Shown piece after piece: positions 1 through 64,000 of a stretch of DNA of 64,000 bases; the stretch's first letter is position 1; each line of letters begins with the position of its first letter. The notes beneath the pieces were generated by a model. That model was not told the origin of the DNA and ran no database searches. It worked only from the letters and a program-made list of their open reading frames with translations. The position numbers and the translations under genes are program-made. The stretch covers positions 1,114,758 to 1,178,757 of the forward strand of contig CP058998.1 in assembly GCA_013426015.1 (NCBI GenBank), given 5' to 3'. This DNA comes from Candidatus Fermentimicrarchaeum limneticum (lineage in GTDB: Archaea; Micrarchaeota; Micrarchaeia; Burarchaeales; Fermentimicrarchaeaceae).

Positions 1-1328
1 TCTGCCTCAATGCAGACGTACAGAGAAAGCAGGAAAGCCCTCTCGGAGCCGCTAGTTAACATCTCTATAAGCTGCTCCGTTGCTTTCTTTTGTATCCTCG
101 CCGAGTAAGAAACCAGCTTTCCTGCTGCTTCATCCGTTGCTATGTCTATTGCCTGCCTATCGAGTACCTTGTTGTAATAGGAAAGTACTGATGAGAAATC
201 AGTCGGTCGGATATACATGGAGATGTGAAAAGCCCCCCTTGTCGTCATCAGTGGTTCAATGAATCCTGGAGCCACCAAGTCCGGATATCCAACCACGGCT
301 ATCGTGCGGTAGAAGCGGTTGTTTATCTGGATGTAATCCTTGCTGGTGTTTATGCACGAGGGGGCGACAAGTGTCGATAGCATAGAAGCGGTGCTGCTGT
401 AGTCAATCTTGCTATTGGTGAATTTCGACAGTTCCTTTACCTCTTCCCGTAGCGACTCCCATCTCCTTTGCCAGTCCTTGCTGAGTGTTATCGAAGCCAA
501 GTAACTCGAGTTCAGCTCGCAGAGCGGTGAGAAGAAGGATGAGTACAAAAGGATTATCCCATCATCATTCACCCTCTTGGGGACCAACCCAACGTTTGTA
601 AGACCTTGCATTACAATCTGGACTCTCTGCTCCAACACTCCCCTCCGTTCCTTCTCATCGTTTCCTTCATTCCTACCTGCGCTGATCATGACATTAAAAG
701 TCCTGTACATACTTTTTTCCTGCCTCATTCTGTTCCTCAGGAAGGATTCGAATGACTTGGAGAATTTCATCAGTCGGGGGTCTCGCGTCTCCTCAGCCCT
801 CTTCCTTATGTTCTCAAAGAACTCATCTATGCTCAACTGATGGGTTTTCACAACTATCTGGAGTGGAACCGTATCCGATGCGGAAGAACCTGATAGTGAA
901 TCCAGAAAGTTCTTGTATGACTCGAAAACTGCGTTCTGCTGTTTGTCATCCAAAACTGAGAAGTTCATTGGCTGCACCTGAATAATCGCCTTCAAATCAC
1001 CATTCCTCATGTACGCAACACCGTCACGTATGTCCACAACTTCAATGAACTCCAGCGCTTTGTCATCCAGAAAGCCGATTTTCTTCGGCGAATTTAAATA
1101 CGCAATTTTTGTGGAAGCCCATCTCTCAATATTGAGGAATGTCAGCGCAGCTCCTACTGCTGCCATGAACACCAGGAGCGGATACCTAAGCGCGCCTAGG
1201 AATTCCAGTTCCGCGTAAACTAAAATAAGAGCAAAAATGGTAAGCAGTGCGTATATCACCTGGCGTCTCCTCAGGCCGAAGACTATGACCTCCTCGTAGT
1301 CCCCCACCTCCTGAGGGATTTTTACCAT
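1..1328 (-). CDS. PrgI-VirB4-like secretion/conjugation ATPase, N-terminal part (cut by window edge)
   Basis: The reading frame stays open to base 1, so the C-terminus lies outside the window; about 442 residues are visible. I translated it by hand. Residues 1-20 are charged and precede two membrane segments (about 24-43 and 48-66), the layout of PrgI family proteins. From about residue 85 the sequence resembles the VirB4/TraC N-terminal domain (AIIQVQPMNF, PLQIVVKTHQ, and a later NNRFYRTIAVVGYP block). No Walker motifs are reached. VirB4-type ATPases power type IV secretion or conjugation at the membrane; a PrgI-VirB4 fusion is inferred from pattern, not from a search. The ATG at 1328 follows a GGTGGTGA Shine-Dalgarno site, and a TATA-like TTAATATACC lies at 1361-1370. 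The neighbouring membrane protein and toxin-antitoxin pair suit an integrated mobile or secretion locus. Confidence 0.75.
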   Translation of the reverse strand, partial: MVKIPQEVGDYEEVIVFGLRRRQVIYALLTIFALILVYAELEFLGALRYPLLVFMAAVGAALTFLNIERWASTKIAYLNSPKKIGFLDDKALEFIEVVDIRDGVAYMRNGDLKAIIQVQPMNFSVLDDKQQNAVFESYKNFLDSLSGSSASDTVPLQIVVKTHQLSIDEFFENIRKRAEETRDPRLMKFSKSFESFLRNRMRQEKSMYRTFNVMISAGRNEGNDEKERRGVLEQRVQIVMQGLTNVGLVPKRVNDDGIILLYSSFFSPLCELNSSYLASITLSKDWQRRWESLREEVKELSKFTNSKIDYSSTASMLSTLVAPSCINTSKDYIQINNRFYRTIAVVGYPDLVAPGFIEPLMTTRGAFHISMYIRPTDFSSVLSYYNKVLDRQAIDIATDEAAGKLVSYSARIQKKATEQLIEMLTSGSERAFLLSLYVCIEA

Positions 1329-1360
1329 CACTTCACCACCCGAATCTGTTAATGCGGAGA

Positions 1361-1370
1361 GGTATATTAA
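1361..1370 (-). promoter_or_regulatory. TATA-like box for the VirB4-like gene
   Basis: TTAATATACC on the minus strand lies about 33 bases upstream of the ATG at 1328, followed by a GGTGGTGA ribosome site. Spacing fits an archaeal promoter with a very short leader. No experimental support. Confidence 0.4.
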
Positions 1371-1379
1371 ATCAGCCGG

Positions 1380-1793
1380 TCAGCACGCTGGGGTAGCCGT
1401 GCCAGCCACCATGCCCACAAGAATCGGCAACACGACAGCAAGAGCTATGCAGAGAACACCCATAATCGGGGTTAAGAGCCCTAGGGCAAGAGCCGCCACG
1501 CCAACCTTCAACACTGTAGGAAGGCTCCCGAACTTCATGAAATCCACTTTCTCTTCTGGGTTGTTCTTCCTGTGCAGCAGGTATGCCGCAATGAGCGCGA
1601 CAATCCCGAGACCGATGGCAAACGGGCTTAGCAGGAAGAGGATGAGCGCGATTGTCGGCAGAATGCCCACGACAAGTATTTTGAAGTCGCAGAGAAGCTG
1701 CGACATCTCGGTAGGGGCATTGCCGGTTGTGCTTGCAGAGACGAAAACAAATAAGACCGCGGAGAGCAGCATCGCGAGTTTTGCGCCAACCAT
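1380..1793 (-). CDS. Multi-spanning membrane protein, possible secretion-system component
   Basis: 137 residues. An N-terminal hydrophobic stretch (about 4-22) looks like a signal peptide and is followed by a short polar loop. Two long hydrophobic regions (about 38-70 and 95-133) are separated by a charged HRKNNPEEK loop. It sits 51 bases upstream of the PrgI-VirB4-like gene on the same strand. Small membrane proteins beside VirB4 in archaeal loci are often pilin-like (VirB2) or channel parts, but I see no diagnostic motif and do not assign one. Strand choice: GGTGGGA lies just before this ATG and an AT-rich TATA-like stretch lies upstream, whereas the opposite-strand frame has arginine/proline-rich composition typical of a shadow. 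Confidence 0.6.
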   Translation of the reverse strand: MVGAKLAMLLSAVLFVFVSASTTGNAPTEMSQLLCDFKILVVGILPTIALILFLLSPFAIGLGIVALIAAYLLHRKNNPEEKVDFMKFGSLPTVLKVGVAALALGLLTPIMGVLCIALAVVLPILVGMVAGTATPAC

Positions 1794-1847
1794 AATCCCA
1801 CCAGATTTGGTTATTGCGCGAGGCTATATTAAGCTTGCTTTGTCCTC

Positions 1848-2099
1848 TCAGACTTTCCTGTAAGCATCGCTCCTCTTTCTGAAGAAGAGCAGGGTCACGA
1901 CTTCATTCTCAACCTTGTAGACAAGCCTGAAGTTCTCAATCCTAACGGAAAAGAAGTTGTGATGGTGGTGCAGCCTCTTGAACCGTGTCGGCTCTGCCTT
2001 GATTTTCTCAATTGCTTTCTCAACACGCAGCTTCAGTGCCTTGTCTGTGCCTTTGACATCATCTGCGAATGTCTTGGTGAACTGTATCCTGTAAGACAT
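1848..2099 (-). CDS. RelE/ParE-family toxin
   Basis: 83 residues with the RelE-superfamily layout: an N-terminal strand (YRIQFTKTF), two basic helices, then the C-terminal sheet with NFRLVYKVENEVVTLLFFRKRSDAYRKV. The arginine-rich end and terminal R-x-x-x-Y-R resemble the RNA-contacting surface of RelE ribonucleases, which cut mRNA on the ribosome. It lies 4 bases downstream of a small acidic/basic partner gene, the usual antitoxin-toxin order. A histidine run (HHHH) before the last strands is unusual. ParE-type gyrase poisons have a similar fold, so the target is not certain. Confidence 0.8.
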   Translation of the reverse strand: MSYRIQFTKTFADDVKGTDKALKLRVEKAIEKIKAEPTRFKRLHHHHNFFSVRIENFRLVYKVENEVVTLLFFRKRSDAYRKV

Positions 2100-2103
2100 T
2101 GCA

Positions 2104-2358
2104 TCATCTTAGGAGGGTTTTCAACTTGCTTTCCGGATTGATTTTTTCCTTGCCTGCCTTTATCCTCTCGTCAATCCTGATTGCCAAGCTCAAATCTTCC
2201 TCATCCTCGCTCAGGTTCTGGGAGATGAGATGGTATTTCTCGTTGAGCTGCAGCACCCCAAGTCTCAGGGCTTCGGCCTTGGTTTTCACAATGCCCTTCT
2301 TCACAGCTTCATCAATAATCTGCTCGACATATCCTTCGAAACGCATTGTTATGTTCAT
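2104..2358 (-). CDS. Antitoxin of the RelE-type pair
   Basis: 84 residues. The N-terminus (MNITMRFEGYVEQIIDEAVKK) resembles a ribbon-helix-helix type DNA-binding start; the rest is helical and charged, as expected for the part that wraps the toxin. It precedes the RelE-like toxin by 4 bases, so the two are very likely co-transcribed. The start is supported by a GTGAT site 4-5 bases upstream and an AT-rich promoter (TTTTTATATT-like) further up. Antitoxins of this kind usually repress their own promoter. The family cannot be named from sequence alone. Confidence 0.75.
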   Translation of the reverse strand: MNITMRFEGYVEQIIDEAVKKGIVKTKAEALRLGVLQLNEKYHLISQNLSEDEEDLSLAIRIDERIKAGKEKINPESKLKTLLR

Positions 2359-2475
2359 AAGATCACTATTAAAGTTATAGTATTATTAATATAAAAAGCT
2401 TTCTACAACGAAGTGATTTTCTAAGAAGCCGGCCATAACTCACGTAATCAATCAAAATATTAAGATTGCTTTGGC

Positions 2476-3330
2476 TCAGGCAACTCCGTACTGCTTTTTT
2501 ATCCCTTCAAAAGAAGGAAGGACGAACCCCTTCCTTGCCTCAAGGGTTTCCCGAAAGTCCTTCTCGCTTATCCCCAGCTTGCGCTTGGCTTCCTCAGCGC
2601 TCGGAATTCCTTTTTCATGAACCAGGGCAACTGTAACCAGCGAGTGAAATTCCCTGACGCGCTCCCATATCCGCTCCCCATGAGGGTTTTTTGACAGCTC
2701 CTCGATAAGCTCCCTTCTCACCTCGCGAATCTTTCTCGCATCGCCAAAATTCATACCAACGAAAAACGGCGAAACCATATCCCCTGCATGCATTATGCTC
2801 TCCTCTTCAACTTTGCTCCCCATAGTCTCGCGGATGTCCCGCTTAACTGACTCTGCATCAAACCAAAGCCTGTCAATCGCAATGCCCGCGGGCTTCATCC
2901 GCCTCGCCGTCTTCGATACTCTCTCCAAGTCAGAAGTGCTGGCATTCCTCAGCAGAATATCTAAGTCCATATCGCTGGTTGTTGAAGCGTACCCTCTTGC
3001 ATGGTTGCCTCCAAGCGCTATCGCAATGAACTTATCCCCAAATTCCTCCTCAAGCTTTTTAGTAATTTTTTCCATGTATCCAATGACCGTCTTATGCTCA
3101 CGCCTCTCCGCACCAGTGCCTTCTTTACCAATAAACTCAGGAAATTCTGGTTTGAAAACCTCTGCCCTTCCCATCTCCCTGAATCTTTTCTCCATTACAT
3201 TCTTTGCAGTTTCTCCGGCAGCCTTCCTCTCAGAAGGAGAGAGAATGCTCTTTTTCAGAGCTTCTTTCAGGCTTTCTTCAGTTTCCTCTTCCAGCTGCTT
3301 CTTTATGAGCTTGTCAGCCGATTTCTGCAT
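2476..3330 (-). CDS. Nucleotidyltransferase-fold protein
   Basis: 284 residues from the ATG chosen here. The first 80 residues are a highly charged helix (KKQLEEETEESLKEALKK). The core has a Pol-beta-like nucleotidyltransferase signature, ALGGNHARGYASTTSDMDLDILL, in which the usual G-S is G-G-N and the acidic pair is D-x-D. An upstream TTG (3369) would add 13 residues, but CTTAAATACC about 30 bases before the ATG at 3330 looks like a TATA box for a leaderless message, so I use 3330. Substrate is unknown; minimal nucleotidyltransferases of this class include MNT-type antitoxins, aminoglycoside adenylyltransferases and tRNA enzymes. It sits beside the toxin-antitoxin pair but is over 100 bases away. 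Confidence 0.6.
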   Translation of the reverse strand: MQKSADKLIKKQLEEETEESLKEALKKSILSPSERKAAGETAKNVMEKRFREMGRAEVFKPEFPEFIGKEGTGAERREHKTVIGYMEKITKKLEEEFGDKFIAIALGGNHARGYASTTSDMDLDILLRNASTSDLERVSKTARRMKPAGIAIDRLWFDAESVKRDIRETMGSKVEEESIMHAGDMVSPFFVGMNFGDARKIREVRRELIEELSKNPHGERIWERVREFHSLVTVALVHEKGIPSAEEAKRKLGISEKDFRETLEARKGFVLPSFEGIKKQYGVA

Positions 3331-3501
3331 ACCCAATTTATGCCTCTTTTGGTATTTAAGCTTGCCCAACTGCAGAAACTGCTCAGCAACCCCTCTCTGA
3401 AGAAGGAGTGGGAGAAGATCAAACCGATGAAGCCTCTCGCGTAGTCAACCAGCGCAACATTTATAAACTTTGTAAATCCATCCAACTGCGGAGATGATGC
3501 G

Positions 3502-4197
3502 ATGAGAATCGAATCTAAATTGTTCTTAATTTTGCTAGTTGGAGCAATCCTGCTAGTCGGTTGCACGCAGCAGCCACCCGCGCCGGGTCCTAACCAAACA
3601 CCACCGGCAAATCAAACACCAGCACCGCCAGCAAACCAAACGCCCGCGCCACCGCAGAATCAGACACCTACGCCACCAGCAAATCAAACACCAGCACCGC
3701 CAGCATCCACTGGAATGGACCAGCTGTACATGTTCGGCTCGGTGAAGAGCTACGAGTATAAAATCACCACGTCCGGGACTACGATGAACCTGAAGACGAC
3801 TATAACCGCGGACACTGTCGACGGGACTGCAGCGTGGCTGCAGCAGATGGACATGACGACGCAGGGCATAGAAGTTACCTCAAAGACATGGATCGACAAG
3901 GTGACGTACAAGTGCCTGAAAGTGATGACGGTCATGAACTACGAAGGGCAGAACATAGAGCAGGCTGGCCAATGCCCGACAGAGGGACCGAACTCAGCCT
4001 CAAGGACTGGGACGACAACCCCGCAGATGACCCTCGTGGGGACGGAATCTGTAACTGTTCCTGCAGGAACCTTCACTGCAACCAAATATTCGCTGGAGCA
4101 GGTCTATTACTGGTCCACAAGCAGCGTCCCCGTGCCGGTGAAGATAGCCTACGGCGACGGCACAATGACGATGGAGCTTGTCAGCTACGCATCCTAG
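3502..4197 (+). CDS. Secreted lipoprotein with NQT/proline repeat linker
   Basis: 231 residues. A signal peptide ends in a lipobox (ILLVGC, Cys about 21), so the protein is probably lipid-anchored outside the membrane. Residues about 28-68 are five NQT units separated by proline/alanine (NQTPAPPA type), a flexible linker rich in N-x-T sequons; most sequons are followed by proline, which in known oligosaccharyltransferases disfavours glycosylation. The remaining 160 residues form a beta-rich domain of unknown function with a paired cysteine region. A TATA box (TTTATAAA, about 3460) and a GGAGATG ribosome site precede the ATG. The gene lies next to the glycan locus, so it could be a glycosylation acceptor; this is inference. 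Confidence 0.75.
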   Translation: MRIESKLFLILLVGAILLVGCTQQPPAPGPNQTPPANQTPAPPANQTPAPPQNQTPTPPANQTPAPPASTGMDQLYMFGSVKSYEYKITTSGTTMNLKTTITADTVDGTAAWLQQMDMTTQGIEVTSKTWIDKVTYKCLKVMTVMNYEGQNIEQAGQCPTEGPNSASRTGTTTPQMTLVGTESVTVPAGTFTATKYSLEQVYYWSTSSVPVPVKIAYGDGTMTMELVSYAS

Positions 4198-4251
4198 TTT
4201 TTCTTTTTTTTTCAATCTATTTTTTAAACCTCTCAGGAGAATACATACCAC

Positions 4252-5721
4252 ATGATGAGGGAGCTGGTACAGCAGAACATATACGCATTTCTCACCCCCA
4301 TAACAGTGCTGATTTCAGGCTTGGTAGTCTCGCTGCTCTTCACAAGGCTGCTCCCCCCCGCGCAGTTCGGCGTATTCACCACTCTGATCTCATTCACAAT
4401 GCTGTTTGCGGGAATAAGCGACCTGGGAGTGCCAAACACGCTTGTTAAAATTGCTGGGGGCAGCTTTCACTCCAAGGATGGCCATGCGGGCTTCTACGTC
4501 CGATACCTGCTCAAGTGGAAGCTTGCGGCCATGATAATAGTAAGCGCAGCCCTCCTCGTCTTCTCGAAAGAGCTGGCGCAGGTCTTCCTGCACGATGCCG
4601 GCTTTGCCTATGTGATGCAGGCTATGTCTGTGCTCGTGATACTATTCTCCATAAGCCAGTTTGTGACAACCCTGTTCACCTCGATAGGGAGATTCGAATA
4701 TCTGTCCGTGATATCCGTTATACTCAATGGTTCAAAGGTACTTTTCCCCATACTCTTCATACTCCTCTTCGGCTCAAGCCTTTCGAGCATAATCGAGGGG
4801 GTGCTGGTGGCATTCGCTCTTGCCGCCCTCGCATCGCTGCTGCTCTTCCTATTCAGGTTCAAGGAGGATTTGAGTTATTCCGCCCCGAAAAGCACAACGA
4901 AGCTGAACTCATTTCTCTTTTATTCCACAGTGCTAGTATGGGCGGGACTTTTGTCCACCAATGTCGACGCTCTTATGCTCAACTACTTCCGTGGGCCGGG
5001 TGAACTGGCGTTCTTCCAGGTTAGCAACTCCGTAATAACCATGCTTCTTACGCTCCTCCCGTTCTCATCCACATTCATGCTCTCATTCTTGGTGCGGATG
5101 GAGGCAAAGAAAGAAAAGGAGCTGCAGAAGATATTCTTCGACAGGAGCATAAAGTATGGATTGCTTGCCTCCATACCACTGTCATTCCTGGTTTATCTCA
5201 CGGCAAACAGGATAATATTCTTCTTCTGGCCGCAGAGCTACATGCCATCTGCAATCTCGCTCAGGATACTCAGTCTGCTCATACCATTCAATCTCCTGAG
5301 CGGCATATGCGTCAGCCTGTTCATGAGCAAGGGCAGGATGAAAGAGCTTACCATAAACACGTTCATATTCTACCTGTTCACATGGAGCATTGGGCTCTAT
5401 CTTATCCCGAAATATGGGTTGGTTGGAACCGCACTTACGTTTGTGCTTTCGGCTATACTCCAGGCTATCGTCCTCGTGAGACTATCGTTAAAAACCCTGG
5501 GAATGCGCATCAACCCCATACATCTGCTAAAACCAGCACTTGCTTCCATCATAATAACTTTGGCAATCCTCATACTGAACCCCATTATAAAAAGCACCAT
5601 ACTCCTCTTCGTGATAGCAGGCGCATTATTCTGCGTAGCATACCTGCCGCTTCTGGATGCGGACGACAAAAAGCTGATAAACACCCTGCTCTCCCTTGCA
5701 AAACTAGGCTCTCTCTTTTGA
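4252..5721 (+). CDS. Polysaccharide flippase, Wzx/MurJ-like (MOP superfamily)
   Basis: 489 residues made almost wholly of hydrophobic helices, about 12-14 membrane segments. The N-terminus has the Wzx pattern: a short amphipathic start, then FLTPITVLISGLVVSLLFTRLLPPAQFGVFTTLISF and a GISDLGVPNTLVK block, which matches the usual conserved G-x-x-D-G/L-G region of polysaccharide exporters. Such proteins flip lipid-linked oligosaccharide across the membrane. A TATA-like TTTTTTAAAC precedes the start; a second ATG follows immediately. Its 3' end overlaps the convergent GT4 gene by 18 bases. It is the first gene of the glycan locus and the only obvious flippase in the window. Confidence 0.85.
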   Translation: MMRELVQQNIYAFLTPITVLISGLVVSLLFTRLLPPAQFGVFTTLISFTMLFAGISDLGVPNTLVKIAGGSFHSKDGHAGFYVRYLLKWKLAAMIIVSAALLVFSKELAQVFLHDAGFAYVMQAMSVLVILFSISQFVTTLFTSIGRFEYLSVISVILNGSKVLFPILFILLFGSSLSSIIEGVLVAFALAALASLLLFLFRFKEDLSYSAPKSTTKLNSFLFYSTVLVWAGLLSTNVDALMLNYFRGPGELAFFQVSNSVITMLLTLLPFSSTFMLSFLVRMEAKKEKELQKIFFDRSIKYGLLASIPLSFLVYLTANRIIFFFWPQSYMPSAISLRILSLLIPFNLLSGICVSLFMSKGRMKELTINTFIFYLFTWSIGLYLIPKYGLVGTALTFVLSAILQAIVLVRLSLKTLGMRINPIHLLKPALASIIITLAILILNPIIKSTILLFVIAGALFCVAYLPLLDADDKKLINTLLSLAKLGSLF

Positions 5722-6834
5722 CAGTTTCAGGCAGACTTCCTCAAACCTCTTAAGGAACTTCTCCCAGGAAAACTCCCTCTCAACGTATTTCCTTGCAGCC
5801 CTGCCCAGCCTCTCCGCTGCATCCTTGTGCTCAGCAAGGTAATCCATCCTCTTCACCATTTCATCAATATCATTCACCAGGTAGCCGACTCCCTTTCTCA
5901 CAAGCTCGGTTGGTCCGGCTTGGTTTATCGCTATGCATGGCTTGGAGGAGGCAAATGCTTCCAGTGGTATAAGGCCATAATCCTCGTTCACAGGAGTGTA
6001 AAGCACGCAGAAGCAGTTGGAGTAAAGCTCAACAATCCTCTCTGTTGGCAGATCGAGCATTATCTCCCCATCACCACCGAGCATTCCCCTTATCTTGTTG
6101 TAGTAAGCCACGTGCTCCCCCCTCTTTCTGTCAAGTGCTCCTGCAATGACGAATTTCCAGTCTTTGTGCCCCTTCCTGAACTTCTTGAATGCCTCTATCG
6201 CCATCTCAAAATTCTTCTCAGGAGCAATCCTAGAAGGGTAGAAAAAATATTTCTCGTAATCGCCGGCATGGAAATTCTCGTACTCAACTCCGGGCATGAG
6301 AATCTCGCTTTCCCTCCCAAGATATTTCTCTATCCTGTCCTGAACATTCCTGCTTATAGCGAATATGTGCTCTATTCTGGGAACAACAGAGAACTCTATC
6401 CTCCTGTAAGGCCGCATGAAGGACCAATAGAGCGCCTTCTGGAGGATATTCCTCCTTCTCATCCTCCACTCATACAGGTCAAAGGCCTCCCTGTTTGGAG
6501 AGAAGCAGTACCACACCACAGGGCTGTTCCTGTTCCTTATCCATTCCGAAGGAGTACCCTGCGCGTTCACAACATCATAGTCGTCAAGCTCCCTGAAATA
6601 GAACTGCTGTCCCGCAACAGCTGCGCTTCCAACCCTAGCCGGAAGAAGCGACGCAAGAGAGCGGAGCCTGCTTCCCATCACCTCAATCTCAACATTCTTG
6701 AACTCGGAGAAGGTATTCTCAGGCTCATAGATCGAGCAGTACACCTTCGCGTCAAAATGCTGGGCAATTTTAAGAACAACTCTCTCAGCCCCTCCTCTCA
6801 GCCTGAGGAACGGATGCGCAATTGCAAGCTTCAT
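5704..6834 (-). CDS. Glycosyltransferase, GT4 family
   Basis: 376 residues with a GT-B fold. The N-terminal Rossmann domain starts MKLAIAHPFLRLRGGAERVV, the usual acceptor-side start of GT4 enzymes. The C-terminal donor domain begins near FFYPSRIAPEKNFEMAIEAF and holds the E-x7-E type motif (NEDYGLIPLEAFASSKP). It adds a sugar from a nucleotide donor, retaining its configuration; donor and acceptor are not deducible. The start overlaps the stop of the upstream SDR gene by 4 bases (ATGA), so translation is probably coupled in a four-gene minus-strand operon with the SDR and the GDP-mannose dehydratase-like gene. Confidence 0.88.
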   Translation of the reverse strand: MKLAIAHPFLRLRGGAERVVLKIAQHFDAKVYCSIYEPENTFSEFKNVEIEVMGSRLRSLASLLPARVGSAAVAGQQFYFRELDDYDVVNAQGTPSEWIRNRNSPVVWYCFSPNREAFDLYEWRMRRRNILQKALYWSFMRPYRRIEFSVVPRIEHIFAISRNVQDRIEKYLGRESEILMPGVEYENFHAGDYEKYFFYPSRIAPEKNFEMAIEAFKKFRKGHKDWKFVIAGALDRKRGEHVAYYNKIRGMLGGDGEIMLDLPTERIVELYSNCFCVLYTPVNEDYGLIPLEAFASSKPCIAINQAGPTELVRKGVGYLVNDIDEMVKRMDYLAEHKDAAERLGRAARKYVEREFSWEKFLKRFEEVCLKLSKERA

Positions 6835-7688
6835 TCAAACCCCTCGTAAGTCATCCTCAACCCATCTTCCAGATTCACCTTCGGTCCCCACCCAAGCAGC
6901 CTTTTCGCCTTGCCTATGTCCGCGACCAATTCCTTTATCCTGTCCGGCTTGTCCATGCTGACAAGCTTCGGCCGCTTTCCGCTCACATTGGAGAGCAACT
7001 CAGCAATTTCCTTCGGGGTGCTGCCCCTGCCGCTTCCTATGTTGAAGCACTCTCTAGGCGAATCCACTGCAAGCAGCATTGCATCAACAACGTCATCAAC
7101 ATATACAAAATCTCTCATCGAGTTCAGGTTTCTCAAAGTGATGCTCCCTCCCTCCAACTTTGAGAGGATTGTCGGTATCAGGTAATCCCCTCTCTGCCCT
7201 GGCCCGTAAACATTGAAGAATCTCAGCACTGTTGCGCCGTATGAGAGGCATATGCTCTCTGCAGCAACCTTGCTGCGCCCGTACGTCGATGTCGGTCTAA
7301 GAGGATGGTCCTCGGCAACAGGCAGGCGTTCTGGAGCTCCGTACACATGAGCTGAAGAACTGAGCACCATTCTCTCGATATTGCTTCTCCTGCACTCCTC
7401 CATCACGTTCAAGGTCCCGTACGAGTTAATCAGGAAAGCCTGCTCAGGATTCTCCTCGCATATTTTCGGGTCTGCAATCCCAGCAAGATGAAACACAACC
7501 TCCTGCCCTTCGAAATCGAGCGAATCCTGCTTTGTCACATCAATCCTGACGAACTTCCCTCTACCGCTCTCAGTCTTGCTGGCAACCGTGACATCTGCGC
7601 TGAGTTCCCCCAGCCTTGTAACTAGGCGAGAGCCTATAAACCCGTCACCTCCCGTTACAAGAACGGGCGTGTCCTCCCAATCCATCAT
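6831..7688 (-). CDS. NAD-dependent sugar epimerase/dehydratase (extended SDR)
   Basis: 285 residues. The Rossmann motif is VTGGDGFIGS (residues about 10-19), the active-site Ser/Tyr/Lys set is SSSAHVYG and YGRSK, and the family FNVYGPGQ loop follows. It is shorter than typical GalE (about 310-340). Likely substrate is a nucleotide sugar in surface glycan synthesis; the exact reaction is not deducible. Translation overlaps both neighbours (TAATG upstream, ATGA downstream). The last 30 codons carry a 58-base stretch identical to the 3' end of another SDR gene 17.7 kb away (24544-25524), suggesting recent recombination. Confidence 0.85.
   Translation of the reverse strand: MMDWEDTPVLVTGGDGFIGSRLVTRLGELSADVTVASKTESGRGKFVRIDVTKQDSLDFEGQEVVFHLAGIADPKICEENPEQAFLINSYGTLNVMEECRRSNIERMVLSSSAHVYGAPERLPVAEDHPLRPTSTYGRSKVAAESICLSYGATVLRFFNVYGPGQRGDYLIPTILSKLEGGSITLRNLNSMRDFVYVDDVVDAMLLAVDSPRECFNIGSGRGSTPKEIAELLSNVSGKRPKLVSMDKPDRIKELVADIGKAKRLLGWGPKVNLEDGLRMTYEGFE
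6856..6913. repeat. 58-bp direct repeat, copy 1
   Basis: Bases 6856-6913 are identical to 24581-24638. Both copies encode the same C-terminal SDR segment (KAKRLLGWGPKVNLEDGLRM) in otherwise diverged genes. Identity ends abruptly on both sides, the mark of gene conversion or a crossover rather than simple protein conservation. Confidence 0.95.
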
Positions 7689-8701
7689 TATTCCTCTATT
7701 CTAAGGAGATCCTCATTATCCAAGAAGTAGTCAATCAGGTCCTTAAGGGTCTTCTCAAACGGTATTCTGGGTTCCCAGCCCAGTTCCTTCTTTGCTTTTG
7801 AGTAATCGCACTGCAGGACCATCACATCGGCAGGCCTGTACCTGCTCTTGTCAATCTCAACAGTCATTTTTCCATCCAACTCCCCAATCTTAATCGCCAT
7901 CTTCGCGAGCTCGCCCACGCTGATGCTCTTGCCACTTCCCAAGTTATAGACTTCGCCAGCTTTGCCTTTCTCAACGGCCAGCATGTAGCCTCGCAGTATA
8001 TCCCTCACATCAGAGAAGTCCCTCTTCGGCTCAGGATTGCCTACGACAAGCTTCTTCTCCTTGAACTTTATCCCCCTTGCCACTTGCCTTGCCACGATGC
8101 TTGTGACAAAATGCAAACCTCTGCGAGGTCCAGTGTGGTTAAATGCCCTTGTTCTGACAACTGGCAGTTTGTAGCATTTGAAGTGCGCGTAGCACATGTA
8201 ATCCCCTGCAACTTTCGATGCAGCATAGGGAGAAAGCGGTCTGAGAGGGTTGGTCTCCTTTACTGGCAGCTCATCCTCCAGCACAAGCCCGTACTCCTCG
8301 CTGGAGCCTGCGAAATGCATCTTCTCAACTCCGTCGTAATGCCTTATTGCCTCAAGCACATTGGCGGTTCCCATTATGTTAGTCTTGTAAGTGTCATACG
8401 GCGCTTGGAAGCTGAGAGGCACGTAGGACTGTGCCGCCAGGTGGAAGACAACGCTGGGCTTGCTCTCCTTTAGTGCATTCATTATAGAAGCCATGTCAAC
8501 CAAATTCCCCTCAATGACCTTGATCTTTCCTCTCATGTGTGCGATGTTGGGGTAATGCGGGACGGCATGCCTCCTCAGCAATCCATATACCTCAGCCCCC
8601 ATACTGACGAGTTTCTCTGATAGGTGTGAGCCCATAAAGCCGGTTATACCGGTTATAAAGACGTGCCTGTCCGCCCAGAAAGATTCAGATGGTTCTGTCA
8701 A
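7688..8701 (-). CDS. GDP-mannose 4,6-dehydratase-like SDR
   Basis: 337 residues from a TTG start. The motifs are FITGITGFMGSHL (NADP binding), GLLRRH, HLAAQSYVPLSF, SSEEYG, YAASK and FNHTGPRRG followed by FVTS, together the pattern of GDP-mannose 4,6-dehydratase (Gmd) and its reductase relative Rmd. The product would be GDP-4-keto-6-deoxymannose, precursor of GDP-fucose, GDP-rhamnose or perosamine. I choose the TTG at 8701 because GAGGGTGAT lies just upstream; an in-frame TTG at 8728 has no ribosome site. No clear GDP-fucose synthase is seen. It starts the minus-strand operon that continues with the SDR and GT4. Confidence 0.8.
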   Translation of the reverse strand: MTEPSESFWADRHVFITGITGFMGSHLSEKLVSMGAEVYGLLRRHAVPHYPNIAHMRGKIKVIEGNLVDMASIMNALKESKPSVVFHLAAQSYVPLSFQAPYDTYKTNIMGTANVLEAIRHYDGVEKMHFAGSSEEYGLVLEDELPVKETNPLRPLSPYAASKVAGDYMCYAHFKCYKLPVVRTRAFNHTGPRRGLHFVTSIVARQVARGIKFKEKKLVVGNPEPKRDFSDVRDILRGYMLAVEKGKAGEVYNLGSGKSISVGELAKMAIKIGELDGKMTVEIDKSRYRPADVMVLQCDYSKAKKELGWEPRIPFEKTLKDLIDYFLDNEDLLRIEE

Positions 8702-8763
8702 ATTATCACCCTCAGAAATTTTATGCAATTTCTAAGATATCGCATTAAGTATTTATAAACCAT

Positions 8764-9741
8764 TCAGCGTGTCTTCAGCCTGTTCAGGAGGAAGGAATAG
8801 GTTATGAGTACAGCCCTCAGCGGCGAGATGAAGAAGACGAAGCAAATTGACGGAAGCAGCATTCTGGTCAGGTAGTAAGCTACAATGACCTCTGCAACCA
8901 GCACCAGCAGCATCAACGCGAGGAGGTAAAGGAATATGCTGTTCAGCACGCTTAGCAGAATGCATGCTGCGAATATGAGCCAGAAGAATGGATAGGGAGG
9001 GTACAGAAGCACGAGTGGATTCTCGTTTATTAGATTATACGTGGAGGCGCCCTTTCCCACGTATCTTGCCTGCCTGACAATCTCGGAGAGGGTTGACGGT
9101 TCAATGTGCCTAATCCCAACCTTTACAAATGGTATCCTCGTCCTCTCCGCAACCCTCCTCCCCAACTCCCTGTCCTCATAATAGAATATCCTCTCGTTGA
9201 ATCCCCCAAGCTCGCTGAACAGCTTCCTCCTTATGCCGCTTATGTACTCTATCTTCGTGCCACTCGCTTTGAAGAAAAGATTGCTCATTACCGCCCTAAC
9301 CTCCTGACATCTCTGCAGAAATGTTTTGTACTCACCGCCTCCGCCAGTGCGCACAGCACCGATGCTCTCATTCTGGAAAACCTCACCAACCTTTTCTATC
9401 AGCCCTCTGTCATCCACCACGATGTCTGAATCTTGGAAATACACCACGTCCCCTCTTGCAGCCTCCGCCCCCCTATTCCTTGCAAACGCAGCTGAGTGCC
9501 CTCTGTCAAAATTGATCAGTTTTACCCTTCCCTCCTCCTTCCCAAGCTTCTCAACTATCTCACGCGTTGCGTCAGTGCTGCCATCGTTTACAACGATTAT
9601 CTCGTAGGGCTTGACAGTCTGGTTGAGGAGGCTGCGCACGCTCCTTTCTATCACGTCCTCCTCGTTGCGTGCAGGTATTACCACTGAAATCTTTAGTTTC
9701 TTTTCTATGCGCTCACCTTCCAGAAGGAAATTTATGAACAT
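8764..9741 (-). CDS. Membrane-anchored glycosyltransferase, GT2 family
   Basis: About 325 residues. The GT-A domain starts KISVVIPARNEEDVIERSV, with VVNDGSTD, the DSDIV acidic motif and a later FYYEDRELGRR block. The C-terminal 90 residues carry about three hydrophobic helices, so the enzyme is membrane-bound with its catalytic domain in the cytoplasm. Start: an in-frame ATG at 9810 would overlap the divergent methyltransferase gene, so I use the ATG at 9741, which has an AT-rich TATA-like stretch (TTTTTAATAA) about 25-30 bases upstream. A start further in, at ATA after GGAAGGTGA, is possible but unorthodox. Confidence 0.82.
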   Translation of the reverse strand: MFINFLLEGERIEKKLKISVVIPARNEEDVIERSVRSLLNQTVKPYEIIVVNDGSTDATREIVEKLGKEEGRVKLINFDRGHSAAFARNRGAEAARGDVVYFQDSDIVVDDRGLIEKVGEVFQNESIGAVRTGGGGEYKTFLQRCQEVRAVMSNLFFKASGTKIEYISGIRRKLFSELGGFNERIFYYEDRELGRRVAERTRIPFVKVGIRHIEPSTLSEIVRQARYVGKGASTYNLINENPLVLLYPPYPFFWLIFAACILLSVLNSIFLYLLALMLLVLVAEVIVAYYLTRMLLPSICFVFFISPLRAVLITYSFLLNRLKTR

Positions 9742-9789
9742 AGATTTACAGGGATAATTTATTAAAAAGCATACTGCAAACTTCTTAAC

Positions 9790-10398
9790 ATGGCAAGAAT
9801 AGACTGGCACAGGTTCGTAAACAATATAAAACCGCTAATCAAAGGCAAGAAGATACTGGCAATAGGCTGCTCGGACGGAGGCAACGACCTAGCTTTTGGG
9901 GATAAAGAGAGTTTGGGCGTAGATTGCGATAAACAGGCATTGAAAAGGGCTAGAGACAAAGGTCTTCGGGTCCGCTATGGTTTTGCAGGCAAGACTGACT
10001 TGCATGGAGAGAAGTTTGAAGTTGTTACCATAATCCATCTCCTAGAACATTTAGAAACGAGAAAGGAGGTATGTGACACTCTTAAGAGTGCCTACGATGT
10101 GCTGGAGAATGGCGGCACCCTCATTGTTGCGACGCCTTACGCATACGACTCAAGTGCTTGGACAAACTGGGAGCATGTGCGCTGCTTCACGATGAACTCC
10201 CTGAGCGTGCTTATAGAGAATGCTGGATTCAGGATACTGGACAGCTACTCCTACTGGCACATCCCCTTCGAACCATACCTACTCAACCACGGAATCGGGA
10301 ATTTCAGGTTTCCGTTCAAGAGGGACTACATCCTCAAGCTGTTTGCGAATTTCAATCTCGTGAGAGATTTATGGATAATAGCAAGAAAAGAGAAGTAG
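9790..10398 (+). CDS. SAM-dependent methyltransferase, class I
   Basis: 202 residues. Motif I is ILAIGCSDGGNDLAF (residues about 18-32) and the acidic end of strand 2 is LGVDCDKQAL. A post-I region (FEVVTIIHLLEHLE) and YDVLENGGTLIVATP match Methyltransf_11/23-type enzymes. Its position among glycosyltransferases suggests methylation of a sugar or the glycan cap, which is inference. It is divergent from the GT2 gene with 48 bases between them, and is followed after 22 bases by a GT4. Confidence 0.82.
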   Translation: MARIDWHRFVNNIKPLIKGKKILAIGCSDGGNDLAFGDKESLGVDCDKQALKRARDKGLRVRYGFAGKTDLHGEKFEVVTIIHLLEHLETRKEVCDTLKSAYDVLENGGTLIVATPYAYDSSAWTNWEHVRCFTMNSLSVLIENAGFRILDSYSYWHIPFEPYLLNHGIGNFRFPFKRDYILKLFANFNLVRDLWIIARKEK

Positions 10399-10420
10399 AC
10401 AACTGGAGGTAGGTGTATCA

Positions 10421-11521
10421 TTGAAAATCTTAATGCTGTCCCCATTTTCATCAAAAGGGGCAACTACGGGCAGGCTCTGCAACCTAGCTCGGAACATGAT
10501 GCTTGAGACAAAAATCATAATTCCGAGAGAAGACAAATACGGTCGCTCCGAGGATGATGAGATGTTCCTCTTCACGCTGGAGAGGAAATCCTTTCTGCTG
10601 CTCCCCCTCCATGTATTCCGCTCCCTGAGATACATGATGCGGAAAAAGCCGCAGGCGGTTTACTTCGCAAAACCCCACCTCTTCACTCTCCTCCCAGCAG
10701 TTTTGTACAAGTTCCTCAGCCCCAGCTGCAGCTTGGTTTTTGACTGCGACGAGTGGGATCCGGCCACGCTGAGGGACAACGGGGAGCCGTTCTACAAGGT
10801 ATGGCTGACCGATTTCCTCGCATCTCTCTCTGTAATGCTATCTGCTGGAATAATCTACTCAAACACGTGGATTAAGGAGGAGAAAATCCCGCGAAAATAC
10901 TGGGGGAAGTGCTTTTACCTTTCGAACGGTGCGGATACTCTGGAATTCAAGGTGAGGAAACGGAAGAAGGGAAAGGAGTTTTCAATCATGTTCGTTGGAC
11001 TGCTCCACAAGATAAAGCACATATCGCCGATACTGGATGCCGTGGAAATTGCGTCAAAGCAGATACCGGATCTGAAATGCTACATTGTTGGTGACGGCCC
11101 TAAGAGGAAGGAGCTTGAGGATGTGGTGGCTTCAAAGGGGTTGGAGAAGTTTTTTGTTTTCACTGGCACCGTGCCGCATGAGAACCTGCCAACCTTGCTT
11201 CCAACTGCCGACATCCTCATTGCGCCATTCTCGGACATGGAGGGAGTACGCTACCAGAGCAATGTGAAAATATTCGAATACATGGCAGTTGGTGTTCCGA
11301 TAATAGCAACAGATGTTGGCGACATAAAGAGGGTTCTTGGCGAGGGAAGAGCCGGTTATGTCGTGCCTCCAAACAACCCGGAAGCAATAGCTGAGAAGAT
11401 AATCTACATCCGCCAAAACCCAAAGGAATCCAACCTGCGTGCCTCTCTGGCAAGGAAAATGGCGGTTGAGATGTTTGACTGGAGGGTGCTTGCAAAGAAT
11501 TTGGAAGCTTTCCTGAGTTGA
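10421..11521 (+). CDS. Glycosyltransferase, GT4 family
   Basis: 366 residues. It starts at TTG, supported by GGAGGTAGGTG just upstream and by the family-typical N-terminus KILMLSPFSSKGATTGRL. The donor domain runs from FSIMFVGLLHKIKHISPILDA through CYIVGDGPKR to the EYMAVGVPIIATDVGD motif. Probably cytoplasmic and attached to the membrane surface. It lies 22 bases after the methyltransferase and, 4 bases after its stop, a second GT4 start codon begins that is interrupted by the endonuclease insertion. Confidence 0.87.
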   Translation: MKILMLSPFSSKGATTGRLCNLARNMMLETKIIIPREDKYGRSEDDEMFLFTLERKSFLLLPLHVFRSLRYMMRKKPQAVYFAKPHLFTLLPAVLYKFLSPSCSLVFDCDEWDPATLRDNGEPFYKVWLTDFLASLSVMLSAGIIYSNTWIKEEKIPRKYWGKCFYLSNGADTLEFKVRKRKKGKEFSIMFVGLLHKIKHISPILDAVEIASKQIPDLKCYIVGDGPKRKELEDVVASKGLEKFFVFTGTVPHENLPTLLPTADILIAPFSDMEGVRYQSNVKIFEYMAVGVPIIATDVGDIKRVLGEGRAGYVVPPNNPEAIAEKIIYIRQNPKESNLRASLARKMAVEMFDWRVLAKNLEAFLS

Positions 11522-11525
11522 TATC

Positions 11526-11551
11526 ATGAGAATATGCCTGCTCAACCCATT
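11526..11551 (+). pseudogene. Orphaned 5' end of the downstream GT4 gene
   Basis: ATG at 11526 opens MRICLLNPF, the usual first residues of a GT4, then runs into a stop after 15 codons inside the inserted element. Joined to the sequence after 12811 it would read MRICLLNPFPLSLHSGIE in frame with the intact GT4 body. It is therefore best read as the original start of the gene now split by the insertion. Confidence 0.65.
11541..11551. repeat. 11-bp direct repeat flanking the endonuclease insertion (left)
   Basis: CTCAACCCATT occurs here and at 12801-12811, one on each side of the inserted endonuclease cassette (unit length 1,260 bases). It may be a target-site duplication, or homologous GT4 sequence brought in by gene conversion, because the bases before the right copy also encode a GT4 start (IRIGILNPF). 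Confidence 0.7.
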
Positions 11552-11589
11552 CCAAAGGTATATATACTTATAGGTATATAATCGTAGGT

Positions 11590-11724
11590 ATGAAAATGCC
11601 ACGATTTGAATGCAACCGATGTAAGCATGTTTGGATACCAAGAACCGAGAAACCACCGAAGGTCTGTCCGAAATGCAAATCGCCATATTGGAACAAAGAA
11701 AGAGTCAGAAAGGCGGTAAAATGA
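11590..11724 (+). CDS. Small zinc-ribbon protein of the endonuclease cassette
   Basis: 44 residues, too short for most gene callers. Two C-x-x-C knuckles (CNRC at 8-11 and CPKC at 26-29) with aromatic and basic residues between give a rubredoxin-like or zinc-ribbon fold; the C-terminus is basic (NKERVRKAVK). The ATG follows GTAGGT, and the stop overlaps the endonuclease ATG as ATGA, so the two are translationally coupled. It could help bind DNA for the endonuclease or regulate the cassette; no function is known to me. Confidence 0.6.
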   Translation: MKMPRFECNRCKHVWIPRTEKPPKVCPKCKSPYWNKERVRKAVK

Positions 11725-12785
11725 AATGTCATAATTATGGTTTCTGCAGAAAATGCGGGAAAGAACATACTCACCCTATGCAAGGTAAATACCATACTGA
11801 AGAAACTAAAAGAAGAATAGGTTTGGCTAATAGGGCTCGACCAAATATGATGGGTGACAATAACCCAGCCAAGCGCCTTGAAGTCCGAAAGAAAATAGGT
11901 CTATTTCGTAAAGGGAAACGTCTATCTAAAGAAACAAGATCAAAATTAAGCATAGCACGAAAAGGTAAACCAAGTCCGATGAAAGGTAAGCACCACTCTG
12001 AACAAACTCGAAAGAGGTTATCAGAAAAAGCAACATTACAGATGCAAAATCCTAAGATGAGAGAACGACTAAGCGAGATTAAAATGAAGCAATTTGCAGA
12101 AGGAAAATTCGTGCCTTGGAACAAAGGAAAGAAAGGGCTACAAAAGCATACCGAAGAAGCAAAGAAAAACATGAGTGTGGCACATCTAGGCAAGAAACTT
12201 AGTGAAGAAGCAAAAAGAAAAATGTCCGAAGTTCGAGTAGAACGTGGACTAAATGAAAAACAAAGTGAACTTGCAAAAAAACTCTGGCAGGATTTAAAAT
12301 TTAGAGAAAAACATAGCGAAGCAAGCAAAAAAATGTGGCAAAACCTAATTTATAGGGAGAACCAGTCTGAAAAAGCAAAAGAGAATTGGAAAAATTTAGA
12401 ATATAGAAACAAAGTAGTTACTAATGCAATGAAGGCAGTTCATATCAAACCAAATAACAAAGAGTTATTTTTGGATTCAGTTATTCACTCCATCACCTCA
12501 AATTACAAATATGCCGGAGATGGTCAAACTATCATAAATGGTCGCTGTCCTGATTGGATAAATACTAATGGGCAAAAAAAGGTAATACTATTCAACGGTC
12601 TCTATTGGCATTTACAACGACTACAAAAAACAGAACCTACTCTTACTAAAGAAGATGTTATGAATATTGAAAAGAAACCATACGAAGAATTTGGCTTCAA
12701 AGTTCTATTCATCTGGGAAGACGAACTAAAAGATGTAGAAAAACTGAAGCAAATAATTTTAAAATTTAATAAGCAAGGTGATTAG
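11721..12785 (+). CDS. NUMOD3-repeat endonuclease with Vsr-like nuclease domain
   Basis: 354 residues from ATG 11721. It opens with a CHNYGFCRKC zinc-knuckle-like start, then about seven NUMOD3-type DNA-binding repeats (HTEETKRRIGLANRAR, HHSEQTRKRLSEKAT, HTEEAKKNMSVAHLGKK and so on) to about residue 230. The C-terminal 100 residues resemble a Vsr/EDxHD nuclease: ELFLDSVIHS, GRCPDWIN, ILFNGLYWH and FIWEDELKD supply the expected acidic and histidine residues. NUMOD3 modules position homing endonucleases on their target. The last codons (AAGGTGAT) also form a Shine-Dalgarno site for the downstream GT4. Confidence 0.78.
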   Translation: MKCHNYGFCRKCGKEHTHPMQGKYHTEETKRRIGLANRARPNMMGDNNPAKRLEVRKKIGLFRKGKRLSKETRSKLSIARKGKPSPMKGKHHSEQTRKRLSEKATLQMQNPKMRERLSEIKMKQFAEGKFVPWNKGKKGLQKHTEEAKKNMSVAHLGKKLSEEAKRKMSEVRVERGLNEKQSELAKKLWQDLKFREKHSEASKKMWQNLIYRENQSEKAKENWKNLEYRNKVVTNAMKAVHIKPNNKELFLDSVIHSITSNYKYAGDGQTIINGRCPDWINTNGQKKVILFNGLYWHLQRLQKTEPTLTKEDVMNIEKKPYEEFGFKVLFIWEDELKDVEKLKQIILKFNKQGD

Positions 12786-13865
12786 ATTCGAATTGGAATT
12801 CTCAACCCATTTCCGCTTTCATTGCATTCAGGGATTGAGGTAGTCACTCATAATTTAGTTACAGAGCTTGAGAAGAGAAGCATTGAAACTGAGGTCGTAT
12901 CGCTGTCAGAGAGCGAGATGAACCTAATTCCGAAATTCGCCAGAGTATCCATATCCGCAGTTCTTCTGAAGAAGCTGCTGAGTTCAAAATCGCGCTTTGA
13001 CATCATTCATGCCAATGCCTGGTCCGCATGCGTTTTGAAGTTCATCAAGGACAAACCATCCATAGCAACAGCGCACGGTACCGTAAGAGGTCTGCTCGCC
13101 CTCACAGGAGACCTGGCCCCCCTCCCCTCTCAGCTTTACACCTCTCTTGTCACCCAAAACCTTGAAAAGATAGGCTTCAGGAACGCCCGCCAAGTTGCGG
13201 CCGTCTCCCATTCCTGCAGAATGGAGCTTATTACAGATTACCACATACCTGAGGAGAGGGTGAATGTCGTTTACAACGGCATAGACGTGAGTAAGGTACG
13301 CAGAGTCAAAACCAACCTGAAAGACGAGTTTGGATGCGAGAACCTACTCCTATTCCTAGGGAGGCTGACCAAGCAGAAGGGGGCCGAATTCCTGATGACC
13401 GCCATGCCGATGTTGAAGGGTTATGACGCCAAACTAGTAATAGCAGGAACCGGCCCGGAGCAGGACAATTTGCAGCGTATGGTCTCTGAACTAAAACTAG
13501 AAGAAAGAGTAGTATTCGCCGGGGCGGTTGATGAGAGGAGGAAACTGGAATTGCTCTCAGCAAGTGACGTGTTCGTCTGTCCCTCCCTCTGGGAGTCGTT
13601 CGGCGTGGTGCTGCTTGAAGCTATGGCGTGCGAGACCCCAATAGTCGCGAGCAGAGTTGCCAGCATACCTGAAATAGTTGGGGAAGATGGCGTTCTTGTC
13701 GAGCCCCGCAACCCCCAATCCATCTCCGACGGCATAGCAAGGATGCTGAAAGACAAAAAAGCTTCAAGGAAGCTTGCTGGAAAAGCCCGCAAACACCTGC
13801 TTAAGAATTTCACTGCGCAGAAAATGGCGGAAAGATATATTGAGTTGTACAAGAAGCTTCTGTGA
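12786..13865 (+). CDS. Glycosyltransferase, GT4 family, with start rebuilt by the insertion
   Basis: Conserved GT4: IEVVTHNLVTELEKR, HANAWSACVLKF, VSHSCRMELI, the donor-domain start LLFLGRLTKQKGAEFL, and WESFGVVLLEAMACETPIVAS with the E-x7-E pair. The family N-terminus IRIGILNPFP is encoded from 12786, but the first codon there is ATT, preceded by AAGGTGAT from the end of the endonuclease gene. The first conventional start is TTG at 12822, which would drop the first beta strand. Either translation begins at ATT, or it is weak or absent. Before the insertion the start was probably ATG at 11526. Ends 3 bases before a convergent GT4. Confidence 0.75.
   Translation: MRIGILNPFPLSLHSGIEVVTHNLVTELEKRSIETEVVSLSESEMNLIPKFARVSISAVLLKKLLSSKSRFDIIHANAWSACVLKFIKDKPSIATAHGTVRGLLALTGDLAPLPSQLYTSLVTQNLEKIGFRNARQVAAVSHSCRMELITDYHIPEERVNVVYNGIDVSKVRRVKTNLKDEFGCENLLLFLGRLTKQKGAEFLMTAMPMLKGYDAKLVIAGTGPEQDNLQRMVSELKLEERVVFAGAVDERRKLELLSASDVFVCPSLWESFGVVLLEAMACETPIVASRVASIPEIVGEDGVLVEPRNPQSISDGIARMLKDKKASRKLAGKARKHLLKNFTAQKMAERYIELYKKLL
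12801..12811. repeat. 11-bp direct repeat flanking the endonuclease insertion (right)
   Basis: CTCAACCCATT, identical to 11541-11551. Deleting the unit between the copies would restore an uninterrupted GT4 frame starting at the ATG at 11526. Confidence 0.7.
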
Positions 13866-13868
13866 AAG

Positions 13869-14978
13869 TCACTCCAAGGCTTTTCTGTATGCAGCGACAA
13901 GGTTGCGCCCGTATTTCTCCCACGTGTACCGCTCCGCATTCTTCCTTGCACTTCTTCCCATCTTCTTCGCTTCCTTTTCATTCTCATAGAGGTAGAGAAT
14001 CTTTTCCTTAAGAGCCTTGACCTCTCTTATGGGAACTATGAAACCATCCTTGCCGTCTCTCACAACTGAGCCGGAGTTAGGAGTGGTTATCACGGGCAGG
14101 CCGCAGGCCATTGCCTCATACGTGACTAGCGCACTCCCCTCCTCTATTGATGGGAGGACGAAGACAGAAGCTGATGAGTAGAGACGAGGCAGGTCCTCAA
14201 CCCAGCTGGTGAGTCTCAGGTTTCTCAGCTTCTCATATCGCCCAACAACTCCTCTCATCTCTGCCTGCACCTTTCCCTTAACCACCAATTCAGCATTTTT
14301 CAGATTCAGCTCGGAAAAAGCCTCCAGTAAATACTGCAGCCCCTTTCTCATAATGACCTGACCAACGAAAAGAACCCGGAATACCGAATCCTTCTTTTTC
14401 ATCGGCCTGAATCTTCCGCTGTCCACCCCAAATGGAATCTTGATCAGTTTCTCCTTATTGAATTTCTGCTCCATGAAGCTTTCGTAAGCAAATTCCGAAG
14501 GGACCAGCACATAGTCGCACTCCTCATACTCCTGCAGGCATTTCCTAACCACCCCTCCGTCAACTACTTCTGCATTAACCCCAAAACGCCCATACTCCTC
14601 TGCAACCAACTCCTTGTATCTCAATATGTGCGATGACGCTCTCTCAATGAAGATTTTAGCATCATTCGCCTTTGCTTTTCTTAGCGAGATTAGGGAGTGG
14701 TTGTTCCACCCATGGAACACATCGCAGTCTGATACGTGGAATGAGGACAACCAGTCATAGCAGTTGTCTACAGTTCCATGAAAAGGCAGCCGACTTATAA
14801 AAGCACCCATCGGAATAACGGTTGAAATTTTATCCTTCCTTATGCCACTATTCTCGTCAGACCAGCATATCACTTTTTTCAGATAACCCCTTCTCTCTAT
14901 CTCCCTTGCAGCGTTACACGCCACAGTTCCGATTCCGGCTCCACCAAATCTCGCCCCAATGGAATATATCACATTCAT
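13869..14978 (-). CDS. Glycosyltransferase, GT4 family
   Basis: 369 residues. N-terminal acceptor domain MNVIYSIGARFGGAGIGTVAC with DVFHGWNNHSLISL. The donor domain begins FRVLFVGQVIMRKGLQYLLEAF and holds PSIEEGSALVTYEAMACGLPVITTPNSG, including the paired glutamates. Donor and acceptor sugars are unknown. It is the last gene of a minus-strand run with rmlA, the RfbH-type dehydrase and rmlD, so it may add the dTDP- or other deoxysugar made by those enzymes. Confidence 0.87.
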   Translation of the reverse strand: MNVIYSIGARFGGAGIGTVACNAAREIERRGYLKKVICWSDENSGIRKDKISTVIPMGAFISRLPFHGTVDNCYDWLSSFHVSDCDVFHGWNNHSLISLRKAKANDAKIFIERASSHILRYKELVAEEYGRFGVNAEVVDGGVVRKCLQEYEECDYVLVPSEFAYESFMEQKFNKEKLIKIPFGVDSGRFRPMKKKDSVFRVLFVGQVIMRKGLQYLLEAFSELNLKNAELVVKGKVQAEMRGVVGRYEKLRNLRLTSWVEDLPRLYSSASVFVLPSIEEGSALVTYEAMACGLPVITTPNSGSVVRDGKDGFIVPIREVKALKEKILYLYENEKEAKKMGRSARKNAERYTWEKYGRNLVAAYRKALE

Positions 14979-15004
14979 GCAACCACTAAAATAGGATTGT
15001 GCTC

Positions 15005-16075
15005 TTATATGGAGAGGTATGTGTTTTCACCTACCACCAGTCTTATTGCTTTTGGCACTTCCTTGCTCCCAGAAACTATCACATTGTTCGCCCCTATAAG
15101 GCTGTCAACTATCCTGCCGACACATTCAACTCGACTGCCTTCCATAACTATACTGGACTCAACCTCAACCTGCTTGAGAACGCACCCGTCACCTATTGAT
15201 GTATACGGCCCCACGTATGCCCCAAAGCTTATATTGCAGTTTCTCCCGATTACCACGGGCCCTTTTATAAAACATCCCTTCCTCACGATTGTCCCCTTCC
15301 CAATAGAAACTCTGCCGCGTATGCTTCCTTCATCCTCTATGACTCCTTCATTTTTTACGGGCAAGTCCTCAAGAACGAGGTGGTTAGCCTCTATTATGTC
15401 CTCCGGCTTCCCCGTATCCTTCCACCATCCGCTGACAGTCTCATATTTCACATCATAACCATTTCTCACAAGGTAATCAACAGCTTCCGTTATCTCATAT
15501 TCATTTCTCCAAGATGGCTTGAGATTGTCTATTGCCTTGAAAATCGTTTTTCTGAAGAAATAAACCCCTATCATCACAAGATCACTTTTTGGTTTCTTTG
15601 GCTTCTCAACGAGTCCAACAATCCTCCCTCCCTTAACCTCCGCAACACCGAATCTCTCAGGGTTCTTATGCCTGCAGAGCAGTATGCTTGCGTCACTTTT
15701 TGATTCCTCAAATTTCTTAGCGAACTTGCCTATACCTCCCTTCAGTATATTATCCCCCAAGTAGACAACAAATGGCTCGTCGCCAACAAACTTCTTGGCG
15801 CACTTCACTGCATGGGCTATACCCCTCGGCTCACCTTGAGTTATGTACTTCACATCCACTCCCAAAGCGGATCCATTACCGACGCTCTCCTGCACCTTCT
15901 CAGGTGCTATTGTACCGAGTATGATGGCAACATCCTTCACTCCCGCATCCCTTAAATCCTCTATTGCATAGAACAGCATCGGTTTGTTCGCAATGGGTAT
16001 AAGCTGCTTCGGTCCTGTGTGGGTTAGCGGTCTCAGTCTAGTCCCGAAACCACCGGACAATACAACACCCTTCAT
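15005..16075 (-). CDS. rmlA: Glucose-1-phosphate thymidylyltransferase, long form
   Basis: 356 residues from ATG 16075. The nucleotidyltransferase signature LSGGFGTRLRPLTHTGPKQLIPIANKPM is intact, followed by GEPRGIAHAV, YLGDNIL and SGWWKDTGKPEDI. After about residue 240 hexapeptide-like repeats (GTIVRKGCFIKGPVVIGRNC) form a left-handed beta helix, the mark of the long RmlA form. It makes dTDP-glucose from glucose-1-phosphate and dTTP. GGTGAT just upstream overlaps the stop of the RfbH-type gene, so the two are coupled; a TTG directly before the ATG is an alternative start. Confidence 0.9.
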   Translation of the reverse strand: MKGVVLSGGFGTRLRPLTHTGPKQLIPIANKPMLFYAIEDLRDAGVKDVAIILGTIAPEKVQESVGNGSALGVDVKYITQGEPRGIAHAVKCAKKFVGDEPFVVYLGDNILKGGIGKFAKKFEESKSDASILLCRHKNPERFGVAEVKGGRIVGLVEKPKKPKSDLVMIGVYFFRKTIFKAIDNLKPSWRNEYEITEAVDYLVRNGYDVKYETVSGWWKDTGKPEDIIEANHLVLEDLPVKNEGVIEDEGSIRGRVSIGKGTIVRKGCFIKGPVVIGRNCNISFGAYVGPYTSIGDGCVLKQVEVESSIVMEGSRVECVGRIVDSLIGANNVIVSGSKEVPKAIRLVVGENTYLSI

Positions 16076-16079
16076 CAAA

Positions 16080-17387
16080 TCACCTGCCCCTTAGGAATTC
16101 CTCCATCTTATCAAACACATAACCCAGCATAGCATCATCTATTCCTGGGTAAACCCCTATGAAGAACGTATCCTTCATTATCTTATCGGAGTTCTTAAGT
16201 TCACCGAAGACTTTGAATCTTGCATTCTTATACGCAGGCTGCCTTATTATATTCCCTGCGAACATGAGGCGCGTCTCAATCCTGTTTTTCTCAAGCCACT
16301 GAGTCACGCTCTTTCTGTCAAAGGGAGCGCCATCTCTTATCGTGAGCGGGAAAGCGAACCACGCAGGGTCGGAATTAGGAGCTGCTTTCGGCAATATGAA
16401 GTAATCCTCATGATCCGAAAAGAAGTTAAGAAGCTTTCTGAAATTGCTCCTTCTCTTCCTAACAAACTCGGGTAACTTCTTAAGCTGTTCCACACCGAAT
16501 GCTGCCTGCACCTCAGTCATTTTTATGTTGTAGCCAATATCAAAATACATGTACTTGTGGTCATAAGGTATGCCATTCACCTTGAACTCAAACCTCTTCC
16601 CGCATGCACCGTTAGGATTTCTCTCATCCCAGTTGCAGTAGCAAGCTCTGCCCCATGAAGTGATGCATCTGGCTATTCTTGCCAGTTCTGCACTCCTTGT
16701 TGAGACCGCTCCTCCCTCCCCGCACGTTGTGATGTGGTGTGCTGGGTAGAACGAGAACGTTCCGAACTCCCCGAAGGAACCAACAGGTTTCTTCCTGTAG
16801 GTTGAGCCGAGCGCATCGCAAGCATCCTCAATTACATAAATCCCCCTCTCCTCAGCTAGCTCCATGATTACGCCCATATCGTTGGGGTTTCCCAACATAT
16901 GCGGTATCATTATAAGCTTTGTTTTCTCACTAACGGCATCTCTCAACGCCTCTGCATTTACGTTGTACGTCTCAAGCTCAACATCAAGAAGAACCGGTGT
17001 AAGGCCGCACTGTAATATCGGGTTGAATGTTGTTGGGAAAGTCGTTGCTGGTGTGAGAACCTCGCTTCCCTTCTCTACCCTACCGGAGAATTGCTGTGAG
17101 ACGAGGGACGAGACTGCAGCGAGGTTTGCGCTTGAACCTGAATTCGTCAGGATGCACTCGCGTACGCCAAGGTACGCCGACAGTGCTTTCTCAAACTCCG
17201 CTGCTTTTTTTCCTGCCCCGAACCACCCGTCCAGCAGCGCATCAATAGACGATGTGAGCTCTCTGTAATCATAAACCCCGCCGGAGTACTGCACCTTGCT
17301 CTCTCCAGGAACGAATTTTCTCTTTCTTGCCCTGTCGAATTTTCTTATCAATTTGTGTATCCCTTTTCTTATCTCGTCAGTTTCCAT
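16080..17387 (-). CDS. RfbH/E1-type PLP and Fe-S dehydrase for 3-deoxysugars (DegT family)
   Basis: 435 residues. DegT/DnrJ aminotransferase fold, but the PLP lysine is replaced by histidine (FSFYPAHHITTCGEGG, H217), as in CDP-4-keto-6-deoxyglucose 3-dehydrase (E1/RfbH). The cysteines expected for its [2Fe-2S] cluster are present: C190, C249, C251 and C262, with spacing C-x58-C-x-C-x10-C, close to the x57/x1/x7 of E1. It should remove the 3-hydroxyl of a 4-keto-6-deoxysugar to give a 3,6-dideoxysugar. An E3-type reductase partner is not in the window. It overlaps rmlD by 11 bases and precedes rmlA, so the activated sugar may be dTDP- rather than CDP-linked; that is inference. Confidence 0.82.
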   Translation of the reverse strand: METDEIRKGIHKLIRKFDRARKRKFVPGESKVQYSGGVYDYRELTSSIDALLDGWFGAGKKAAEFEKALSAYLGVRECILTNSGSSANLAAVSSLVSQQFSGRVEKGSEVLTPATTFPTTFNPILQCGLTPVLLDVELETYNVNAEALRDAVSEKTKLIMIPHMLGNPNDMGVIMELAEERGIYVIEDACDALGSTYRKKPVGSFGEFGTFSFYPAHHITTCGEGGAVSTRSAELARIARCITSWGRACYCNWDERNPNGACGKRFEFKVNGIPYDHKYMYFDIGYNIKMTEVQAAFGVEQLKKLPEFVRKRRSNFRKLLNFFSDHEDYFILPKAAPNSDPAWFAFPLTIRDGAPFDRKSVTQWLEKNRIETRLMFAGNIIRQPAYKNARFKVFGELKNSDKIMKDTFFIGVYPGIDDAMLGYVFDKMEEFLRGR

Positions 17388-18285
17388 TCAACCACCCCTC
17401 ATAGCCGCGCTGCCTCCTCATTACGTCAAGTCCTTCATGTATTTTGAGTGGTCTGTAACCCAGCTCCCTCTCGGCCTTCTTCGTTGAGAGGCAACTGTTG
17501 AACGGTCTTTTGGCAAGTTGGTTCAGCTCAGCCGTTTTACCGCGTGCTATCTTGGAAGAATCAAGCCCAAAAACCTTGGCAATCTCCATTGCAAACTCAT
17601 ACCTGTTCACACATTCAGCACCAGTTATGTGATATATCCCCCCTGCATTTTTTTCCACCATGCGGTAAACTGCTTCTGCCGCATTATCCGCAAGAGTTGG
17701 CGTGTTATACTGGTCATCAACCACTCTAATGCTACTCCCCTCTTTCAGACTTTTTATGACCCATGTCACAAAATTGAGCCTCTGCCAGGGACCATTCCAT
17801 CCATAAACTACGCTAACTCTGCCGATGCAACAATCAATTCTGCTTTCCGCAAGCAACTTCTCTCCCTCAAGCTTGGTTTTGCCATAGTAACTTATGGGGT
17901 TAACGCTGTCTTCCTCCAAGTAGTCCCCTCTCTTCCCATCAAAAACATAATCTGTTGAGATGTAAATCATGCTTGCTCCAACCCTCCCGCATCCGTCTAT
18001 CAAGTTTTTTGTGCCTGCAACATTCAGCATCCTCGCTTCCCTTTTGTGGCCCTCGCAATAATCCACATCTGTAAGAGCTGCGGTGTGAACAACGACCGCT
18101 GGCCGAACTTCCTCCATAATTTTACGTACTGATTCGGCTTTCCTAATATCGATCTCAATCAACTCGCACTTATTCCGGGGCGGTTTGTTTGCAGTATAGG
18201 TTGCGTACGTTTCAAATTTGGTAGAGAACATCTTTACTACCCTGCTTCCAAGTAGGCCGCTCCCTCCCACTACCAGCACTTTCAT
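17377..18285 (-). CDS. rmlD: dTDP-4-dehydrorhamnose reductase-like SDR
   Basis: 302 residues. MKVLVVGGSGLLGSRVV binds NAD(P)H; VVHTAALTDVDYCE, ISTDYVFDGKRGDY, SYYGKTKLEGE and RVSVVYGW follow in the order typical of RmlD. The family reduces dTDP-4-keto-L-rhamnose to dTDP-L-rhamnose. It heads a four-gene minus-strand operon (rmlD, RfbH-type, rmlA, GT4) and is divergent from an SDR gene, with a shared AT-rich promoter region near 18300-18320. No RmlC epimerase is seen in the window, so the true substrate could differ. Confidence 0.82.
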   Translation of the reverse strand: MKVLVVGGSGLLGSRVVKMFSTKFETYATYTANKPPRNKCELIEIDIRKAESVRKIMEEVRPAVVVHTAALTDVDYCEGHKREARMLNVAGTKNLIDGCGRVGASMIYISTDYVFDGKRGDYLEEDSVNPISYYGKTKLEGEKLLAESRIDCCIGRVSVVYGWNGPWQRLNFVTWVIKSLKEGSSIRVVDDQYNTPTLADNAAEAVYRMVEKNAGGIYHITGAECVNRYEFAMEIAKVFGLDSSKIARGKTAELNQLAKRPFNSCLSTKKAERELGYRPLKIHEGLDVMRRQRGYEGWLNGN

Positions 18286-18337
18286 ATTTAGGTTATTTGG
18301 ATTGAAAAGTTTATAATTATAGCCAAATCAAACTATC

Positions 18338-19339
18338 ATGAGCACTATGTACAAATTAAAAAACATGTCGGACTCAAGGATCCTGATAACTGGCGGCATG
18401 GGCTTCATAGGCAGTACCCTTGCCCATAAGCTCCTTTCCTTAGAAGCAAACGTGACATTGTACGATGCAATGCTGCCTTGGTATGGTGGCAATCCTGCGA
18501 ACATACGCGAGATAAAAGATAAGGTGAGGTTCATAAAAGGAGACACCCGAAACTTCAAACTACTTTCAAAAAGCGTGAAGGATACCGACGTGATTCTCAA
18601 CCTCGCAGCCCAGGTCAGCCATCCCATTTCCATGAGCCATCCCCTCCTTGATATCGATATAAACTGCGTGGGAAACCTCAACGTGCTTGAAGCGTGCAGA
18701 AGGTTCAACGACGATGCGACTGTTGTCTACTCCGGGACAAGGGGCCAGGTTGGGGAGGCGCTGTATCTACCAGTTGATGAGAAACATCCTGATAACCCAC
18801 TGGACATAAATGGAATAGACAAGCTGGCGGCAGAGAAATACCACCTCCTGTACAACAGAGTTTATGGAATTCCCACCACCTCGGTACGCGTTGGGAATAC
18901 ATACGGACCCAGGCACCAGATGAAGCACGGGCATTACGGAGTGCTGAACTACTTCATAAGAAAGGCGATGCTTGGAGAAACCATAAAGGTATACGGCGAT
19001 GGAAAGCAGACGAGGGATTATTGCTATGTTGATGATGTTGCTGATGCGCTGATACTGGCAGCGCAGAAAAAATCGGCAATCGGTGAAGTTTTCCTCATAG
19101 GCTCCGGCGAGATGATTAAGTTCATAGACATGGTGCGTAAGGTGATTGAAATTGTTGGGAAAGGCAGTTACAAACTAGCCCCTTTCCCCCCAGGAAGGAG
19201 AGAGATAAATGTCAGGAACTATTACACCACTAACAGGAAAATAAAATCAATCCTTGGATGGGAGCCGAGGACATCTCTCGAAGATGGGCTGAGGAAGACC
19301 ATCGCGTTTTATAGGGAGAAACTGAAAGAATACATATAG
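18338..19339 (+). CDS. Extended SDR epimerase/dehydratase lacking the catalytic Tyr
   Basis: 333 residues. NAD-binding ILITGGMGFIGSTLAH, then NLAAQVSHPISMSHPLLDIDINCVGNLNVLEA. At the active site the usual S-S/T is SGTRGQVG and the expected Y-x-x-x-K reads NGIDK, so Asn stands where the catalytic tyrosine should be. The downstream RVGNTYGPR and GDGKQTRDYCYVDDVADA blocks are normal. It may be an epimerase subclass using another base, or have lost oxidoreductase activity. A TATA-like TTTATAATTA about 25 bases upstream supports ATG 18338 as a leaderless start. It is followed by rmlB after 10 bases. Confidence 0.8.
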   Translation: MSTMYKLKNMSDSRILITGGMGFIGSTLAHKLLSLEANVTLYDAMLPWYGGNPANIREIKDKVRFIKGDTRNFKLLSKSVKDTDVILNLAAQVSHPISMSHPLLDIDINCVGNLNVLEACRRFNDDATVVYSGTRGQVGEALYLPVDEKHPDNPLDINGIDKLAAEKYHLLYNRVYGIPTTSVRVGNTYGPRHQMKHGHYGVLNYFIRKAMLGETIKVYGDGKQTRDYCYVDDVADALILAAQKKSAIGEVFLIGSGEMIKFIDMVRKVIEIVGKGSYKLAPFPPGRREINVRNYYTTNRKIKSILGWEPRTSLEDGLRKTIAFYREKLKEYI

Positions 19340-19349
19340 GTAGATTCAT

Positions 19350-20318
19350 ATGAGGTTGCTCGTAACTGGAGGTTGTGGGTTCATATTCTCACATTTCATC
19401 CGGCATATTCTGCAGAAGTATCCAGATTACAAGATAATAAATCTTGACAAGCTGACCTACTGCGGCAACATTGAGAACACCAAGGATTTCAGAAACAACC
19501 GGAACTACAAATTCATAAAGGGAGACATATGCGACAAGAAACTTGTTGAAAGAACAGTGAAGGAGGTGGACGTGATAATAAACGGAGCTGCTGAGACTCA
19601 TGTGGACAGGTCCATCATCGACGCAGGCAGCTTTGTGAAGACCGATATTTTCGGCACATATGTTCTGCTCGAGGCTGCGAGGAAGAATGATGTGGAGAAA
19701 TACATCCAGATTTCGACTGATGAAGCGTACGGAAGCGTTGAGAGGGGAAGCTTCAAGGAGGGCGATCCACTCAATCCTAACTCACCCTATTCGGCTAGCA
19801 AGGCAGGGGCAGACCTGCTGGTGGGAGCTTACAGGAGAACGCACGGAACACCTGCGGTCATAACCAGAAGTTCCAACAACTATGGTTCCTACCAGTTCCC
19901 CGAGAAGCTCATCCCGCTTTTCATAACAAACCTCCTGCGAGGCAAGAAAGTTCCGTTATACGGAGACGGCTCCAACGTGCGGGACTGGCTTTTTGTTACG
20001 GATAACTGCGCTGCAGTTGATACGGTGCTCCATAAAGGAAAGATAGGTGAGACATACAACATCGCATCTTCTGATGAGAGAACAAACCTTGAGATAACCA
20101 AGATGCTGCTTAAGTTGCTTGGCAAACCAGATGGTATGATCCAGCATGTCCAGGATAGGAAGGGTCATGATTTCAGGTATTCGATGGACTGCTCCAAGAT
20201 GCGTGCGATTGGATGGAAGCCGAGGGTGAAGCTTGAGGAGGGTCTTGAAATGACCATCGAGTGGTACAAGAACAACGAGTGGTGGTGGAGGCCCATAGTC
20301 AAAAAGCTAGGGAACTAG
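19350..20318 (+). CDS. rmlB: dTDP-glucose 4,6-dehydratase
   Basis: 322 residues. INLDKLTYCGNIEN, the cofactor and substrate block typical of RmlB, is followed by HVDRSI, STDEAYGSVERG, YSASKAGAD, RSSNNYGSYQFPEKLIPLFI, VRDWLFVTDNC and a C-terminal KNNEWWWRP. It converts dTDP-glucose to dTDP-4-keto-6-deoxyglucose. Odd point: the NAD motif reads GGCGFIFSH, with Phe in place of the third glycine of G-x-x-G-x-x-G. A 27-base stretch (19512-19538) is identical to one in the SDR gene at 26899. Its 3' end overlaps the convergent GT2 by 12 bases. Confidence 0.9.
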   Translation: MRLLVTGGCGFIFSHFIRHILQKYPDYKIINLDKLTYCGNIENTKDFRNNRNYKFIKGDICDKKLVERTVKEVDVIINGAAETHVDRSIIDAGSFVKTDIFGTYVLLEAARKNDVEKYIQISTDEAYGSVERGSFKEGDPLNPNSPYSASKAGADLLVGAYRRTHGTPAVITRSSNNYGSYQFPEKLIPLFITNLLRGKKVPLYGDGSNVRDWLFVTDNCAAVDTVLHKGKIGETYNIASSDERTNLEITKMLLKLLGKPDGMIQHVQDRKGHDFRYSMDCSKMRAIGWKPRVKLEEGLEMTIEWYKNNEWWWRPIVKKLGN

Positions 20319-21401
20319 CTCCTTCTTTATGTAGAGTAAGATGCTCCTAATCCAGCCTAGCCCTGCAGCCAAATCCCAGAAGAAGCAGAAAAGCGTTATT
20401 GGGATGAGCAGGTCAACTTTCCTATAGTATCCAAAATATCTCAGAGATTTGAATGCATTCTTTGCAAGCAGGTAGACCGTCCCAATCCCCGCTCCCAACA
20501 GGTTATTTGAGAGCAATTCAGGTCTGACCAGATAAACTGCTGCGAGCGCAATCACCCCAAAAAAACCGAAAAATTTGTGCAGCGGGATTGAAACCAGATA
20601 CATACCGATGAGATACAAGGGAAGAAAATATCCAACGATTGACGATATTATGAAAAATGCCGCATCTATTTTGAATCCCACGCCGTACTTCATAAAAACG
20701 TACGCTTGGTTCTCAGTTATCTGGAATGCCTTCCTGAAATGGTCCAGAACAGTCCTCTCCCTCTCAGATTCCGAGAGCACGTGTTCAACCTTGCACTCAT
20801 TATTCTTCACTATTTTATAGCCAAGTGCGTGCGCCTTCATGGATATATCCGTATCCTCATTTGCAAACTTGAACCTCTCGTCAAATAAGCCTATCCTCTC
20901 CAGAACCTCGCGTTTGTACGCGTCGCATTTATCTGAGATCAACCTTGTCTCCTCAACCCCCTCCTTCTTTGCGAATTTCCTATCCGCCCCAAGCCAGTAC
21001 GCATAGGAAAAGCACTTGCCCCAAAGATTCAGCTTCTCGAAATCAATGACATACTCAGAAGCCACTATGCCAATCCTGGGATCCTTCCTGAACGTTCTGA
21101 CGAGCTTTCGCATCCAGTTTTTAGAAAGCGGAACGCAGTCGTCATGCAGAGTAATTATTATTTCTCCAGAACTTTCTTTCACCCCCCTGTTCATTGACTT
21201 GGAGAGGCCGAGGTTGCGTTTGTTCTCAATCAGTTTCACCCACTTAAACTTATTGACTTCCTCCACGGTGGAATCCCCCGAGCAATCATCAACAACTATC
21301 ACTTCATACCTCCCATAATCCTGCTCTCGCAGAGCCTTCAGCACCCTCCCTATGTGTCTCGCCGAGTTATAGGCCGGTATCACAACAGAAACCTTCTCCA
21401 T
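20307..21401 (-). CDS. Membrane-anchored glycosyltransferase, GT2 family
   Basis: 364 residues. The GT-A domain has VSVVIPAYNSARHIGRVLKAL, VIVVDDCSGDST, LHDDCVPLSKNW and FANEDTDISMKA. From about residue 240 several hydrophobic helices follow (FFIISSIVGYFLPLYLIGMYLV and later segments), so it is an integral membrane enzyme. It lies 3 bases downstream of another GT2 on the same strand, forming a two-gene operon. Confidence 0.87.
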   Translation of the reverse strand: MEKVSVVIPAYNSARHIGRVLKALREQDYGRYEVIVVDDCSGDSTVEEVNKFKWVKLIENKRNLGLSKSMNRGVKESSGEIIITLHDDCVPLSKNWMRKLVRTFRKDPRIGIVASEYVIDFEKLNLWGKCFSYAYWLGADRKFAKKEGVEETRLISDKCDAYKREVLERIGLFDERFKFANEDTDISMKAHALGYKIVKNNECKVEHVLSESERERTVLDHFRKAFQITENQAYVFMKYGVGFKIDAAFFIISSIVGYFLPLYLIGMYLVSIPLHKFFGFFGVIALAAVYLVRPELLSNNLLGAGIGTVYLLAKNAFKSLRYFGYYRKVDLLIPITLFCFFWDLAAGLGWIRSILLYIKKELVP

Positions 21402-21404
21402 TCT

Positions 21405-22295
21405 CTAACCCCCAATCAACCTCGCCACGCTTGAAACAAACATTCTCACAACCCTAACTGCACTCATCTTGACATGACGTGCATCTAAAGGACTTTCCAG
21501 AATAAGATAGATGAGTATCGCTGGCCAGAACAGTATCTTGGCAAGCGATTCGAGTGCTGTCCTTCTGCCGTACTTCCTGTCAAAATATTTTGAGCCGACT
21601 CCTCTCACCCAGCTTTGCTTTAGAAACCTGTTGAAATCGTAGTCCTGTATATGAGTCACCTTGAGCGGAATGTAGGCGAACTTGTAACCTCTCTCAGCAA
21701 TTCTTTTTTTCAGATCCATATCCTCCCCTGCAGCAATTCTAAAGAAGTCGTCAAACCCTCCTACCTCCTCGAGGATTTTCTTTTTGAAAGATACGTTCGC
21801 CGTTCCCATTCCGGGGACGTTCTCACCGCCGATAAGCTCCTCATCACCCAACCCATACACCACTCTTGCTTCGTAGCTCTCATACTGCGCAAATATGTTG
21901 CGCTTCAGAAGTTCACCAGAAGCTTCCAGATAGCCTCCAACCCCAGCAACTTCAGGATTCCTCTCATAAGCTGCAACCAACTCATCAACCCAGTCCTTCG
22001 GAACAATGCAATCGTCATCTGTGAATGCGATTATCTCGCCCCTCCCCTCCTTTATGCCGAAATTTCTTGCTGCTGCTGGCCCCTTATTCTGCTGCCTGAG
22101 ATATTTAAGGTTTCTGAACTCCCTTTTAAAACCTCCCACCGCATCCTCGGTTCTATCCGTTGAACCATCGTCAACTACGATGATCTCATATCTGTTCTTT
22201 GGGTAGCTCTGAGAAGTTAATGATTCCAGAGTCTCCCTAAGCTTTCCCGCCCGGTTGTAGGTCGGTATCACTATGCTCACAAAAGGACGCTTCAT
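21405..22295 (-). CDS. Glycosyltransferase, GT2 family
   Basis: 296 residues. FVSIVIPTYNRAGKLRETLESL, IIVVDDGSTDRTED, NKGPAAARNFGI and AFTDDDCIVPKDW give a complete GT-A core; GEDMDLKKRIAERGYKFAYIP is the acceptor-side motif. A weak hydrophobic segment (ILFWPAILIYLIL) near the C-terminus may touch the membrane. The ATG is followed by a clean family start. It is divergent from a truncated GT2 (22355) with 59 bases between. Confidence 0.87.
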   Translation of the reverse strand: MKRPFVSIVIPTYNRAGKLRETLESLTSQSYPKNRYEIIVVDDGSTDRTEDAVGGFKREFRNLKYLRQQNKGPAAARNFGIKEGRGEIIAFTDDDCIVPKDWVDELVAAYERNPEVAGVGGYLEASGELLKRNIFAQYESYEARVVYGLGDEELIGGENVPGMGTANVSFKKKILEEVGGFDDFFRIAAGEDMDLKKRIAERGYKFAYIPLKVTHIQDYDFNRFLKQSWVRGVGSKYFDRKYGRRTALESLAKILFWPAILIYLILESPLDARHVKMSAVRVVRMFVSSVARLIGG

Positions 22296-22354
22296 AAGAT
22301 CTCTTTAAATATATCATACCCAGATTTATATTATTTATCTGAGAAGATGTGGCA

Positions 22355-22591
22355 ATGAAGGAACCACTGATATCCGTTATATCGGTTAACTGGAACAGGA
22401 GGAAAGACCTGCTGAGAATGCTCTCCTCAATGCGGAAGCAGACCTACAAAAGAGTGCAGTTCATAGTCGTTGACAATGCCTCTTCTGACAATTCCCTGAG
22501 GGAAGTGAGGGAGAATTTCCCGGAAGTTGGGGTAATCGTCTGTTTTGTTTTGTCATCATTTCACCACCTCCAGCTCGATTTCATCAACTAA
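22355..22591 (+). pseudogene. Truncated GT2 glycosyltransferase (N-terminal fragment)
   Basis: The first 60 residues are a sound GT2 start (PLISVISVNWNRRKDLLRML, FIVVDNASSDNS, REVRENFPEVGVIV). After about 22537 the homology stops and 18 unrelated codons lead to a stop, exactly where the reverse-strand NUMOD3-Vsr gene begins. No remaining GT2 body follows in the next kilobase, so the 3' part was deleted or replaced. A GTG at 22349 is an alternative start. Confidence 0.8.
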
Positions 22592-23153
22592 TGCTTCAGT
22601 ATTGGTATTGATTTCATGTTCCCAATAACGTAAGACAAGCCAGCCTTCATTTCTTAATTTTTCATTTATTCTGGTATCTCTTTCTCTTACATCTCTCCTC
22701 TTTCCATGCCAATAATCTCCATCACAAAATACTGCAATCTTCCTATCGGGGAAAGCAATGTCCGGCTGTCCGATTACTGGATAATGTTTGTAGTATCCGA
22801 TTTCTCGGTTTGATAACTCGTTCTGCACTTTGCGTTCTATGGATGTATCCTTTCTTGGGAATATGTAATACAATCGTGCATTCCTTATTTTTTTCTTCTG
22901 AATGATGTTTACCATCTATCCAACTTGGTTTATTTCTATTAGCATCTCCTATTTTCTTTTTGTGTTCTTCGGAAAGATGTTTTCCTTTATTGTATTCTGA
23001 TAATTTCTTTTTTGCTTCGACGGATTGATATAAGAGATAATTCGGATGCCCTTTTTTAAATTCATTAGTAGGGTGTCTGCCTTTTAGTGCTTGTGATATT
23101 TTTTGCTTATGTTCGTCTGTGAGTGGTTTATGTGGGAATACTCCTTTTGGCAT
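22556..23153 (-). pseudogene. Frameshifted NUMOD3-Vsr homing endonuclease
   Basis: The first part (from ATG 23153, MPKGVFPHKPLTDEHKQKI) holds NUMOD3-like repeats (LTDEHKQKISQALKGRHP, LSEEHKKKIGDANRNKP). The Vsr-like nuclease part (IERKVQNEL, GQPDIAFPDRKIAVFCDGDYWHGKRR, GWLVLRYWEHEI) is in another frame. The switch falls at a run of seven A residues (T run 22888-22894); removing one A joins the frames. So a single-base expansion has broken the gene, unless ribosomes slip there. The start codon overlaps the methyltransferase stop as TAATG. AT-rich relative to neighbours. Confidence 0.75.
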
Positions 23154-23728
23154 TATCTCACTCTCTCTTCCTTTACAACAGAAAGTTCCCATTCAATCTC
23201 ATCCGCATCCCCGATGTAGAACCTCCCGATTTTCCCGTAGTATGACGGGCTTATGTTTATCAGCCAGTCCAACGGCTTCATCAGCTTCCTGAACAACCTG
23301 CCCCTCCAGCTCATCAGTTCGGGGAAGCCTGCGAAGATGTAGTTGATGTGCGTGCTTACCAGCCTGAACTTATTGCTGTTCGGGGGGGTGAAATGCGTTA
23401 TCGAGTTGTATGCAAAGAACTTCCTGTGGGTCGGGTTGGAATGCGACCACTCGCTGACACCGTAAGGGACGACAATGAAGACTTTGCCCCCTGACTTTGT
23501 GATCCTCCATATTTCATTCATAACCGCAACCGTGTCCTCCAGATGCTCCAAGCAGTGGTGGGAATAGACTGCATCAAACTCGTTGTCTTGGAATGGATAG
23601 GGGAACTTCTCCAGATCCCAGACTACGTCGGCTTGGCTATTCGAGTCTATGTCAACCCCGATTACCTCCCCCTTGTATGGGCAGCCCTTCCCCTTGTAAT
23701 TGCCACAGCCGAGTTCGAGGATTTTCAT
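23153..23728 (-). CDS. SAM-dependent methyltransferase, class I
   Basis: 191 residues. Motif I is KILELGCGNYKGKG, acidic strand-2 end GVDIDSNSQAD, then FDAVYSHHCLEHLED and WRITKSGGKVFIVVPYG. The ATG is very close to motif I and follows GGGGTGAAGTAGG. It probably methylates a sugar or glycan, by context. Its stop overlaps the start of the broken endonuclease gene; whether the two arrived together is unclear. Confidence 0.83.
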   Translation of the reverse strand: MKILELGCGNYKGKGCPYKGEVIGVDIDSNSQADVVWDLEKFPYPFQDNEFDAVYSHHCLEHLEDTVAVMNEIWRITKSGGKVFIVVPYGVSEWSHSNPTHRKFFAYNSITHFTPPNSNKFRLVSTHINYIFAGFPELMSWRGRLFRKLMKPLDWLINISPSYYGKIGRFYIGDADEIEWELSVVKEERVR

Positions 23729-23800
23729 CCTACTTCACCCCGAATTGATGCTTTAAGTTTTCCATATCTTTACACCAATACAACTTCCCATAATTCTTTT

Positions 23801-24547
23801 TCAAAACTTTCTCCAGTTCCTTGAAGATGGCGGAGCGAGTATTCCCTCCATCATCCTGTTTGCTTTTCGATAAGCCCCAATAGTCCCTATGTCCAGCCAG
23901 TATTTCAGCTCATATACCAAACCGGCCAGTTCTCCCTCAGCTGCAAGCTTTGGGAAGAGCGAGCTCTCCATCTTAACTTTGCTGTACGGTATGCGGCTTA
24001 TCACTTCTGGCTCTATAACGTAATAACCCGCATTCGCAAGATTTGAGGGTGCTTTGCCCTTCTCTGGTTTCTCAATGAACTCTGTTATAATCCCCTTCTC
24101 CAGCTTTGCAACTCCGAACCTGCTCACTTCCTTCCACGGAACCCTGAATAGTGCAACGCTTGCCATCTTCCCCATCTTCCTATGGAATTTCACAAGCTTG
24201 TCAATGTTCATTTTTGTTACATTGTCACCATAAGCAACAACAACCGGCTCATTTATCTCCTTCTCAACAGTTATCACTCGTACATCACCAGCGGTTTCCC
24301 AGCACAGTGTGCTCACAGTTTCTATTCTGACATCGTCCCTCGGCGTATGGGTGAGATAGCTGCTTATCATACTCTGCATATGTGACACTCCAACGTATAT
24401 AGTATCTATCTCTTTGCAGGTGAGAAGATTGTCTATGACAAAATCAATAACAGGTTTGCCGCCAACAGGAAGGAGCGGCTTCGGTATGCCGTATGTCAGC
24501 GGCCTCAGCCTGAATCCCCTACCTGCAGCGAGTATTATCGCTTTCAA
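23801..24547 (-). CDS. Sugar-1-phosphate nucleotidyltransferase, short form
   Basis: 248 residues from TTG 24547. LKAIILAAGRGFRLRPLTYGIPKPLLPVGGKPVIDFVIDNL is the nucleotide-binding signature; VAYGDNVT and FIEKPEKGKAPSNLANAGYYVIEPE are the metal and substrate blocks. No beta-helix extension, so it is a single-domain enzyme unlike the rmlA at 15005. The nucleotide and sugar are not certain (UTP/glucose or dTTP/glucose most likely). GGGAGGGTGG just upstream fits the TTG, which overlaps the stop of the preceding SDR gene. It could supply UDP-glucose to the neighbouring Ugd. Confidence 0.82.
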   Translation of the reverse strand: MKAIILAAGRGFRLRPLTYGIPKPLLPVGGKPVIDFVIDNLLTCKEIDTIYVGVSHMQSMISSYLTHTPRDDVRIETVSTLCWETAGDVRVITVEKEINEPVVVAYGDNVTKMNIDKLVKFHRKMGKMASVALFRVPWKEVSRFGVAKLEKGIITEFIEKPEKGKAPSNLANAGYYVIEPEVISRIPYSKVKMESSLFPKLAAEGELAGLVYELKYWLDIGTIGAYRKANRMMEGILAPPSSRNWRKF

Positions 24548-25524
24548 TGTACCACCCTCCCATACCACGTAATGGTCATTCTCAACCCATCTTCCAGATT
24601 CACCTTCGGTCCCCACCCAAGCAGCCTTTTCGCCTTGCTTACATCCGGAACTCTCCTCCGTATATCCTCGTAACTCTTGCCATAGAAACTCTCATAGGGA
24701 ATGAACTCGGACTTCAGCTTCTTTCCGGAAAGCAGGATTATTTTTTCTGCAAGCCCAAGTATCGTAGTTTCAACGTCACTCCCAATGTTTATTACCTCTC
24801 CAACGGCATTCTTCTTCTCCAGGGAAAGCAGCGTGCCCTCAACCGTATCGCTTATGTATGTAAAACATCTAGTCTGCATCCCATCTCCATGCACCTGAGG
24901 AGCGTTGTTCCTCAGAACTCTGTTTATGAATACTGGTATGACTCCGCCATATTCACTTCCCTCGGCCCGTGGACCATAGGAGTTGAAATAACGCAGTATG
25001 ACAACGGGCAGGGAGTACTTCTTGTGATAGCCAAAACAAAGATGTTCGTCAAATGCCTTGCTGGTGCTGTAGCACCACCTGTCTATTGAGGTGGAACCGA
25101 GCAGCCTCTCCCCGTCCTCCCTGAGCGGCAGCTCCTTGCTTCTCCCATACACTTCGCTTGTTGAGGCGAAAACGACCTTTGCGTCCGTTTTCCTTGCAAC
25201 CTCCAGGATATTCTCAGTACCGCGAGAGTTAACCAGCAGCACCTTTAGCGGGTCAACCACGTAATGCTTCACTCCCACCACTGCTGCTTCATGAATTATT
25301 ATGCTGCAGCCTTTTGCCGCTTTCTTGACAGTTTCAATACTCTCAATATCGCCCTTGATGAAACGGAACTCTTCCCTCTTCATATTATGCTGAATGTTGC
25401 TCATCTTGCCAGTGCTCAGATTATCAAGTACCGTGACTCTGTTTCTCTCAACAAGCGCATCGACTAGATGAGAGCCTATGTAGCCTGCTCCGCCTGTTAT
25501 AAGTATGTCCTCGCCAGAGATCAT
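24544..25524 (-). CDS. NAD-dependent sugar epimerase/dehydratase (extended SDR)
   Basis: 326 residues. ILITGGAGYIGSHLVDAL, HEAAVVGVKHYV, ASTSEVYG, DRWCYSTSKAFDEHLC and ILRYFNSYGPR. The RWCYS-x-x-K active site and FNSYGPR resemble the UDP-glucuronate decarboxylase/ArnA branch, and it overlaps the ugd gene by 4 bases, so UDP-glucuronate as substrate is a reasonable inference. Its 3' end carries the 58-base repeat shared with the SDR at 6831, so its last 30 codons may be a recombinant tail. Confidence 0.83.
   Translation of the reverse strand: MISGEDILITGGAGYIGSHLVDALVERNRVTVLDNLSTGKMSNIQHNMKREEFRFIKGDIESIETVKKAAKGCSIIIHEAAVVGVKHYVVDPLKVLLVNSRGTENILEVARKTDAKVVFASTSEVYGRSKELPLREDGERLLGSTSIDRWCYSTSKAFDEHLCFGYHKKYSLPVVILRYFNSYGPRAEGSEYGGVIPVFINRVLRNNAPQVHGDGMQTRCFTYISDTVEGTLLSLEKKNAVGEVINIGSDVETTILGLAEKIILLSGKKLKSEFIPYESFYGKSYEDIRRRVPDVSKAKRLLGWGPKVNLEDGLRMTITWYGRVVH
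24581..24638. repeat. 58-bp direct repeat, copy 2
   Basis: Identical to 6856-6913; same orientation, both at the 3' end of minus-strand SDR genes. See copy 1. Confidence 0.95.
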
Positions 25525-26846
25525 TTTCCCAGCCCTACCCCAGAATATTTGAATCCCGCCCTCCTAAGCGTCTCCGCATCCCAGATTCTTCTTGCGTCAA
25601 CAATGCTCCTCCCCCTCATTCTTTTCAGGTTTCGGGGTTTCAATTTCTTGAATTCATCCCATTCAGTGACAACCATGCAGCAATCAGCTCCTCTGAGGCA
25701 CTCCAGAGCCGAATCCGCATAATCTATCCTGTTCTGGAATATCTTCCTTGCGTTGCTCGCCGCAACAGGGTCATAAGCAGCTACTGTCGCACCCTCTTCA
25801 AGCAACTTTTTAATTATCCTTATTGATGGTGCCTCTCTCATGTCATCAGTATCCGACTTGAATGACAACCCCAGAATTGCAATTATCTTCCCTTTCAGAC
25901 CGCCCAGGCTCCTCCTTGCCAGGTCCACCACATGCAGAGCCTGCTCCTCGTTCACTTTCAGGACAGTCTCCAGTATCTTCGGCTGGTAGCCCAGCTCCCT
26001 CGAGAAGCTCACTATAGCATTCATATCCTTGGGAAAGCAGCTCCCTCCAAATCCCGGGCCGGCTTCAAGGAAGAGCGGACCGATTCTCCTGTCCAGCCCC
26101 ACCCCCTCGGCAACCTCATACACATCAACGTTCGGAACTCTCTCGCAGATGTTCGCAATCTCGTTTATGAATGAAACCTTCGTTGCAAGAATGGAATTGC
26201 TGACGTACTTGACCATCTCGGCAGAAACGGTGTTCATTCTCAGAATAGGAACCTTCTTTCCCTTGTAGAACTTCTTGAAAAGTTTCTCAATGACGTTGCC
26301 TGCCTTTCTGTCGTGCTCGCCAATCACCACCCTGTCCGGATTGAACGTGTCATAAACAGCCTGGCCCTGCCTGAGGAATTCAGGGCACATGCATATCCCG
26401 AAATCCTTGCCAGCCTTCTTCCCTGACAGCTTCTCAGCAATCTCCCTCACCTTGTCCGTGGTGCCCGGCACAACCGTGCTCCTCATGACCACCAAATGGT
26501 AACCACCCTTCTTTCTCAGGCTCCTCCCTATCTCCTCAGCCGCCTCATAGACGAAGTTGAGGTCTATGGAGCCATCAGCCGCACTCGGCGTGCCCACGCA
26601 TACGAATGTGATATCCGAATTTAGAACCGCCTCTGCTCTGGTGCCGGATGCCTGCAGCATGCCGGACCTCGCCGCTTTCCTGAGCAATCCATCCAGCTCA
26701 GGCTCAAAGAAAGGAGCCTTCCCTTCGTTAATCATCTTTATTTTCTTAGGGTTCTTCGTTGATATGAGAACTTTGAAACCCCGATTTGCGAAGCATGCAG
26801 CGGCGACAAGCCCGACATATCCCGCGCCAATTATAGATATTGTCAT
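25521..26846 (-). CDS. ugd: UDP-glucose 6-dehydrogenase
   Basis: 441 residues, the usual length. N-terminal NAD-binding TISIIGAGYVGLVAAACF, then VCVGTPSAADGSIDL, RSTVVPGTTDKV, CPEFLRQGQAV, the catalytic lysine region (MVKYVSNS, K213) and the catalytic cysteine in GPGFGGSCFPKD (C270). The C-terminal domain (ILGLSFKSDTDDMREAPSI) is complete. It oxidises UDP-glucose to UDP-glucuronate with 2 NAD; GDP-mannose or UDP-ManNAc dehydrogenase are the alternatives in this family. It heads an operon with an SDR and a nucleotidyltransferase. Confidence 0.88.
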   Translation of the reverse strand: MTISIIGAGYVGLVAAACFANRGFKVLISTKNPKKIKMINEGKAPFFEPELDGLLRKAARSGMLQASGTRAEAVLNSDITFVCVGTPSAADGSIDLNFVYEAAEEIGRSLRKKGGYHLVVMRSTVVPGTTDKVREIAEKLSGKKAGKDFGICMCPEFLRQGQAVYDTFNPDRVVIGEHDRKAGNVIEKLFKKFYKGKKVPILRMNTVSAEMVKYVSNSILATKVSFINEIANICERVPNVDVYEVAEGVGLDRRIGPLFLEAGPGFGGSCFPKDMNAIVSFSRELGYQPKILETVLKVNEEQALHVVDLARRSLGGLKGKIIAILGLSFKSDTDDMREAPSIRIIKKLLEEGATVAAYDPVAASNARKIFQNRIDYADSALECLRGADCCMVVTEWDEFKKLKPRNLKRMRGRSIVDARRIWDAETLRRAGFKYSGVGLGK

Positions 26847-26898
26847 GAAACTATTATTTGGGCAAAATAAATTAAATACTACCTACCAAAAGAGAAGC

Positions 26899-27828
26899 AT
26901 GATCCTCATAACTGGCGGTGCCGGATTCATAGGGAGTAACCTTGCAAGCCGTTTAGTTTCCTCTGGAAGGGAAGTAATTGTCTTCGACAACCTCTCCTCA
27001 GGACGCTTGGAAAACCTTAATGCGGTCATTGGAAAAAAGAAATTCAGGTTCATAAAGGGAGACATATGCGACAAGGAATCAATCAACTCCGCAATGAAAG
27101 GCGTTGATGAGGTGCATCATCTGGCAGCCGACCCCAGCGTCAAGGACAGCGCAGTGAAGCCAGAGAGCAGCTTCGACATAAATGTTTCGGGCAGCTTCAA
27201 TGTGCTTGACGCAGCGAGAAAGAACGATGTCAAGAAGATTGTTTTCACCTCCAGCTCTACAGTTTATGGGGAGACCAAAATCCTGCCAACTCCGGAAGAC
27301 CACCCCCTCGTACCAATAAGCAATTACGCTGCTTCAAAAGTTGCGTGCGAGAGTTACATCTCATCCTACGCATCAACATACGGGATAAAGGGAGTGGTGC
27401 TGAGACTCGCCAACATATTCGGCCCTCCCTCAACCCATGGCGTCATGTTTGACTTCTACAAAAAACTGCAGGCAAACCCCGAGAGGCTCGAAATCCTGGG
27501 AAACGGCAAGCAGAGCAAGTCCTACCTCTACATATCCGACTGCATCGATGCGATAATGCTCGCCTCAAAGAAACAGAAGAAGGTATACGACTACTTCAAC
27601 GTTGGAAGCGAGGAAATGACGGACGTCAACGGGATAGCGAATGCAATGTGTTCAGTACTGGAAGTGAAGCCTAAGTTCGAATACACCGGTGGCATCAGAG
27701 GCTGGAAGGGAGACGTGGTGAAAATGCTGCTCAGCAGCAAGAAGATAGAGAAGCTGGGCTGGAAGAAGAAAGTAACTCTCAAGGAAGGGATAATGCATTA
27801 CATCGAATGGCTCAGAATTACTCCTTGA
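26899..27828 (+). CDS. UDP-glucose 4-epimerase-like SDR
   Basis: 309 residues from ATG 26899. MILITGGAGFIGSNLASRL, FDNLSSGRLEN, HLAADPSVKDS, SSSTVYGETK, YAASKVACES and LRLANIFGPPS form a complete extended SDR of the GalE type. The open frame runs 114 codons further upstream, but that part is antisense to ugd and has shadow-like composition. A 27-base stretch (27049-27075) is identical to one in rmlB. The 3' end overlaps aglB by 11 bases. Confidence 0.85.
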   Translation: MILITGGAGFIGSNLASRLVSSGREVIVFDNLSSGRLENLNAVIGKKKFRFIKGDICDKESINSAMKGVDEVHHLAADPSVKDSAVKPESSFDINVSGSFNVLDAARKNDVKKIVFTSSSTVYGETKILPTPEDHPLVPISNYAASKVACESYISSYASTYGIKGVVLRLANIFGPPSTHGVMFDFYKKLQANPERLEILGNGKQSKSYLYISDCIDAIMLASKKQKKVYDYFNVGSEEMTDVNGIANAMCSVLEVKPKFEYTGGIRGWKGDVVKMLLSSKKIEKLGWKKKVTLKEGIMHYIEWLRITP

Positions 27829-30499
27829 TCTTGAATATCCTTACCGCTCCAGACTGGTTATCTGCTGGATAAACCTGCTCGAACCCAGGCAGATCCCCGA
27901 GTATGAAACCCCTGTAGAACGTGGAATCGTAAAACTGGCCTTTCCTATCTTCCCAACCGGTTTTACCATCCGGCCATACATCATTGGTGTAGAACATCGT
28001 GTATACTTGATATATACTTGTGCCGTCGCTCTGCAGACCGGCCGACGCAGGAATTCCGTGGTTTATCACGCTCAGGTTGCTCTCGTAGAAAATTCCCGCA
28101 ATCCTCCTGCTTCCATCTGCCGCGGTAGCGAACGTCACGCAGTATCTGTAACCCGGGATACTGCTATACGCCCTGATCAGCTGAACTGACGGATCTGGGC
28201 TCTCGCAGAAGTCATTTATCGTCGGCGTGACTGGTATGTAAATCCTCTCAAAGTCATGCATCCGCTCGCATTGCGAAGTCCCCGGCTGATACATAATCCC
28301 CCGCTTCTTCCCCTCATCAAACGCGAATTTCATGCTCGTCTCGTTGTTGTAGACGCATGATAAGAAGTTCAGAGCCCCCCACTTTGAAATCAGGTCCTGG
28401 TCAAAGAGGGCGTATTTTGCCTTGTGCTCTACCATATAATCCTTCAGCTCCTGCGGAGTTGCATTGACGAACTTGTCCGCAACCTCCAGGTCCATATCTT
28501 GGTGGGCATGGTCGTTCCTTGTCAAGCACTTCTTCTGCCCCCAGTAGTTTATCCAGTGTCCGTAATCCCACCACGAGATAACTCTGTCCTCCTCTCCAAC
28601 GTTATCCTTTATCCAATCCATCGACTCACGCCAGTACGCCGGTATCCTGTAGCAGAACAGGTAAGAAGAAATGGTATACCCATCCTCCGCCAGAAGGCTG
28701 CAGTTAGCCCCCATCTCAAGAGAGTATGCAGGTTCCTTGAGCTGGTACGCAGGGTTCAGCGACCCCATAACAACATCAACAAGCGGGCCGGGTTTTGACA
28801 GATCCGGCTCCAGGAAGCAGGTGTTGCACGGATTAACATAAATGAAGGACTCCGCTGCAAGCACCAGAAAGGCAACTGCGAAAATCCCCCACTTGGCACC
28901 ATCATCGCCAAGCGCGCCCTTTAATGAATTGCGCAGCAGTTTGTCCAACTCCCCAAACAGCATTACTACTGCCACTCCCATCATGAAAGAGACATGAAGC
29001 ATGTACTTGCTCTTGCTCAAGCCGACGTAGCTGACAGGGAATATCATCATCGCGAACAAAATTCCCAGAATGGAACCGCGGTATACTGAGTAGATAACTG
29101 CCGCAAGGAATAGGACCAGAACAATATTCACAACGCTCACGCTGCTTCCAATGAACCCAATCGAACTTGCAAAGTCGCCTGATGTTGGAGTCTCCTCAGC
29201 CACCGTCATCATAAGCGGGCTTGACGGCCTTGCCATTGATGCTGCCGCATTCACATAATTCCAGACTCTCGGTCCGAGCGGAACCGGGAAGGAAGGTATG
29301 AAAGTTATTACCGCCAGAATGATGCCGGCAATCAAAAAGCCAGCGAGATAATTCATCCTCTCCTCGTTAGTTTTTGTCCTTTGGTCTATCAGATACAGGC
29401 CGAAAGCAAAAACCATCGCAGAAGAGAAGCTTAGTATGTCGCTGGGTACCTCCCACCCAAGATACGCCGAGTAGAGTATCCAGTTGACAACCGAGAAGCC
29501 CAAGATTATCGCGTTTATCTCAATCAATTCCCTGTTTGACCTTCTCTGCAAGAAGTTGATGACAGACTGCAACCCGACGTACCCTGCCATGACCAGATAC
29601 ACCAGCATGTCACCCCTAGAACCCAGGGTTGCCGCTGTCACGGCTATTCCTGCCAGAATCGCAAACCTTCTGTCCTTCCTTGAAACAGCAAGTGCATACG
29701 CCGCGTAGAAGAAGAAAGCTGCAAAGATTCCCCATGGTTGCAGCTCGCTCTCACCAGCAGCAAACTTCTCTATGGTCCTGGGTATTATGGCCATGAGGGC
29801 TGCGGCAATCAGGCCGTATTTTTTCCCATAATCCTCTGAAATGAGCACGAAAACGAGGAAGCATATCAGCGCTCCGACAACCGGCGGGTACGCTCCGGCT
29901 ATGGTGGAGAGGAGGTAATTGTCGAATCCTTGGTTGTTTGTGATGTAGCCGTGGATTGCGTACCACTCCGCTTCAAGGTAATTAACTATGGGTGGGTTCC
30001 TGTGGAAATCTGGATAGGGATACCACGCCCAGCCGTCTACCTCTATCGGGGGGACGCTGCCCTGCGTCAGGATGAACTGCGTGGTCTGGTCGTAGAAATA
30101 CGGGTCGAACTCATAGAATATCGGTGAAAGGCTCTGCATCCTCGCCCAGAATGCGAATAAAACTATTGCAGCCAGCAGAAGCCACGTGACATCGAATTTG
30201 TAATCGGGAGATAACTGAAAGTCAAGGGCCCTCTCATTCAGGCAGAGCAGGAAGCCTATGACTGTCACAAGTATGGTGTTCAGTATCACAAGCTCTGGCG
30301 AGTAGGGTATGCCGAAGAAAGAAAATATGAAAAGTGTCAGCGGCGGAAATATCAGGCCGAATATCACCCCGAAGAATGCTATCTCCGCAAGAGGCATCTT
30401 GGTTTTCTTGAGCAGTGCCAGCGCTAGGAAGAAACCAGGCACGAAAATTGAAAGGAATACGGGAATGGCGGTTCTCAGAAATTCTATCTCGTTTGCCAT
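27818..30499 (-). CDS. aglB: Oligosaccharyltransferase AglB/STT3, long form
   Basis: 893 residues. About 13 hydrophobic helices in the first 560 residues, with the first acidic catalytic motif FDPYFYDQ near residue 130. The extracytoplasmic C-terminal domain has the STT3 signature WWDYGHWI near residue 642. It moves a lipid-linked glycan to Asn in N-x-S/T sequons outside the membrane. The C-terminal region after about 700 is larger than in the second copy (56537-58573) and holds several paired cysteines. It closes the glycan locus, convergent with an SDR and divergent from geranylgeranyl reductase. Confidence 0.9.
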   Translation of the reverse strand: MANEIEFLRTAIPVFLSIFVPGFFLALALLKKTKMPLAEIAFFGVIFGLIFPPLTLFIFSFFGIPYSPELVILNTILVTVIGFLLCLNERALDFQLSPDYKFDVTWLLLAAIVLFAFWARMQSLSPIFYEFDPYFYDQTTQFILTQGSVPPIEVDGWAWYPYPDFHRNPPIVNYLEAEWYAIHGYITNNQGFDNYLLSTIAGAYPPVVGALICFLVFVLISEDYGKKYGLIAAALMAIIPRTIEKFAAGESELQPWGIFAAFFFYAAYALAVSRKDRRFAILAGIAVTAATLGSRGDMLVYLVMAGYVGLQSVINFLQRRSNRELIEINAIILGFSVVNWILYSAYLGWEVPSDILSFSSAMVFAFGLYLIDQRTKTNEERMNYLAGFLIAGIILAVITFIPSFPVPLGPRVWNYVNAAASMARPSSPLMMTVAEETPTSGDFASSIGFIGSSVSVVNIVLVLFLAAVIYSVYRGSILGILFAMMIFPVSYVGLSKSKYMLHVSFMMGVAVVMLFGELDKLLRNSLKGALGDDGAKWGIFAVAFLVLAAESFIYVNPCNTCFLEPDLSKPGPLVDVVMGSLNPAYQLKEPAYSLEMGANCSLLAEDGYTISSYLFCYRIPAYWRESMDWIKDNVGEEDRVISWWDYGHWINYWGQKKCLTRNDHAHQDMDLEVADKFVNATPQELKDYMVEHKAKYALFDQDLISKWGALNFLSCVYNNETSMKFAFDEGKKRGIMYQPGTSQCERMHDFERIYIPVTPTINDFCESPDPSVQLIRAYSSIPGYRYCVTFATAADGSRRIAGIFYESNLSVINHGIPASAGLQSDGTSIYQVYTMFYTNDVWPDGKTGWEDRKGQFYDSTFYRGFILGDLPGFEQVYPADNQSGAVRIFKIKE

Positions 30500-30573
30500 G
30501 CGCTCACTTTATAACTTTTTATTAGTATATAAGTAAAGATTTAAATAACAGAAATATTCGGGGATGTTTTTGC

Positions 30574-31728
30574 ATGTATGACGTTCAGATTGTTGGCGGA
30601 GGGCCAGCAGGCTGCATTGCAGCCAAGGAAGCTGCAAGCAGAAACCTTAATGTTGCTGTTTTTGAGGAGCACGAGAAGATAGGTTCCAATCTCAAATGTT
30701 CCGGCCTGCTTTCAAAGAAAGGGTTGGATGGGCTGGGAGTGGATTACAGAAAAGCAGTTGTGAACAGGATACGTGGTGCCGTGGTATACTCCCCGTCTCT
30801 AAATAAAATGCGAATTGCAACGCATGACGTCAAGGCATTTGTCATTGACAGAAAAAAGTTCGATTCCGCATGCGCCATGGAGGCAGAGGATGAGGGCGCA
30901 AAATTAATTCTGGGAAAAAGAGCAGGCGCATCCGATTTGAAATCCCCTCTTATCCTGGGGGCGGATGGTGCGCTCTCACAGGTGGCAGCTTGGTACGACT
31001 TTCCAAAAATAAATGAGGTTGCATTCTGCTACCAAGCCGATTTTCAGAATGCAAGAGTTGAGGAGACCGATCTAGTCAACATTTTCCTTTCAAACAACCT
31101 ATTCCCGGGGTTTTTTGGCTGGCTTATCCCCCTGAATGAATGCGAAGCCCGGATCGGGCTGGGAGTTTTTAGGGACGTGAGGAAAAAGTATGCTGTCTCA
31201 GTAAAGCATTATTTTGACAATTTCACCAAGCGGCACCCAATCGTTTCGGAGATTGTAAAGAATTCAAAGCATAAGAACACGGTGAGCGCTGTGGTGCCCC
31301 TCTCGCCACGGGAGAGAACTGCAAAAGAAAATGTGCTGCTTGTGGGCGATGCAGCGGGGCAGGTAAAAGCAACTACGGGGGGAGGGATCATTTTCGGTGG
31401 GAATTGTGCAAAAATAGCGGGAAATCTTGCGCCGCATATCATTAGGAGCGGCGATTCTTCCAGATACGAGCTGGAGTGGAGGAAAACATTTCTGAAAGAC
31501 TTGCTCCTGCATAAGAGGGCGAGGAGGGTGTACAACTCGCTAAGCGATGGGCAGGTAGAGAGATACTTCCGGCTTGCAAAAAGCGCTGGAATTGAGAAGT
31601 TTCTTGCTGAACACGGCGATATGGACAGCCCAACGGCAATGATGAACTCCGCTTCATCAGCTCCACTACAAATACTACTGCTGATGAAACTCAGCAAGGT
31701 TATTTACCCAGAATTGGGAGATGCTTGA
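30574..31728 (+). CDS. Geranylgeranyl reductase-family flavoprotein
   Basis: 384 residues. N-terminal FAD motif VQIVGGGPAGCIAAKEAASRNL, a CSGLLSKKGL block typical of geranylgeranyl reductases, and the second FAD motif VLLVGDAAGQVKATTGGGIIFGG. Members reduce double bonds of archaeal ether-lipid chains or of dolichol-like carriers. Its position directly before a dolichyl-phosphate-sugar synthase suggests it may saturate the polyprenyl carrier; that is inference. TATA-like GATTTAAATA about 30 bases upstream. Confidence 0.86.
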   Translation: MYDVQIVGGGPAGCIAAKEAASRNLNVAVFEEHEKIGSNLKCSGLLSKKGLDGLGVDYRKAVVNRIRGAVVYSPSLNKMRIATHDVKAFVIDRKKFDSACAMEAEDEGAKLILGKRAGASDLKSPLILGADGALSQVAAWYDFPKINEVAFCYQADFQNARVEETDLVNIFLSNNLFPGFFGWLIPLNECEARIGLGVFRDVRKKYAVSVKHYFDNFTKRHPIVSEIVKNSKHKNTVSAVVPLSPRERTAKENVLLVGDAAGQVKATTGGGIIFGGNCAKIAGNLAPHIIRSGDSSRYELEWRKTFLKDLLLHKRARRVYNSLSDGQVERYFRLAKSAGIEKFLAEHGDMDSPTAMMNSASSAPLQILLLMKLSKVIYPELGDA

Positions 31729-31729
31729 T

Positions 31730-32437
31730 ATGGTAGAGGTCAGCATTGTCATCCCGACCTACAACGAGAGGAAGAACATAAAGAGATTATTACAGAAAGT
31801 GAGCAGTGCACTAAAGGGCAGGTTTGATTATGAAATAATAGTTGTTGACGACAACTCGCCTGACGGAACTGCGGCTGAGGTGAAAAAAGCCGCAAGGAGC
31901 ACGCACGCAAGGCTGGTGAGCAGGAAAACCAAGGCAGGCATAGGCAGCGCTTATAAAAAGGGAGCCGAGAGCAGCAGAGGCCGTATTGTAATAACCATGG
32001 ATGCCGACTTCTCCCATGACCCATCAGTCCTCCCTCAGATGGTCGAGGGAATACTGGATGGAAATGACCTAGTGATAGGCTCACGCTACGTGCGTGGTGG
32101 GAAAATCGAGAGGTGGAATCCATACAGAAGGCTGGTGAGCAAAACAGCAAACACCATTGCCAAGGTATTGCTAGGGCTGCATACCAACGACCTCACAACC
32201 GGCTACAGGGCGTATACCCGAGAGGCGCTCGGCAGGATACGCTTTCAGGAGCTTTCCTCAACAGGCTACTCCATCCTCATGGAGGCAGTTTTCAGGGCTG
32301 AGAGGGCGAGCCTAAGGATAAAAGAGATTCCCATAGTATTCTATGACAGGAAGGGCGGCAACTCCAAACTTGGCGTAGCTGAGCAGTTCAGATATGCTCT
32401 CACAGTTTTACATCTCAGGCTAGGCGGGTACACATGA
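31730..32437 (+). CDS. Dolichyl-phosphate sugar synthase (DPM1-like GT2)
   Basis: 235 residues from ATG 31730, placed 8-9 bases after GGGAG; the ATG at 31721 lies before the reductase stop. VSIVIPTYNERKNIKRLL, VVDDNSPDGTAAEV, TMDADFSHDP, GSRYVRGGKIERWN, and the DPM1 feature LTTGYRAYTREALGRI. It has no membrane domain, like the catalytic subunit of dolichyl-phosphate-mannose synthases. The product (mannosyl- or glucosyl-phosphodolichol) would be a donor for membrane transferases such as the GT-C enzyme at 33033. Confidence 0.87.
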   Translation: MVEVSIVIPTYNERKNIKRLLQKVSSALKGRFDYEIIVVDDNSPDGTAAEVKKAARSTHARLVSRKTKAGIGSAYKKGAESSRGRIVITMDADFSHDPSVLPQMVEGILDGNDLVIGSRYVRGGKIERWNPYRRLVSKTANTIAKVLLGLHTNDLTTGYRAYTREALGRIRFQELSSTGYSILMEAVFRAERASLRIKEIPIVFYDRKGGNSKLGVAEQFRYALTVLHLRLGGYT

Positions 32438-33036
32438 AACAAACCGCTGTTGCTCAACATGCGCTCTCAAATCCAATCTCGAGATTGGCTCTGGAGGACA
32501 GGTTAAAGGTTTCTTTGCAAATGGTCCCCGAAAACACCACCTCCCTCCTTGACATGGGATGCGGTGAAGGGCATTTCCTTGCCATGGTTGAGAAGCGCTT
32601 CCCAGCAGCGAAGCTTGTAGGAGTCGATCAATCAGATGAAAACATACGCTATGCGAAGAGAATTTTGAAGAGGGCGAGACTCATAAGGGGAGATGCGACT
32701 AAGACAGAACTCCGCAGTTCCTCTTTCGAAGTCGTCTCGGCTCTTGAGTTGCTGGATCATGTTGAGAGCGATACCGCTCTACTTTCTGAAGCACGGAGAC
32801 TGCTGAAGCCGAAAGGGACGCTGCTGATAAGCATTCCTGACTCCAGCATGCTGCTGTGGAATATAGCATGGAGCGTATGGACGCGGACGCTGGGAAGAAA
32901 ATGGGAAGGAAAACATCTCAGAGGATACGACGATAGGACTGTGACGGAATTGCTGAACAAAAACGGATTCAGCATCAAGAGAAAAGCCCGGGCTTTGTTC
33001 GGCTGTTTGATAGTCCCGGCATGCGAGAAAGATTAG
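32434..33036 (+). CDS. SAM-dependent methyltransferase, class I
   Basis: 200 residues. LLDMGCGEGHFLAMVEK, GVDQSDENIRYAKR, RGDATKTEL, FEVVSALELLDHVESD and LLKPKGTLLISIPDSSML, a clear Methyltransf_11 pattern. The ATG overlaps the stop of the DPM1-like gene (ATGA), so it is in the same operon. The substrate is unknown; a lipid or sugar is likely by context. Confidence 0.83.
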   Translation: MKQTAVAQHALSNPISRLALEDRLKVSLQMVPENTTSLLDMGCGEGHFLAMVEKRFPAAKLVGVDQSDENIRYAKRILKRARLIRGDATKTELRSSSFEVVSALELLDHVESDTALLSEARRLLKPKGTLLISIPDSSMLLWNIAWSVWTRTLGRKWEGKHLRGYDDRTVTELLNKNGFSIKRKARALFGCLIVPACEKD

Positions 33037-34475
33037 CTCTTTCTCTCGTACACCTCGAGAGGACCGCTCTTCTTAACGAGTTCATAGTTGCTGTCAAGGT
33101 ACTCCTTCACCATCACTGAATTTCTTGTCTCCTCGAATGCATCAAAATCAGCAGCGTTGAACACGAAGTATTTCGGTCTATGCTCCTCAAGGGGTCCAAT
33201 GATGAACTCATTCATCTCTGACTCATTCATCATAGCAAAATAATCCCAGAAGAAGAATGTCATCCTCGTTACTGGCTTCCTATCGGACAGGTAGTATATC
33301 TCTGCGTTGTTTCTGAATACAAAAATTCCATCCTCTTTATTAGTGCGGGAAGATACAAACTCGCTTATCTCCTGCTGCTCCTCCCAGGAAGCATGGAATG
33401 AGTAAACCCTTTCGTTCTTCTTGATTTCGATCATCATTCTCAATTCGGAGATAATCAACAGCAGTACGGCAAGGAACAAGATTATCCTAATGCCGTTAAA
33501 GACCGATTCCCAGATTCCATCCTTCCTGCGCTTCTTTCTTCGTGTTCCTCCCATCCCTGCAGCAGCTAGGATTGATAACGGCGGAGCTATGAACAGGTAG
33601 TTGTGGAGCCAGGCGTACCCAATCTGGACAAAAATGAACGAGCTCAACAACCAAAGCCATACGACTTTCATCCTCTCCGTGGTACCCTCCAAGCTTAGAA
33701 GAGCGAAGAATACGAACGGAAATAAAAAGAAAGAAAAAACAAAAAAACTCTCAAACTTACTTTCCAACGTTGAACCGCCCAGTCTAATCAGAGAGAATAC
33801 ATTCCAGTAAATCGCATCGCCAAGTGCGGAACTCATGGATAGGTACAACAACATCGGGACAGCAACAATCCCCCCTCCAATAAGAAATGACAGTAGCAGT
33901 TTCTTCCTGTCCAGTTTCCTGCTGGCGTGCATAAACACGAATGCTAACGGTATGAACACGAAAAGAGAAGTCTGTTTAACCGAGCAGGACGCTGCGGTGA
34001 GAGCCCCGATTACCAGGGCGCCGGGATAGCCGAGTTCAGCGCATATAATCATATAGAAAAGCGCAGCTATGAAGAGATTCGCAATCGGTTCAGTCAACAG
34101 GTTATAGCCATATAAGTTTGGGAAGGACTCTATGAGGATAAACACAAGCGCCCCAAGCAAACCAGCTTTTTTATCCTTTACCCGCTCACCTATCAGAAAA
34201 ATCAGGAAAGAGGTAAGGCTGACAATAAAAACCCCGAAAAGTCTAAGCTTTACGAAGTCCTTACCGCACAGTAGGACTGCAGGAATCAGCGAGATATACA
34301 TCCCGATGGGCTTGTTTTCTATGATGTCCCTGTAGGGCACCCATCCATCCAGCATTTTCTTTGATACCAGCAGGTACTGCCCCTCATCCACGAAAATTGA
34401 AAGCGCCTGGGAGAAGGCTGCCAGTATATTCAAAAGGACCAGAAAAAGCAATACTGCCAGTCTATTTTTGTCCAC
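33033..34475 (-). CDS. GT-C membrane glycosyltransferase (ArnT/PMT-like)
   Basis: About 480 residues with 10-12 hydrophobic helices. The first loop has DEGQYLLVSKKMLDGWVPYRDIIENKPIG, the acidic motif and K-P layout of dolichyl-phosphate-sugar-dependent GT39/GT83 enzymes. A soluble C-terminal domain follows the last helix. It should use the product of the DPM1-like enzyme at the outer face. I choose GTG 34475: the longer frame (to 34532) runs through a TATA box (TTTATATA, 34507-34514) and would leave only 5 bases to the divergent uppS gene. Confidence 0.78.
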   Translation of the reverse strand: MDKNRLAVLLFLVLLNILAAFSQALSIFVDEGQYLLVSKKMLDGWVPYRDIIENKPIGMYISLIPAVLLCGKDFVKLRLFGVFIVSLTSFLIFLIGERVKDKKAGLLGALVFILIESFPNLYGYNLLTEPIANLFIAALFYMIICAELGYPGALVIGALTAASCSVKQTSLFVFIPLAFVFMHASRKLDRKKLLLSFLIGGGIVAVPMLLYLSMSSALGDAIYWNVFSLIRLGGSTLESKFESFFVFSFFLFPFVFFALLSLEGTTERMKVVWLWLLSSFIFVQIGYAWLHNYLFIAPPLSILAAAGMGGTRRKKRRKDGIWESVFNGIRIILFLAVLLLIISELRMMIEIKKNERVYSFHASWEEQQEISEFVSSRTNKEDGIFVFRNNAEIYYLSDRKPVTRMTFFFWDYFAMMNESEMNEFIIGPLEEHRPKYFVFNAADFDAFEETRNSVMVKEYLDSNYELVKKSGPLEVYERKS

Positions 34476-34503
34476 AATATACTGTAAGATAAGAATAAAA
34501 ACT

Positions 34504-34514
34504 ATGTATATAAA
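34504..34514. promoter_or_regulatory. Shared bidirectional TATA box (uppS / GT-C gene)
   Basis: The near-palindromic GTATATAAATC reads as a TATA box in both directions. It lies 25-30 bases before ATG 34538 (uppS) and about 32-39 bases before GTG 34475 on the other strand, so both genes could give leaderless messages from one site. Confidence 0.5.
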
Positions 34515-34537
34515 TCTTGGGTGTGGATACATAATTC

Positions 34538-35233
34538 ATGGAAGGTCCTCTATACCATCTTGCAATAATCCCGGATGGAAACAGGAGGTGGGCAAAGCAG
34601 CATGGGCTTCCGCTGATTGAAGGGCACAGGATTGGGATAGACAAGCTGCGAAAGGTACTTGAGTGGTGCAGAAACCTTAACATACGAATGGTAACGCTAT
34701 GGGGCTTCTCGATCGAGAATTTTGAAAGGGACAAGGTTGAAGTGAATCTGCTCATGAAGCTATTTGAGATGAAGATAGAGGAGGTTAACCGCGAGGAGGT
34801 CCACCAGCACAAGATAAGAGTCCGCGTTCTTGGAAGAAAGGACATGCTACCAAAGAAAGTCAGGGAGAAAATCGAAGGATTCGAAAAGGATACGGAAAAT
34901 TACAGCGGCTATTACGTTAACATACTGCTTGCTTATGGGGGAAGGCAGGAGATAGTTGATGCCTGCAACTCAATTATCAGGGACTGCAGGGAAGGAAAAA
35001 TCAAATCCGTGGATGAGAAAAGCTTCGCGGAGTATCTATACACCAAAGACATCCCAGAGCCCGACTTGGTCATACGCACCTCCGGGGAGCAGAGGCTTTC
35101 CGGCTTAATGCCTTGGCAGACTGCATACAGCGAGCTCTACTTCTGCCCAAAGCTGTGGCCAGACTTCTCGGAGCAGGATTTGAAGGATGCGCTGGATGAC
35201 TATCAAAGTAGAAAAAGGAGGTTCGGCAAGTGA
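34538..35233 (+). CDS. uppS: cis-Prenyltransferase (UppS family)
   Basis: 231 residues. HLAIIPDGNRRWAKQHGLPLIEGH holds the catalytic aspartate, followed by VTLWGFSIENFERDKVEV, VNILLAYGGRQEIVDA and a C-terminal RTSGEQRLSGLMPWQTAYSELYF. All UppS signature blocks are present. It builds the long cis-polyprenyl diphosphate that becomes the glycan carrier lipid. The stop overlaps a GTG start for the DUF192 gene. Confidence 0.93.
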   Translation: MEGPLYHLAIIPDGNRRWAKQHGLPLIEGHRIGIDKLRKVLEWCRNLNIRMVTLWGFSIENFERDKVEVNLLMKLFEMKIEEVNREEVHQHKIRVRVLGRKDMLPKKVREKIEGFEKDTENYSGYYVNILLAYGGRQEIVDACNSIIRDCREGKIKSVDEKSFAEYLYTKDIPEPDLVIRTSGEQRLSGLMPWQTAYSELYFCPKLWPDFSEQDLKDALDDYQSRKRRFGK

Positions 35234-35568
35234 GCTTCCCCGCAGAGTTTGAGATTGCGGATACTATGCTGAAGAGAGCCAGAGGACTCATGTTCAGGAG
35301 TAAAATTGAGAAGCCACTCCTCTTCATACTCCCATCCGAGTCAAGGGAATCCAGCACGATCCACTCGTTCTTTGTTGCCTTTCCCTTCGATGCAGTTTTC
35401 CTAAATTCGAAGGGAATAGTTGTTGATATACGGGAGAACATCCAGCCGTTTACTCTCAGGATAACTCCCGTGAAGCCCGCAAAGTATATCATTGAACTCA
35501 GGGCTGGAGAGGTTAGGAGGAGAAAAATAAGGATTGGCAGCAAACTGCTCAGAAAAGCATATATTTAA
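35230..35568 (+). CDS. DUF192 family protein
   Basis: 112 residues. The DUF192 pattern is present: AKRARGLMFR-like start (LKRARGLMFRSKI), then IHSFFVAFPFDAVFLNSKGIVVDI and KPAKYIIELRAGEV. GTG overlaps the uppS stop (GTGA), which argues for coupled translation. No signal peptide, unlike many exported DUF192 proteins. Function is not established. Confidence 0.82.
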   Translation: MSFPAEFEIADTMLKRARGLMFRSKIEKPLLFILPSESRESSTIHSFFVAFPFDAVFLNSKGIVVDIRENIQPFTLRITPVKPAKYIIELRAGEVRRRKIRIGSKLLRKAYI

Positions 35569-35588
35569 AGCACTGCCACTAATCCTTT

Positions 35589-36320
35589 ATGCCAGTTAAA
35601 ATAGTCGAGACGAAGGAATTCGATCTTAAAAAACCCATTCTCGTAGAGGGCTTTCCGGGAATAGGGCTTGTGGGCACCATAGCTGCAAGCTATATTGTTG
35701 AGAAGCTCAAGATGGACCTGCTTGGTCATATAACATCTGATAAATTCCCGCCAATAGCAGCCGTACACAATAAAGTCCCACTCCACCCTGCAAGGATATA
35801 CAAATCTAAAAAGGATAATCTGCTCGTTCTTTTCTCTGAGTTCATCATACCACTGCACAGCATTCACGACCTTTCTGAAAGAATTCTAGAATGGTGCATC
35901 GAGAAAGATGTCAAAGAGATTATATCACTCGGCGGGATAGTCGTGCCCGGGCAGGAGAATGTCGTTTTCGGGATAGGCAGCACTCCGAAGCTCGTTGAAG
36001 AGCTTGAAGCAAATGGTATAAAGACGATAAAGGAGGGTGCGACAACCGGAGTAAGCGGAGTCCTGCTGGCAGACTGCTATTCAAGAGGATTCCCGGCAAT
36101 TTCCCTTCTTGCAGACTCAAAGCCGGAATTCCTCGACCCGAAGGCTGCCGCGTTAGTCATAGATGCGCTGAAGAAGCTGGTAAACATCAGGGTTAGCACA
36201 GAGGAACTGGTTGCGGAATCCAATAACGTTGAACTGAGAATGAAGGAGCTGATGTACAAGGCAAGGGATGCGCACAGCGACTACAAGAAAGTCGAGGAGA
36301 TAGGGCCGATGTATGGCTAG
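35589..36320 (+). CDS. PAC2-family protein (proteasome assembly chaperone-like)
   Basis: 243 residues. LVEGFPGIGLVGTIAASYIVEKL, HPARIYKSKKDNLLVLFSEF, SLGGIVVPG, EGATTGVSGVLLADCYSRG and LADSKPEFLDPKAAALVIDAL are the conserved PAC2 blocks. Archaeal members are related to the PbaA/PbaB proteasome-assembly chaperones and bind each other or 20S subunits. A TATA-like ATATTTAAAG lies about 20 bases before the ATG. It ends 36 bases before tRNA-Leu. Confidence 0.87.
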   Translation: MPVKIVETKEFDLKKPILVEGFPGIGLVGTIAASYIVEKLKMDLLGHITSDKFPPIAAVHNKVPLHPARIYKSKKDNLLVLFSEFIIPLHSIHDLSERILEWCIEKDVKEIISLGGIVVPGQENVVFGIGSTPKLVEELEANGIKTIKEGATTGVSGVLLADCYSRGFPAISLLADSKPEFLDPKAAALVIDALKKLVNIRVSTEELVAESNNVELRMKELMYKARDAHSDYKKVEEIGPMYG

Positions 36321-36356
36321 AGATTTAAATTCTCTCTTTTTCAAAATCTTAGATAC

Positions 36357-36460
36357 GCGGGGGTGCCTGAGCCTGGTCTAAAGGGCAGGTGACATCTGTC
36401 TGCCAAACTTAAGATCCTGTGCACTTAGGTGCTTCGTGGGTTCAAATCCCTCCCCCCGCA
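36357..36460 (+). tRNA. tRNA-Leu(UAA) with a 17-nt noncanonical intron
   Basis: The acceptor GCGGGGG pairs with CCCCCGC, discriminator A73, no encoded CCA. The long variable arm GCAC-UUAG-GUGC marks a class II tRNA. Removing bases 36390-36406 leaves an anticodon stem CAGGA/UCCUG closing the loop CUUAAGA, anticodon UAA at 36410-36412. The intron, UGACAUCUGUCUGCCAA, sits between stem positions 30 and 31, not at 37/38. Its junctions form a full bulge-helix-bulge: central helix GGCA/UGCC, 3-nt bulges GGU and AAA cut after the second base, inner helix GAC/GUC with loop AUCU, outer AAG/CUU. The T stem has one U-U mismatch. Mature length 87 nt. Confidence 0.92.
36390..36406 (+). other. tRNA intron, 17 nt, position 30/31
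   Basis: Bulge-helix-bulge intron inside the 5' strand of the anticodon stem of tRNA-Leu(UAA). Boundaries are set by the two 3-nt bulges and by restoration of a 5-bp anticodon stem after removal. Confidence 0.85.
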
Positions 36461-36468
36461 TAATTCAT

Positions 36469-37101
36469 CTACCAGAACTTCACCAGTATCAGCCTTATCT
36501 GGTCGGAAGTGTTCTCGCAAGCGTCTGCTATGTTCTCAACAGACTGGAATAGAGCGTACATTATAATCGCCTCCGCACCGGGTCTGTTCTCCTTCAGCAG
36601 CACCTTCTTTGAATTATAGTACTGGTCATCCACCGCCTCCTCCACCCTTTCAACCTTGTGCGCCAGCTCCATCGCCCCCTCCTTGTCTCCAGAGATTATC
36701 TTGCCTATGCACTCGTTGAGCTTTACTATTGCTTCCTTGCAGTTCTCGCACATCTCCTCAAGCAGCTTCTTCTCAGAATCCCTCAGTTTTCCTATGGCGG
36801 CTAGGTTCTTGCTTGCGGTGTATATCCAGTCGTTTATCGAGTCTGCTTCCTTTGCGAGGCGCATGAGGTCCTCCTTGTCCTGGCTTGCCAATTCCCCTTT
36901 TGCCAGCTGCTCCATAATCCCTCTCCTCACGTCGTCCGCTTCCTTTTCTATCATCTTTATCCTGTCAAACTTCCGCCCTTCCTTCTCCACCATGTCCATC
37001 AATTCATCTATTGATTTTGCACCGAGTTCAAACTCCTTCTTGAACATCTCGAGCACCTTCTCCTCCCTCCTCTCACCAAACCATTCAGATATGCTAGTCA
37101 A
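36469..37101 (-). CDS. DUF47 / PhoU-like regulator
   Basis: 210 residues, all helical. ISEWFGERREEKVLEMFKKEFELG, IEKEADDVRRGIMEQL, RLAKEADSINDWIYTASKNLAAI and VERVEEAVDDQYYNSKKVLL match the DUF47 family, whose E/D-x-x-x-D repeats bind metal clusters as in PhoU. Such proteins usually accompany phosphate transporters. Here it overlaps the ABC ATPase gene by 8 bases, so the operon may serve phosphate or another anion. It ends 8 bases after the tRNA on the opposite strand. Confidence 0.85.
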   Translation of the reverse strand: MTSISEWFGERREEKVLEMFKKEFELGAKSIDELMDMVEKEGRKFDRIKMIEKEADDVRRGIMEQLAKGELASQDKEDLMRLAKEADSINDWIYTASKNLAAIGKLRDSEKKLLEEMCENCKEAIVKLNECIGKIISGDKEGAMELAHKVERVEEAVDDQYYNSKKVLLKENRPGAEAIIMYALFQSVENIADACENTSDQIRLILVKFW

Positions 37102-38155
37102 CTCTCAACGCCTCCTTCAGTCCCTCATCGGGATACTTAAACAGTTTAACATCCTCGGGCTTGAAGCATATGCGGACCCTCTCGCCCAATTCATATTCTC
37201 TTCCGCTGGGGAACCTTGAGATGACCGATTCATCCCTAATTCCCACCTCAACGTAGGACACTCCCCCAAGAAACCTGAAGTTCTTCACAACTCCCTCAGC
37301 ACCGCCATCCCCTACTTCAACCTTCTCAGGCCTCACAACAGCAACATACGCACCAGGCTTGACCTTTGGGATATCCATCTCCCAGTTCAACATCTTTAGT
37401 TTACAACGTGTGCCGTGATCAACAGCTGCCGCCTCTATGAAGTTCGCATCACCGAGGAAATGAGCAACAAAGAGGTTTGCAGGATTTCTGTAAATCTGCT
37501 CCGGGGAACCTACCTGCTCAACCCTGCCCCTCCTCATCACGACTATCTTATCCGCCACCTCCATGGCCTCCTCCTGGTTGTGGGTGACATGTATAGCAGT
37601 AAGCTTCAAATCCTTTATCATCTTCCTCATCTCGCTCCTCAGCTCTGCACCTATCTTGGCATCCAAAGCAGAAAGGGGCTCATCCAGAAACAGCAGGCTT
37701 GAGCCAGTCGTGAGTGCTCTTGCAACGGCGAGCCTCTGCTGCATTCCGCCGGAGAGCTCAACAGGGAAGGCGTCATGCCTTGCCGCCAGCCTCACGAGAT
37801 GGAGCATCTCCCTTGCATTCCTCCTGCTCTCCTCGGAATCCTTCCCCCTTACCACTGGCCCGTAGATTGTGTTATCGAAAACATTCAGGTGCGGGAATAA
37901 GGCGTAATTCTGGAAGACAAAGCCGATGTTCCTATCCTCTGGCGGAAGGTCTGTGACATCACTACCGTCGATGTAGACCTTTCCTGCAGTCGGCTCCCAC
38001 ATACCCGCAATGATCTTCAGTAGCGTTGTCTTACCGCACCCGCTCGGCCCCAGTAGCACCACGTACTCGCCGTCATCTACCTCCAGGTTTATGTTCTCGA
38101 GCGCCTTTATGTTGCCGAAGAACTTCGAGACATTCGCTACCTTCACGTTGGGCAT
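37094..38155 (-). CDS. ABC transporter ATP-binding protein with TOBE domain
   Basis: 353 residues. Walker A GPSGCGKTT (from residue 36), Q-loop QNYALFPHL, signature LSGGMQQRLAVARAL, Walker B LLFLDEP and H-loop VTHNQEEAME. The C-terminal 110 residues form a TOBE domain (VAVVRPEKVEV). This is the CysA/PotA/FbpC/WtpC type that drives import of small anions, iron or polyamines. It lies 4 bases after the permease gene. The substrate cannot be read from sequence. Confidence 0.9.
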   Translation of the reverse strand: MPNVKVANVSKFFGNIKALENINLEVDDGEYVVLLGPSGCGKTTLLKIIAGMWEPTAGKVYIDGSDVTDLPPEDRNIGFVFQNYALFPHLNVFDNTIYGPVVRGKDSEESRRNAREMLHLVRLAARHDAFPVELSGGMQQRLAVARALTTGSSLLFLDEPLSALDAKIGAELRSEMRKMIKDLKLTAIHVTHNQEEAMEVADKIVVMRRGRVEQVGSPEQIYRNPANLFVAHFLGDANFIEAAAVDHGTRCKLKMLNWEMDIPKVKPGAYVAVVRPEKVEVGDGGAEGVVKNFRFLGGVSYVEVGIRDESVISRFPSGREYELGERVRICFKPEDVKLFKYPDEGLKEALRVD

Positions 38156-38159
38156 TTAC

Positions 38160-39695
38160 TCACTTCCTCCTCAATAGGTATGCTGCAATGAATGAAACGC
38201 CGAGCAGCAGAGCAGACGCAAATGCTGCATCGCCGTATTTGCTCGCTTTCACAAATTCTACTATTAGCACAGGGATTGTTTTAAATGTTTTTGAGACCGT
38301 CAATGTCGCGCCGGTCTCGCTCAGGCTTCTCATAAACGCCATTACTGCCCCTGCCAGTATGCTGGGCATTATAAGTGGGAGAGTTATAGTTGTGAAAACC
38401 TTGAATGGTGTTGCCCCTAGCACTCTTGCAGCGTCTTCCAGATCCTTGTCCAGCTCCCTTATGGAGGCTGCAACGGGCTTCACTATATACGGATAGGAGA
38501 AGCTTACGTGCACCATTGCCAAGACAAAGAGTTCGTCCAGCTGGAACAGATTCCAGAACATACCTAAGGAAAGCCCTAGAGCAACGGTGGGCATCACCAT
38601 AACCATATCAGTAAGGAATTCGAAAAATGGCCCTGCCCCGTATTTATTCCTGCCTATCAGCAGAGCCATCCCCACCCCGAAGATTAGATTGGCCACAGTG
38701 GCTGCGAAGGCTATGAGGAAGGATATTCCGATGGAATTTATTATGCCCCCCAACTCTCCTCTTGAATAAGATACGAATTCGAGCAGGTAGAATGATGGGA
38801 GCAGTATGATAGCGATGAAGAACGCAAAGGCTAACACATTCTTCTCCAGTTTGAGGTTGTTTAGTGATTTCTCAAAGGATGGGTAGACCTTCACTATGGG
38901 GATGCCGAATCTGTTTGCGAGATATCTCACCAATGTCAGGAGGATGGTTGATGCTGCTATGAGTATGATGCTGAGGGATATGGCAGATGTCATATCGCCG
39001 TTGTTTTTATACAACAGCGTCTGGGCAGGTGCTGTTGCCGCGAAGAATTGCCCAGTTCCAACAGCCATCATGGTTGCGCCAGTTTCGCTGAGGCTTCTTG
39101 TGAATGCCAGCAGGGCTGCAATGAGCAAGCCAGACTTGAAAAGCGGGAGAGTGATCGTCCTGAAGGCAGTCAGTGGGCTTGACCCAAGAGTCCTCGATGC
39201 CATCTCGTAGGTTATATCGACCTCCTCGATTGCAGCGGAAAGCGTCCTCACAATATACGGGTAGGTGAAAGCTACGTGCACAGCGACTATCATCCAGAAG
39301 CCCTTGCTGAGCAATCCAATCCCCTCCCCACCCCAGAATAGGGCGACTGAGAAACCCAACGCAGCTGTAGGCATTATGAGGGGCATGTCCACAAGGAAGT
39401 CCAGGTATACCTTGAGTTTTGTTTTGTACCTCGCTATGACCCATGCAATGGGAATCCCGAATATTATGTCAAGCACTACTGCAATGAACGCTATGGAGAA
39501 GGAGTTGATGAGGGCGTCAGACATCTCTTTTGTGATGTATAGTGAAGGAAAGCACATCGCATTGGAATCAGGGCAGCCCCTCAACACGATGTAGAGGATT
39601 GGTGCGAACACCAGCAGGAGGAAGAATAGGATAACAACTGAATAGAAGACTATCTCCACCGACTTGCCAGAAGCAAACCTGTCTGCACCTCCCAT
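38160..39695 (-). CDS. ABC transporter permease, two fused permease domains
   Basis: 511 residues from ATG 39695. Two BPD_transp_1 domains in tandem, each with the EAA loop: AIEEVDITYEMASRTLGSSPLTAFRTITLPL and IRELDKDLEDAARVLGATPFKVFTTITLPL. About 12 membrane helices. Fused permeases of this type (FbpB/ThiP-like) work as a single pore with one ATPase dimer. The open frame extends 118 codons upstream, but that stretch lacks membrane character and overlaps the divergent cca gene. No substrate-binding protein is in the window. Confidence 0.85.
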   Translation of the reverse strand: MGGADRFASGKSVEIVFYSVVILFFLLLVFAPILYIVLRGCPDSNAMCFPSLYITKEMSDALINSFSIAFIAVVLDIIFGIPIAWVIARYKTKLKVYLDFLVDMPLIMPTAALGFSVALFWGGEGIGLLSKGFWMIVAVHVAFTYPYIVRTLSAAIEEVDITYEMASRTLGSSPLTAFRTITLPLFKSGLLIAALLAFTRSLSETGATMMAVGTGQFFAATAPAQTLLYKNNGDMTSAISLSIILIAASTILLTLVRYLANRFGIPIVKVYPSFEKSLNNLKLEKNVLAFAFFIAIILLPSFYLLEFVSYSRGELGGIINSIGISFLIAFAATVANLIFGVGMALLIGRNKYGAGPFFEFLTDMVMVMPTVALGLSLGMFWNLFQLDELFVLAMVHVSFSYPYIVKPVAASIRELDKDLEDAARVLGATPFKVFTTITLPLIMPSILAGAVMAFMRSLSETGATLTVSKTFKTIPVLIVEFVKASKYGDAAFASALLLGVSFIAAYLLRRK

Positions 39696-39774
39696 GGATT
39701 CCCTTTTGTAGCGAAATATTAATAAAGCATCAAAGTCCCCACAGCATTTTAAAACACCCTCCCGAAATATTATC

Positions 39775-41142
39775 ATGGAAAAGCTTCTGAAGGAAGTCCT
39801 TGAGAGGATAAAGCCCACACCTGAGGAGAAGGAGTGGGAGTTCCAAATCTCTGCCTGGGTCAAATCAAGGCTGAGGAGATTCATACCCAAGAATGTCGAG
39901 TTGGAGATAGTCGGCTCGATAGCGAAGAACACTGATTTAAGGAACGACAGGGATGTTGACCTGTTCATGCTCTTTCCGAAAGGGACTTCAAGGAAGGTGC
40001 TGGAGAACAAAGGGCTTGAATATGCAAAGAAGGCTGTTTTTCCGCACAAATGGCAGGTTGGTTATGCAGAGCATCCCTACCTGAAGGCTGACGTGGAAGG
40101 CTGCGACATTGAGATCGTCCCATCGTTTAAAATAACCGATATAAAGGAGAAAGCATCCGCAGTTGACCGCTCCCCCCTTCATACAAAATACATACTCTCA
40201 AAGCTGGACGAGAAGAAGTGCGACGAAGTGAGGCTGCTGAAGCAGTTCCTGAAGAGGATTGGCGTTTACGGCGCGGAGCTGAAGGTCGAAGGATTTTCTG
40301 GCTATCTCTGTGAGCTGCTCATAGTCCGCTACGGCTCCTTCATCGAGTTGCTGAAACATGCTTCAACATGGCACAGGTCTGCAATCGATATTGAAGGCTA
40401 TTATACTGAAAAGGAGATGAGGCAGAAGTTCAACACCTCCCTCATTGTCATCGACCCTGTTGACAGGAACAGGAACGTTGCAGCCGCGGTTTCTGCCATA
40501 TCCCTATCAAAGTTCATTCTCGCCTCAAGGGCATTCGTGAAGAAGCCAACCGAGAGCTTCTTCTTTGCCTATGAAAGAGGTTTCTCAAAAACTGAGATTG
40601 AGAAGAAGATGAGGAGAAGAGGGACGAAGCTTGTTGCGCTCGTCTTCCCCGCCCCCAAGGTTGTCCCTGACATTCTGTGGCCCCAGTTGAGAAAAGCAGC
40701 GAACAGCATTGTCAAGCATATGGAGCTTGTCGAGTTCAAGCTTTTTGGATTTGACTTCTGGTCTGACGAGAGGAAAAGGTGCGTCATACTGCTTGAGTTC
40801 TCCATCCACAAGCTTCCTGCGGTGAGGAAGGCAATTGGTCCATCAGTCGTTTATGAGAAGGATGTCGGGAGCTTCATAAAGAAGCATAAGAATGCCGTTG
40901 AAGGGCCTCTTGTCGAGGGAGACAAGGTTGTTGCGGTTGAAAAAAGAAGGATAACTGACGCAGTTGAATTCGCCAAGATGATAATGAAAAAACCCAACAG
41001 CTACGCCATACCATCCCACATCTCCAAATCCATCAAGAAGGGTTACGTGCTTGTTGATGATGATATCCTGAAGGAGAGCTTCAACGAGTTTGTGGACTCA
41101 TATCTGTCAAGGAAGGAGTTCTTCATCAAAAACCTACTCTGA
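39775..41142 (+). CDS. cca: CCA-adding tRNA nucleotidyltransferase, archaeal class I
   Basis: 455 residues, the usual archaeal length. EIVGSIAKNTDLRNDRDVDLFMLFP is the G-S plus D-x-D catalytic motif, with a third acid in CDIEIVPSF. LLKQFLKRIGVYGAELKVEGFSGYLCELLI is the central-domain signature. It adds CCA to tRNA 3' ends, needed here since the tRNA-Leu gene has no encoded CCA. The ATG follows a TATA-like AAATATTA region and the gene leads the translation operon with alaX, asnS, ribL and dph6. Confidence 0.93.
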   Translation: MEKLLKEVLERIKPTPEEKEWEFQISAWVKSRLRRFIPKNVELEIVGSIAKNTDLRNDRDVDLFMLFPKGTSRKVLENKGLEYAKKAVFPHKWQVGYAEHPYLKADVEGCDIEIVPSFKITDIKEKASAVDRSPLHTKYILSKLDEKKCDEVRLLKQFLKRIGVYGAELKVEGFSGYLCELLIVRYGSFIELLKHASTWHRSAIDIEGYYTEKEMRQKFNTSLIVIDPVDRNRNVAAAVSAISLSKFILASRAFVKKPTESFFFAYERGFSKTEIEKKMRRRGTKLVALVFPAPKVVPDILWPQLRKAANSIVKHMELVEFKLFGFDFWSDERKRCVILLEFSIHKLPAVRKAIGPSVVYEKDVGSFIKKHKNAVEGPLVEGDKVVAVEKRRITDAVEFAKMIMKKPNSYAIPSHISKSIKKGYVLVDDDILKESFNEFVDSYLSRKEFFIKNLL

Positions 41143-41152
41143 GAATGAGAGC

Positions 41153-42340
41153 ATGGAGCTTTATTACGAGGATGCTTACCTCAAGTCTTTCAGCTCAAAA
41201 GTCAGCTCTATTTCATACTCCAACAGCCATGCCCTAATAATACTGGAGAAGACGGCATTCTTTCCAGGAGGAGGGGGGCAGAGCTTTGATACGGGGACGA
41301 TTGCCGGCAAAAACGGTTCGGCGAAGGTTGTTGAAACCAGAATGGAGGGCAGTGATCTAGTGCATGTCTGCCTACTTAAAGGAACTATAGAGGTTGGGGA
41401 GGAGGTGCAGTGCAGGATTGACTGGGACAGAAGATACGAATTGATGAGAGCGCATACGGCTCAGCACATGTTCTTCCAGTGTTTGTCAAGGTTTTTCAAG
41501 GACCTTTATGTCATAAAGGATAATATTGACGTTGGAAGGCACGCCCTTTTCATAAGAAGCCCTGAGCCTTTGGATTTTACAAGGCTGATGGAGGCAGAGA
41601 AGCTTGCAAACCAAGTCATCCAGGAGGGGAAGCGCGTCATCGTCAGATGGGTTAAGAGGGAGGAGGCAGGGAAGGGCGATTTCAGGGTGAAGCTTGACAG
41701 GATAAAGGGGAACGAAGTCAGAGTGATTGACATCGAGGGGTTCGACAAGTCCGCCTGTTCAGGAGTCCATGTCCTGAACACAAGAGAGATAGGCCTGCTT
41801 GCGGTTACACGCTTGACAAGAGAAGGAAATGAGTATACTCTGGAGTTCGAATTCGGAGAGAAGGCTAGGGACTTCCTGCTCCAGACTAAGAAAATAGCCA
41901 TGAACACCTGCTCCATTCTGCAGACTCACCCGGAACTTCTTGAGAAAACTGCAGAGAAGCTCAGAGCAGAAAACCTGCTGATGCAGGAGCAGCTCAAGGA
42001 GTTGAACGAGGAATTGCTGAGCAGGCTTGAGCCTACTATACAAGGGAGTGTAAAAATATACTCAAAAATTTTCTCTGGCATGGACAGCAAGAAACTTATG
42101 GAGAAGGCAGGAGAATTGATAGAACAGGAGAATGTATCAGTCATATTTGGAAATAAAGGGGAGAAGGGTTTTCTCCTCATAGCAAAGAACCCAAAAATGA
42201 GTTTGAACCTAAAAGCGGTTGCAGGCAAGGCATTCGGCATACTTGAAGGCAAATGGGGAGGGAAGGAGTACTTTGTGAGCGGTGCGGGAAAGGCTGAAAA
42301 GCTTGGGGAGGCAGTTGAAGCTGTAATAGATGTGATTTAG
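41153..42340 (+). CDS. alaX: Alanyl-tRNA editing protein AlaX (long form)
   Basis: 395 residues from ATG 41153, 10 bases after cca. The AlaRS-like editing domain begins with FFPGGGGQSFDTG and has the zinc motifs MRAHTAQHMFF (H-x-x-x-H) and SACSGVHVLNT (C-x-x-x-H). The C-terminal half is a coiled-coil and a DHHA1-like domain (SVIFGNKGEKGFLLIAKN), which defines the long AlaX-L type. It hydrolyses mischarged Ser- or Gly-tRNA(Ala). Its stop abuts the next ATG. Confidence 0.88.
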   Translation: MELYYEDAYLKSFSSKVSSISYSNSHALIILEKTAFFPGGGGQSFDTGTIAGKNGSAKVVETRMEGSDLVHVCLLKGTIEVGEEVQCRIDWDRRYELMRAHTAQHMFFQCLSRFFKDLYVIKDNIDVGRHALFIRSPEPLDFTRLMEAEKLANQVIQEGKRVIVRWVKREEAGKGDFRVKLDRIKGNEVRVIDIEGFDKSACSGVHVLNTREIGLLAVTRLTREGNEYTLEFEFGEKARDFLLQTKKIAMNTCSILQTHPELLEKTAEKLRAENLLMQEQLKELNEELLSRLEPTIQGSVKIYSKIFSGMDSKKLMEKAGELIEQENVSVIFGNKGEKGFLLIAKNPKMSLNLKAVAGKAFGILEGKWGGKEYFVSGAGKAEKLGEAVEAVIDVI

Positions 42341-43084
42341 ATGGAGAAGAAGCAGAACTTCCTTTTTACACTAAGAGCTGTGCTCAGCATACTCATGTTT
42401 TTAGTGCTTATATGCGATGTGATCTATGGATTGTTTTTATACCAACCTGACTGTTTTCCCTGCTCGAGAAATCTAAATTTGCTAGATCCGCAGGTAATCC
42501 TTCCGGTATTAGCAATCATCATTTTTTTGATCATATTCATAATATCAATAAAACTTCATAACTTCGCGGGTTACGGTATAGGGTTTTTCATAACCTCACT
42601 CTTGTTACTAATCCTCTTCATCCTCATACCTGCTGGACGCTTGGGATGCCTAATCCCAGCAATATGTAACTTTAAGACAACACCAACTGGAACTCTGTTC
42701 TGCATGAGCGATGGGCTACAACCGCAAACTTCAAAACTTTATCTACGATTATCAAATGGGCTAGATCACAATATAACGATAAACGGCATTCAATGTATAA
42801 AGTTAGATTCGTGGGACAACCTCCCACTAGCTCCAAGCTATATCGAACCATTAAATCACTCAATACAGATTGGACCCCGGTCAGTTGCTACCGTAGCTGG
42901 GTTCGGTAACTCTTATTCCAACTCAAGCAATACAGTTATATGTAATAATAGAGATGGTTCCATGCCTTCAGATACTTCATATGGAGCCCCAGCTTGCTTG
43001 CATCTTTATATAAACTACACAGATACAACAACTGGAGGATCATATGTTGCACCTGGAGAAATCTACATAAGATATTACGGATAG
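42341..43084 (+). CDS. Membrane protein with extracytoplasmic C-terminal domain, unknown
   Basis: 247 residues. Three hydrophobic helices (about 10-32, 52-70, 76-98) are followed by a beta-rich domain of about 145 residues with six cysteines and several N-x-T/S sequons (NITINGI, NHSIQ, NSSNT, NYTDTT). I do not recognise the family. The ATG directly follows the alaX stop. It is AT-richer than its neighbours and interrupts an otherwise pure translation operon, so it may be a later arrival. Confidence 0.65.
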   Translation: MEKKQNFLFTLRAVLSILMFLVLICDVIYGLFLYQPDCFPCSRNLNLLDPQVILPVLAIIIFLIIFIISIKLHNFAGYGIGFFITSLLLLILFILIPAGRLGCLIPAICNFKTTPTGTLFCMSDGLQPQTSKLYLRLSNGLDHNITINGIQCIKLDSWDNLPLAPSYIEPLNHSIQIGPRSVATVAGFGNSYSNSSNTVICNNRDGSMPSDTSYGAPACLHLYINYTDTTTGGSYVAPGEIYIRYYG

Positions 43085-43098
43085 TGGAGAGTGGTAGG

Positions 43099-44397
43099 AT
43101 GACTGAGTTCATTCATATCGGGGAAATATTCTCAAAGAAACATGCCGGAAAGGAAGTCTCCATCAGAGGATGGATCCACAGGAAGAGATCCAGCGGAGGG
43201 GTGCAGTTTCTCGTCCTGAGGGATTCGACAGGAATAATCCAGGCTGCACTTAAGAAAGAGAACATCTCTGATAATGCATGGAAAGATGCAGACAAAGCAC
43301 TCCTGGAATCAGCAGTTACAGTCAAAGGAATTGTAAAAGAAGATAAGCGGGCTCCTGGCGGATATGAGCTTCAGGCAAATGCTTTCTCTGTAATAAGCTT
43401 CTCAGAGCCATTCCCGATAACAGAGCACCAGAGCACTGAGCTCCTGCTTGATTTGAGGCACCTCTGGCTGCGCTCGCAGAAACTAACAAACATAATGAAG
43501 GTTAGGCAGCACCTCGTCAACTACCTGAGGGAGTACTTCTACTCGCATGAATTCTGGGAGGTTGCTCCTCCAATAATAACGCAGGCAGGCTGCGAAGGTG
43601 GCTCAACTCTCTTCAAGCTGAAGTATTTTGGGGAAGATGCATACCTCACCCAGAGCGCGCAGCTCTACAACGAGGTTTTCATAACCGCGCTTGAGAAGAT
43701 ATTTGTGCTTGCTCCCTCCTTCCGTGCAGAGAGGAGCAGGACTGTCAAGCATCTGGCGGAGTACTGGCATCTTGAGGCAGAAGAGGCGTTCTACAGCAAC
43801 CAGGACAACATGAAGCTGCAGGAGGAGCTTGTCTCCTATGCATGCCAGAAGCTTGCCAAGAACCATGCAGATTTGCTGGAGTTCTCCAAAGTGAAACCGG
43901 AGAGGCTTACAAAGGTCTCCCCCCCGTTCAAGAGAGTGAGCTATGATGATGCGATTGACTTCCTTGTGAAGAAGGGAGTGAAGAAGAAATGGGGTGACGA
44001 CTTCGGTGCGGAAGATGAAGAGGTTCTCACAGCAGGCTTGGAAAAGCCGATGTTTATCTACAACTACCCCAAGCAAGGCAGGGCTTTCTACATGAGAGTG
44101 AACCCTGACAACCCCGAAACTGTTTTGAATGCAGACATGCAAGCCCCTGACGGGCACGGGGAGCTTATTGGCGGTTCTGAGAGGATATGGGAGTATGACG
44201 AGCTCATGAAGAGAGTAAAGGAGGAGAAGCTGGATGTCAGAAGCTACCAGTGGTACATCGACCTGAGGAAGTACGGCTCAGTTCCACATTCAGGCTTCGG
44301 CTTGGGGATTGAGAGGCTGCTGAAGTGGGTTCTGAACCTGGACCACATCAGGGATGCAGTTCCGTTCCCAAGGACGATAAACAGAGTTTACCCATAG
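43099..44397 (+). CDS. asnS: Asparaginyl-tRNA synthetase
   Basis: 432 residues from ATG 43099, after AGAGTGGTAGG. The OB-fold anticodon domain (VSIRGWIHRKRSSGGVQFLVLRD) precedes the class II core: motif 2 FRAERSRTVKHLAEYWHLEAE and motif 3 GFGLGIERLLKWVLNL. CEGGSTLFKLKYFGEDAYLTQSAQLY is typical of AsnRS rather than AspRS. So Asn-tRNA is made directly and this organism need not rely on the amidotransferase route for Asn. Confidence 0.92.
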   Translation: MTEFIHIGEIFSKKHAGKEVSIRGWIHRKRSSGGVQFLVLRDSTGIIQAALKKENISDNAWKDADKALLESAVTVKGIVKEDKRAPGGYELQANAFSVISFSEPFPITEHQSTELLLDLRHLWLRSQKLTNIMKVRQHLVNYLREYFYSHEFWEVAPPIITQAGCEGGSTLFKLKYFGEDAYLTQSAQLYNEVFITALEKIFVLAPSFRAERSRTVKHLAEYWHLEAEEAFYSNQDNMKLQEELVSYACQKLAKNHADLLEFSKVKPERLTKVSPPFKRVSYDDAIDFLVKKGVKKKWGDDFGAEDEEVLTAGLEKPMFIYNYPKQGRAFYMRVNPDNPETVLNADMQAPDGHGELIGGSERIWEYDELMKRVKEEKLDVRSYQWYIDLRKYGSVPHSGFGLGIERLLKWVLNLDHIRDAVPFPRTINRVYP

Positions 44398-44405
44398 GTG
44401 CTAAC

Positions 44406-44834
44406 ATGAGGAAGGTTCTTGCTTTCGGTTGCTTTGACATACTCCACATGGGGCACTACACCTACCTGAGGAACGCAAAGAGGCTGGGAGACAAGCTCAT
44501 AGTTGTAGTTGCAAGGGATTCAACAATAAGAAAATTGAAGAAGAGGGAGCCAGTCCTTGACGAGGAGTCAAGGAGGAAGCTTGTCGGCTCTCTGAAGTTT
44601 GTCGATTCCGCGGTGCTTGGAGGCACTGGCGACAAGTACGAAATAATCAGAAGGATAAAGCCGTCAGTAATCGCCCTTGGATATGACCAGAAACAGGACG
44701 AGAAGCTGCTGAAGCGGAAACTTGAGGAGATGGGAATCAACGCAAAGGTCGTGAGGATAAAAGAGAGCTTCAGACCCAAGCAGCATAAATCCTCGATTCT
44801 ATTCAAGAAAATGATAAAGATTCTCAAGCTGTAG
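44406..44834 (+). CDS. ribL: FAD synthetase, archaeal cytidylyltransferase type
   Basis: 142 residues. AFGCFDILHMGHYTYLRNAKRLGDKLIVVVARD holds the HxGH nucleotidyl-transfer motif; ALGYDQKQDEKLL follows. The length and sequence fit the RibL family, which transfers AMP from ATP to FMN, rather than glycerol-3-phosphate cytidylyltransferase, though the two are close. It lies 8 bases after asnS and 8 before dph6. Confidence 0.82.
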   Translation: MRKVLAFGCFDILHMGHYTYLRNAKRLGDKLIVVVARDSTIRKLKKREPVLDEESRRKLVGSLKFVDSAVLGGTGDKYEIIRRIKPSVIALGYDQKQDEKLLKRKLEEMGINAKVVRIKESFRPKQHKSSILFKKMIKILKL

Positions 44835-44842
44835 GTATCTCG

Positions 44843-45550
44843 ATGAAAGTTGTAGCTCTCTTCAGTGGCGGAAAGGACAGCATGTACTCGCTCTGGATTG
44901 CATCATCATTTGGATGGGAGGTTAAAACCCTCCTCAGCATGCTGCCTGAGTCCGATTCTTCCTTCATGTTCCACCGTCCCAATGTTGAGTGGGTTCCCCT
45001 GCAGGCAGAGGCGATGGACCTTCCGCTTATTATGCAGAGGAGCTCCGGGGAAAAATTGAGAGAGTTGGATGATCTAAAATCCCTCATGCAGAGTGTCAAG
45101 GTTGACGGCATAGTCACAGGAGCGGTTGCAAGCGAGTATCAGAAGGAGAAAGTGGACATGATCTGCGAGGAGCTCGGCTTGTGCAGCTTCTCCCCCTTGT
45201 GGCACAAGGAAGGTGAGCAGCTTTTGAGGGAGATGGTTGGGGCGGGGTTCGAGATAATGATAACATCTGTTTCTGCGGCAGGATTCGACGAGAGTTGGCT
45301 CGGGAGAAGAATAGATGAAAAATGCGTTGAGGAGCTGCTTGAACTCAGGAGAAGATACGGCATATCCGTAGTTGGTGAGGGAGGGGAGATGGAGACGTTT
45401 GTCACAGATGCACCTTCCTTCAAAAAGAAAATAAAAATAAAAAAAACAGAGAAAAGCTGGGATGGGGTAAGGGGCGTTCTTGAAATCAGGGATGCCGAGC
45501 TTGTTAGCAGAAGCGAGCGAGAAACCCCACACTCTTCAGAGGTGGGATGA
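44843..45550 (+). CDS. dph6: Diphthine-ammonia ligase (Dph6-like ATP pyrophosphatase)
   Basis: 235 residues. The PP-loop VALFSGGKDSMYSL opens the protein; VTGAVASEYQKEKVDMICEELGL, SPLWHKEGEQLLREMV and GEGGEMETFVTDAP are the Dph6 blocks. It completes diphthamide on elongation factor 2. The last 12 residues (SERETPHSSEVG) are encoded by the left end of a TnpB element whose hairpin supplies the stop codon, so the native C-terminus was replaced. The conserved fold ends before this point and activity may be kept. Confidence 0.88.
   Translation: MKVVALFSGGKDSMYSLWIASSFGWEVKTLLSMLPESDSSFMFHRPNVEWVPLQAEAMDLPLIMQRSSGEKLRELDDLKSLMQSVKVDGIVTGAVASEYQKEKVDMICEELGLCSFSPLWHKEGEQLLREMVGAGFEIMITSVSAAGFDESWLGRRIDEKCVEELLELRRRYGISVVGEGGEMETFVTDAPSFKKKIKIKKTEKSWDGVRGVLEIRDAELVSRSERETPHSSEVG
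45526..45546 (+). repeat. Left-end hairpin of TnpB element 1
   Basis: CCCAC-A-CTCT-TC-AGAG-GTGGG folds into a 9-bp hairpin with one bulged A, followed by ATGAAAGC. The left end of element 2 (54149-54169) has the same shape with compensating base changes. Such subterminal hairpins are recognised in the IS200/IS605 family. Confidence 0.75.
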
Positions 45551-45648
45551 AAGCGAGCCATACAAAGAAGATGTATGTATCTCAGTTTCACTGGAAAGTT
45601 ACCCCTCCACGACGTTTATAAAGAGAAAAATCAACGTAAATAACGTCT

Positions 45649-46824
45649 ATGCGAGCATACAGATTCAGGATATACCCATCTAAAAAGCAGGAGGAGCTTC
45701 TGAATAAACATCTTTGGCTAGCCAAAGAATTATGGAATGAACTTCTGGAACATTGCAAACAAACCTACGAAGACTTCGGCTACTTCCCAACGAAGAATAC
45801 ACTGCAACTGATGGTGAAAAACTATGGATTGTACTCACAAACCCAGCAGGAGACTGCGCATAGAGTTTACAATGCTGTGATAAATGTTTTCAAGATGAGG
45901 AAGAAGGGAGTAAAACGTGGTTTTCCAAGGTTCAAGTCTTTTGACAGGATGAAGAGCTTGAATTACCCGCAATCTGGATTCTGGCTTGAAAAGAAACTCA
46001 AGATTACTCCTTTTGGAGAACTCACTATCAAAAAACATAGGGAGGTAAAAGGCAGGATAAAAACCCTTACTCTGAAAAGGGAGGCATCGGGAAAGTGGTT
46101 TGCCATTTTCTGTGTTGAGACACCTAAAGAAATTCCAAAAGAAAACAAAGGAGAGGCGGTTGGAATTGACTTGGGGCTGAAGACATTTGCAACTCTATCA
46201 GATGGTGAGGTAATAAACAACCCAAGACATTTCAAGAGATATGAAGAGAGACTTGCCTTAGTCCAGAGAGAGCTCTCAAAGAAAAAGAAAAGAAGCACCA
46301 ACAGAAAAAGAGCAAAGATAAGAGTAGCAAAATTATATGAAAAAGTAGCAGATTGCAGGAGGGACTTCCTGCACAAGATTTCAACTGAACTGGTGAATGA
46401 TTATTCCATCATTGTATTGGAGAAACTTGCCTCACAGGAAATGTCAGAAGAGAATTACGGCAAGCAAATAAACGACGCAGGATGGAATATGTTTGCAAAC
46501 ATGCTTGCATACAAGGCGGAAGGAGCCGGGTGCAGCGTGGTGTTTGTGAACCCTAAGAATACTTCAAAGATGTGCAGTAGATGCAGAAACGTCAGAAATG
46601 ACTTGACTCTGCAGGACAGGACATACGCCTGTCCCGAATGTGGTTTATCAACAGACAGAGACTTGAACGCTGCACGCAATATACTCACAAGAGCTACCCC
46701 TGGGCAAGGGGGAAGTAACGCCTGCAATTCCTTACTGGAGAGAGATGCTGCAGAGGCAGCGTCAATGAAGCAGGAAGCCCACATCCTTTATGGGTGGGAG
46801 CATGTCACGAAGCCTACTCCCTGA
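45649..46824 (+). CDS. tnpB: TnpB RNA-guided nuclease, copy 1
   Basis: 391 residues. The RuvC acids are intact: D174 (VGIDLGL), E258 (IIVLEKL) and D336/D338 (STDRDLNAA). The zinc ribbon has CSRC (309, 312) and CPEC (328, 331). TnpB proteins are guided by an RNA from the right end of their element and cut DNA next to a short motif. Copy 2 ends in TAG before the right-end hairpin; here that codon is TAT, so the protein runs 11 residues further (YGWEHVTKPTP) through the hairpin into flanking DNA and over the end of mtaD. Confidence 0.9.
   Translation: MRAYRFRIYPSKKQEELLNKHLWLAKELWNELLEHCKQTYEDFGYFPTKNTLQLMVKNYGLYSQTQQETAHRVYNAVINVFKMRKKGVKRGFPRFKSFDRMKSLNYPQSGFWLEKKLKITPFGELTIKKHREVKGRIKTLTLKREASGKWFAIFCVETPKEIPKENKGEAVGIDLGLKTFATLSDGEVINNPRHFKRYEERLALVQRELSKKKKRSTNRKRAKIRVAKLYEKVADCRRDFLHKISTELVNDYSIIVLEKLASQEMSEENYGKQINDAGWNMFANMLAYKAEGAGCSVVFVNPKNTSKMCSRCRNVRNDLTLQDRTYACPECGLSTDRDLNAARNILTRATPGQGGSNACNSLLERDAAEAASMKQEAHILYGWEHVTKPTP
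46778..46807 (+). repeat. Right end of TnpB element 1
   Basis: CCCAC...GTGGG hairpin (46778-46798) followed by AGCATGTCA, the same tail as element 2 (55436-55444). The 3' part of tnpB plus this end is where the guide RNA of TnpB systems is normally made. Confidence 0.7.
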
Positions 46825-48100
46825 ATTTCTCTGAAACCTTGCGGATCTTTTCGAAAACTTTCTCCTCGTCAATCGTCAGTATCTTCCTGTCCTTCATAAC
46901 CAGCTTCCCGTCAACTATGACGTCTGATATATTTGAAGGGTTTGAGGAGTAGACAAGGTTTGATACAAGGCTGTTCGCAGGAAGGAGGTTTGGCGAGTTC
47001 AGTTCCATCAGAAACATGTCGGCAAGCTTGCCCTCCTCTACGCTTCCAGCCTCTATCCCAAGCGCCTTGGCTCCGTTTATTGTTGCAAAGTCAAGTGCCT
47101 GCTGCGCATTAAGCACTCTGGAATCCCACAGATGGCTTTTCTGCAGCAGCGTCCCCACCTTAATTGTTTCAAGCATGTTAAGTGAGTTGTTTGAAACCGC
47201 CCCGTCCGTTCCGAAAGTCACGCATACGTCGCTCTCAAGCATCTGGGGGATTGGTGCAACTCCTCCCGATGCAAGCTTCATGTTGCTCACTGGGTTGTAG
47301 GAAACCTTCGCCCCTTTGCTGCCCAGCATCCCCACCTCCCTCTTCGTTATCCAGACGCAATGGGCTGCTATCACCCTCTTGCTCAAAAAACCTATCGATT
47401 CCAGATACTCAACGGGTCTCTTCCCCGATTTCTTGAGAGAATCAAAAACTTCCTTCCTTGTCTCGGCAACGTGAATCTGCAGCAGAGCATCGTGCTTCTC
47501 GGCAAGCTCCTTCGCTTTCAGGAGAAGCTCCTCTGAACAGCTGTACGGGGCGTGTGGCGCAAATGAACACCCTATCCTGCCATCGGCTTTGCCGTCAAAG
47601 TCCTTCACAAACTCCTCGCCGATTTTCAGCTCCTTCTTCCTCTTTTCCGCATCGCCAATGTCTATCATTCCATAGGCAAGATTCGCCCTCATCCCCACTC
47701 CCTTAACGGCCTCAGCAACCTCATCCATAAAGAAGTAATTGTCCATGAAACAGGTGGTGCCGCTCCTTATCATCTCAAGGCAGCCAAGAAGAGAACCTGC
47801 TCGCACGTCCTCTGCCTTAACCTTTTTCTCCCTAGGCCAAATCCTCTCGGGCCATGCCTCCCAGAACCTCATGTCGTCAGCATATCCTCTGAAGAGAGTC
47901 ATTGCCACGTGGGTGTGGGTGTTTATCAAGCCTGGGACTGCAAGCTTCCCCCTTCCGTCTATTTTGAACTCCGTCTTACCTTTGATGTTTCTGCCAATTT
48001 TTTCAATTCTCTTGCCTTGAATGAGTATGTCAACTCCTCTCAGCACGTCCCTGTTCCTGTTCTGGGTGAGCACATCCACCTCTTTTATCAGAATGCCCAT
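46814..48100 (-). CDS. mtaD: 5-methylthioadenosine / S-adenosylhomocysteine deaminase family
   Basis: 428 residues. Amidohydrolase fold with the metal motif NTHTHVAMTLFRG, later FAPHAPYSCS, LQIHVAET, AAHCVW and TFGTDGAVSNNSLNM. This is the MtaD/DadD group, which in archaea deaminates S-adenosylhomocysteine, methylthioadenosine or 5'-deoxyadenosine. Its final codons overlap the run-on end of tnpB copy 1 on the other strand, so the TnpB element lies right against it but has not broken it. Confidence 0.88.
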   Translation of the reverse strand: MGILIKEVDVLTQNRNRDVLRGVDILIQGKRIEKIGRNIKGKTEFKIDGRGKLAVPGLINTHTHVAMTLFRGYADDMRFWEAWPERIWPREKKVKAEDVRAGSLLGCLEMIRSGTTCFMDNYFFMDEVAEAVKGVGMRANLAYGMIDIGDAEKRKKELKIGEEFVKDFDGKADGRIGCSFAPHAPYSCSEELLLKAKELAEKHDALLQIHVAETRKEVFDSLKKSGKRPVEYLESIGFLSKRVIAAHCVWITKREVGMLGSKGAKVSYNPVSNMKLASGGVAPIPQMLESDVCVTFGTDGAVSNNSLNMLETIKVGTLLQKSHLWDSRVLNAQQALDFATINGAKALGIEAGSVEEGKLADMFLMELNSPNLLPANSLVSNLVYSSNPSNISDVIVDGKLVMKDRKILTIDEEKVFEKIRKVSEKFRE

Positions 48101-48157
48101 GCCACCACTACTGAAGATTTTAATAGCCGAGTTTTTAATATTATCAGCGATGACGAG

Positions 48158-48526
48158 ATGATAAAGATAAAGAGGACTGCCCTTGAATTCATGCTCAACT
48201 TGGCGAGGAACATGTATCCCAGGGAGTTCATTGGTTTGCTGAGGGAGAATAACAAGAAGGAGATATACGAAGTGCTCCTCCTCCCCAGGTCAACCTACGG
48301 AAGGAACTTCTCCTCGCTCGACCATTACATGGCGCCTTATACAGTTAAATACGCCGGAAGTGTGCACTCCCATCCAAGCCCCAACCCAAGGCCGTCCGCT
48401 GGTGACCTGCTTTCTTTCTCAAGCACAGGAGGCGTGCACATAATAATCGCCTACCCATTCACCGAATACAGCTTCGCAGTCTACAACAAGAAGGGAGAAC
48501 CATTGGAATTTGAGGTGGTGGAATGA
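48158..48526 (+). CDS. JAMM/MPN metalloprotease-like protein
   Basis: 122 residues from ATG 48158. It has a complete JAMM set: E23, H70-x-H72 (GSVHSHPSPNP), S80 and D83, with ten residues between H72 and D83, as in zinc-dependent deubiquitinase/desampylase enzymes. The archaeal relatives cleave ubiquitin-like SAMP conjugates or process small sulphur carriers. No ubiquitin-like or E1-like gene is in the window. The open frame extends upstream over mtaD but that is antisense. Its stop overlaps the PfkB start. Confidence 0.82.
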   Translation: MIKIKRTALEFMLNLARNMYPREFIGLLRENNKKEIYEVLLLPRSTYGRNFSSLDHYMAPYTVKYAGSVHSHPSPNPRPSAGDLLSFSSTGGVHIIIAYPFTEYSFAVYNKKGEPLEFEVVE

Positions 48527-49410
48527 TTTACGTCGTTGGTCAGGTAGTATTCGACTCTATTTCTGAATTGAAGCAATTCCCAAAACCAAACTCAACAAGC
48601 TACATAAAAAGATATGGAAAGTTTTTTGGAGGTGCTGCCGGAAACGTTGCGGCTGCCTGCTCAAAAATGGGGCAGAAGGCATCGCTTGTTTCTTTTGTAG
48701 GAGAGGACTTCAAAGGCTCGGCCTATGAGAAATACCTGAAGTCAAATCGAATTGACATGACGCATCTGAAGATAGTGAAGGGGGAGAAAACCCCACATGC
48801 ATTCATGTTTAATGATTCCGCAGGCAGGCAAATGTCCTTCTTCTACTGGGGCTCTGCCGAGATGTTCCACACAGCACCAATACCCAAGTTGAGGTTTGGA
48901 AGAAACGACGTAGTCCACCTGGCAAATGGCAGTCCAAACTTCAATATGCGGTTTGCAAGAAAATATCCCGGCGTATCCTTCGACCCCGGTTATGACATAG
49001 TGGCGTATAAGAAGGAAGATATCGAGGGAGTACTGAAAAACACGCGAATCCTTTCCTGCAATGAATTTGAGATGAGCAGAATTCTCAAGCTTCTTAGACT
49101 GAAGAGAAGGGAGGAACTTTTCGCATTCCCGGTTGAGTGCATAGTTGTGACAAAAGGGAAGAGAGGCAGTTCTGTTGCAACACGCGATGAGAGCTTTGAG
49201 GTGCCTGCGATTAAGGCAAAGCTTGTTGACCCAACAGGGGCCGGGGATTCCTTCAGGGCGGCCTTCCTTTCAGCGTTCCTCAGAAGAGAAAGTATAGAAA
49301 CGTGCGCAAAAATTGCATCTTCAGTGGCTTCATTCGTAGTTGAAAAGTACGGGGCGCAGACCAACATCCCGACGTGGAAGGAAGCTGCAGAGAGGCTCAG
49401 AGAATCCTGA
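48523..49410 (+). CDS. PfkB-family sugar or nucleoside kinase
   Basis: 295 residues. FFGGAAGNVAAACSKMGQKASLVSFVGEDFKG is the N-terminal PfkB signature, and DPTGAGDSFRAAFLSAFL contains the catalytic aspartate D242. The family phosphorylates ribose, fructose, ADP-dependent substrates or nucleosides; the substrate is not clear here. The ATG overlaps the JAMM-protein stop (ATGA), so the two are co-translated, although no functional link is known. Confidence 0.85.
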   Translation: MIYVVGQVVFDSISELKQFPKPNSTSYIKRYGKFFGGAAGNVAAACSKMGQKASLVSFVGEDFKGSAYEKYLKSNRIDMTHLKIVKGEKTPHAFMFNDSAGRQMSFFYWGSAEMFHTAPIPKLRFGRNDVVHLANGSPNFNMRFARKYPGVSFDPGYDIVAYKKEDIEGVLKNTRILSCNEFEMSRILKLLRLKRREELFAFPVECIVVTKGKRGSSVATRDESFEVPAIKAKLVDPTGAGDSFRAAFLSAFLRRESIETCAKIASSVASFVVEKYGAQTNIPTWKEAAERLRES

Positions 49411-49458
49411 TACCAGTATCTTTTTATACCAGGGTGCAGATTATTACTGAGAAGGAGT

Positions 49459-50052
49459 ATGCGACCAGGATATGCGTTCATAGCATTTGTCCTACTGTTA
49501 ATGCTTTCAGGCTGTGCGCAGCAGAACGACCAGCTGACCGAGGAAAAGGCGGTTAACTTCGTCAAGGATGACATGAAGATAAAATACCCCGGGGCAACAA
49601 CCAGCGTATTCCTTGTCACACAGCAGGACGGGAGCTGGAAGATAAGCTCAAAGGTGATTTACGGAGCGGGCACGCCATGCCCCAACCTCTCAATCGTGGT
49701 ATACGAATACCCGGAGTTCGGTTTTGTCCCAAGAGAACAGAACGTAATAACCAGCAACTGCGAGGTGCTTGGCTGCAAGAATATACCAAACTGCAGGATA
49801 ACAACTGCAGAGCAAGCGGTGATCGCTTCCCACAAGCTCAACGACATTGCCGAAGTGAATGAATTCATGAACAAGTTCGTTGATAAGGTGAGGGTCGATG
49901 CCGCATTCTATGAGTCATACTACGAACGCACCAAGAACGTAACCTACGACTCCGTCTGGGTTGTCAGGTGGAACGCACAGGATGCAAACTACTCACTAAG
50001 GCTCCTCCTCAATGAAACTGGCGGCAAGGTGCTTGATACATTCACGGAGTAA
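49459..50052 (+). CDS. Secreted lipoprotein, unknown
   Basis: 197 residues. Signal peptide with lipobox LMLSGC (Cys about 20). The mature part has four cysteines in a TPCPNLS...SNCEVLGCKNIPNC block that could form disulphides, and two or three N-x-S/T sequons (NVT, NYS, NET) near the C-terminus. A TATA-like CTTTTTATACC and an AAGGAG ribosome site support the start. Not recognised beyond this. It is a plausible AglB substrate. Confidence 0.72.
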   Translation: MRPGYAFIAFVLLLMLSGCAQQNDQLTEEKAVNFVKDDMKIKYPGATTSVFLVTQQDGSWKISSKVIYGAGTPCPNLSIVVYEYPEFGFVPREQNVITSNCEVLGCKNIPNCRITTAEQAVIASHKLNDIAEVNEFMNKFVDKVRVDAAFYESYYERTKNVTYDSVWVVRWNAQDANYSLRLLLNETGGKVLDTFTE

Positions 50053-50091
50053 ACAGCATACTATAAATAAAGGGAAATTCAAAATTTACTC

Positions 50092-50796
50092 ATGCCAGTT
50101 GAAAAGAAAAGAGAGGAAGAGGATCTAAAAGAGATTATAGGAAGACTTAGGAGACATTCTGATTTCTGGGGCGGCTACCTTGCCGAGAGGCAGGACCTAA
50201 GAAGCCACCCGCCAAGCATATCCGTTGTCGAGACCGTTCCGTTGTTCAAGGAGCGCGGGGTTAAAAAAATAATCGACATTGGCTGTGGAAGCGGCAAGGA
50301 TTCCTTTTTCTTGGCAAAAGAAGGATTCACTGTTTTTGCTTTGGACTCCTCACAACAGTCTATTGGGTTCGTTCGGGACAGGGTTGAGCACGGCAAGGTA
50401 AAGAACGTGCATCCCATCCTCGCTGAAGCCAGCAGGATGAAATTTCCGGATGGAACCTTTGACGCAGCAGTAAACCACCGTGTGCTTGACCTCTGGAAAA
50501 AGAATGAGATAAAAACTATCGTAGACGAGATGGAAAGGGTTGTAAAAGACGGCGGCGTCGTGCTTGTCTCCATGGCTTCTGTCAACAGCAAAATATATGA
50601 AGAGAAACTCCTGGGTCTCGGAAAGGAGATCGAGCCCGGGACCATCCACTATAAAGGATTCACCATGCATTTCTTCTCAGAAGAAGAGATAAGAGATCTG
50701 TTCAAAAATTTCAATTTTATCTCATTTGAGGAGAGGCTATCCACAGATAATGTAAATAAATTCTGGATCCTTCTCGCTGAGAAGAGGAACCACTAG
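50092..50796 (+). CDS. SAM-dependent methyltransferase, class I
   Basis: 234 residues. IIDIGCGSGKDSFFLAKEGF, FALDSSQQSIGFV, FDAAVNHRVLDLWKKNEI and RVVKDGGVVLVSMAS give the class I order; a C-terminal FTMHFFSEEEIRDLFKNFNF resembles thiopurine/tellurite-resistance type methyltransferases (TehB-like). A TATA-like ACTATAAATA is about 25 bases before the ATG, suggesting a leaderless message. Substrate unknown. Confidence 0.82.
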   Translation: MPVEKKREEEDLKEIIGRLRRHSDFWGGYLAERQDLRSHPPSISVVETVPLFKERGVKKIIDIGCGSGKDSFFLAKEGFTVFALDSSQQSIGFVRDRVEHGKVKNVHPILAEASRMKFPDGTFDAAVNHRVLDLWKKNEIKTIVDEMERVVKDGGVVLVSMASVNSKIYEEKLLGLGKEIEPGTIHYKGFTMHFFSEEEIRDLFKNFNFISFEERLSTDNVNKFWILLAEKRNH

Positions 50797-50826
50797 CATA
50801 TATTTTAACCCAATCCACAAAACAAT

Positions 50827-51600
50827 ATGGATCTTTTACAACTCATGCTGCTCGGCCTGCTACAGGGAGTCGCAGAGTGGCTCCCAATAAGCAGCAAGAG
50901 CCAGGTCATGCTGCTGCTCATAGGCGTGTTCAAAATCGACCCATCGCAGTCGCTCTCCCTCAGCATATTCCTGCATATCGGAACCGTCATCGCAGCTTCG
51001 GTCTATTTCAGAAATGAGATTGTCAGAATAGCAAGAATGAAGGAGACAAAACTTCTGCTTTTTCTCTTCCTATCAACCTTGGCAACCGGGATGGTCGGGC
51101 TGCCGCTTTTCATGCTCTTCAGGAAAACATTTGTCCAGTCCACTGGCGAGATTGCAATCGGGTTTATAGGGGCAGGCCTTGTGGTAACAGGAGTCGTGTT
51201 CCTGCTTTCAAGGGAGAAGCAGAGAAGAAGTTACAGGAACGTCAACATATCTGATTCAATCATTGCAGGACTCTCCCAGTCAGTTTCAGTCCTTCCGGGA
51301 GTTTCAAGGAGCGGCATGACCACCGCATCCCTACTCTTCATGGGTTTCTCGCAGGAAGACTCTGTGAAGCTTTCCATGCTTATGAGCATACCCGCCGTCA
51401 TAGGTGCAGAGATAGGCTTCTCGCTGATAGAAGGACTTCCGCCCGTTTCCGCGACTGAGGCGTTAGTACTAATCTCCTCCTCCTTTATTTTCGGATTTAT
51501 CGCGCTAGCCCTCTTCCTGAAACTGGCAAGAAAAATAAACTTCGGTTACTTCTGCATACTGCTCGGCTTAATTGCGCTAATCCCGCTGCTTCATTTGTGA
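50827..51600 (+). CDS. uppP: Undecaprenyl-diphosphatase (UppP/BacA family)
   Basis: 257 residues, about eight hydrophobic helices. LLGLLQGVAEWLPISSKSQVML is the first conserved motif (E-x-L-P-S-S type) and SVLPGVSRSGMTTASLLFMG the second. It removes a phosphate from polyprenyl diphosphate so the carrier can be reused, which fits the uppS gene and glycan locus. The 3' end overlaps rli1 by 10 bases. Confidence 0.9.
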   Translation: MDLLQLMLLGLLQGVAEWLPISSKSQVMLLLIGVFKIDPSQSLSLSIFLHIGTVIAASVYFRNEIVRIARMKETKLLLFLFLSTLATGMVGLPLFMLFRKTFVQSTGEIAIGFIGAGLVVTGVVFLLSREKQRRSYRNVNISDSIIAGLSQSVSVLPGVSRSGMTTASLLFMGFSQEDSVKLSMLMSIPAVIGAEIGFSLIEGLPPVSATEALVLISSSFIFGFIALALFLKLARKINFGYFCILLGLIALIPLLHL

Positions 51601-53354
51601 TAGTAATACTCCCCAGCCTGCTTCTGCTCCCTGTCCATCACCGAACCTGGCTTGTTAACCCTCGGTCTCAGGGAGTCCTTGTCCCTTCTAAGAGTGACAT
51701 CAACGTCCTTGAGGAAGTGGTTCATCCCGTCCCTCTTCCCCTCGGGTTTGTTCGCAAAACCCTCCACACCGCTTCTCCCCTGGAAGACGATGAGCCTGTC
51801 AGAGATGGAATCAATGAGTATGATGTCATGGTCGACTACAAACGCGCTCTTCTCGCTTCCTTCCATCACCCTGCCGAGCACATCTGCAAAAATGAGCCTC
51901 TGCTCCACGTCCAGAAATGCGGAAGGCTCGTCAAGCAGGTAAAGGTCTGCCTCCTGCGAGATGCACAGCGCAATTGCAACCCTCTGCAGCTCCCCCCCAC
52001 TGAGATTCTTGACATTCTTCTCCATCAGCTCAGTTAGGCTGAGCCTCTCCTTGACCTCCTTCTCAAAAACATCCTTGTTCAGGTTGCCAGCGGAGTCAAC
52101 CATCTCCCTCACAGTTCCTTCAAAGTCGGATTTTATGTACTGCGGCTTGTACGCAACCCTCAGCCTGTCCCCAACCTCCCCCTTGTCAGGCTTCTCAACC
52201 CCTGCAAGCAGCTTGACGAAGGTGGATTTCCCAATCGCGTTAGGGCCGATTGCACCTATCACTTCGCCTTTCCTCACATCGCCTGAGGAGCATTTGAGCG
52301 AGAAGCCAGGGTAACCCTTCTCCATCCCTTCATACTGGAAGAGCACCTCCCCTCCCTTCCTCTCAACGCTCCCGGCTGTGAAACGTATCTCCGTCTCCCT
52401 GAACCTGACGTTCTCCTCCTTCAGATAGCCTGCGAGGTATTCGTTTATCCCATTCCTCACTCCCTTCAGTTTTGAAACGACACCGTAGGCGCCACTCACT
52501 CCGTAGAAGACATGCACGTACTCGCTCAGGTAATCCAGCACTGCAAGGTCATGCTCAACAACCATAACCGCTCTGTACTTGGCCAGCTTCTCCAGGTTCC
52601 TCGCAACCTTCAGCCTCTGCTTTATATCCAGATAACTGCTCGGCTCGTCAAAGTAATAAACATCAGCATCCTTCAGATAGGCTGCGCATATCGCCATCCT
52701 TTGCAGTTCTCCGCCGCTGAGGTTTGCAATCTTCCTCCTCAAGCATTCGTTCAGTTCGAACTCATCAACCGCCTCATCAAACTTCTTCCTCTCGTCATTT
52801 CTTTTCAGGAATTTGGAAACTGTTTCCTTGAAAACCTCCGGCAGCCTGTCAATCATCTGCGGCTTGTAGCTGACCTTCACTCCCTTCTTCTTCAGCGACT
52901 CGAAGTAATTCTGAAGCTCCTGCCCCTTGAACTGCCCGATTATGTCCTCCCAGCTGGCGTCCTTCCCATAGTTCCCTAGGTTGGGCTTCAGCCTGCCGCT
53001 CAGTATTTCCAGTGCAGTGCTCTTCCCGATTCCGTTCGCCCCAATCAACCCGACAACAGCGCCTTTTTTAGGCAAAGGGAGGTTGTACAGCCTGAAAGCG
53101 TTAACTCCGTACTGGAAGATGAGCTTCCCTGCCTCATGGGGCAGGTTGATTATCTTTATCGCATTCACAGGGCATTTCTTCACGCATATCCCGCAGCCCG
53201 TGCAAAGGGTCTCAGAGATAACAGGAAATCCTTCAGCGTCTACCGTAACCGTCTCGTCGCCCATCCTCACGCCAGGGCAGACCTTCTGGCACAGGTAGCC
53301 GCACTTCTTCTTAATGCACTTGTCCCTGTCCACTATTGCGATTCTCACTCCCAT
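51591..53354 (-). CDS. rli1: ABCE1/Rli1 ribosome-recycling ATPase
   Basis: 587 residues from ATG 53354. The N-terminal Fe-S domain has eight cysteines (CIKKKCGYLCQKVCP, CTGCGICVKKCP). Two ABC domains follow: Walker A GANGIGKST and GPNAIGKST, signatures LSGGELQRM and LSGGELQRV, Walker B YYFDEPSSYLD and YLLDEPSAFLD. It splits ribosomes after termination or rescue together with aRF1 or Pelota. GTG at 53363 is a weaker start; GTGATTCGT directly precedes the ATG. pelA lies 2.1 kb away, past a toxin-antitoxin cassette and a TnpB element. Confidence 0.95.
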   Translation of the reverse strand: MGVRIAIVDRDKCIKKKCGYLCQKVCPGVRMGDETVTVDAEGFPVISETLCTGCGICVKKCPVNAIKIINLPHEAGKLIFQYGVNAFRLYNLPLPKKGAVVGLIGANGIGKSTALEILSGRLKPNLGNYGKDASWEDIIGQFKGQELQNYFESLKKKGVKVSYKPQMIDRLPEVFKETVSKFLKRNDERKKFDEAVDEFELNECLRRKIANLSGGELQRMAICAAYLKDADVYYFDEPSSYLDIKQRLKVARNLEKLAKYRAVMVVEHDLAVLDYLSEYVHVFYGVSGAYGVVSKLKGVRNGINEYLAGYLKEENVRFRETEIRFTAGSVERKGGEVLFQYEGMEKGYPGFSLKCSSGDVRKGEVIGAIGPNAIGKSTFVKLLAGVEKPDKGEVGDRLRVAYKPQYIKSDFEGTVREMVDSAGNLNKDVFEKEVKERLSLTELMEKNVKNLSGGELQRVAIALCISQEADLYLLDEPSAFLDVEQRLIFADVLGRVMEGSEKSAFVVDHDIILIDSISDRLIVFQGRSGVEGFANKPEGKRDGMNHFLKDVDVTLRRDKDSLRPRVNKPGSVMDREQKQAGEYYYHK

Positions 53355-53440
53355 ACGAATCACTAGAATTTTGACTATCCAATATTATACATTATTGTTT
53401 TGCGATTTTTACATTATAATAGAGTTTGCTTCAGCCCAAC

Positions 53441-53470
53441 TGACATACTCCCACCTCTAAAGAGCGTGGG
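53441..53470 (-). repeat. Solo TnpB-type right end (minus strand)
   Basis: On the minus strand CCCAC-G-CTCT-TT-AGAG-GTGGG (53450-53470) is followed by AGTATGTCA, which matches the right-end tail AGCATGTCA of both TnpB elements. No tnpB precedes it; instead the toxin gene ends 23 bases upstream. Confidence 0.7.
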
Positions 53471-53493
53471 CTTTCCCGCTATATTGTGGTAAA
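53466..53493 (-). repeat. 28-bp inverted repeat flanking the toxin-antitoxin cassette (left arm)
   Basis: Reverse complement matches 54126-54153 at 26 of 28 positions (shared core TTTACCACAATATAGC). It begins directly after the toxin stop codon. The two arms enclose the toxin-antitoxin genes. Confidence 0.88.
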
Positions 53494-53760
53494 CTATCCA
53501 TAAACCTTATCGTGATGCTCATAGTCGAGAATCCTCACCAGTTTCCTATCCTCTTCTACTTCATAGATAAGCACGAATGATTTTCCTATATGCACTCTTC
53601 TTGCGCCATGCATGTCCCCCCTCAGTGGCTTAAACTGATACGGGTTCTCAAGAATTTCCTGAACCTTCCGGTTAATTATTTTCAGCTGAGCTTTGTCCTT
53701 CTTCGCAAGCTTCCTGAACTTCCTTTCGGTATGCTCCTCGACTTCAAGGGAATACGCCAT
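53494..53760 (-). CDS. RelE-family toxin
   Basis: 88 residues. MAYSLEVEEHTERKFRKLAKKDKAQLKIINRKVQEIL, then NPYQFKPLRGDMHGARRVHIGKSFVLIYEVEEDRKLVRILDYEHHDKVYG. The K-P-L-R-G...R-R-V-H-I-G-S-F-V-L-I-Y core and the H-H-D-x-V-Y end are the classical RelE/YoeB-like pattern. It would cleave mRNA in the ribosomal A site. It lies 2 bases after its antitoxin. It is clearly different from the toxin at 1848. Confidence 0.87.
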   Translation of the reverse strand: MAYSLEVEEHTERKFRKLAKKDKAQLKIINRKVQEILENPYQFKPLRGDMHGARRVHIGKSFVLIYEVEEDRKLVRILDYEHHDKVYG

Positions 53761-53762
53761 GG

Positions 53763-53993
53763 CTACAACCCAAAGTGCTCCTTGAAGTTCTTGACCCTGA
53801 TGAACTTGCCCTTCCTAATTTTCTTCAGTTTTTCCGCGTACTCCGGCCTAAGAGCAGGCTCCAGCACCTTCTCCTCATACTCCATAGCCATAAGCTCTAT
53901 TGCTTGGGACTTGTCGTTTAAGCCATGCTTTGCCTTGACTACAGCGAGCACCCGATTGGCATGCTCGGAAATGTCTATAACCGCCTGTACCAT
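53763..53993 (-). CDS. Antitoxin of the RelE pair (DUF2683-like)
   Basis: 76 residues from ATG 53993, six bases after GAGGTGG; the open frame extends five codons further. MVQAVIDISEHANRVLAVVKAKHGLNDKSQAIELMAMEYEEKVLEP is a ribbon-helix-helix-like N-terminus of the kind found in archaeal DUF2683 antitoxins. The C-terminal half (RKGKFIRVKNFKEHFGL) likely binds the toxin. The 90 bases upstream hold repeated GTATATAC palindromes, probably its operators. Confidence 0.82.
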   Translation of the reverse strand: MVQAVIDISEHANRVLAVVKAKHGLNDKSQAIELMAMEYEEKVLEPALRPEYAEKLKKIRKGKFIRVKNFKEHFGL

Positions 53994-54020
53994 CCAAAAC
54001 CACCTCACGGAACTTTAACG

Positions 54021-54077
54021 GTATATATACGAAGGGTTTGTATATACATATATACGGTATTAATACGGAGTATATAC
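54021..54077 (-). promoter_or_regulatory. Operator-like palindromes upstream of the antitoxin
   Basis: GTATATATAC (54021-54030) and two GTATATAC sites (54040-54047 and 54070-54077), all perfect palindromes, lie 28-84 bases upstream of the antitoxin start and overlap its AT-rich promoter. Repeated palindromes at this place suit binding by a dimeric ribbon-helix-helix antitoxin that represses its own operon. Confidence 0.5.
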
Positions 54078-54125
54078 GACATTCTGAGTTATATCCGTAT
54101 TCTATTGAAAGCAGTGTCTTCCGCA

Positions 54126-54153
54126 TTTACCACAATATAGCAGGAAATCCCAC
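54126..54153 (+). repeat. 28-bp inverted repeat flanking the toxin-antitoxin cassette (right arm)
   Basis: Partner of 53466-53493. It runs straight into the left-end hairpin of TnpB element 2, so the same sequence is both cassette border and element end. Confidence 0.88.
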
Positions 54154-55444
54154 ACCTTTTAAGGGTGGGATGAAAGCAAATTTACGTATGCCTCCATAAA
54201 TTCACAACCACCATTTATTAACTTTCACTGGAAAGTTACCCTTCCCAGAGGTTTATAAAGGGAAAAAGAGATGTAAATAACGTCTATGCGAGCCTACAAA
54301 TTTAGAATCTATCCTTCAAAGAAGCAGGAAACAGAGATGCATGGGCACCTGTGGATTTCCAAAAACCTGTGGAACAAACTTCTTGAAGCAAACAAAAAGA
54401 AGTATGAAGAGGAAAAGAAATTTATTCCAAAATCTGAAATGCAGAGAATGGTAAAGGAATGTGGTCTCTATTCCCAGACAGCACAGGTTTTGTCCCACAG
54501 ACTGTACAATTCAATCAAAATGAAAGTGAAAGCAAAGAATGAAGGGAAGAAAACAGGCTTCCCCCGCTTCAAATCATTTGAAAGAATGAAGAGCTTACAT
54601 TACCCTCAGTTTGGATTTTCCCTTGAGAATAAACTCAAAATCACTCCCTTTGGTGAGATTGCAATAAAGAAGCATAGAGAGATAACCGGAAGAATCAAGA
54701 CTCTTACTCTGAAAAGAGAATCTTCTGGAAAGTGGTTTGCAATATTCACTGTTGAACAGGGGAAACAGCAGCCGAAGATAAACGGGGGAGAGGCTGTTGG
54801 TATTGATTTGGGATTGAAGAACTTTGTCACCTTCTCAAATGGCAAAATAATCCAAAACCCAAGACATCTGAAAAGATGGGAGGACAAACTTGTTTTCATA
54901 CAAAGAGAACTTTCAAAAAAGAAGAAAGGAGGTAGCAACAGGAAGAAGGCAAAAGTAAGGGTTGCAAAATTACATGAAAAAATAGCAGACTGCAGGAGAG
55001 ACTTCCTGCACAAGATTTCAACTGAACTGGTTAATGATTATTCCATCATTGCATTGGAAAAACTTGCCTCAAAAGAAATGTCAGAGGAAAATTACGGCAA
55101 GCAGATAAGAGATGCAGGATGGAACATGTTTGCAAACATGCTTGCATACAAGGCGGAAGGAGCTGGATGCAAGGTTGTGTTTGTAGACCCAAGAAATACA
55201 ACTAAAGAATGCAGCAGCTGTGGGGCACTAGTAGACAAGACACTACGGGATAGGGCGCATAACTGTCCTTTCTGTGGTCTAAGTATTGATAGAGACCTAA
55301 ATGCTGCGCGTGTTATACTCATAAGAGCTACCGAGGGGCACTCGGGAAGTAACGCCTGCAATTCCTTGCAGAAGGAGAGAGATGCTGCAATAGCAACGTC
55401 TGTGAAGCAGGAAGCACTCATCCTCTAGGGGTGGGAGCATGTCA
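54149..55444 (+). mobile_element. IS605/IS1341-type TnpB element 2 (no tnpA)
   Basis: Left hairpin CCCAC-A-CCTT-TT-AAGG-GTGGG then ATGAAAGC (54149-54177), promoter TTTATAAAG (54252-54260) and tnpB. The right end is hairpin 55417-55435 plus AGCATGTCA. It shares the TTTCACTGGAAAGTTACCC block with element 1. It lies between the toxin-antitoxin cassette and pelA. Exact ends are estimates. Confidence 0.78.
54286..55428 (+). CDS. tnpB: TnpB RNA-guided nuclease, copy 2
   Basis: 380 residues. RuvC acids D174 (VGIDLGL), E258 (IIALEKL) and D335/D337 (SIDRDLNAA), and zinc-ribbon cysteines CSSC and CPFC, are all intact. It is roughly two thirds identical to copy 1 by eye, most similar after residue 100, so the two are related but not a recent duplicate. 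It stops at TAG inside the right-end hairpin, the normal layout. It is probably an active nuclease. Confidence 0.92.
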   Translation: MRAYKFRIYPSKKQETEMHGHLWISKNLWNKLLEANKKKYEEEKKFIPKSEMQRMVKECGLYSQTAQVLSHRLYNSIKMKVKAKNEGKKTGFPRFKSFERMKSLHYPQFGFSLENKLKITPFGEIAIKKHREITGRIKTLTLKRESSGKWFAIFTVEQGKQQPKINGGEAVGIDLGLKNFVTFSNGKIIQNPRHLKRWEDKLVFIQRELSKKKKGGSNRKKAKVRVAKLHEKIADCRRDFLHKISTELVNDYSIIALEKLASKEMSEENYGKQIRDAGWNMFANMLAYKAEGAGCKVVFVDPRNTTKECSSCGALVDKTLRDRAHNCPFCGLSIDRDLNAARVILIRATEGHSGSNACNSLQKERDAAIATSVKQEALIL

Positions 55445-55488
55445 CTCATGCACTAAATTTAATAATCATCTAATCTCTAACTCTTCTC

Positions 55489-56526
55489 ATGAAGGTTCTG
55501 AGCTTTGACAGGAAGGAGGGGAGGATGAAACTGGTACCCGAGGTGCTGGAGGACCTGTGGCATCTGGAGCGGGTTCTCGAGCCGGGAGATGTGGTCTCCT
55601 CCTCCTCGACAAGGGTTTTCAAGGCATCAGAAGCAGGCGAGGAGGAGAGGAAGAAGGTGCATGTCGAGCTGCAGGCGGAGAAGATAGACTTCAGCAAGTC
55701 CGCCAGCAAGCTTAGGATTACTGGCAAGATAATAGGCGGAGGGCCCGAGGAGTACATCCAGATTGGCAGATACCACACCATTGATGTTGAACTGCAGAAG
55801 CCTTTTGAAATAAGGAAGGAGTGGAAGAACCACCAGATCCAGAGGATTGAGAAGGCAAAGCAGAGCTCAAAAAAGCCGTTGATAGGCATCGTAGTGATGG
55901 ATGAGGGAAAAGCATTGTTTGCAACAGTCCGGGAGTACGGGGTTGAATTCGGCCCTGAGCTGAACAGCAGGATTTCCAAAGGGGACGAGAAGTTTGAGGA
56001 GAAGCGCAGCCAGTTCTTCGGCGACGTGATGAAGCAGGTCAGGGATATGAAAGTGGGGAGGATTATCGTGGCTGGGCCTGGCTTTGCAAAAGATAATCTG
56101 AAGAAGTTCATCTCGGACAGGGATGAGGAGCTGTTGAAGAAGCTTAGTTTCGAATCCTGCAGCACTGCTGAGGAGAGCGGCGTTTACGAGCTCCTCAAGA
56201 AAGGCGTGCTCTCAAAAATTGCAGATGAACAGAGGGTTCAGGAGGAGTTCTCACTGCTGGAGAGCTTCATGAAAGAGCTGTCAAGGGAAAGCGGGCTTGC
56301 CGTTTATGGAGCGGAGGAAGTGAGGAAAGCGTTGGAATGCAGGGCTGTTGCAAAGCTCCTGGTTGTAGACGAACTTCTCAGAAAGGACAAGAAAATTGAA
56401 GAACTGCTTGACGACGCAGAAAAGACGAAGGCAGAGATATCACTATTCAGCTCGGAGAGTGAGGCTGGTAAGCAGCTCACGGGCCTGTCAGGAATAGCCG
56501 CCATATTGAGATTTGCGATAAGATAG
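55489..56526 (+). CDS. pelA: Pelota (archaeal Dom34)
   Basis: 345 residues, typical archaeal length. The Sm-like N-terminal domain (MKVLSFDRKEGRMKLVPEVLEDLWHLERVLEPGD), HTIDVELQKPFEIRKEW, central IGIVVMDEGKALFATV and C-terminal VYGAEEVRKALECRAVAKLLVVDELL. It recognises stalled ribosomes with an empty A site and, with aEF1-alpha and ABCE1, rescues them. A TATA-like CTAAATTTAATAA lies upstream. aglB-2 follows directly. Confidence 0.93.
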   Translation: MKVLSFDRKEGRMKLVPEVLEDLWHLERVLEPGDVVSSSSTRVFKASEAGEEERKKVHVELQAEKIDFSKSASKLRITGKIIGGGPEEYIQIGRYHTIDVELQKPFEIRKEWKNHQIQRIEKAKQSSKKPLIGIVVMDEGKALFATVREYGVEFGPELNSRISKGDEKFEEKRSQFFGDVMKQVRDMKVGRIIVAGPGFAKDNLKKFISDRDEELLKKLSFESCSTAEESGVYELLKKGVLSKIADEQRVQEEFSLLESFMKELSRESGLAVYGAEEVRKALECRAVAKLLVVDELLRKDKKIEELLDDAEKTKAEISLFSSESEAGKQLTGLSGIAAILRFAIR

Positions 56527-56536
56527 AGTGGTGCCG

Positions 56537-58573
56537 ATGTTGTTAAACAAGGAGATTCTTGCAACGATCTTCGCCGTAATCATCATCGCAGCTCTGACTA
56601 CATCAATCACGCCATACCTGAAGCATTTCGACCCCTGGTACCACTACAGGATTGCGAAATACACCCTTGAACAGGGCCTGAGGCCTTCCTTTGACCAGCT
56701 TTCGAACATGGGGGAGAATATAATATACCCGCCTCTGCTGCACTACCTGCTTGCCATCCCGGCCCACATACCGGGTTTGGATCTGATGGCCGTGGCGCAG
56801 GTCTACCCGCTTGTTGCAGGAATGCTCGCAATTGTCTTCATCTTTCTGTTCGCAAGAGAAATCTTCGGGGAAAGGACAGCCCTCCTATCAGCACTGCTCC
56901 TCTCGCTTATGCCGGTTTTCAAAGCAACTACGACCTTTGGATACTGCGACCATGATGCACTGGACTTCGTCTTCATCCTATCGGCATTCTTCTTCTTTGT
57001 AAAAGCGATAAAGAAGGAGGAATCAGCCCCTCCGGCTGAGCCGCAGTCCTTCAACTTGAAGGATGGCGGATGGGTTGAAACGCAGAAAAAAGAGCAGCCC
57101 AGGATTGAGAGTCCCCCCAAGAACAGATTCATGTATTACGCCTTGGCTGGCGTCTCTGCAGGGCTGTTTGCCCTCACCTGGCTGGGCTTTCCAATGCTTG
57201 TTGTCACCCTGTCGGCTTTCGTGCTGCTGCTGTCCTTCCTTAACCCCTACATGAGGCTGCTTGACAAAGACATGGTGATTGGCTTCCTGATCCTCTCCGT
57301 AGTATTCTCCGGAATCGCCTCACTCTGGTACGGGACTGAGATAGCCCCTATTCTGTCCCTTGCGCTGTTTTCAACCGCCTTTTCCTACGTATCCCTGAGG
57401 CTTGAGAATAACAGGAGAGCGCTCCCTATACTTATCGGCATAATAATCGTATGCTCCCTGCCCATCCTCCTGTTCTTCAGGAGCTGGATCGTTGATGCAG
57501 GGCTCACCTATATCGGGTTAAGGGACAGGGAGGTTCAGCTGGAATATGTTGCCGAGCTCATGGCACCGGACTTCAACCAGATATTCCAGAATTACGATGT
57601 GCAGCTTCTGCCCTTCGTCCTTGGCTTGGGCCTTTTCGTAACCTCCCAGAAGGATTTCAGGAGGGAGAACATCTTCTTCATCACTTCCTTCATAATATTC
57701 ATATTTCTTGCCTCGAGCGCGATAAGGTTCCTCCAGTACTTCGGGTTCTTCGTTTCAATCCTTGCAGCCTACTTCATCAACAAGATCTCAGAGGTGCTAA
57801 GCTCGTCCCTGAAGAGGGACGTTTTCATGCCAGTACTGCTTGTCCTGGCTCTTTTTATGCTCTACATAGCCCCGCAGATAGTCCAATCCTCAATTTCAGA
57901 CGACTGGTACAGCTCTCTGCAGTGGCTCAGGAACAACTCAAACCAAGCAGATGTAGTGATGAACTGGTGGGATTACTCGCCATGGGTGAACGCAATTGCC
58001 GAGAGGAAGACGGTGGTGAACAACCAGCCTCCAGGAAGGTTTGATGACTCGATGGTATTCTTCGGTACATCTGACTGGGAGAAAGCGCATAAGATACTCC
58101 TGAAATACAACGTGAGCTACGTTGTGGTGAGCAGGGGCACAATCACCAAAATACAGGCTGCTGAAAAATTCATCGATGAGAAGATTGATTTCCAAAGCGC
58201 CCCAACCACGAGGGAGGGTCCCCTGTACTCGCTTCGTTTCAGCAACAAGTTCAAAACCTACTTCGACCCGAATTCGGAGGTTGCGTGGGACGAGTATGCC
58301 GGGGGGAAGAAGATGTATTACAGGAAGATCGGGCTGTTCAATGATCAGGTGTACAAAACCCAGTATTTTGAAGCCAACCTGACTGGAGTTGATTTCAACA
58401 ACGACTACCTCTTCATATTCTCCGATGTCTTCCTGAGGATACCTTCAGAAACAGAGAAGAGGGTGTTCTTTGACCTGATGTTCACTGAGTCAGACATCCC
58501 TTACTTGGAGCTGGTGAAGGAGGGGGGAGAGGTCAGGATTTATAAGGTGCAGCTTGAGAATTTCACTCCCTAG
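56537..58573 (+). CDS. aglB: Oligosaccharyltransferase AglB/STT3, short form
   Basis: 678 residues from ATG 56537; GTG codons at 56528 and 56531 are alternatives. The first acidic motif is HFDPWYHYR near residue 33. About 11-13 hydrophobic helices follow, then the catalytic WWDYS at 477-481. A hydrophilic insert (about 155-190, KKEESAPPAEP) lies in a cytoplasmic loop. The C-terminal domain is about 200 residues, smaller than in the copy at 27818. Two STT3 paralogues suggest different glycan donors or acceptor sets. It follows pelA with only 10 bases between. Confidence 0.9.
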   Translation: MLLNKEILATIFAVIIIAALTTSITPYLKHFDPWYHYRIAKYTLEQGLRPSFDQLSNMGENIIYPPLLHYLLAIPAHIPGLDLMAVAQVYPLVAGMLAIVFIFLFAREIFGERTALLSALLLSLMPVFKATTTFGYCDHDALDFVFILSAFFFFVKAIKKEESAPPAEPQSFNLKDGGWVETQKKEQPRIESPPKNRFMYYALAGVSAGLFALTWLGFPMLVVTLSAFVLLLSFLNPYMRLLDKDMVIGFLILSVVFSGIASLWYGTEIAPILSLALFSTAFSYVSLRLENNRRALPILIGIIIVCSLPILLFFRSWIVDAGLTYIGLRDREVQLEYVAELMAPDFNQIFQNYDVQLLPFVLGLGLFVTSQKDFRRENIFFITSFIIFIFLASSAIRFLQYFGFFVSILAAYFINKISEVLSSSLKRDVFMPVLLVLALFMLYIAPQIVQSSISDDWYSSLQWLRNNSNQADVVMNWWDYSPWVNAIAERKTVVNNQPPGRFDDSMVFFGTSDWEKAHKILLKYNVSYVVVSRGTITKIQAAEKFIDEKIDFQSAPTTREGPLYSLRFSNKFKTYFDPNSEVAWDEYAGGKKMYYRKIGLFNDQVYKTQYFEANLTGVDFNNDYLFIFSDVFLRIPSETEKRVFFDLMFTESDIPYLELVKEGGEVRIYKVQLENFTP

Positions 58574-58662
58574 CGTGACGAGAGCTGAACGAATCGAGGG
58601 ATAGCTTTTTAAATCTGCGTTAAGTATAATTAACTCAAAATATTGAAATAGGTTAGTTGAAC

Positions 58663-59937
58663 ATGACGCAGATTAAGGAGGAATTGATAGATTCCAACCC
58701 ATGGTGGAAGGGAGAATTCAGGCTGGATTACAAGGAGAGGGAGGCTTACAAACAAATTTCAAAGTTCATCCACCTGCCCCAGATGATAGCATTTACTGGG
58801 CTGAGAAGAGTCGGGAAAACAACCCTCATGCTGAAGATTGCGGAGGACTTCATAAAAAAAGGATTCGAGCCAAGGAATATAATCTACTTTTCATTCGATG
58901 AGTTCAGGGAGGTGGAGATAAGGGAGTTGATGAAGGCATACGAAGAGCTGATGGAAAGGAACCTTAGGGAAGGCAGATTTCTGCTCCTCCTTGATGAGAT
59001 ACAGAAACTTAAGAATTGGGAAGACCAGCTCAAGAGGTTTTACGATATCTTCGGCAGGAATACCAAGGTTGTCATCTCTGGTTCGGAGTCGCTTTTCATA
59101 AAGAAGAAGTCAAAGGAGACCCTTGCTGGGAGATTATTCGAATTCAAGATAGATTTACTTTCGTTTGGTGAATTCCTGCAATTCAAGGGAATTGACCTCA
59201 GGCCTTCTGGCCTTTATGAGGGCGAGATGAGGAGGCTTTTCAATGAATTCATTCTTACTCTAGGATTTCCAGAATTAATAGGAGTTAAGGAAAAGGAAGT
59301 AATCAGAAAATACGTGAGGGAAAGCATTGTGGAGAAGATTGTTTACAGGGACATACCAGGTTTGTTCAAGGTGAAGGATCCAGCAGTTCTGGAGTCCATG
59401 CTGAATGTGATAAGCGAGGAACCGGGGCAGCTCATCGAGGTTGCGGAGCTTGGGAAGGAGCTGGGAGTAACACGGCAGACTGTTTCTAGTTACCTGCGCT
59501 ATCTGGAGGAGTCCTTCCTTGTCAGGAAGCTGTACAACTTCTCAAGAAATAGGAGAAAGGTTGAGAGAAAACTTAAAAAATACTACCCGACAATAATTTC
59601 CCCGGATTTCCTGTTCAAGGAGGATAACCACTCCAAGTCAAGGTTGTTGGAATGGCTTGTTGTAAACCAGCTAAAGGCAGATTTCTTCTGGAGGGACCAG
59701 TACAAGAATGAGGTTGATATTATACTCGCCGGCAAGGAGATCATCCCGGTGGAAGTGAAGTACGGAAAGGTGGACACGCAAGGGATTTCTGCATTTATGA
59801 GGGCTTTCAAAGTCCCGATGGGGTACGTAGTCTCGCTGGAAAAGGAGGGGGAATTCAGAAGAGATGCAAAGAGAATTAAGGTGATTCCTGCATACAAGTT
59901 TCTTCTGGCAAATGCGAGTGGGAAACTCCGCACTTAG
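58663..59937 (+). CDS. AAA ATPase with DUF4143 C-terminal domain
   Basis: 424 residues from ATG 58663. Walker A is FTGLRRVGKTTLML, Walker B FLLLLDEIQKLKNW, and sensor VVISGSESL. The middle holds a winged-helix (LGVTRQTVSSYLRYLEESFL) and the C-terminus a PD-(D/E)xK-like DUF4143 fold (EVDIILAGKEIIPVEVKYG). These ATPases are common in archaea, often in several copies and linked to mobile DNA; function is unclear. TTTTTAAATC about 50 bases upstream resembles a TATA box. Confidence 0.88.
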   Translation: MTQIKEELIDSNPWWKGEFRLDYKEREAYKQISKFIHLPQMIAFTGLRRVGKTTLMLKIAEDFIKKGFEPRNIIYFSFDEFREVEIRELMKAYEELMERNLREGRFLLLLDEIQKLKNWEDQLKRFYDIFGRNTKVVISGSESLFIKKKSKETLAGRLFEFKIDLLSFGEFLQFKGIDLRPSGLYEGEMRRLFNEFILTLGFPELIGVKEKEVIRKYVRESIVEKIVYRDIPGLFKVKDPAVLESMLNVISEEPGQLIEVAELGKELGVTRQTVSSYLRYLEESFLVRKLYNFSRNRRKVERKLKKYYPTIISPDFLFKEDNHSKSRLLEWLVVNQLKADFFWRDQYKNEVDIILAGKEIIPVEVKYGKVDTQGISAFMRAFKVPMGYVVSLEKEGEFRRDAKRIKVIPAYKFLLANASGKLRT

Positions 59938-59972
59938 CGGAGGAGCAGCTTGCAAAGTCGCGAGGTTGTGTC

Positions 59973-61283
59973 ATGAAAATCGGCATTCTCGGTGGCGGTT
60001 TGAGCGGTCTGACTCTGGGTTATCATCTCAGAAAGGACTTTGAGATTCTGGAGAAAAACTCAGAGTGCGGTGGGTTGTGCAGAAGCCTGCAGGAAAAAGG
60101 CTTCACTTTCGACTATGGCGGCTCCCACGTGATATTCACGAAGGACGAGGAAGTATTTGATTTATACAAGAAACTCCTCCGCGGAAACTGGGTTGAAAGG
60201 AAGAGGAATTCAAAAATCCTTTTCAAGGGCAGATACATCAAATACCCTTTTGAGAACGGCCTATATCAGCTGCCTATGCGGGATAATTACGAATGCCTCC
60301 TCACTTTCATGCAGAACCTTATTAAAAAGAGCATAGGAAAGGTGAGCAAGCCTACAAATTTCCAGGAATGGATGTACTACACTTTCGGGAAGGGAATAAC
60401 CGAAAAATACCTCATTCCTTACAACAGGAAGCTATGGAATTACCCCCCTGACAAGATTTCGCTGGGCTGGCTGGAGAACAGCATTCCCATGCCTCCTGCT
60501 GAAGACATCATAAAGTCTTCACTTGGAATAAAGACAGAGGGTTATTCCCAGAACCTCATGTTCTACTACCCGATACACGGGGGGATAAATGCGCTTGTAA
60601 AGCCCATGGAGGAGAAGCTCCAGAGCAAAATCACCTACAATTTTGAGGTGAAATCCATCAAAAAAGAGGGTAGTAAGTTTATAGTCTCAAATGGAAAGGA
60701 AGAGAAAGAATACGACAGGCTTATTTCAACAATGCCTCTGCCTGAACTGATAGATTCAATGCATGGTGTGCCCAAGGAGGTGCGGGAAGCCAAAAAGAAG
60801 CTCAAGTATAACTCCTTAGTCAGCGTGATGCTTGGGGTTGATGAACCCAGAATAAACGACATCTCCTGGATGTACGTGCCTGATGATGCTGACGGGGATT
60901 TCAACAGGCTGAGCTTCCCGTTCAACTTTTCTGAAAATGTTGTGCCGGCTGATGCGTCCTCAATCCTGGCTGAGATAACATGCACCTATAATGATGCAAT
61001 CTGGAAGCAGGATGATGAAAGAGCTATTGATGCTGTAGTGAGTGATTTGGAGAGAATTGGGATTACCAAATATTCGAAGATATTCTACGCCAAGGTCAAG
61101 CGGTCCAAGTATGCGTATATAATATACGATTTGGATTATGGTAAAAATACATCAACTATATTCAAATTCCTTAAGGAGACTGGAATTGACTCCTGCGGAA
61201 GGTTTGCGGAGTTCAAGTACATGAATATGGCTGCATGCATAAGGAGCGCGTTGAACAAAGCAACAAATATAAGTATACCATAA
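59973..61283 (+). CDS. UDP-galactopyranose mutase / protoporphyrinogen-oxidase-like flavoprotein
   Basis: 436 residues. The FAD motif IGILGGGLSGLTLGYHLRKDFEILEKNSECGGLCRS is followed by FDYGGSHVIF, FKGRYIKYPFENGLYQL and FYYPIHGGINALVKPM. The first half resembles UDP-galactopyranose mutase, but the later half (SVMLGVDEPRINDISWMYVPDDADGDFNRLSFPFNFS) is closer to amine-oxidase-type sugar flavoproteins found in glycan loci. Conversion of a nucleotide sugar is likely given the two AglBs, but not proven. Confidence 0.75.
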   Translation: MKIGILGGGLSGLTLGYHLRKDFEILEKNSECGGLCRSLQEKGFTFDYGGSHVIFTKDEEVFDLYKKLLRGNWVERKRNSKILFKGRYIKYPFENGLYQLPMRDNYECLLTFMQNLIKKSIGKVSKPTNFQEWMYYTFGKGITEKYLIPYNRKLWNYPPDKISLGWLENSIPMPPAEDIIKSSLGIKTEGYSQNLMFYYPIHGGINALVKPMEEKLQSKITYNFEVKSIKKEGSKFIVSNGKEEKEYDRLISTMPLPELIDSMHGVPKEVREAKKKLKYNSLVSVMLGVDEPRINDISWMYVPDDADGDFNRLSFPFNFSENVVPADASSILAEITCTYNDAIWKQDDERAIDAVVSDLERIGITKYSKIFYAKVKRSKYAYIIYDLDYGKNTSTIFKFLKETGIDSCGRFAEFKYMNMAACIRSALNKATNISIP

Positions 61284-61322
61284 TCAAATACTCACCAGAT
61301 AACTCAAAAGGGCGGTGTATAA

Positions 61323-64000
61323 ATGAAAAAATTAATTTTACTTATAACTCTCTTCTTTGTGTTTTCTTTGGCTGCATCCCTAGTCGGAGCGTCTGATAAA
61401 CTTGCACCGCGTTTTAATGAAAGTACCAGTAAACTAATCCATAAAATTCCTGGAATCAATGCGACCCCAAGCTATGCCTCGGATAGAATCATTGTAAAAT
61501 TCAGGGAAGGTAAAGTAGAGATGGGCGCTCTGAAGGGGAGGAGCTCCATAAACATTTTGAACTCAAAATATGGCGCGTCTGTCGAAAAACTCCTTAAAAA
61601 AACATCCATCAAAGATTTGGACAGGTTATACATTTTGAAACTTCCCAAAAATGCAGATATCAAAAAAATTGTCGAGGAATACAACAATGACCCAAATGTG
61701 GAGTATGCAGAGCCGGACTATATAGTGCACGCAATAGACACTTACCCAAATGACCCTGATTTTTCTCTGCAATGGGCACTGAACAACAGCGGGCAGCTTG
61801 GTGGCACTCCTAGCGCGGACATAGATGCCCCAAGTGCATGGGACATCACCAACGGTTCTGAAGATGTTGTGGTGGCAATAATAGACACTGGTGTGGACTA
61901 CACCCACCCAGACCTAGAAGCAAACATCTGGACAAACCCACTAGATGGTTCGCACGGTTGGGATTTTGTCAACGGTGATAACGACCCAATGGACGACAAT
62001 GGCCATGGAACTCACTGCGCCGGCATCATAGGTGCGGTTGGCAATAATAGTTTGGGAGTTGCTGGCGTAAACTGGAATGTGACAATCGCAGCATTGAAAT
62101 TCCTAGATGCCAGTGGTTCTGGTTCGACATCTGATGCAATTAACGCAATCAACTACGCCAACTTGATGGGATTCAAGATACTCAGCAACAGCTGGGGAGG
62201 CGGAGGTTATTCCAAAGCTCTTATGGATGCAATTCAAGGCTATAACGCACCCGGAGCAGGTACCACCCTCTTCATTGCAGCTGCTGGAAATGACTACTGG
62301 AACGATAATGATGTCAACCCAACCTACCCGTGCAGTTACAACCTAAACAACATAATCTGCGTTGCAGCCACAGACAATAATGACTCATTGGCTTATTTCT
62401 CAAACTATGGTCCTACAACAGTTGACATCGGTGCCCCCGGACGTTATATCTACTCAACTGTGCCCACCGGAACCTGCGAGCTTTGCAACTCCACTGGCTA
62501 TGCCTACCTCTCAGGCACAAGCATGGCAACCCCCTTCGTCAGCGGAGCAGCAGCGTTGATAAAATCAAAATTCCCAGATTCTAATGCAACTCAAATCAAA
62601 GCCAGAATCCTATATTCCGCAGACCAAATTGATTCTCTGGAGGGAAAAGTTGTGAGCAATGGAAGGCTCAACGTCTACAATGCATTGCATGATGATGATA
62701 CCTCGCCTGCAGATGTGACTGACTTGAATGTTGTCAGCACTGACATAACCAACGTGACGCTCAACTGGACGGCCGTTGGGGATGATGGCAATGAGGGGAA
62801 TGCGACATTTTACGACATACGCTACTCCACTTCCGAAATAAACGAGTCCAATTTTGATTATGCGCAGCAAGTTTCTGGAACTCCCACTCCTGGAAGCAAT
62901 GGCTCTGTGGAAACTTTTGTAGTTGGCGGAGTGGCTATTGGAACAGGAATAGCACCTGGAACGACTTACTATTTTGCAATGAAAGTTTATGATGAGGTCG
63001 GCAATCCATCTAACCTATCAAATGTAGTTTCAGGCACAACTGGAGAAGAACCTACTATAGCGGGCTGTGATTTTCTAGTGAATTCATCAGCCTTTCTGAT
63101 AAATAGAAATAACACCAAATACTGTCTCTTCGCTGATGTGTCTTCGAATCTGGATGGTGTGATTTTCGCGAATTATACACAAAACACAACATTGGACTGC
63201 AGAAACTTCACCATTTACGGTACTTCGCTGTATTCTTATTTTGGGATTTACATAAGCTACTATTCAAGAAACAACATAGTCCAAAACTGCAAAGTTGAAG
63301 ATTTCTACTACGGAATAGCGCTTGACGGCCTATCCGGTAGAAACAACCTAAGTAACTTAACAGTAGATTCAAACACCTATGGCATAATACAATATTACTC
63401 ATCTAACAACACACTAACCAACATCACGGCAAATTCAAACATCCGTGGGGCCCAAATAGAGCTATCATCAAATGACACAATAAGCGACATCACAGCAGTA
63501 AACAACAGTGATGATGGAATTACGTTAATTGCTGCGGATTATAACAAGTTTGAGAATGTTTACCTCTCTGGTTCTGAAGATGCAGCCGGTGATGGAATCG
63601 TTTATATCAGCAGCTCATACCATAACGAGATAATAAATGCTACAATAGCGAATGCTTATGCAAGCGGATTTTATATCTCTTATTCGATAAACAACACTAT
63701 AAAAAATTCAAAAATAATGAATTGCGGTGCTTATGGGATACGCTTATATTCTTCAGGCTCACCTCCAAACAAAATTTACAATAACTTATTTAACAACACC
63801 AACAACATTTACTTTGCTGGGACTGTCTACGCCAACTATTGGAATACAACTCGGCTCGGAAGCAGTAGGGTTTATTCGTATGGTGCACTGGGAGGAAACT
63901 ACTGGACAAACCCATCCTGGAATGGATACTCGGATAGCTGTTTGGATGTGAATACTGATGGATTCTGCGACATCCCATATGATGTGCTGAACAACAGAGC
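61323..64000 (+). CDS. Secreted subtilisin-like protease with Fn3 and beta-helix region (cut by window end)
   Basis: At least 892 residues; the frame is open at base 64000. Signal peptide at 1-21, then an inhibitor-I9-like propeptide (RIIVKFREGKVEM...VEYAEPDYIV). The S8 catalytic domain is intact: D188 (IIDTGVD), H228 (NGHGTHCAGI), N323 (AAAGND) and S400 (SGTSMATP). About residues 460-575 form a fibronectin type III domain, followed by repeats typical of a right-handed parallel beta helix (NNTLTNITANSN, NEIINATIANAYASG) and many N-x-S/T sequons. It is probably an exported or surface protease and a good AglB substrate. GGGCGGTG precedes the ATG. Confidence 0.88.
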   Translation, partial: MKKLILLITLFFVFSLAASLVGASDKLAPRFNESTSKLIHKIPGINATPSYASDRIIVKFREGKVEMGALKGRSSINILNSKYGASVEKLLKKTSIKDLDRLYILKLPKNADIKKIVEEYNNDPNVEYAEPDYIVHAIDTYPNDPDFSLQWALNNSGQLGGTPSADIDAPSAWDITNGSEDVVVAIIDTGVDYTHPDLEANIWTNPLDGSHGWDFVNGDNDPMDDNGHGTHCAGIIGAVGNNSLGVAGVNWNVTIAALKFLDASGSGSTSDAINAINYANLMGFKILSNSWGGGGYSKALMDAIQGYNAPGAGTTLFIAAAGNDYWNDNDVNPTYPCSYNLNNIICVAATDNNDSLAYFSNYGPTTVDIGAPGRYIYSTVPTGTCELCNSTGYAYLSGTSMATPFVSGAAALIKSKFPDSNATQIKARILYSADQIDSLEGKVVSNGRLNVYNALHDDDTSPADVTDLNVVSTDITNVTLNWTAVGDDGNEGNATFYDIRYSTSEINESNFDYAQQVSGTPTPGSNGSVETFVVGGVAIGTGIAPGTTYYFAMKVYDEVGNPSNLSNVVSGTTGEEPTIAGCDFLVNSSAFLINRNNTKYCLFADVSSNLDGVIFANYTQNTTLDCRNFTIYGTSLYSYFGIYISYYSRNNIVQNCKVEDFYYGIALDGLSGRNNLSNLTVDSNTYGIIQYYSSNNTLTNITANSNIRGAQIELSSNDTISDITAVNNSDDGITLIAADYNKFENVYLSGSEDAAGDGIVYISSSYHNEIINATIANAYASGFYISYSINNTIKNSKIMNCGAYGIRLYSSGSPPNKIYNNLFNNTNNIYFAGTVYANYWNTTRLGSSRVYSYGALGGNYWTNPSWNGYSDSCLDVNTDGFCDIPYDVLNNR

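Follow-up and report, generated by a model that had tools for sequence, protein, structure and literature searches.

Between an upstream protein gene and a convergent downstream one, the window (the whole 64,000-nt stretch of DNA that was analysed) carries a tRNA-Leu(UAA) gene in two exons, separated by a 17-nt intron within the anticodon stem (Table 1). Removal of the intron from the segment 36357-36460 leaves an 87-nt RNA that is called by ARAGORN as tRNA-Leu(taa), with acceptor, D, anticodon, variable and T arms. The limits set for the gene and for its intron (36390-36406) in a preliminary description of the locus proved exact, and the perfect 5-bp stem and UAA anticodon expected there after excision are indeed present, with CAGGA paired to UCCUG in the anticodon stem of the spliced 87-mer. 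With bases counted from the acceptor stem, G36389 falls at position 30 and A36407 at position 31; thus, the intron lies at 30/31 and not at the canonical 37/38. One mismatch, U50-U64, is found in the T stem (window positions 36437 and 36451), and the five genomes of the genus all share it with the organism's own Leu(UAG).

Table 1. Features of the tRNA-Leu(UAA) locus, in window coordinates, and the splicing endonuclease gene elsewhere in the same genome (G000, contig C1).
Feature	Coordinates	Strand	Remarks
5' exon, tRNA-Leu(UAA) positions 1-30	36357..36389	+	acceptor GCGGGGG pairs with 36453-36459; D arm; CAGG of the anticodon stem
Intron, 17 nt, at 30/31 (TGACATCTGTCTGCCAA)	36390..36406	+	tRNA on removal; only cut with a full bulge-helix-bulge; position conserved, with paired changes
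3' exon, positions 31-73	36407..36460	+	anticodon UAA at 36410-36412; discriminator A36460
Bulge-helix-bulge (BHB)	36381..36410	+	outer 3, central 4, inner 3 bp; bulges 36388-36390 and 36405-36407
Upstream neighbour, 243-aa protein	35589..36320	+	putative PAC2/proteasome-assembly-like, by reading
Downstream convergent neighbour, 210-aa protein	36469..37101	-	putative DUF47/PhoU-like, by reading
Splicing endonuclease, 386 aa	G000:C1 about 874862-876022	-	sole PF01974 gene of the genome

In its uncut form the gene escapes standard detection. Neither ARAGORN in default mode nor Rfam at gathering scores calls any tRNA in the whole window; below the Rfam threshold the sole match at the locus is a weak and wrong tRNA-Sec (E 0.37), and the unspliced locus scores 14.6 bits in a genome-wide tRNA scan.

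The splice site and its conservation

The region around the two exon-intron boundaries folds as a complete bulge-helix-bulge, just as had been described from the letters alone. An outer helix joins AAG (36381-36383) to CUU (36408-36410), a central helix joins GGCA (36384-36387) to UGCC (36401-36404), and an inner helix joins GAC (36391-36393) to GUC (36398-36400); the 5' bulge reads GGU and the 3' bulge AAA, with the boundary after the second base of each. A 4-bp central helix with two 3-nt bulges, together with a normal tRNA on removal of the intervening segment, is what characterizes archaeal BHB tRNA introns. When every possible removal of 10-39 nt within the gene was considered (n = 1875), a complete BHB (outer 3, central 4 and inner 3 bp, with 3-nt bulges) accompanied a single cut, namely the one that restores the tRNA. 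Such a coincidence of central 4 and inner 3 bp arises in 0.09% of random 17-mers placed between the same exons and in 0.06% of shuffles of the real intron. Cuts shifted by one or two bases also read as Leu(taa) by sequence, but they lack the full BHB. When the unspliced 104-mer alone is folded by free energy, the best structure is one without the BHB, such folds being a weak guide.

A different removal has little to recommend it. ARAGORN, when run with the -i option for anticodon-loop introns, reports a Leu(aag) with a 19-nt intron; however, that cut has a BHB of only 0/1/1, against 4/3/3 and a perfect 5-bp stem for the 17-nt cut. We regard the output as a misreading, and a 19-nt intron or any comparable alternative as exceedingly improbable.

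The same intron occupies the same gene in the four other genomes of the genus (G001-G004) and in G013, which belongs to another family of the order. Congeneric Leu(UAA) genes are 92-95% identical overall and their introns measure 17-18 nt; the exons are near-invariant in the five genomes, and the changes are concentrated in the intron. There, the window has GAC/GUC as its inner helix, against GGC/GCC in G001-G004 and GAG/CUC in G013, and one pair of the central helix varies between G-C and G-U. In an alignment of the six sequences, BHB pairing holds in 150 of 150 pair cells (about 44-55% when the partners are slid), two inner-helix pairs have changed on both sides, and the covariation score is reached by 2 of 500 shuffles. 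The G013 row of this alignment had a second, T-loop intron removed by hand, which left the 30/31 region untouched. Because the intron sequences differ, yet inner-helix pairs change on both sides, selection must be keeping the BHB structure; the exons are otherwise near-invariant, and the gene is therefore not decaying. The upstream neighbour adjoins the gene in G001-G004, and the downstream neighbour does so in G002, G003 and G004.

These comparisons bear on two further readings of the locus. We infer that the genome was probably assembled from a metagenome, and a 17-nt insertion could in principle be an assembly error; however, four other assemblies of the genus show an intron of 17-18 nt in the same place with paired changes, so that this account is scarcely credible. 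According to the other reading, the locus is a pseudogene, a copy of tRNA-Leu broken by a 17-nt insertion while an intact gene works elsewhere. In its favour are the failure of default tRNA finders at the gene and the single T-stem mismatch. Against it stand the near-invariant exons in five genomes, the mostly intronic and paired character of the changes, and the fact that the ~97%-complete genome has yielded no other Leu(UAA) gene. A pseudogene is thus a very improbable explanation.

The evidence on copy number comes from several searches. No second Leu(UAA) was found in the genome, which is ~97% complete, by a genome-wide tRNA search to E 10, by BLAST with the gene or by a loop-pattern search; the tRNA catalogue of the genome combines a covariance search with chosen stretches. 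The other Leu genes of the genome have the anticodons CAA, CAG, UAG and GAG. BLAST with the gene returned only three other places, all of them Leu genes with other anticodons, and the loop pattern marked no further place in the genome that coincides with a tRNA match. Since the genome is only ~97% complete, a second copy in an assembly gap is possible but unlikely. UUA codons occur in six of the seven neighbouring ORFs that were checked.

Splicing enzymes and other intron-bearing tRNAs of the genome

A single gene of the genome encodes the tRNA endonuclease domain PF01974. Its 386-aa product matches the epsilon2 enzyme of Ca. Micrarchaeum acidiphilum (ARMAN-2; 4FZ2/9W2K) with an E value of 1.5e-142, residues 3-386 aligning with 3-387 of 4FZ2. 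It is thus of the epsilon2 type, a single protein of ~390 aa made of three units that matches the ARMAN-2 enzyme over its full length. The catalytic triad, Y160 and K161 of the ARMAN-specific loop, and the stacking residues R275 and W384 have been named as functional residues of the ARMAN-2 enzyme (PMC12397907; PMC6379350). All seven of these (Y236, H251, K282, Y160, K161, R275 and W384) are conserved; in the protein's own numbering the triad is Y235, H250 and K281 and the loop residues are Y159 and K160. Its nearest relatives are from Micrarchaeota. By analogy with ARMAN-2 (PMC12397907; PMC6379350), the enzyme probably forms a homodimer that acts broadly on relaxed motifs.

The preliminary description, which left the type of endonuclease to be identified, had predicted for this genome an enzyme of relaxed specificity, such as the epsilon type of ARMAN, and the protein, with loop and triad kept, agrees with that prediction. 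The premise from which the prediction was drawn, that an intron outside 37/38 needs a relaxed enzyme, was too strong. Cleavage of canonical BHBs at different positions is common to archaeal endonucleases (PMC6379350; PMC4090602), whereas relaxed motifs are efficiently removed only by the (alpha-beta)2 and epsilon2 types (PMC6379350). Because the BHB of this intron is a strict one, the enzyme type does not follow from the tRNA alone and is shown from the protein. An intact second Leu(UAA) gene, combined with only a canonical-specificity homotetramer, had been named beforehand as evidence that would speak against the intron; neither was found.

The genome also has the gene for the archaeal exon ligase, RtcB. 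It forms one 986-aa frame on the minus strand (G000:C1:285237-288059; L229 335-3295) that contains an in-frame insert, beginning with CLTGDSKI and ending with HNFIANNIIVSN before CGVRLI, which looks like an intein.

Taken together, the locus is almost certainly a working and apparently single-copy Micrarchaeota tRNA-Leu(UAA) gene with a BHB intron at 30/31, from which we infer splicing. In the unspliced transcript the anticodon stem would be unable to form, and bases of the D arm and anticodon stem would instead pair with the intron as a strict BHB. The epsilon2 endonuclease would then cut past the second base of each 3-nt bulge, between G36389 and U36390 and between A36406 and A36407, and RtcB would join the exons to give the 87-nt tRNA. 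Transcription, cleavage and ligation in the cell are deduced from the gene and from the enzymes that the same genome encodes.

Introns are also found in other tRNAs of the genome; some of these were read by hand, with exact cuts fixed for part of them. The Asn(GUU) gene (G000:C1:686530-686628) contains two introns of 13 nt each, one at 30/31 (BHB 4/3/2) and the other at 37/38, and a clean tRNA results when both are taken out. Anticodon-stem introns at 29/30 were seen in Arg(UCG), Val(UAC) and Arg(UCU) (G000:C1:933707, 843353 and 635808, respectively), T-loop introns in Ala(UGC) and Thr(CGU), and probable D-arm introns in Gln(UUG), Gly(CCC) and Ser(GCU) (G000:C1:762957, 831939 and 740488, respectively). 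Leu(GAG) (G000:C1:759262-759367) and Ser(CGA) (G000:C1:296809) share one and the same 19-nt T-loop intron (AAACCGAAAGGTTGCCCAA) at 56/57, suggesting that an intron was copied from one tRNA to another. A tRNA-like stretch at G000:C1:1044451-1044537 has a poorly paired acceptor stem, and the intron removals tried there give no normal tRNA; it is possibly a pseudogene. The intron diversity of the genome fits the published link between specificity-loop endonucleases and diverse introns.

Origin of the intron and relation to known systems

Among relatives, the 30/31 intron in Leu(UAA) has a patchy distribution. The window's genus and G013 have it, and so does G083, a member of a more distant family, where its 16-nt sequence is a different one; Leu(UAA) genes without it occur in G005 and G007 (same family as the window), in G008 (the family of G013), and in G009 and G012. 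Introns at 30/31 are also found in other Leu tRNAs: in G010 the gene is Leu(GAG), and in G017 it is Leu(UAG). The Leu(UAA) gene of G013 (G013:C65, from 12547) has a second intron besides the one at 30/31, about 100 nt long and in the T loop; a similar T-loop intron is seen in G013 Leu(UAG) on another contig. On G083:C26, Leu(UAA) occurs as two genes of nearly identical sequence that lie 1.5 kb from each other (L215 1501-1602 and 3002-3103), both with the same 16-nt 30/31 intron.

One tentative reading is that introns land repeatedly at position 30/31 of tRNA-Leu in the class. On this view, transfer from one tRNA gene to another, and not inheritance, may have brought the intron independently to the window's genus, to G013 and to G083. 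This reading is proposed because the Leu(UAA) genes of nearer relatives (G005, G007 and G008) lack the intron, because G010 and G017 have 30/31 introns in Leu(GAG) and Leu(UAG), respectively, and because two different tRNAs of the window's genome share an identical 19-nt intron. Old inheritance with losses is the alternative to repeated gain, and we do not decide between the two.

The position, the BHB motif and the class of enzyme have all been published. Position 30/31 is among the non-canonical archaeal intron positions reviewed by Yoshihisa (2014; PMC4090602), where they are explained by a transplantable motif. The Leu(UAA) intron resembles those introns in its position and its BHB splice sites, and its 17 nt are inside their usual range of 11-129 nt; the sources stressed there are Crenarchaeota and Nanoarchaeota, whereas here the host gene is Leu(UAA) and the lineage Micrarchaeota. 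The 30/31 example named in that work, tRNA-Lys(CUU) of Nanoarchaeum equitans and Staphylothermus, shares the junction but is a split (trans) gene, unlike the cis intron of Leu(UAA). ARMAN-1 and ARMAN-2 (Ca. Micrarchaeum acidiphilum; PDB 4FZ2 and 9W2K) have the same epsilon2 type of endonuclease, with all seven named functional residues shared, and ARMAN tRNA introns lie at various tRNA positions (PMC4033280); within the group, the ARMAN lineage differs from that of the window.

Because default tRNA annotation misses this gene, an automatic annotation could report the genome as lacking a tRNA for UUA codons. The Leu(UAA) gene illustrates cleanly, and with covariation in support, how endonuclease and introns fit each other in Micrarchaeota, and the patchy spread of its intron among relatives offers a natural set for testing the movement of tRNA introns.
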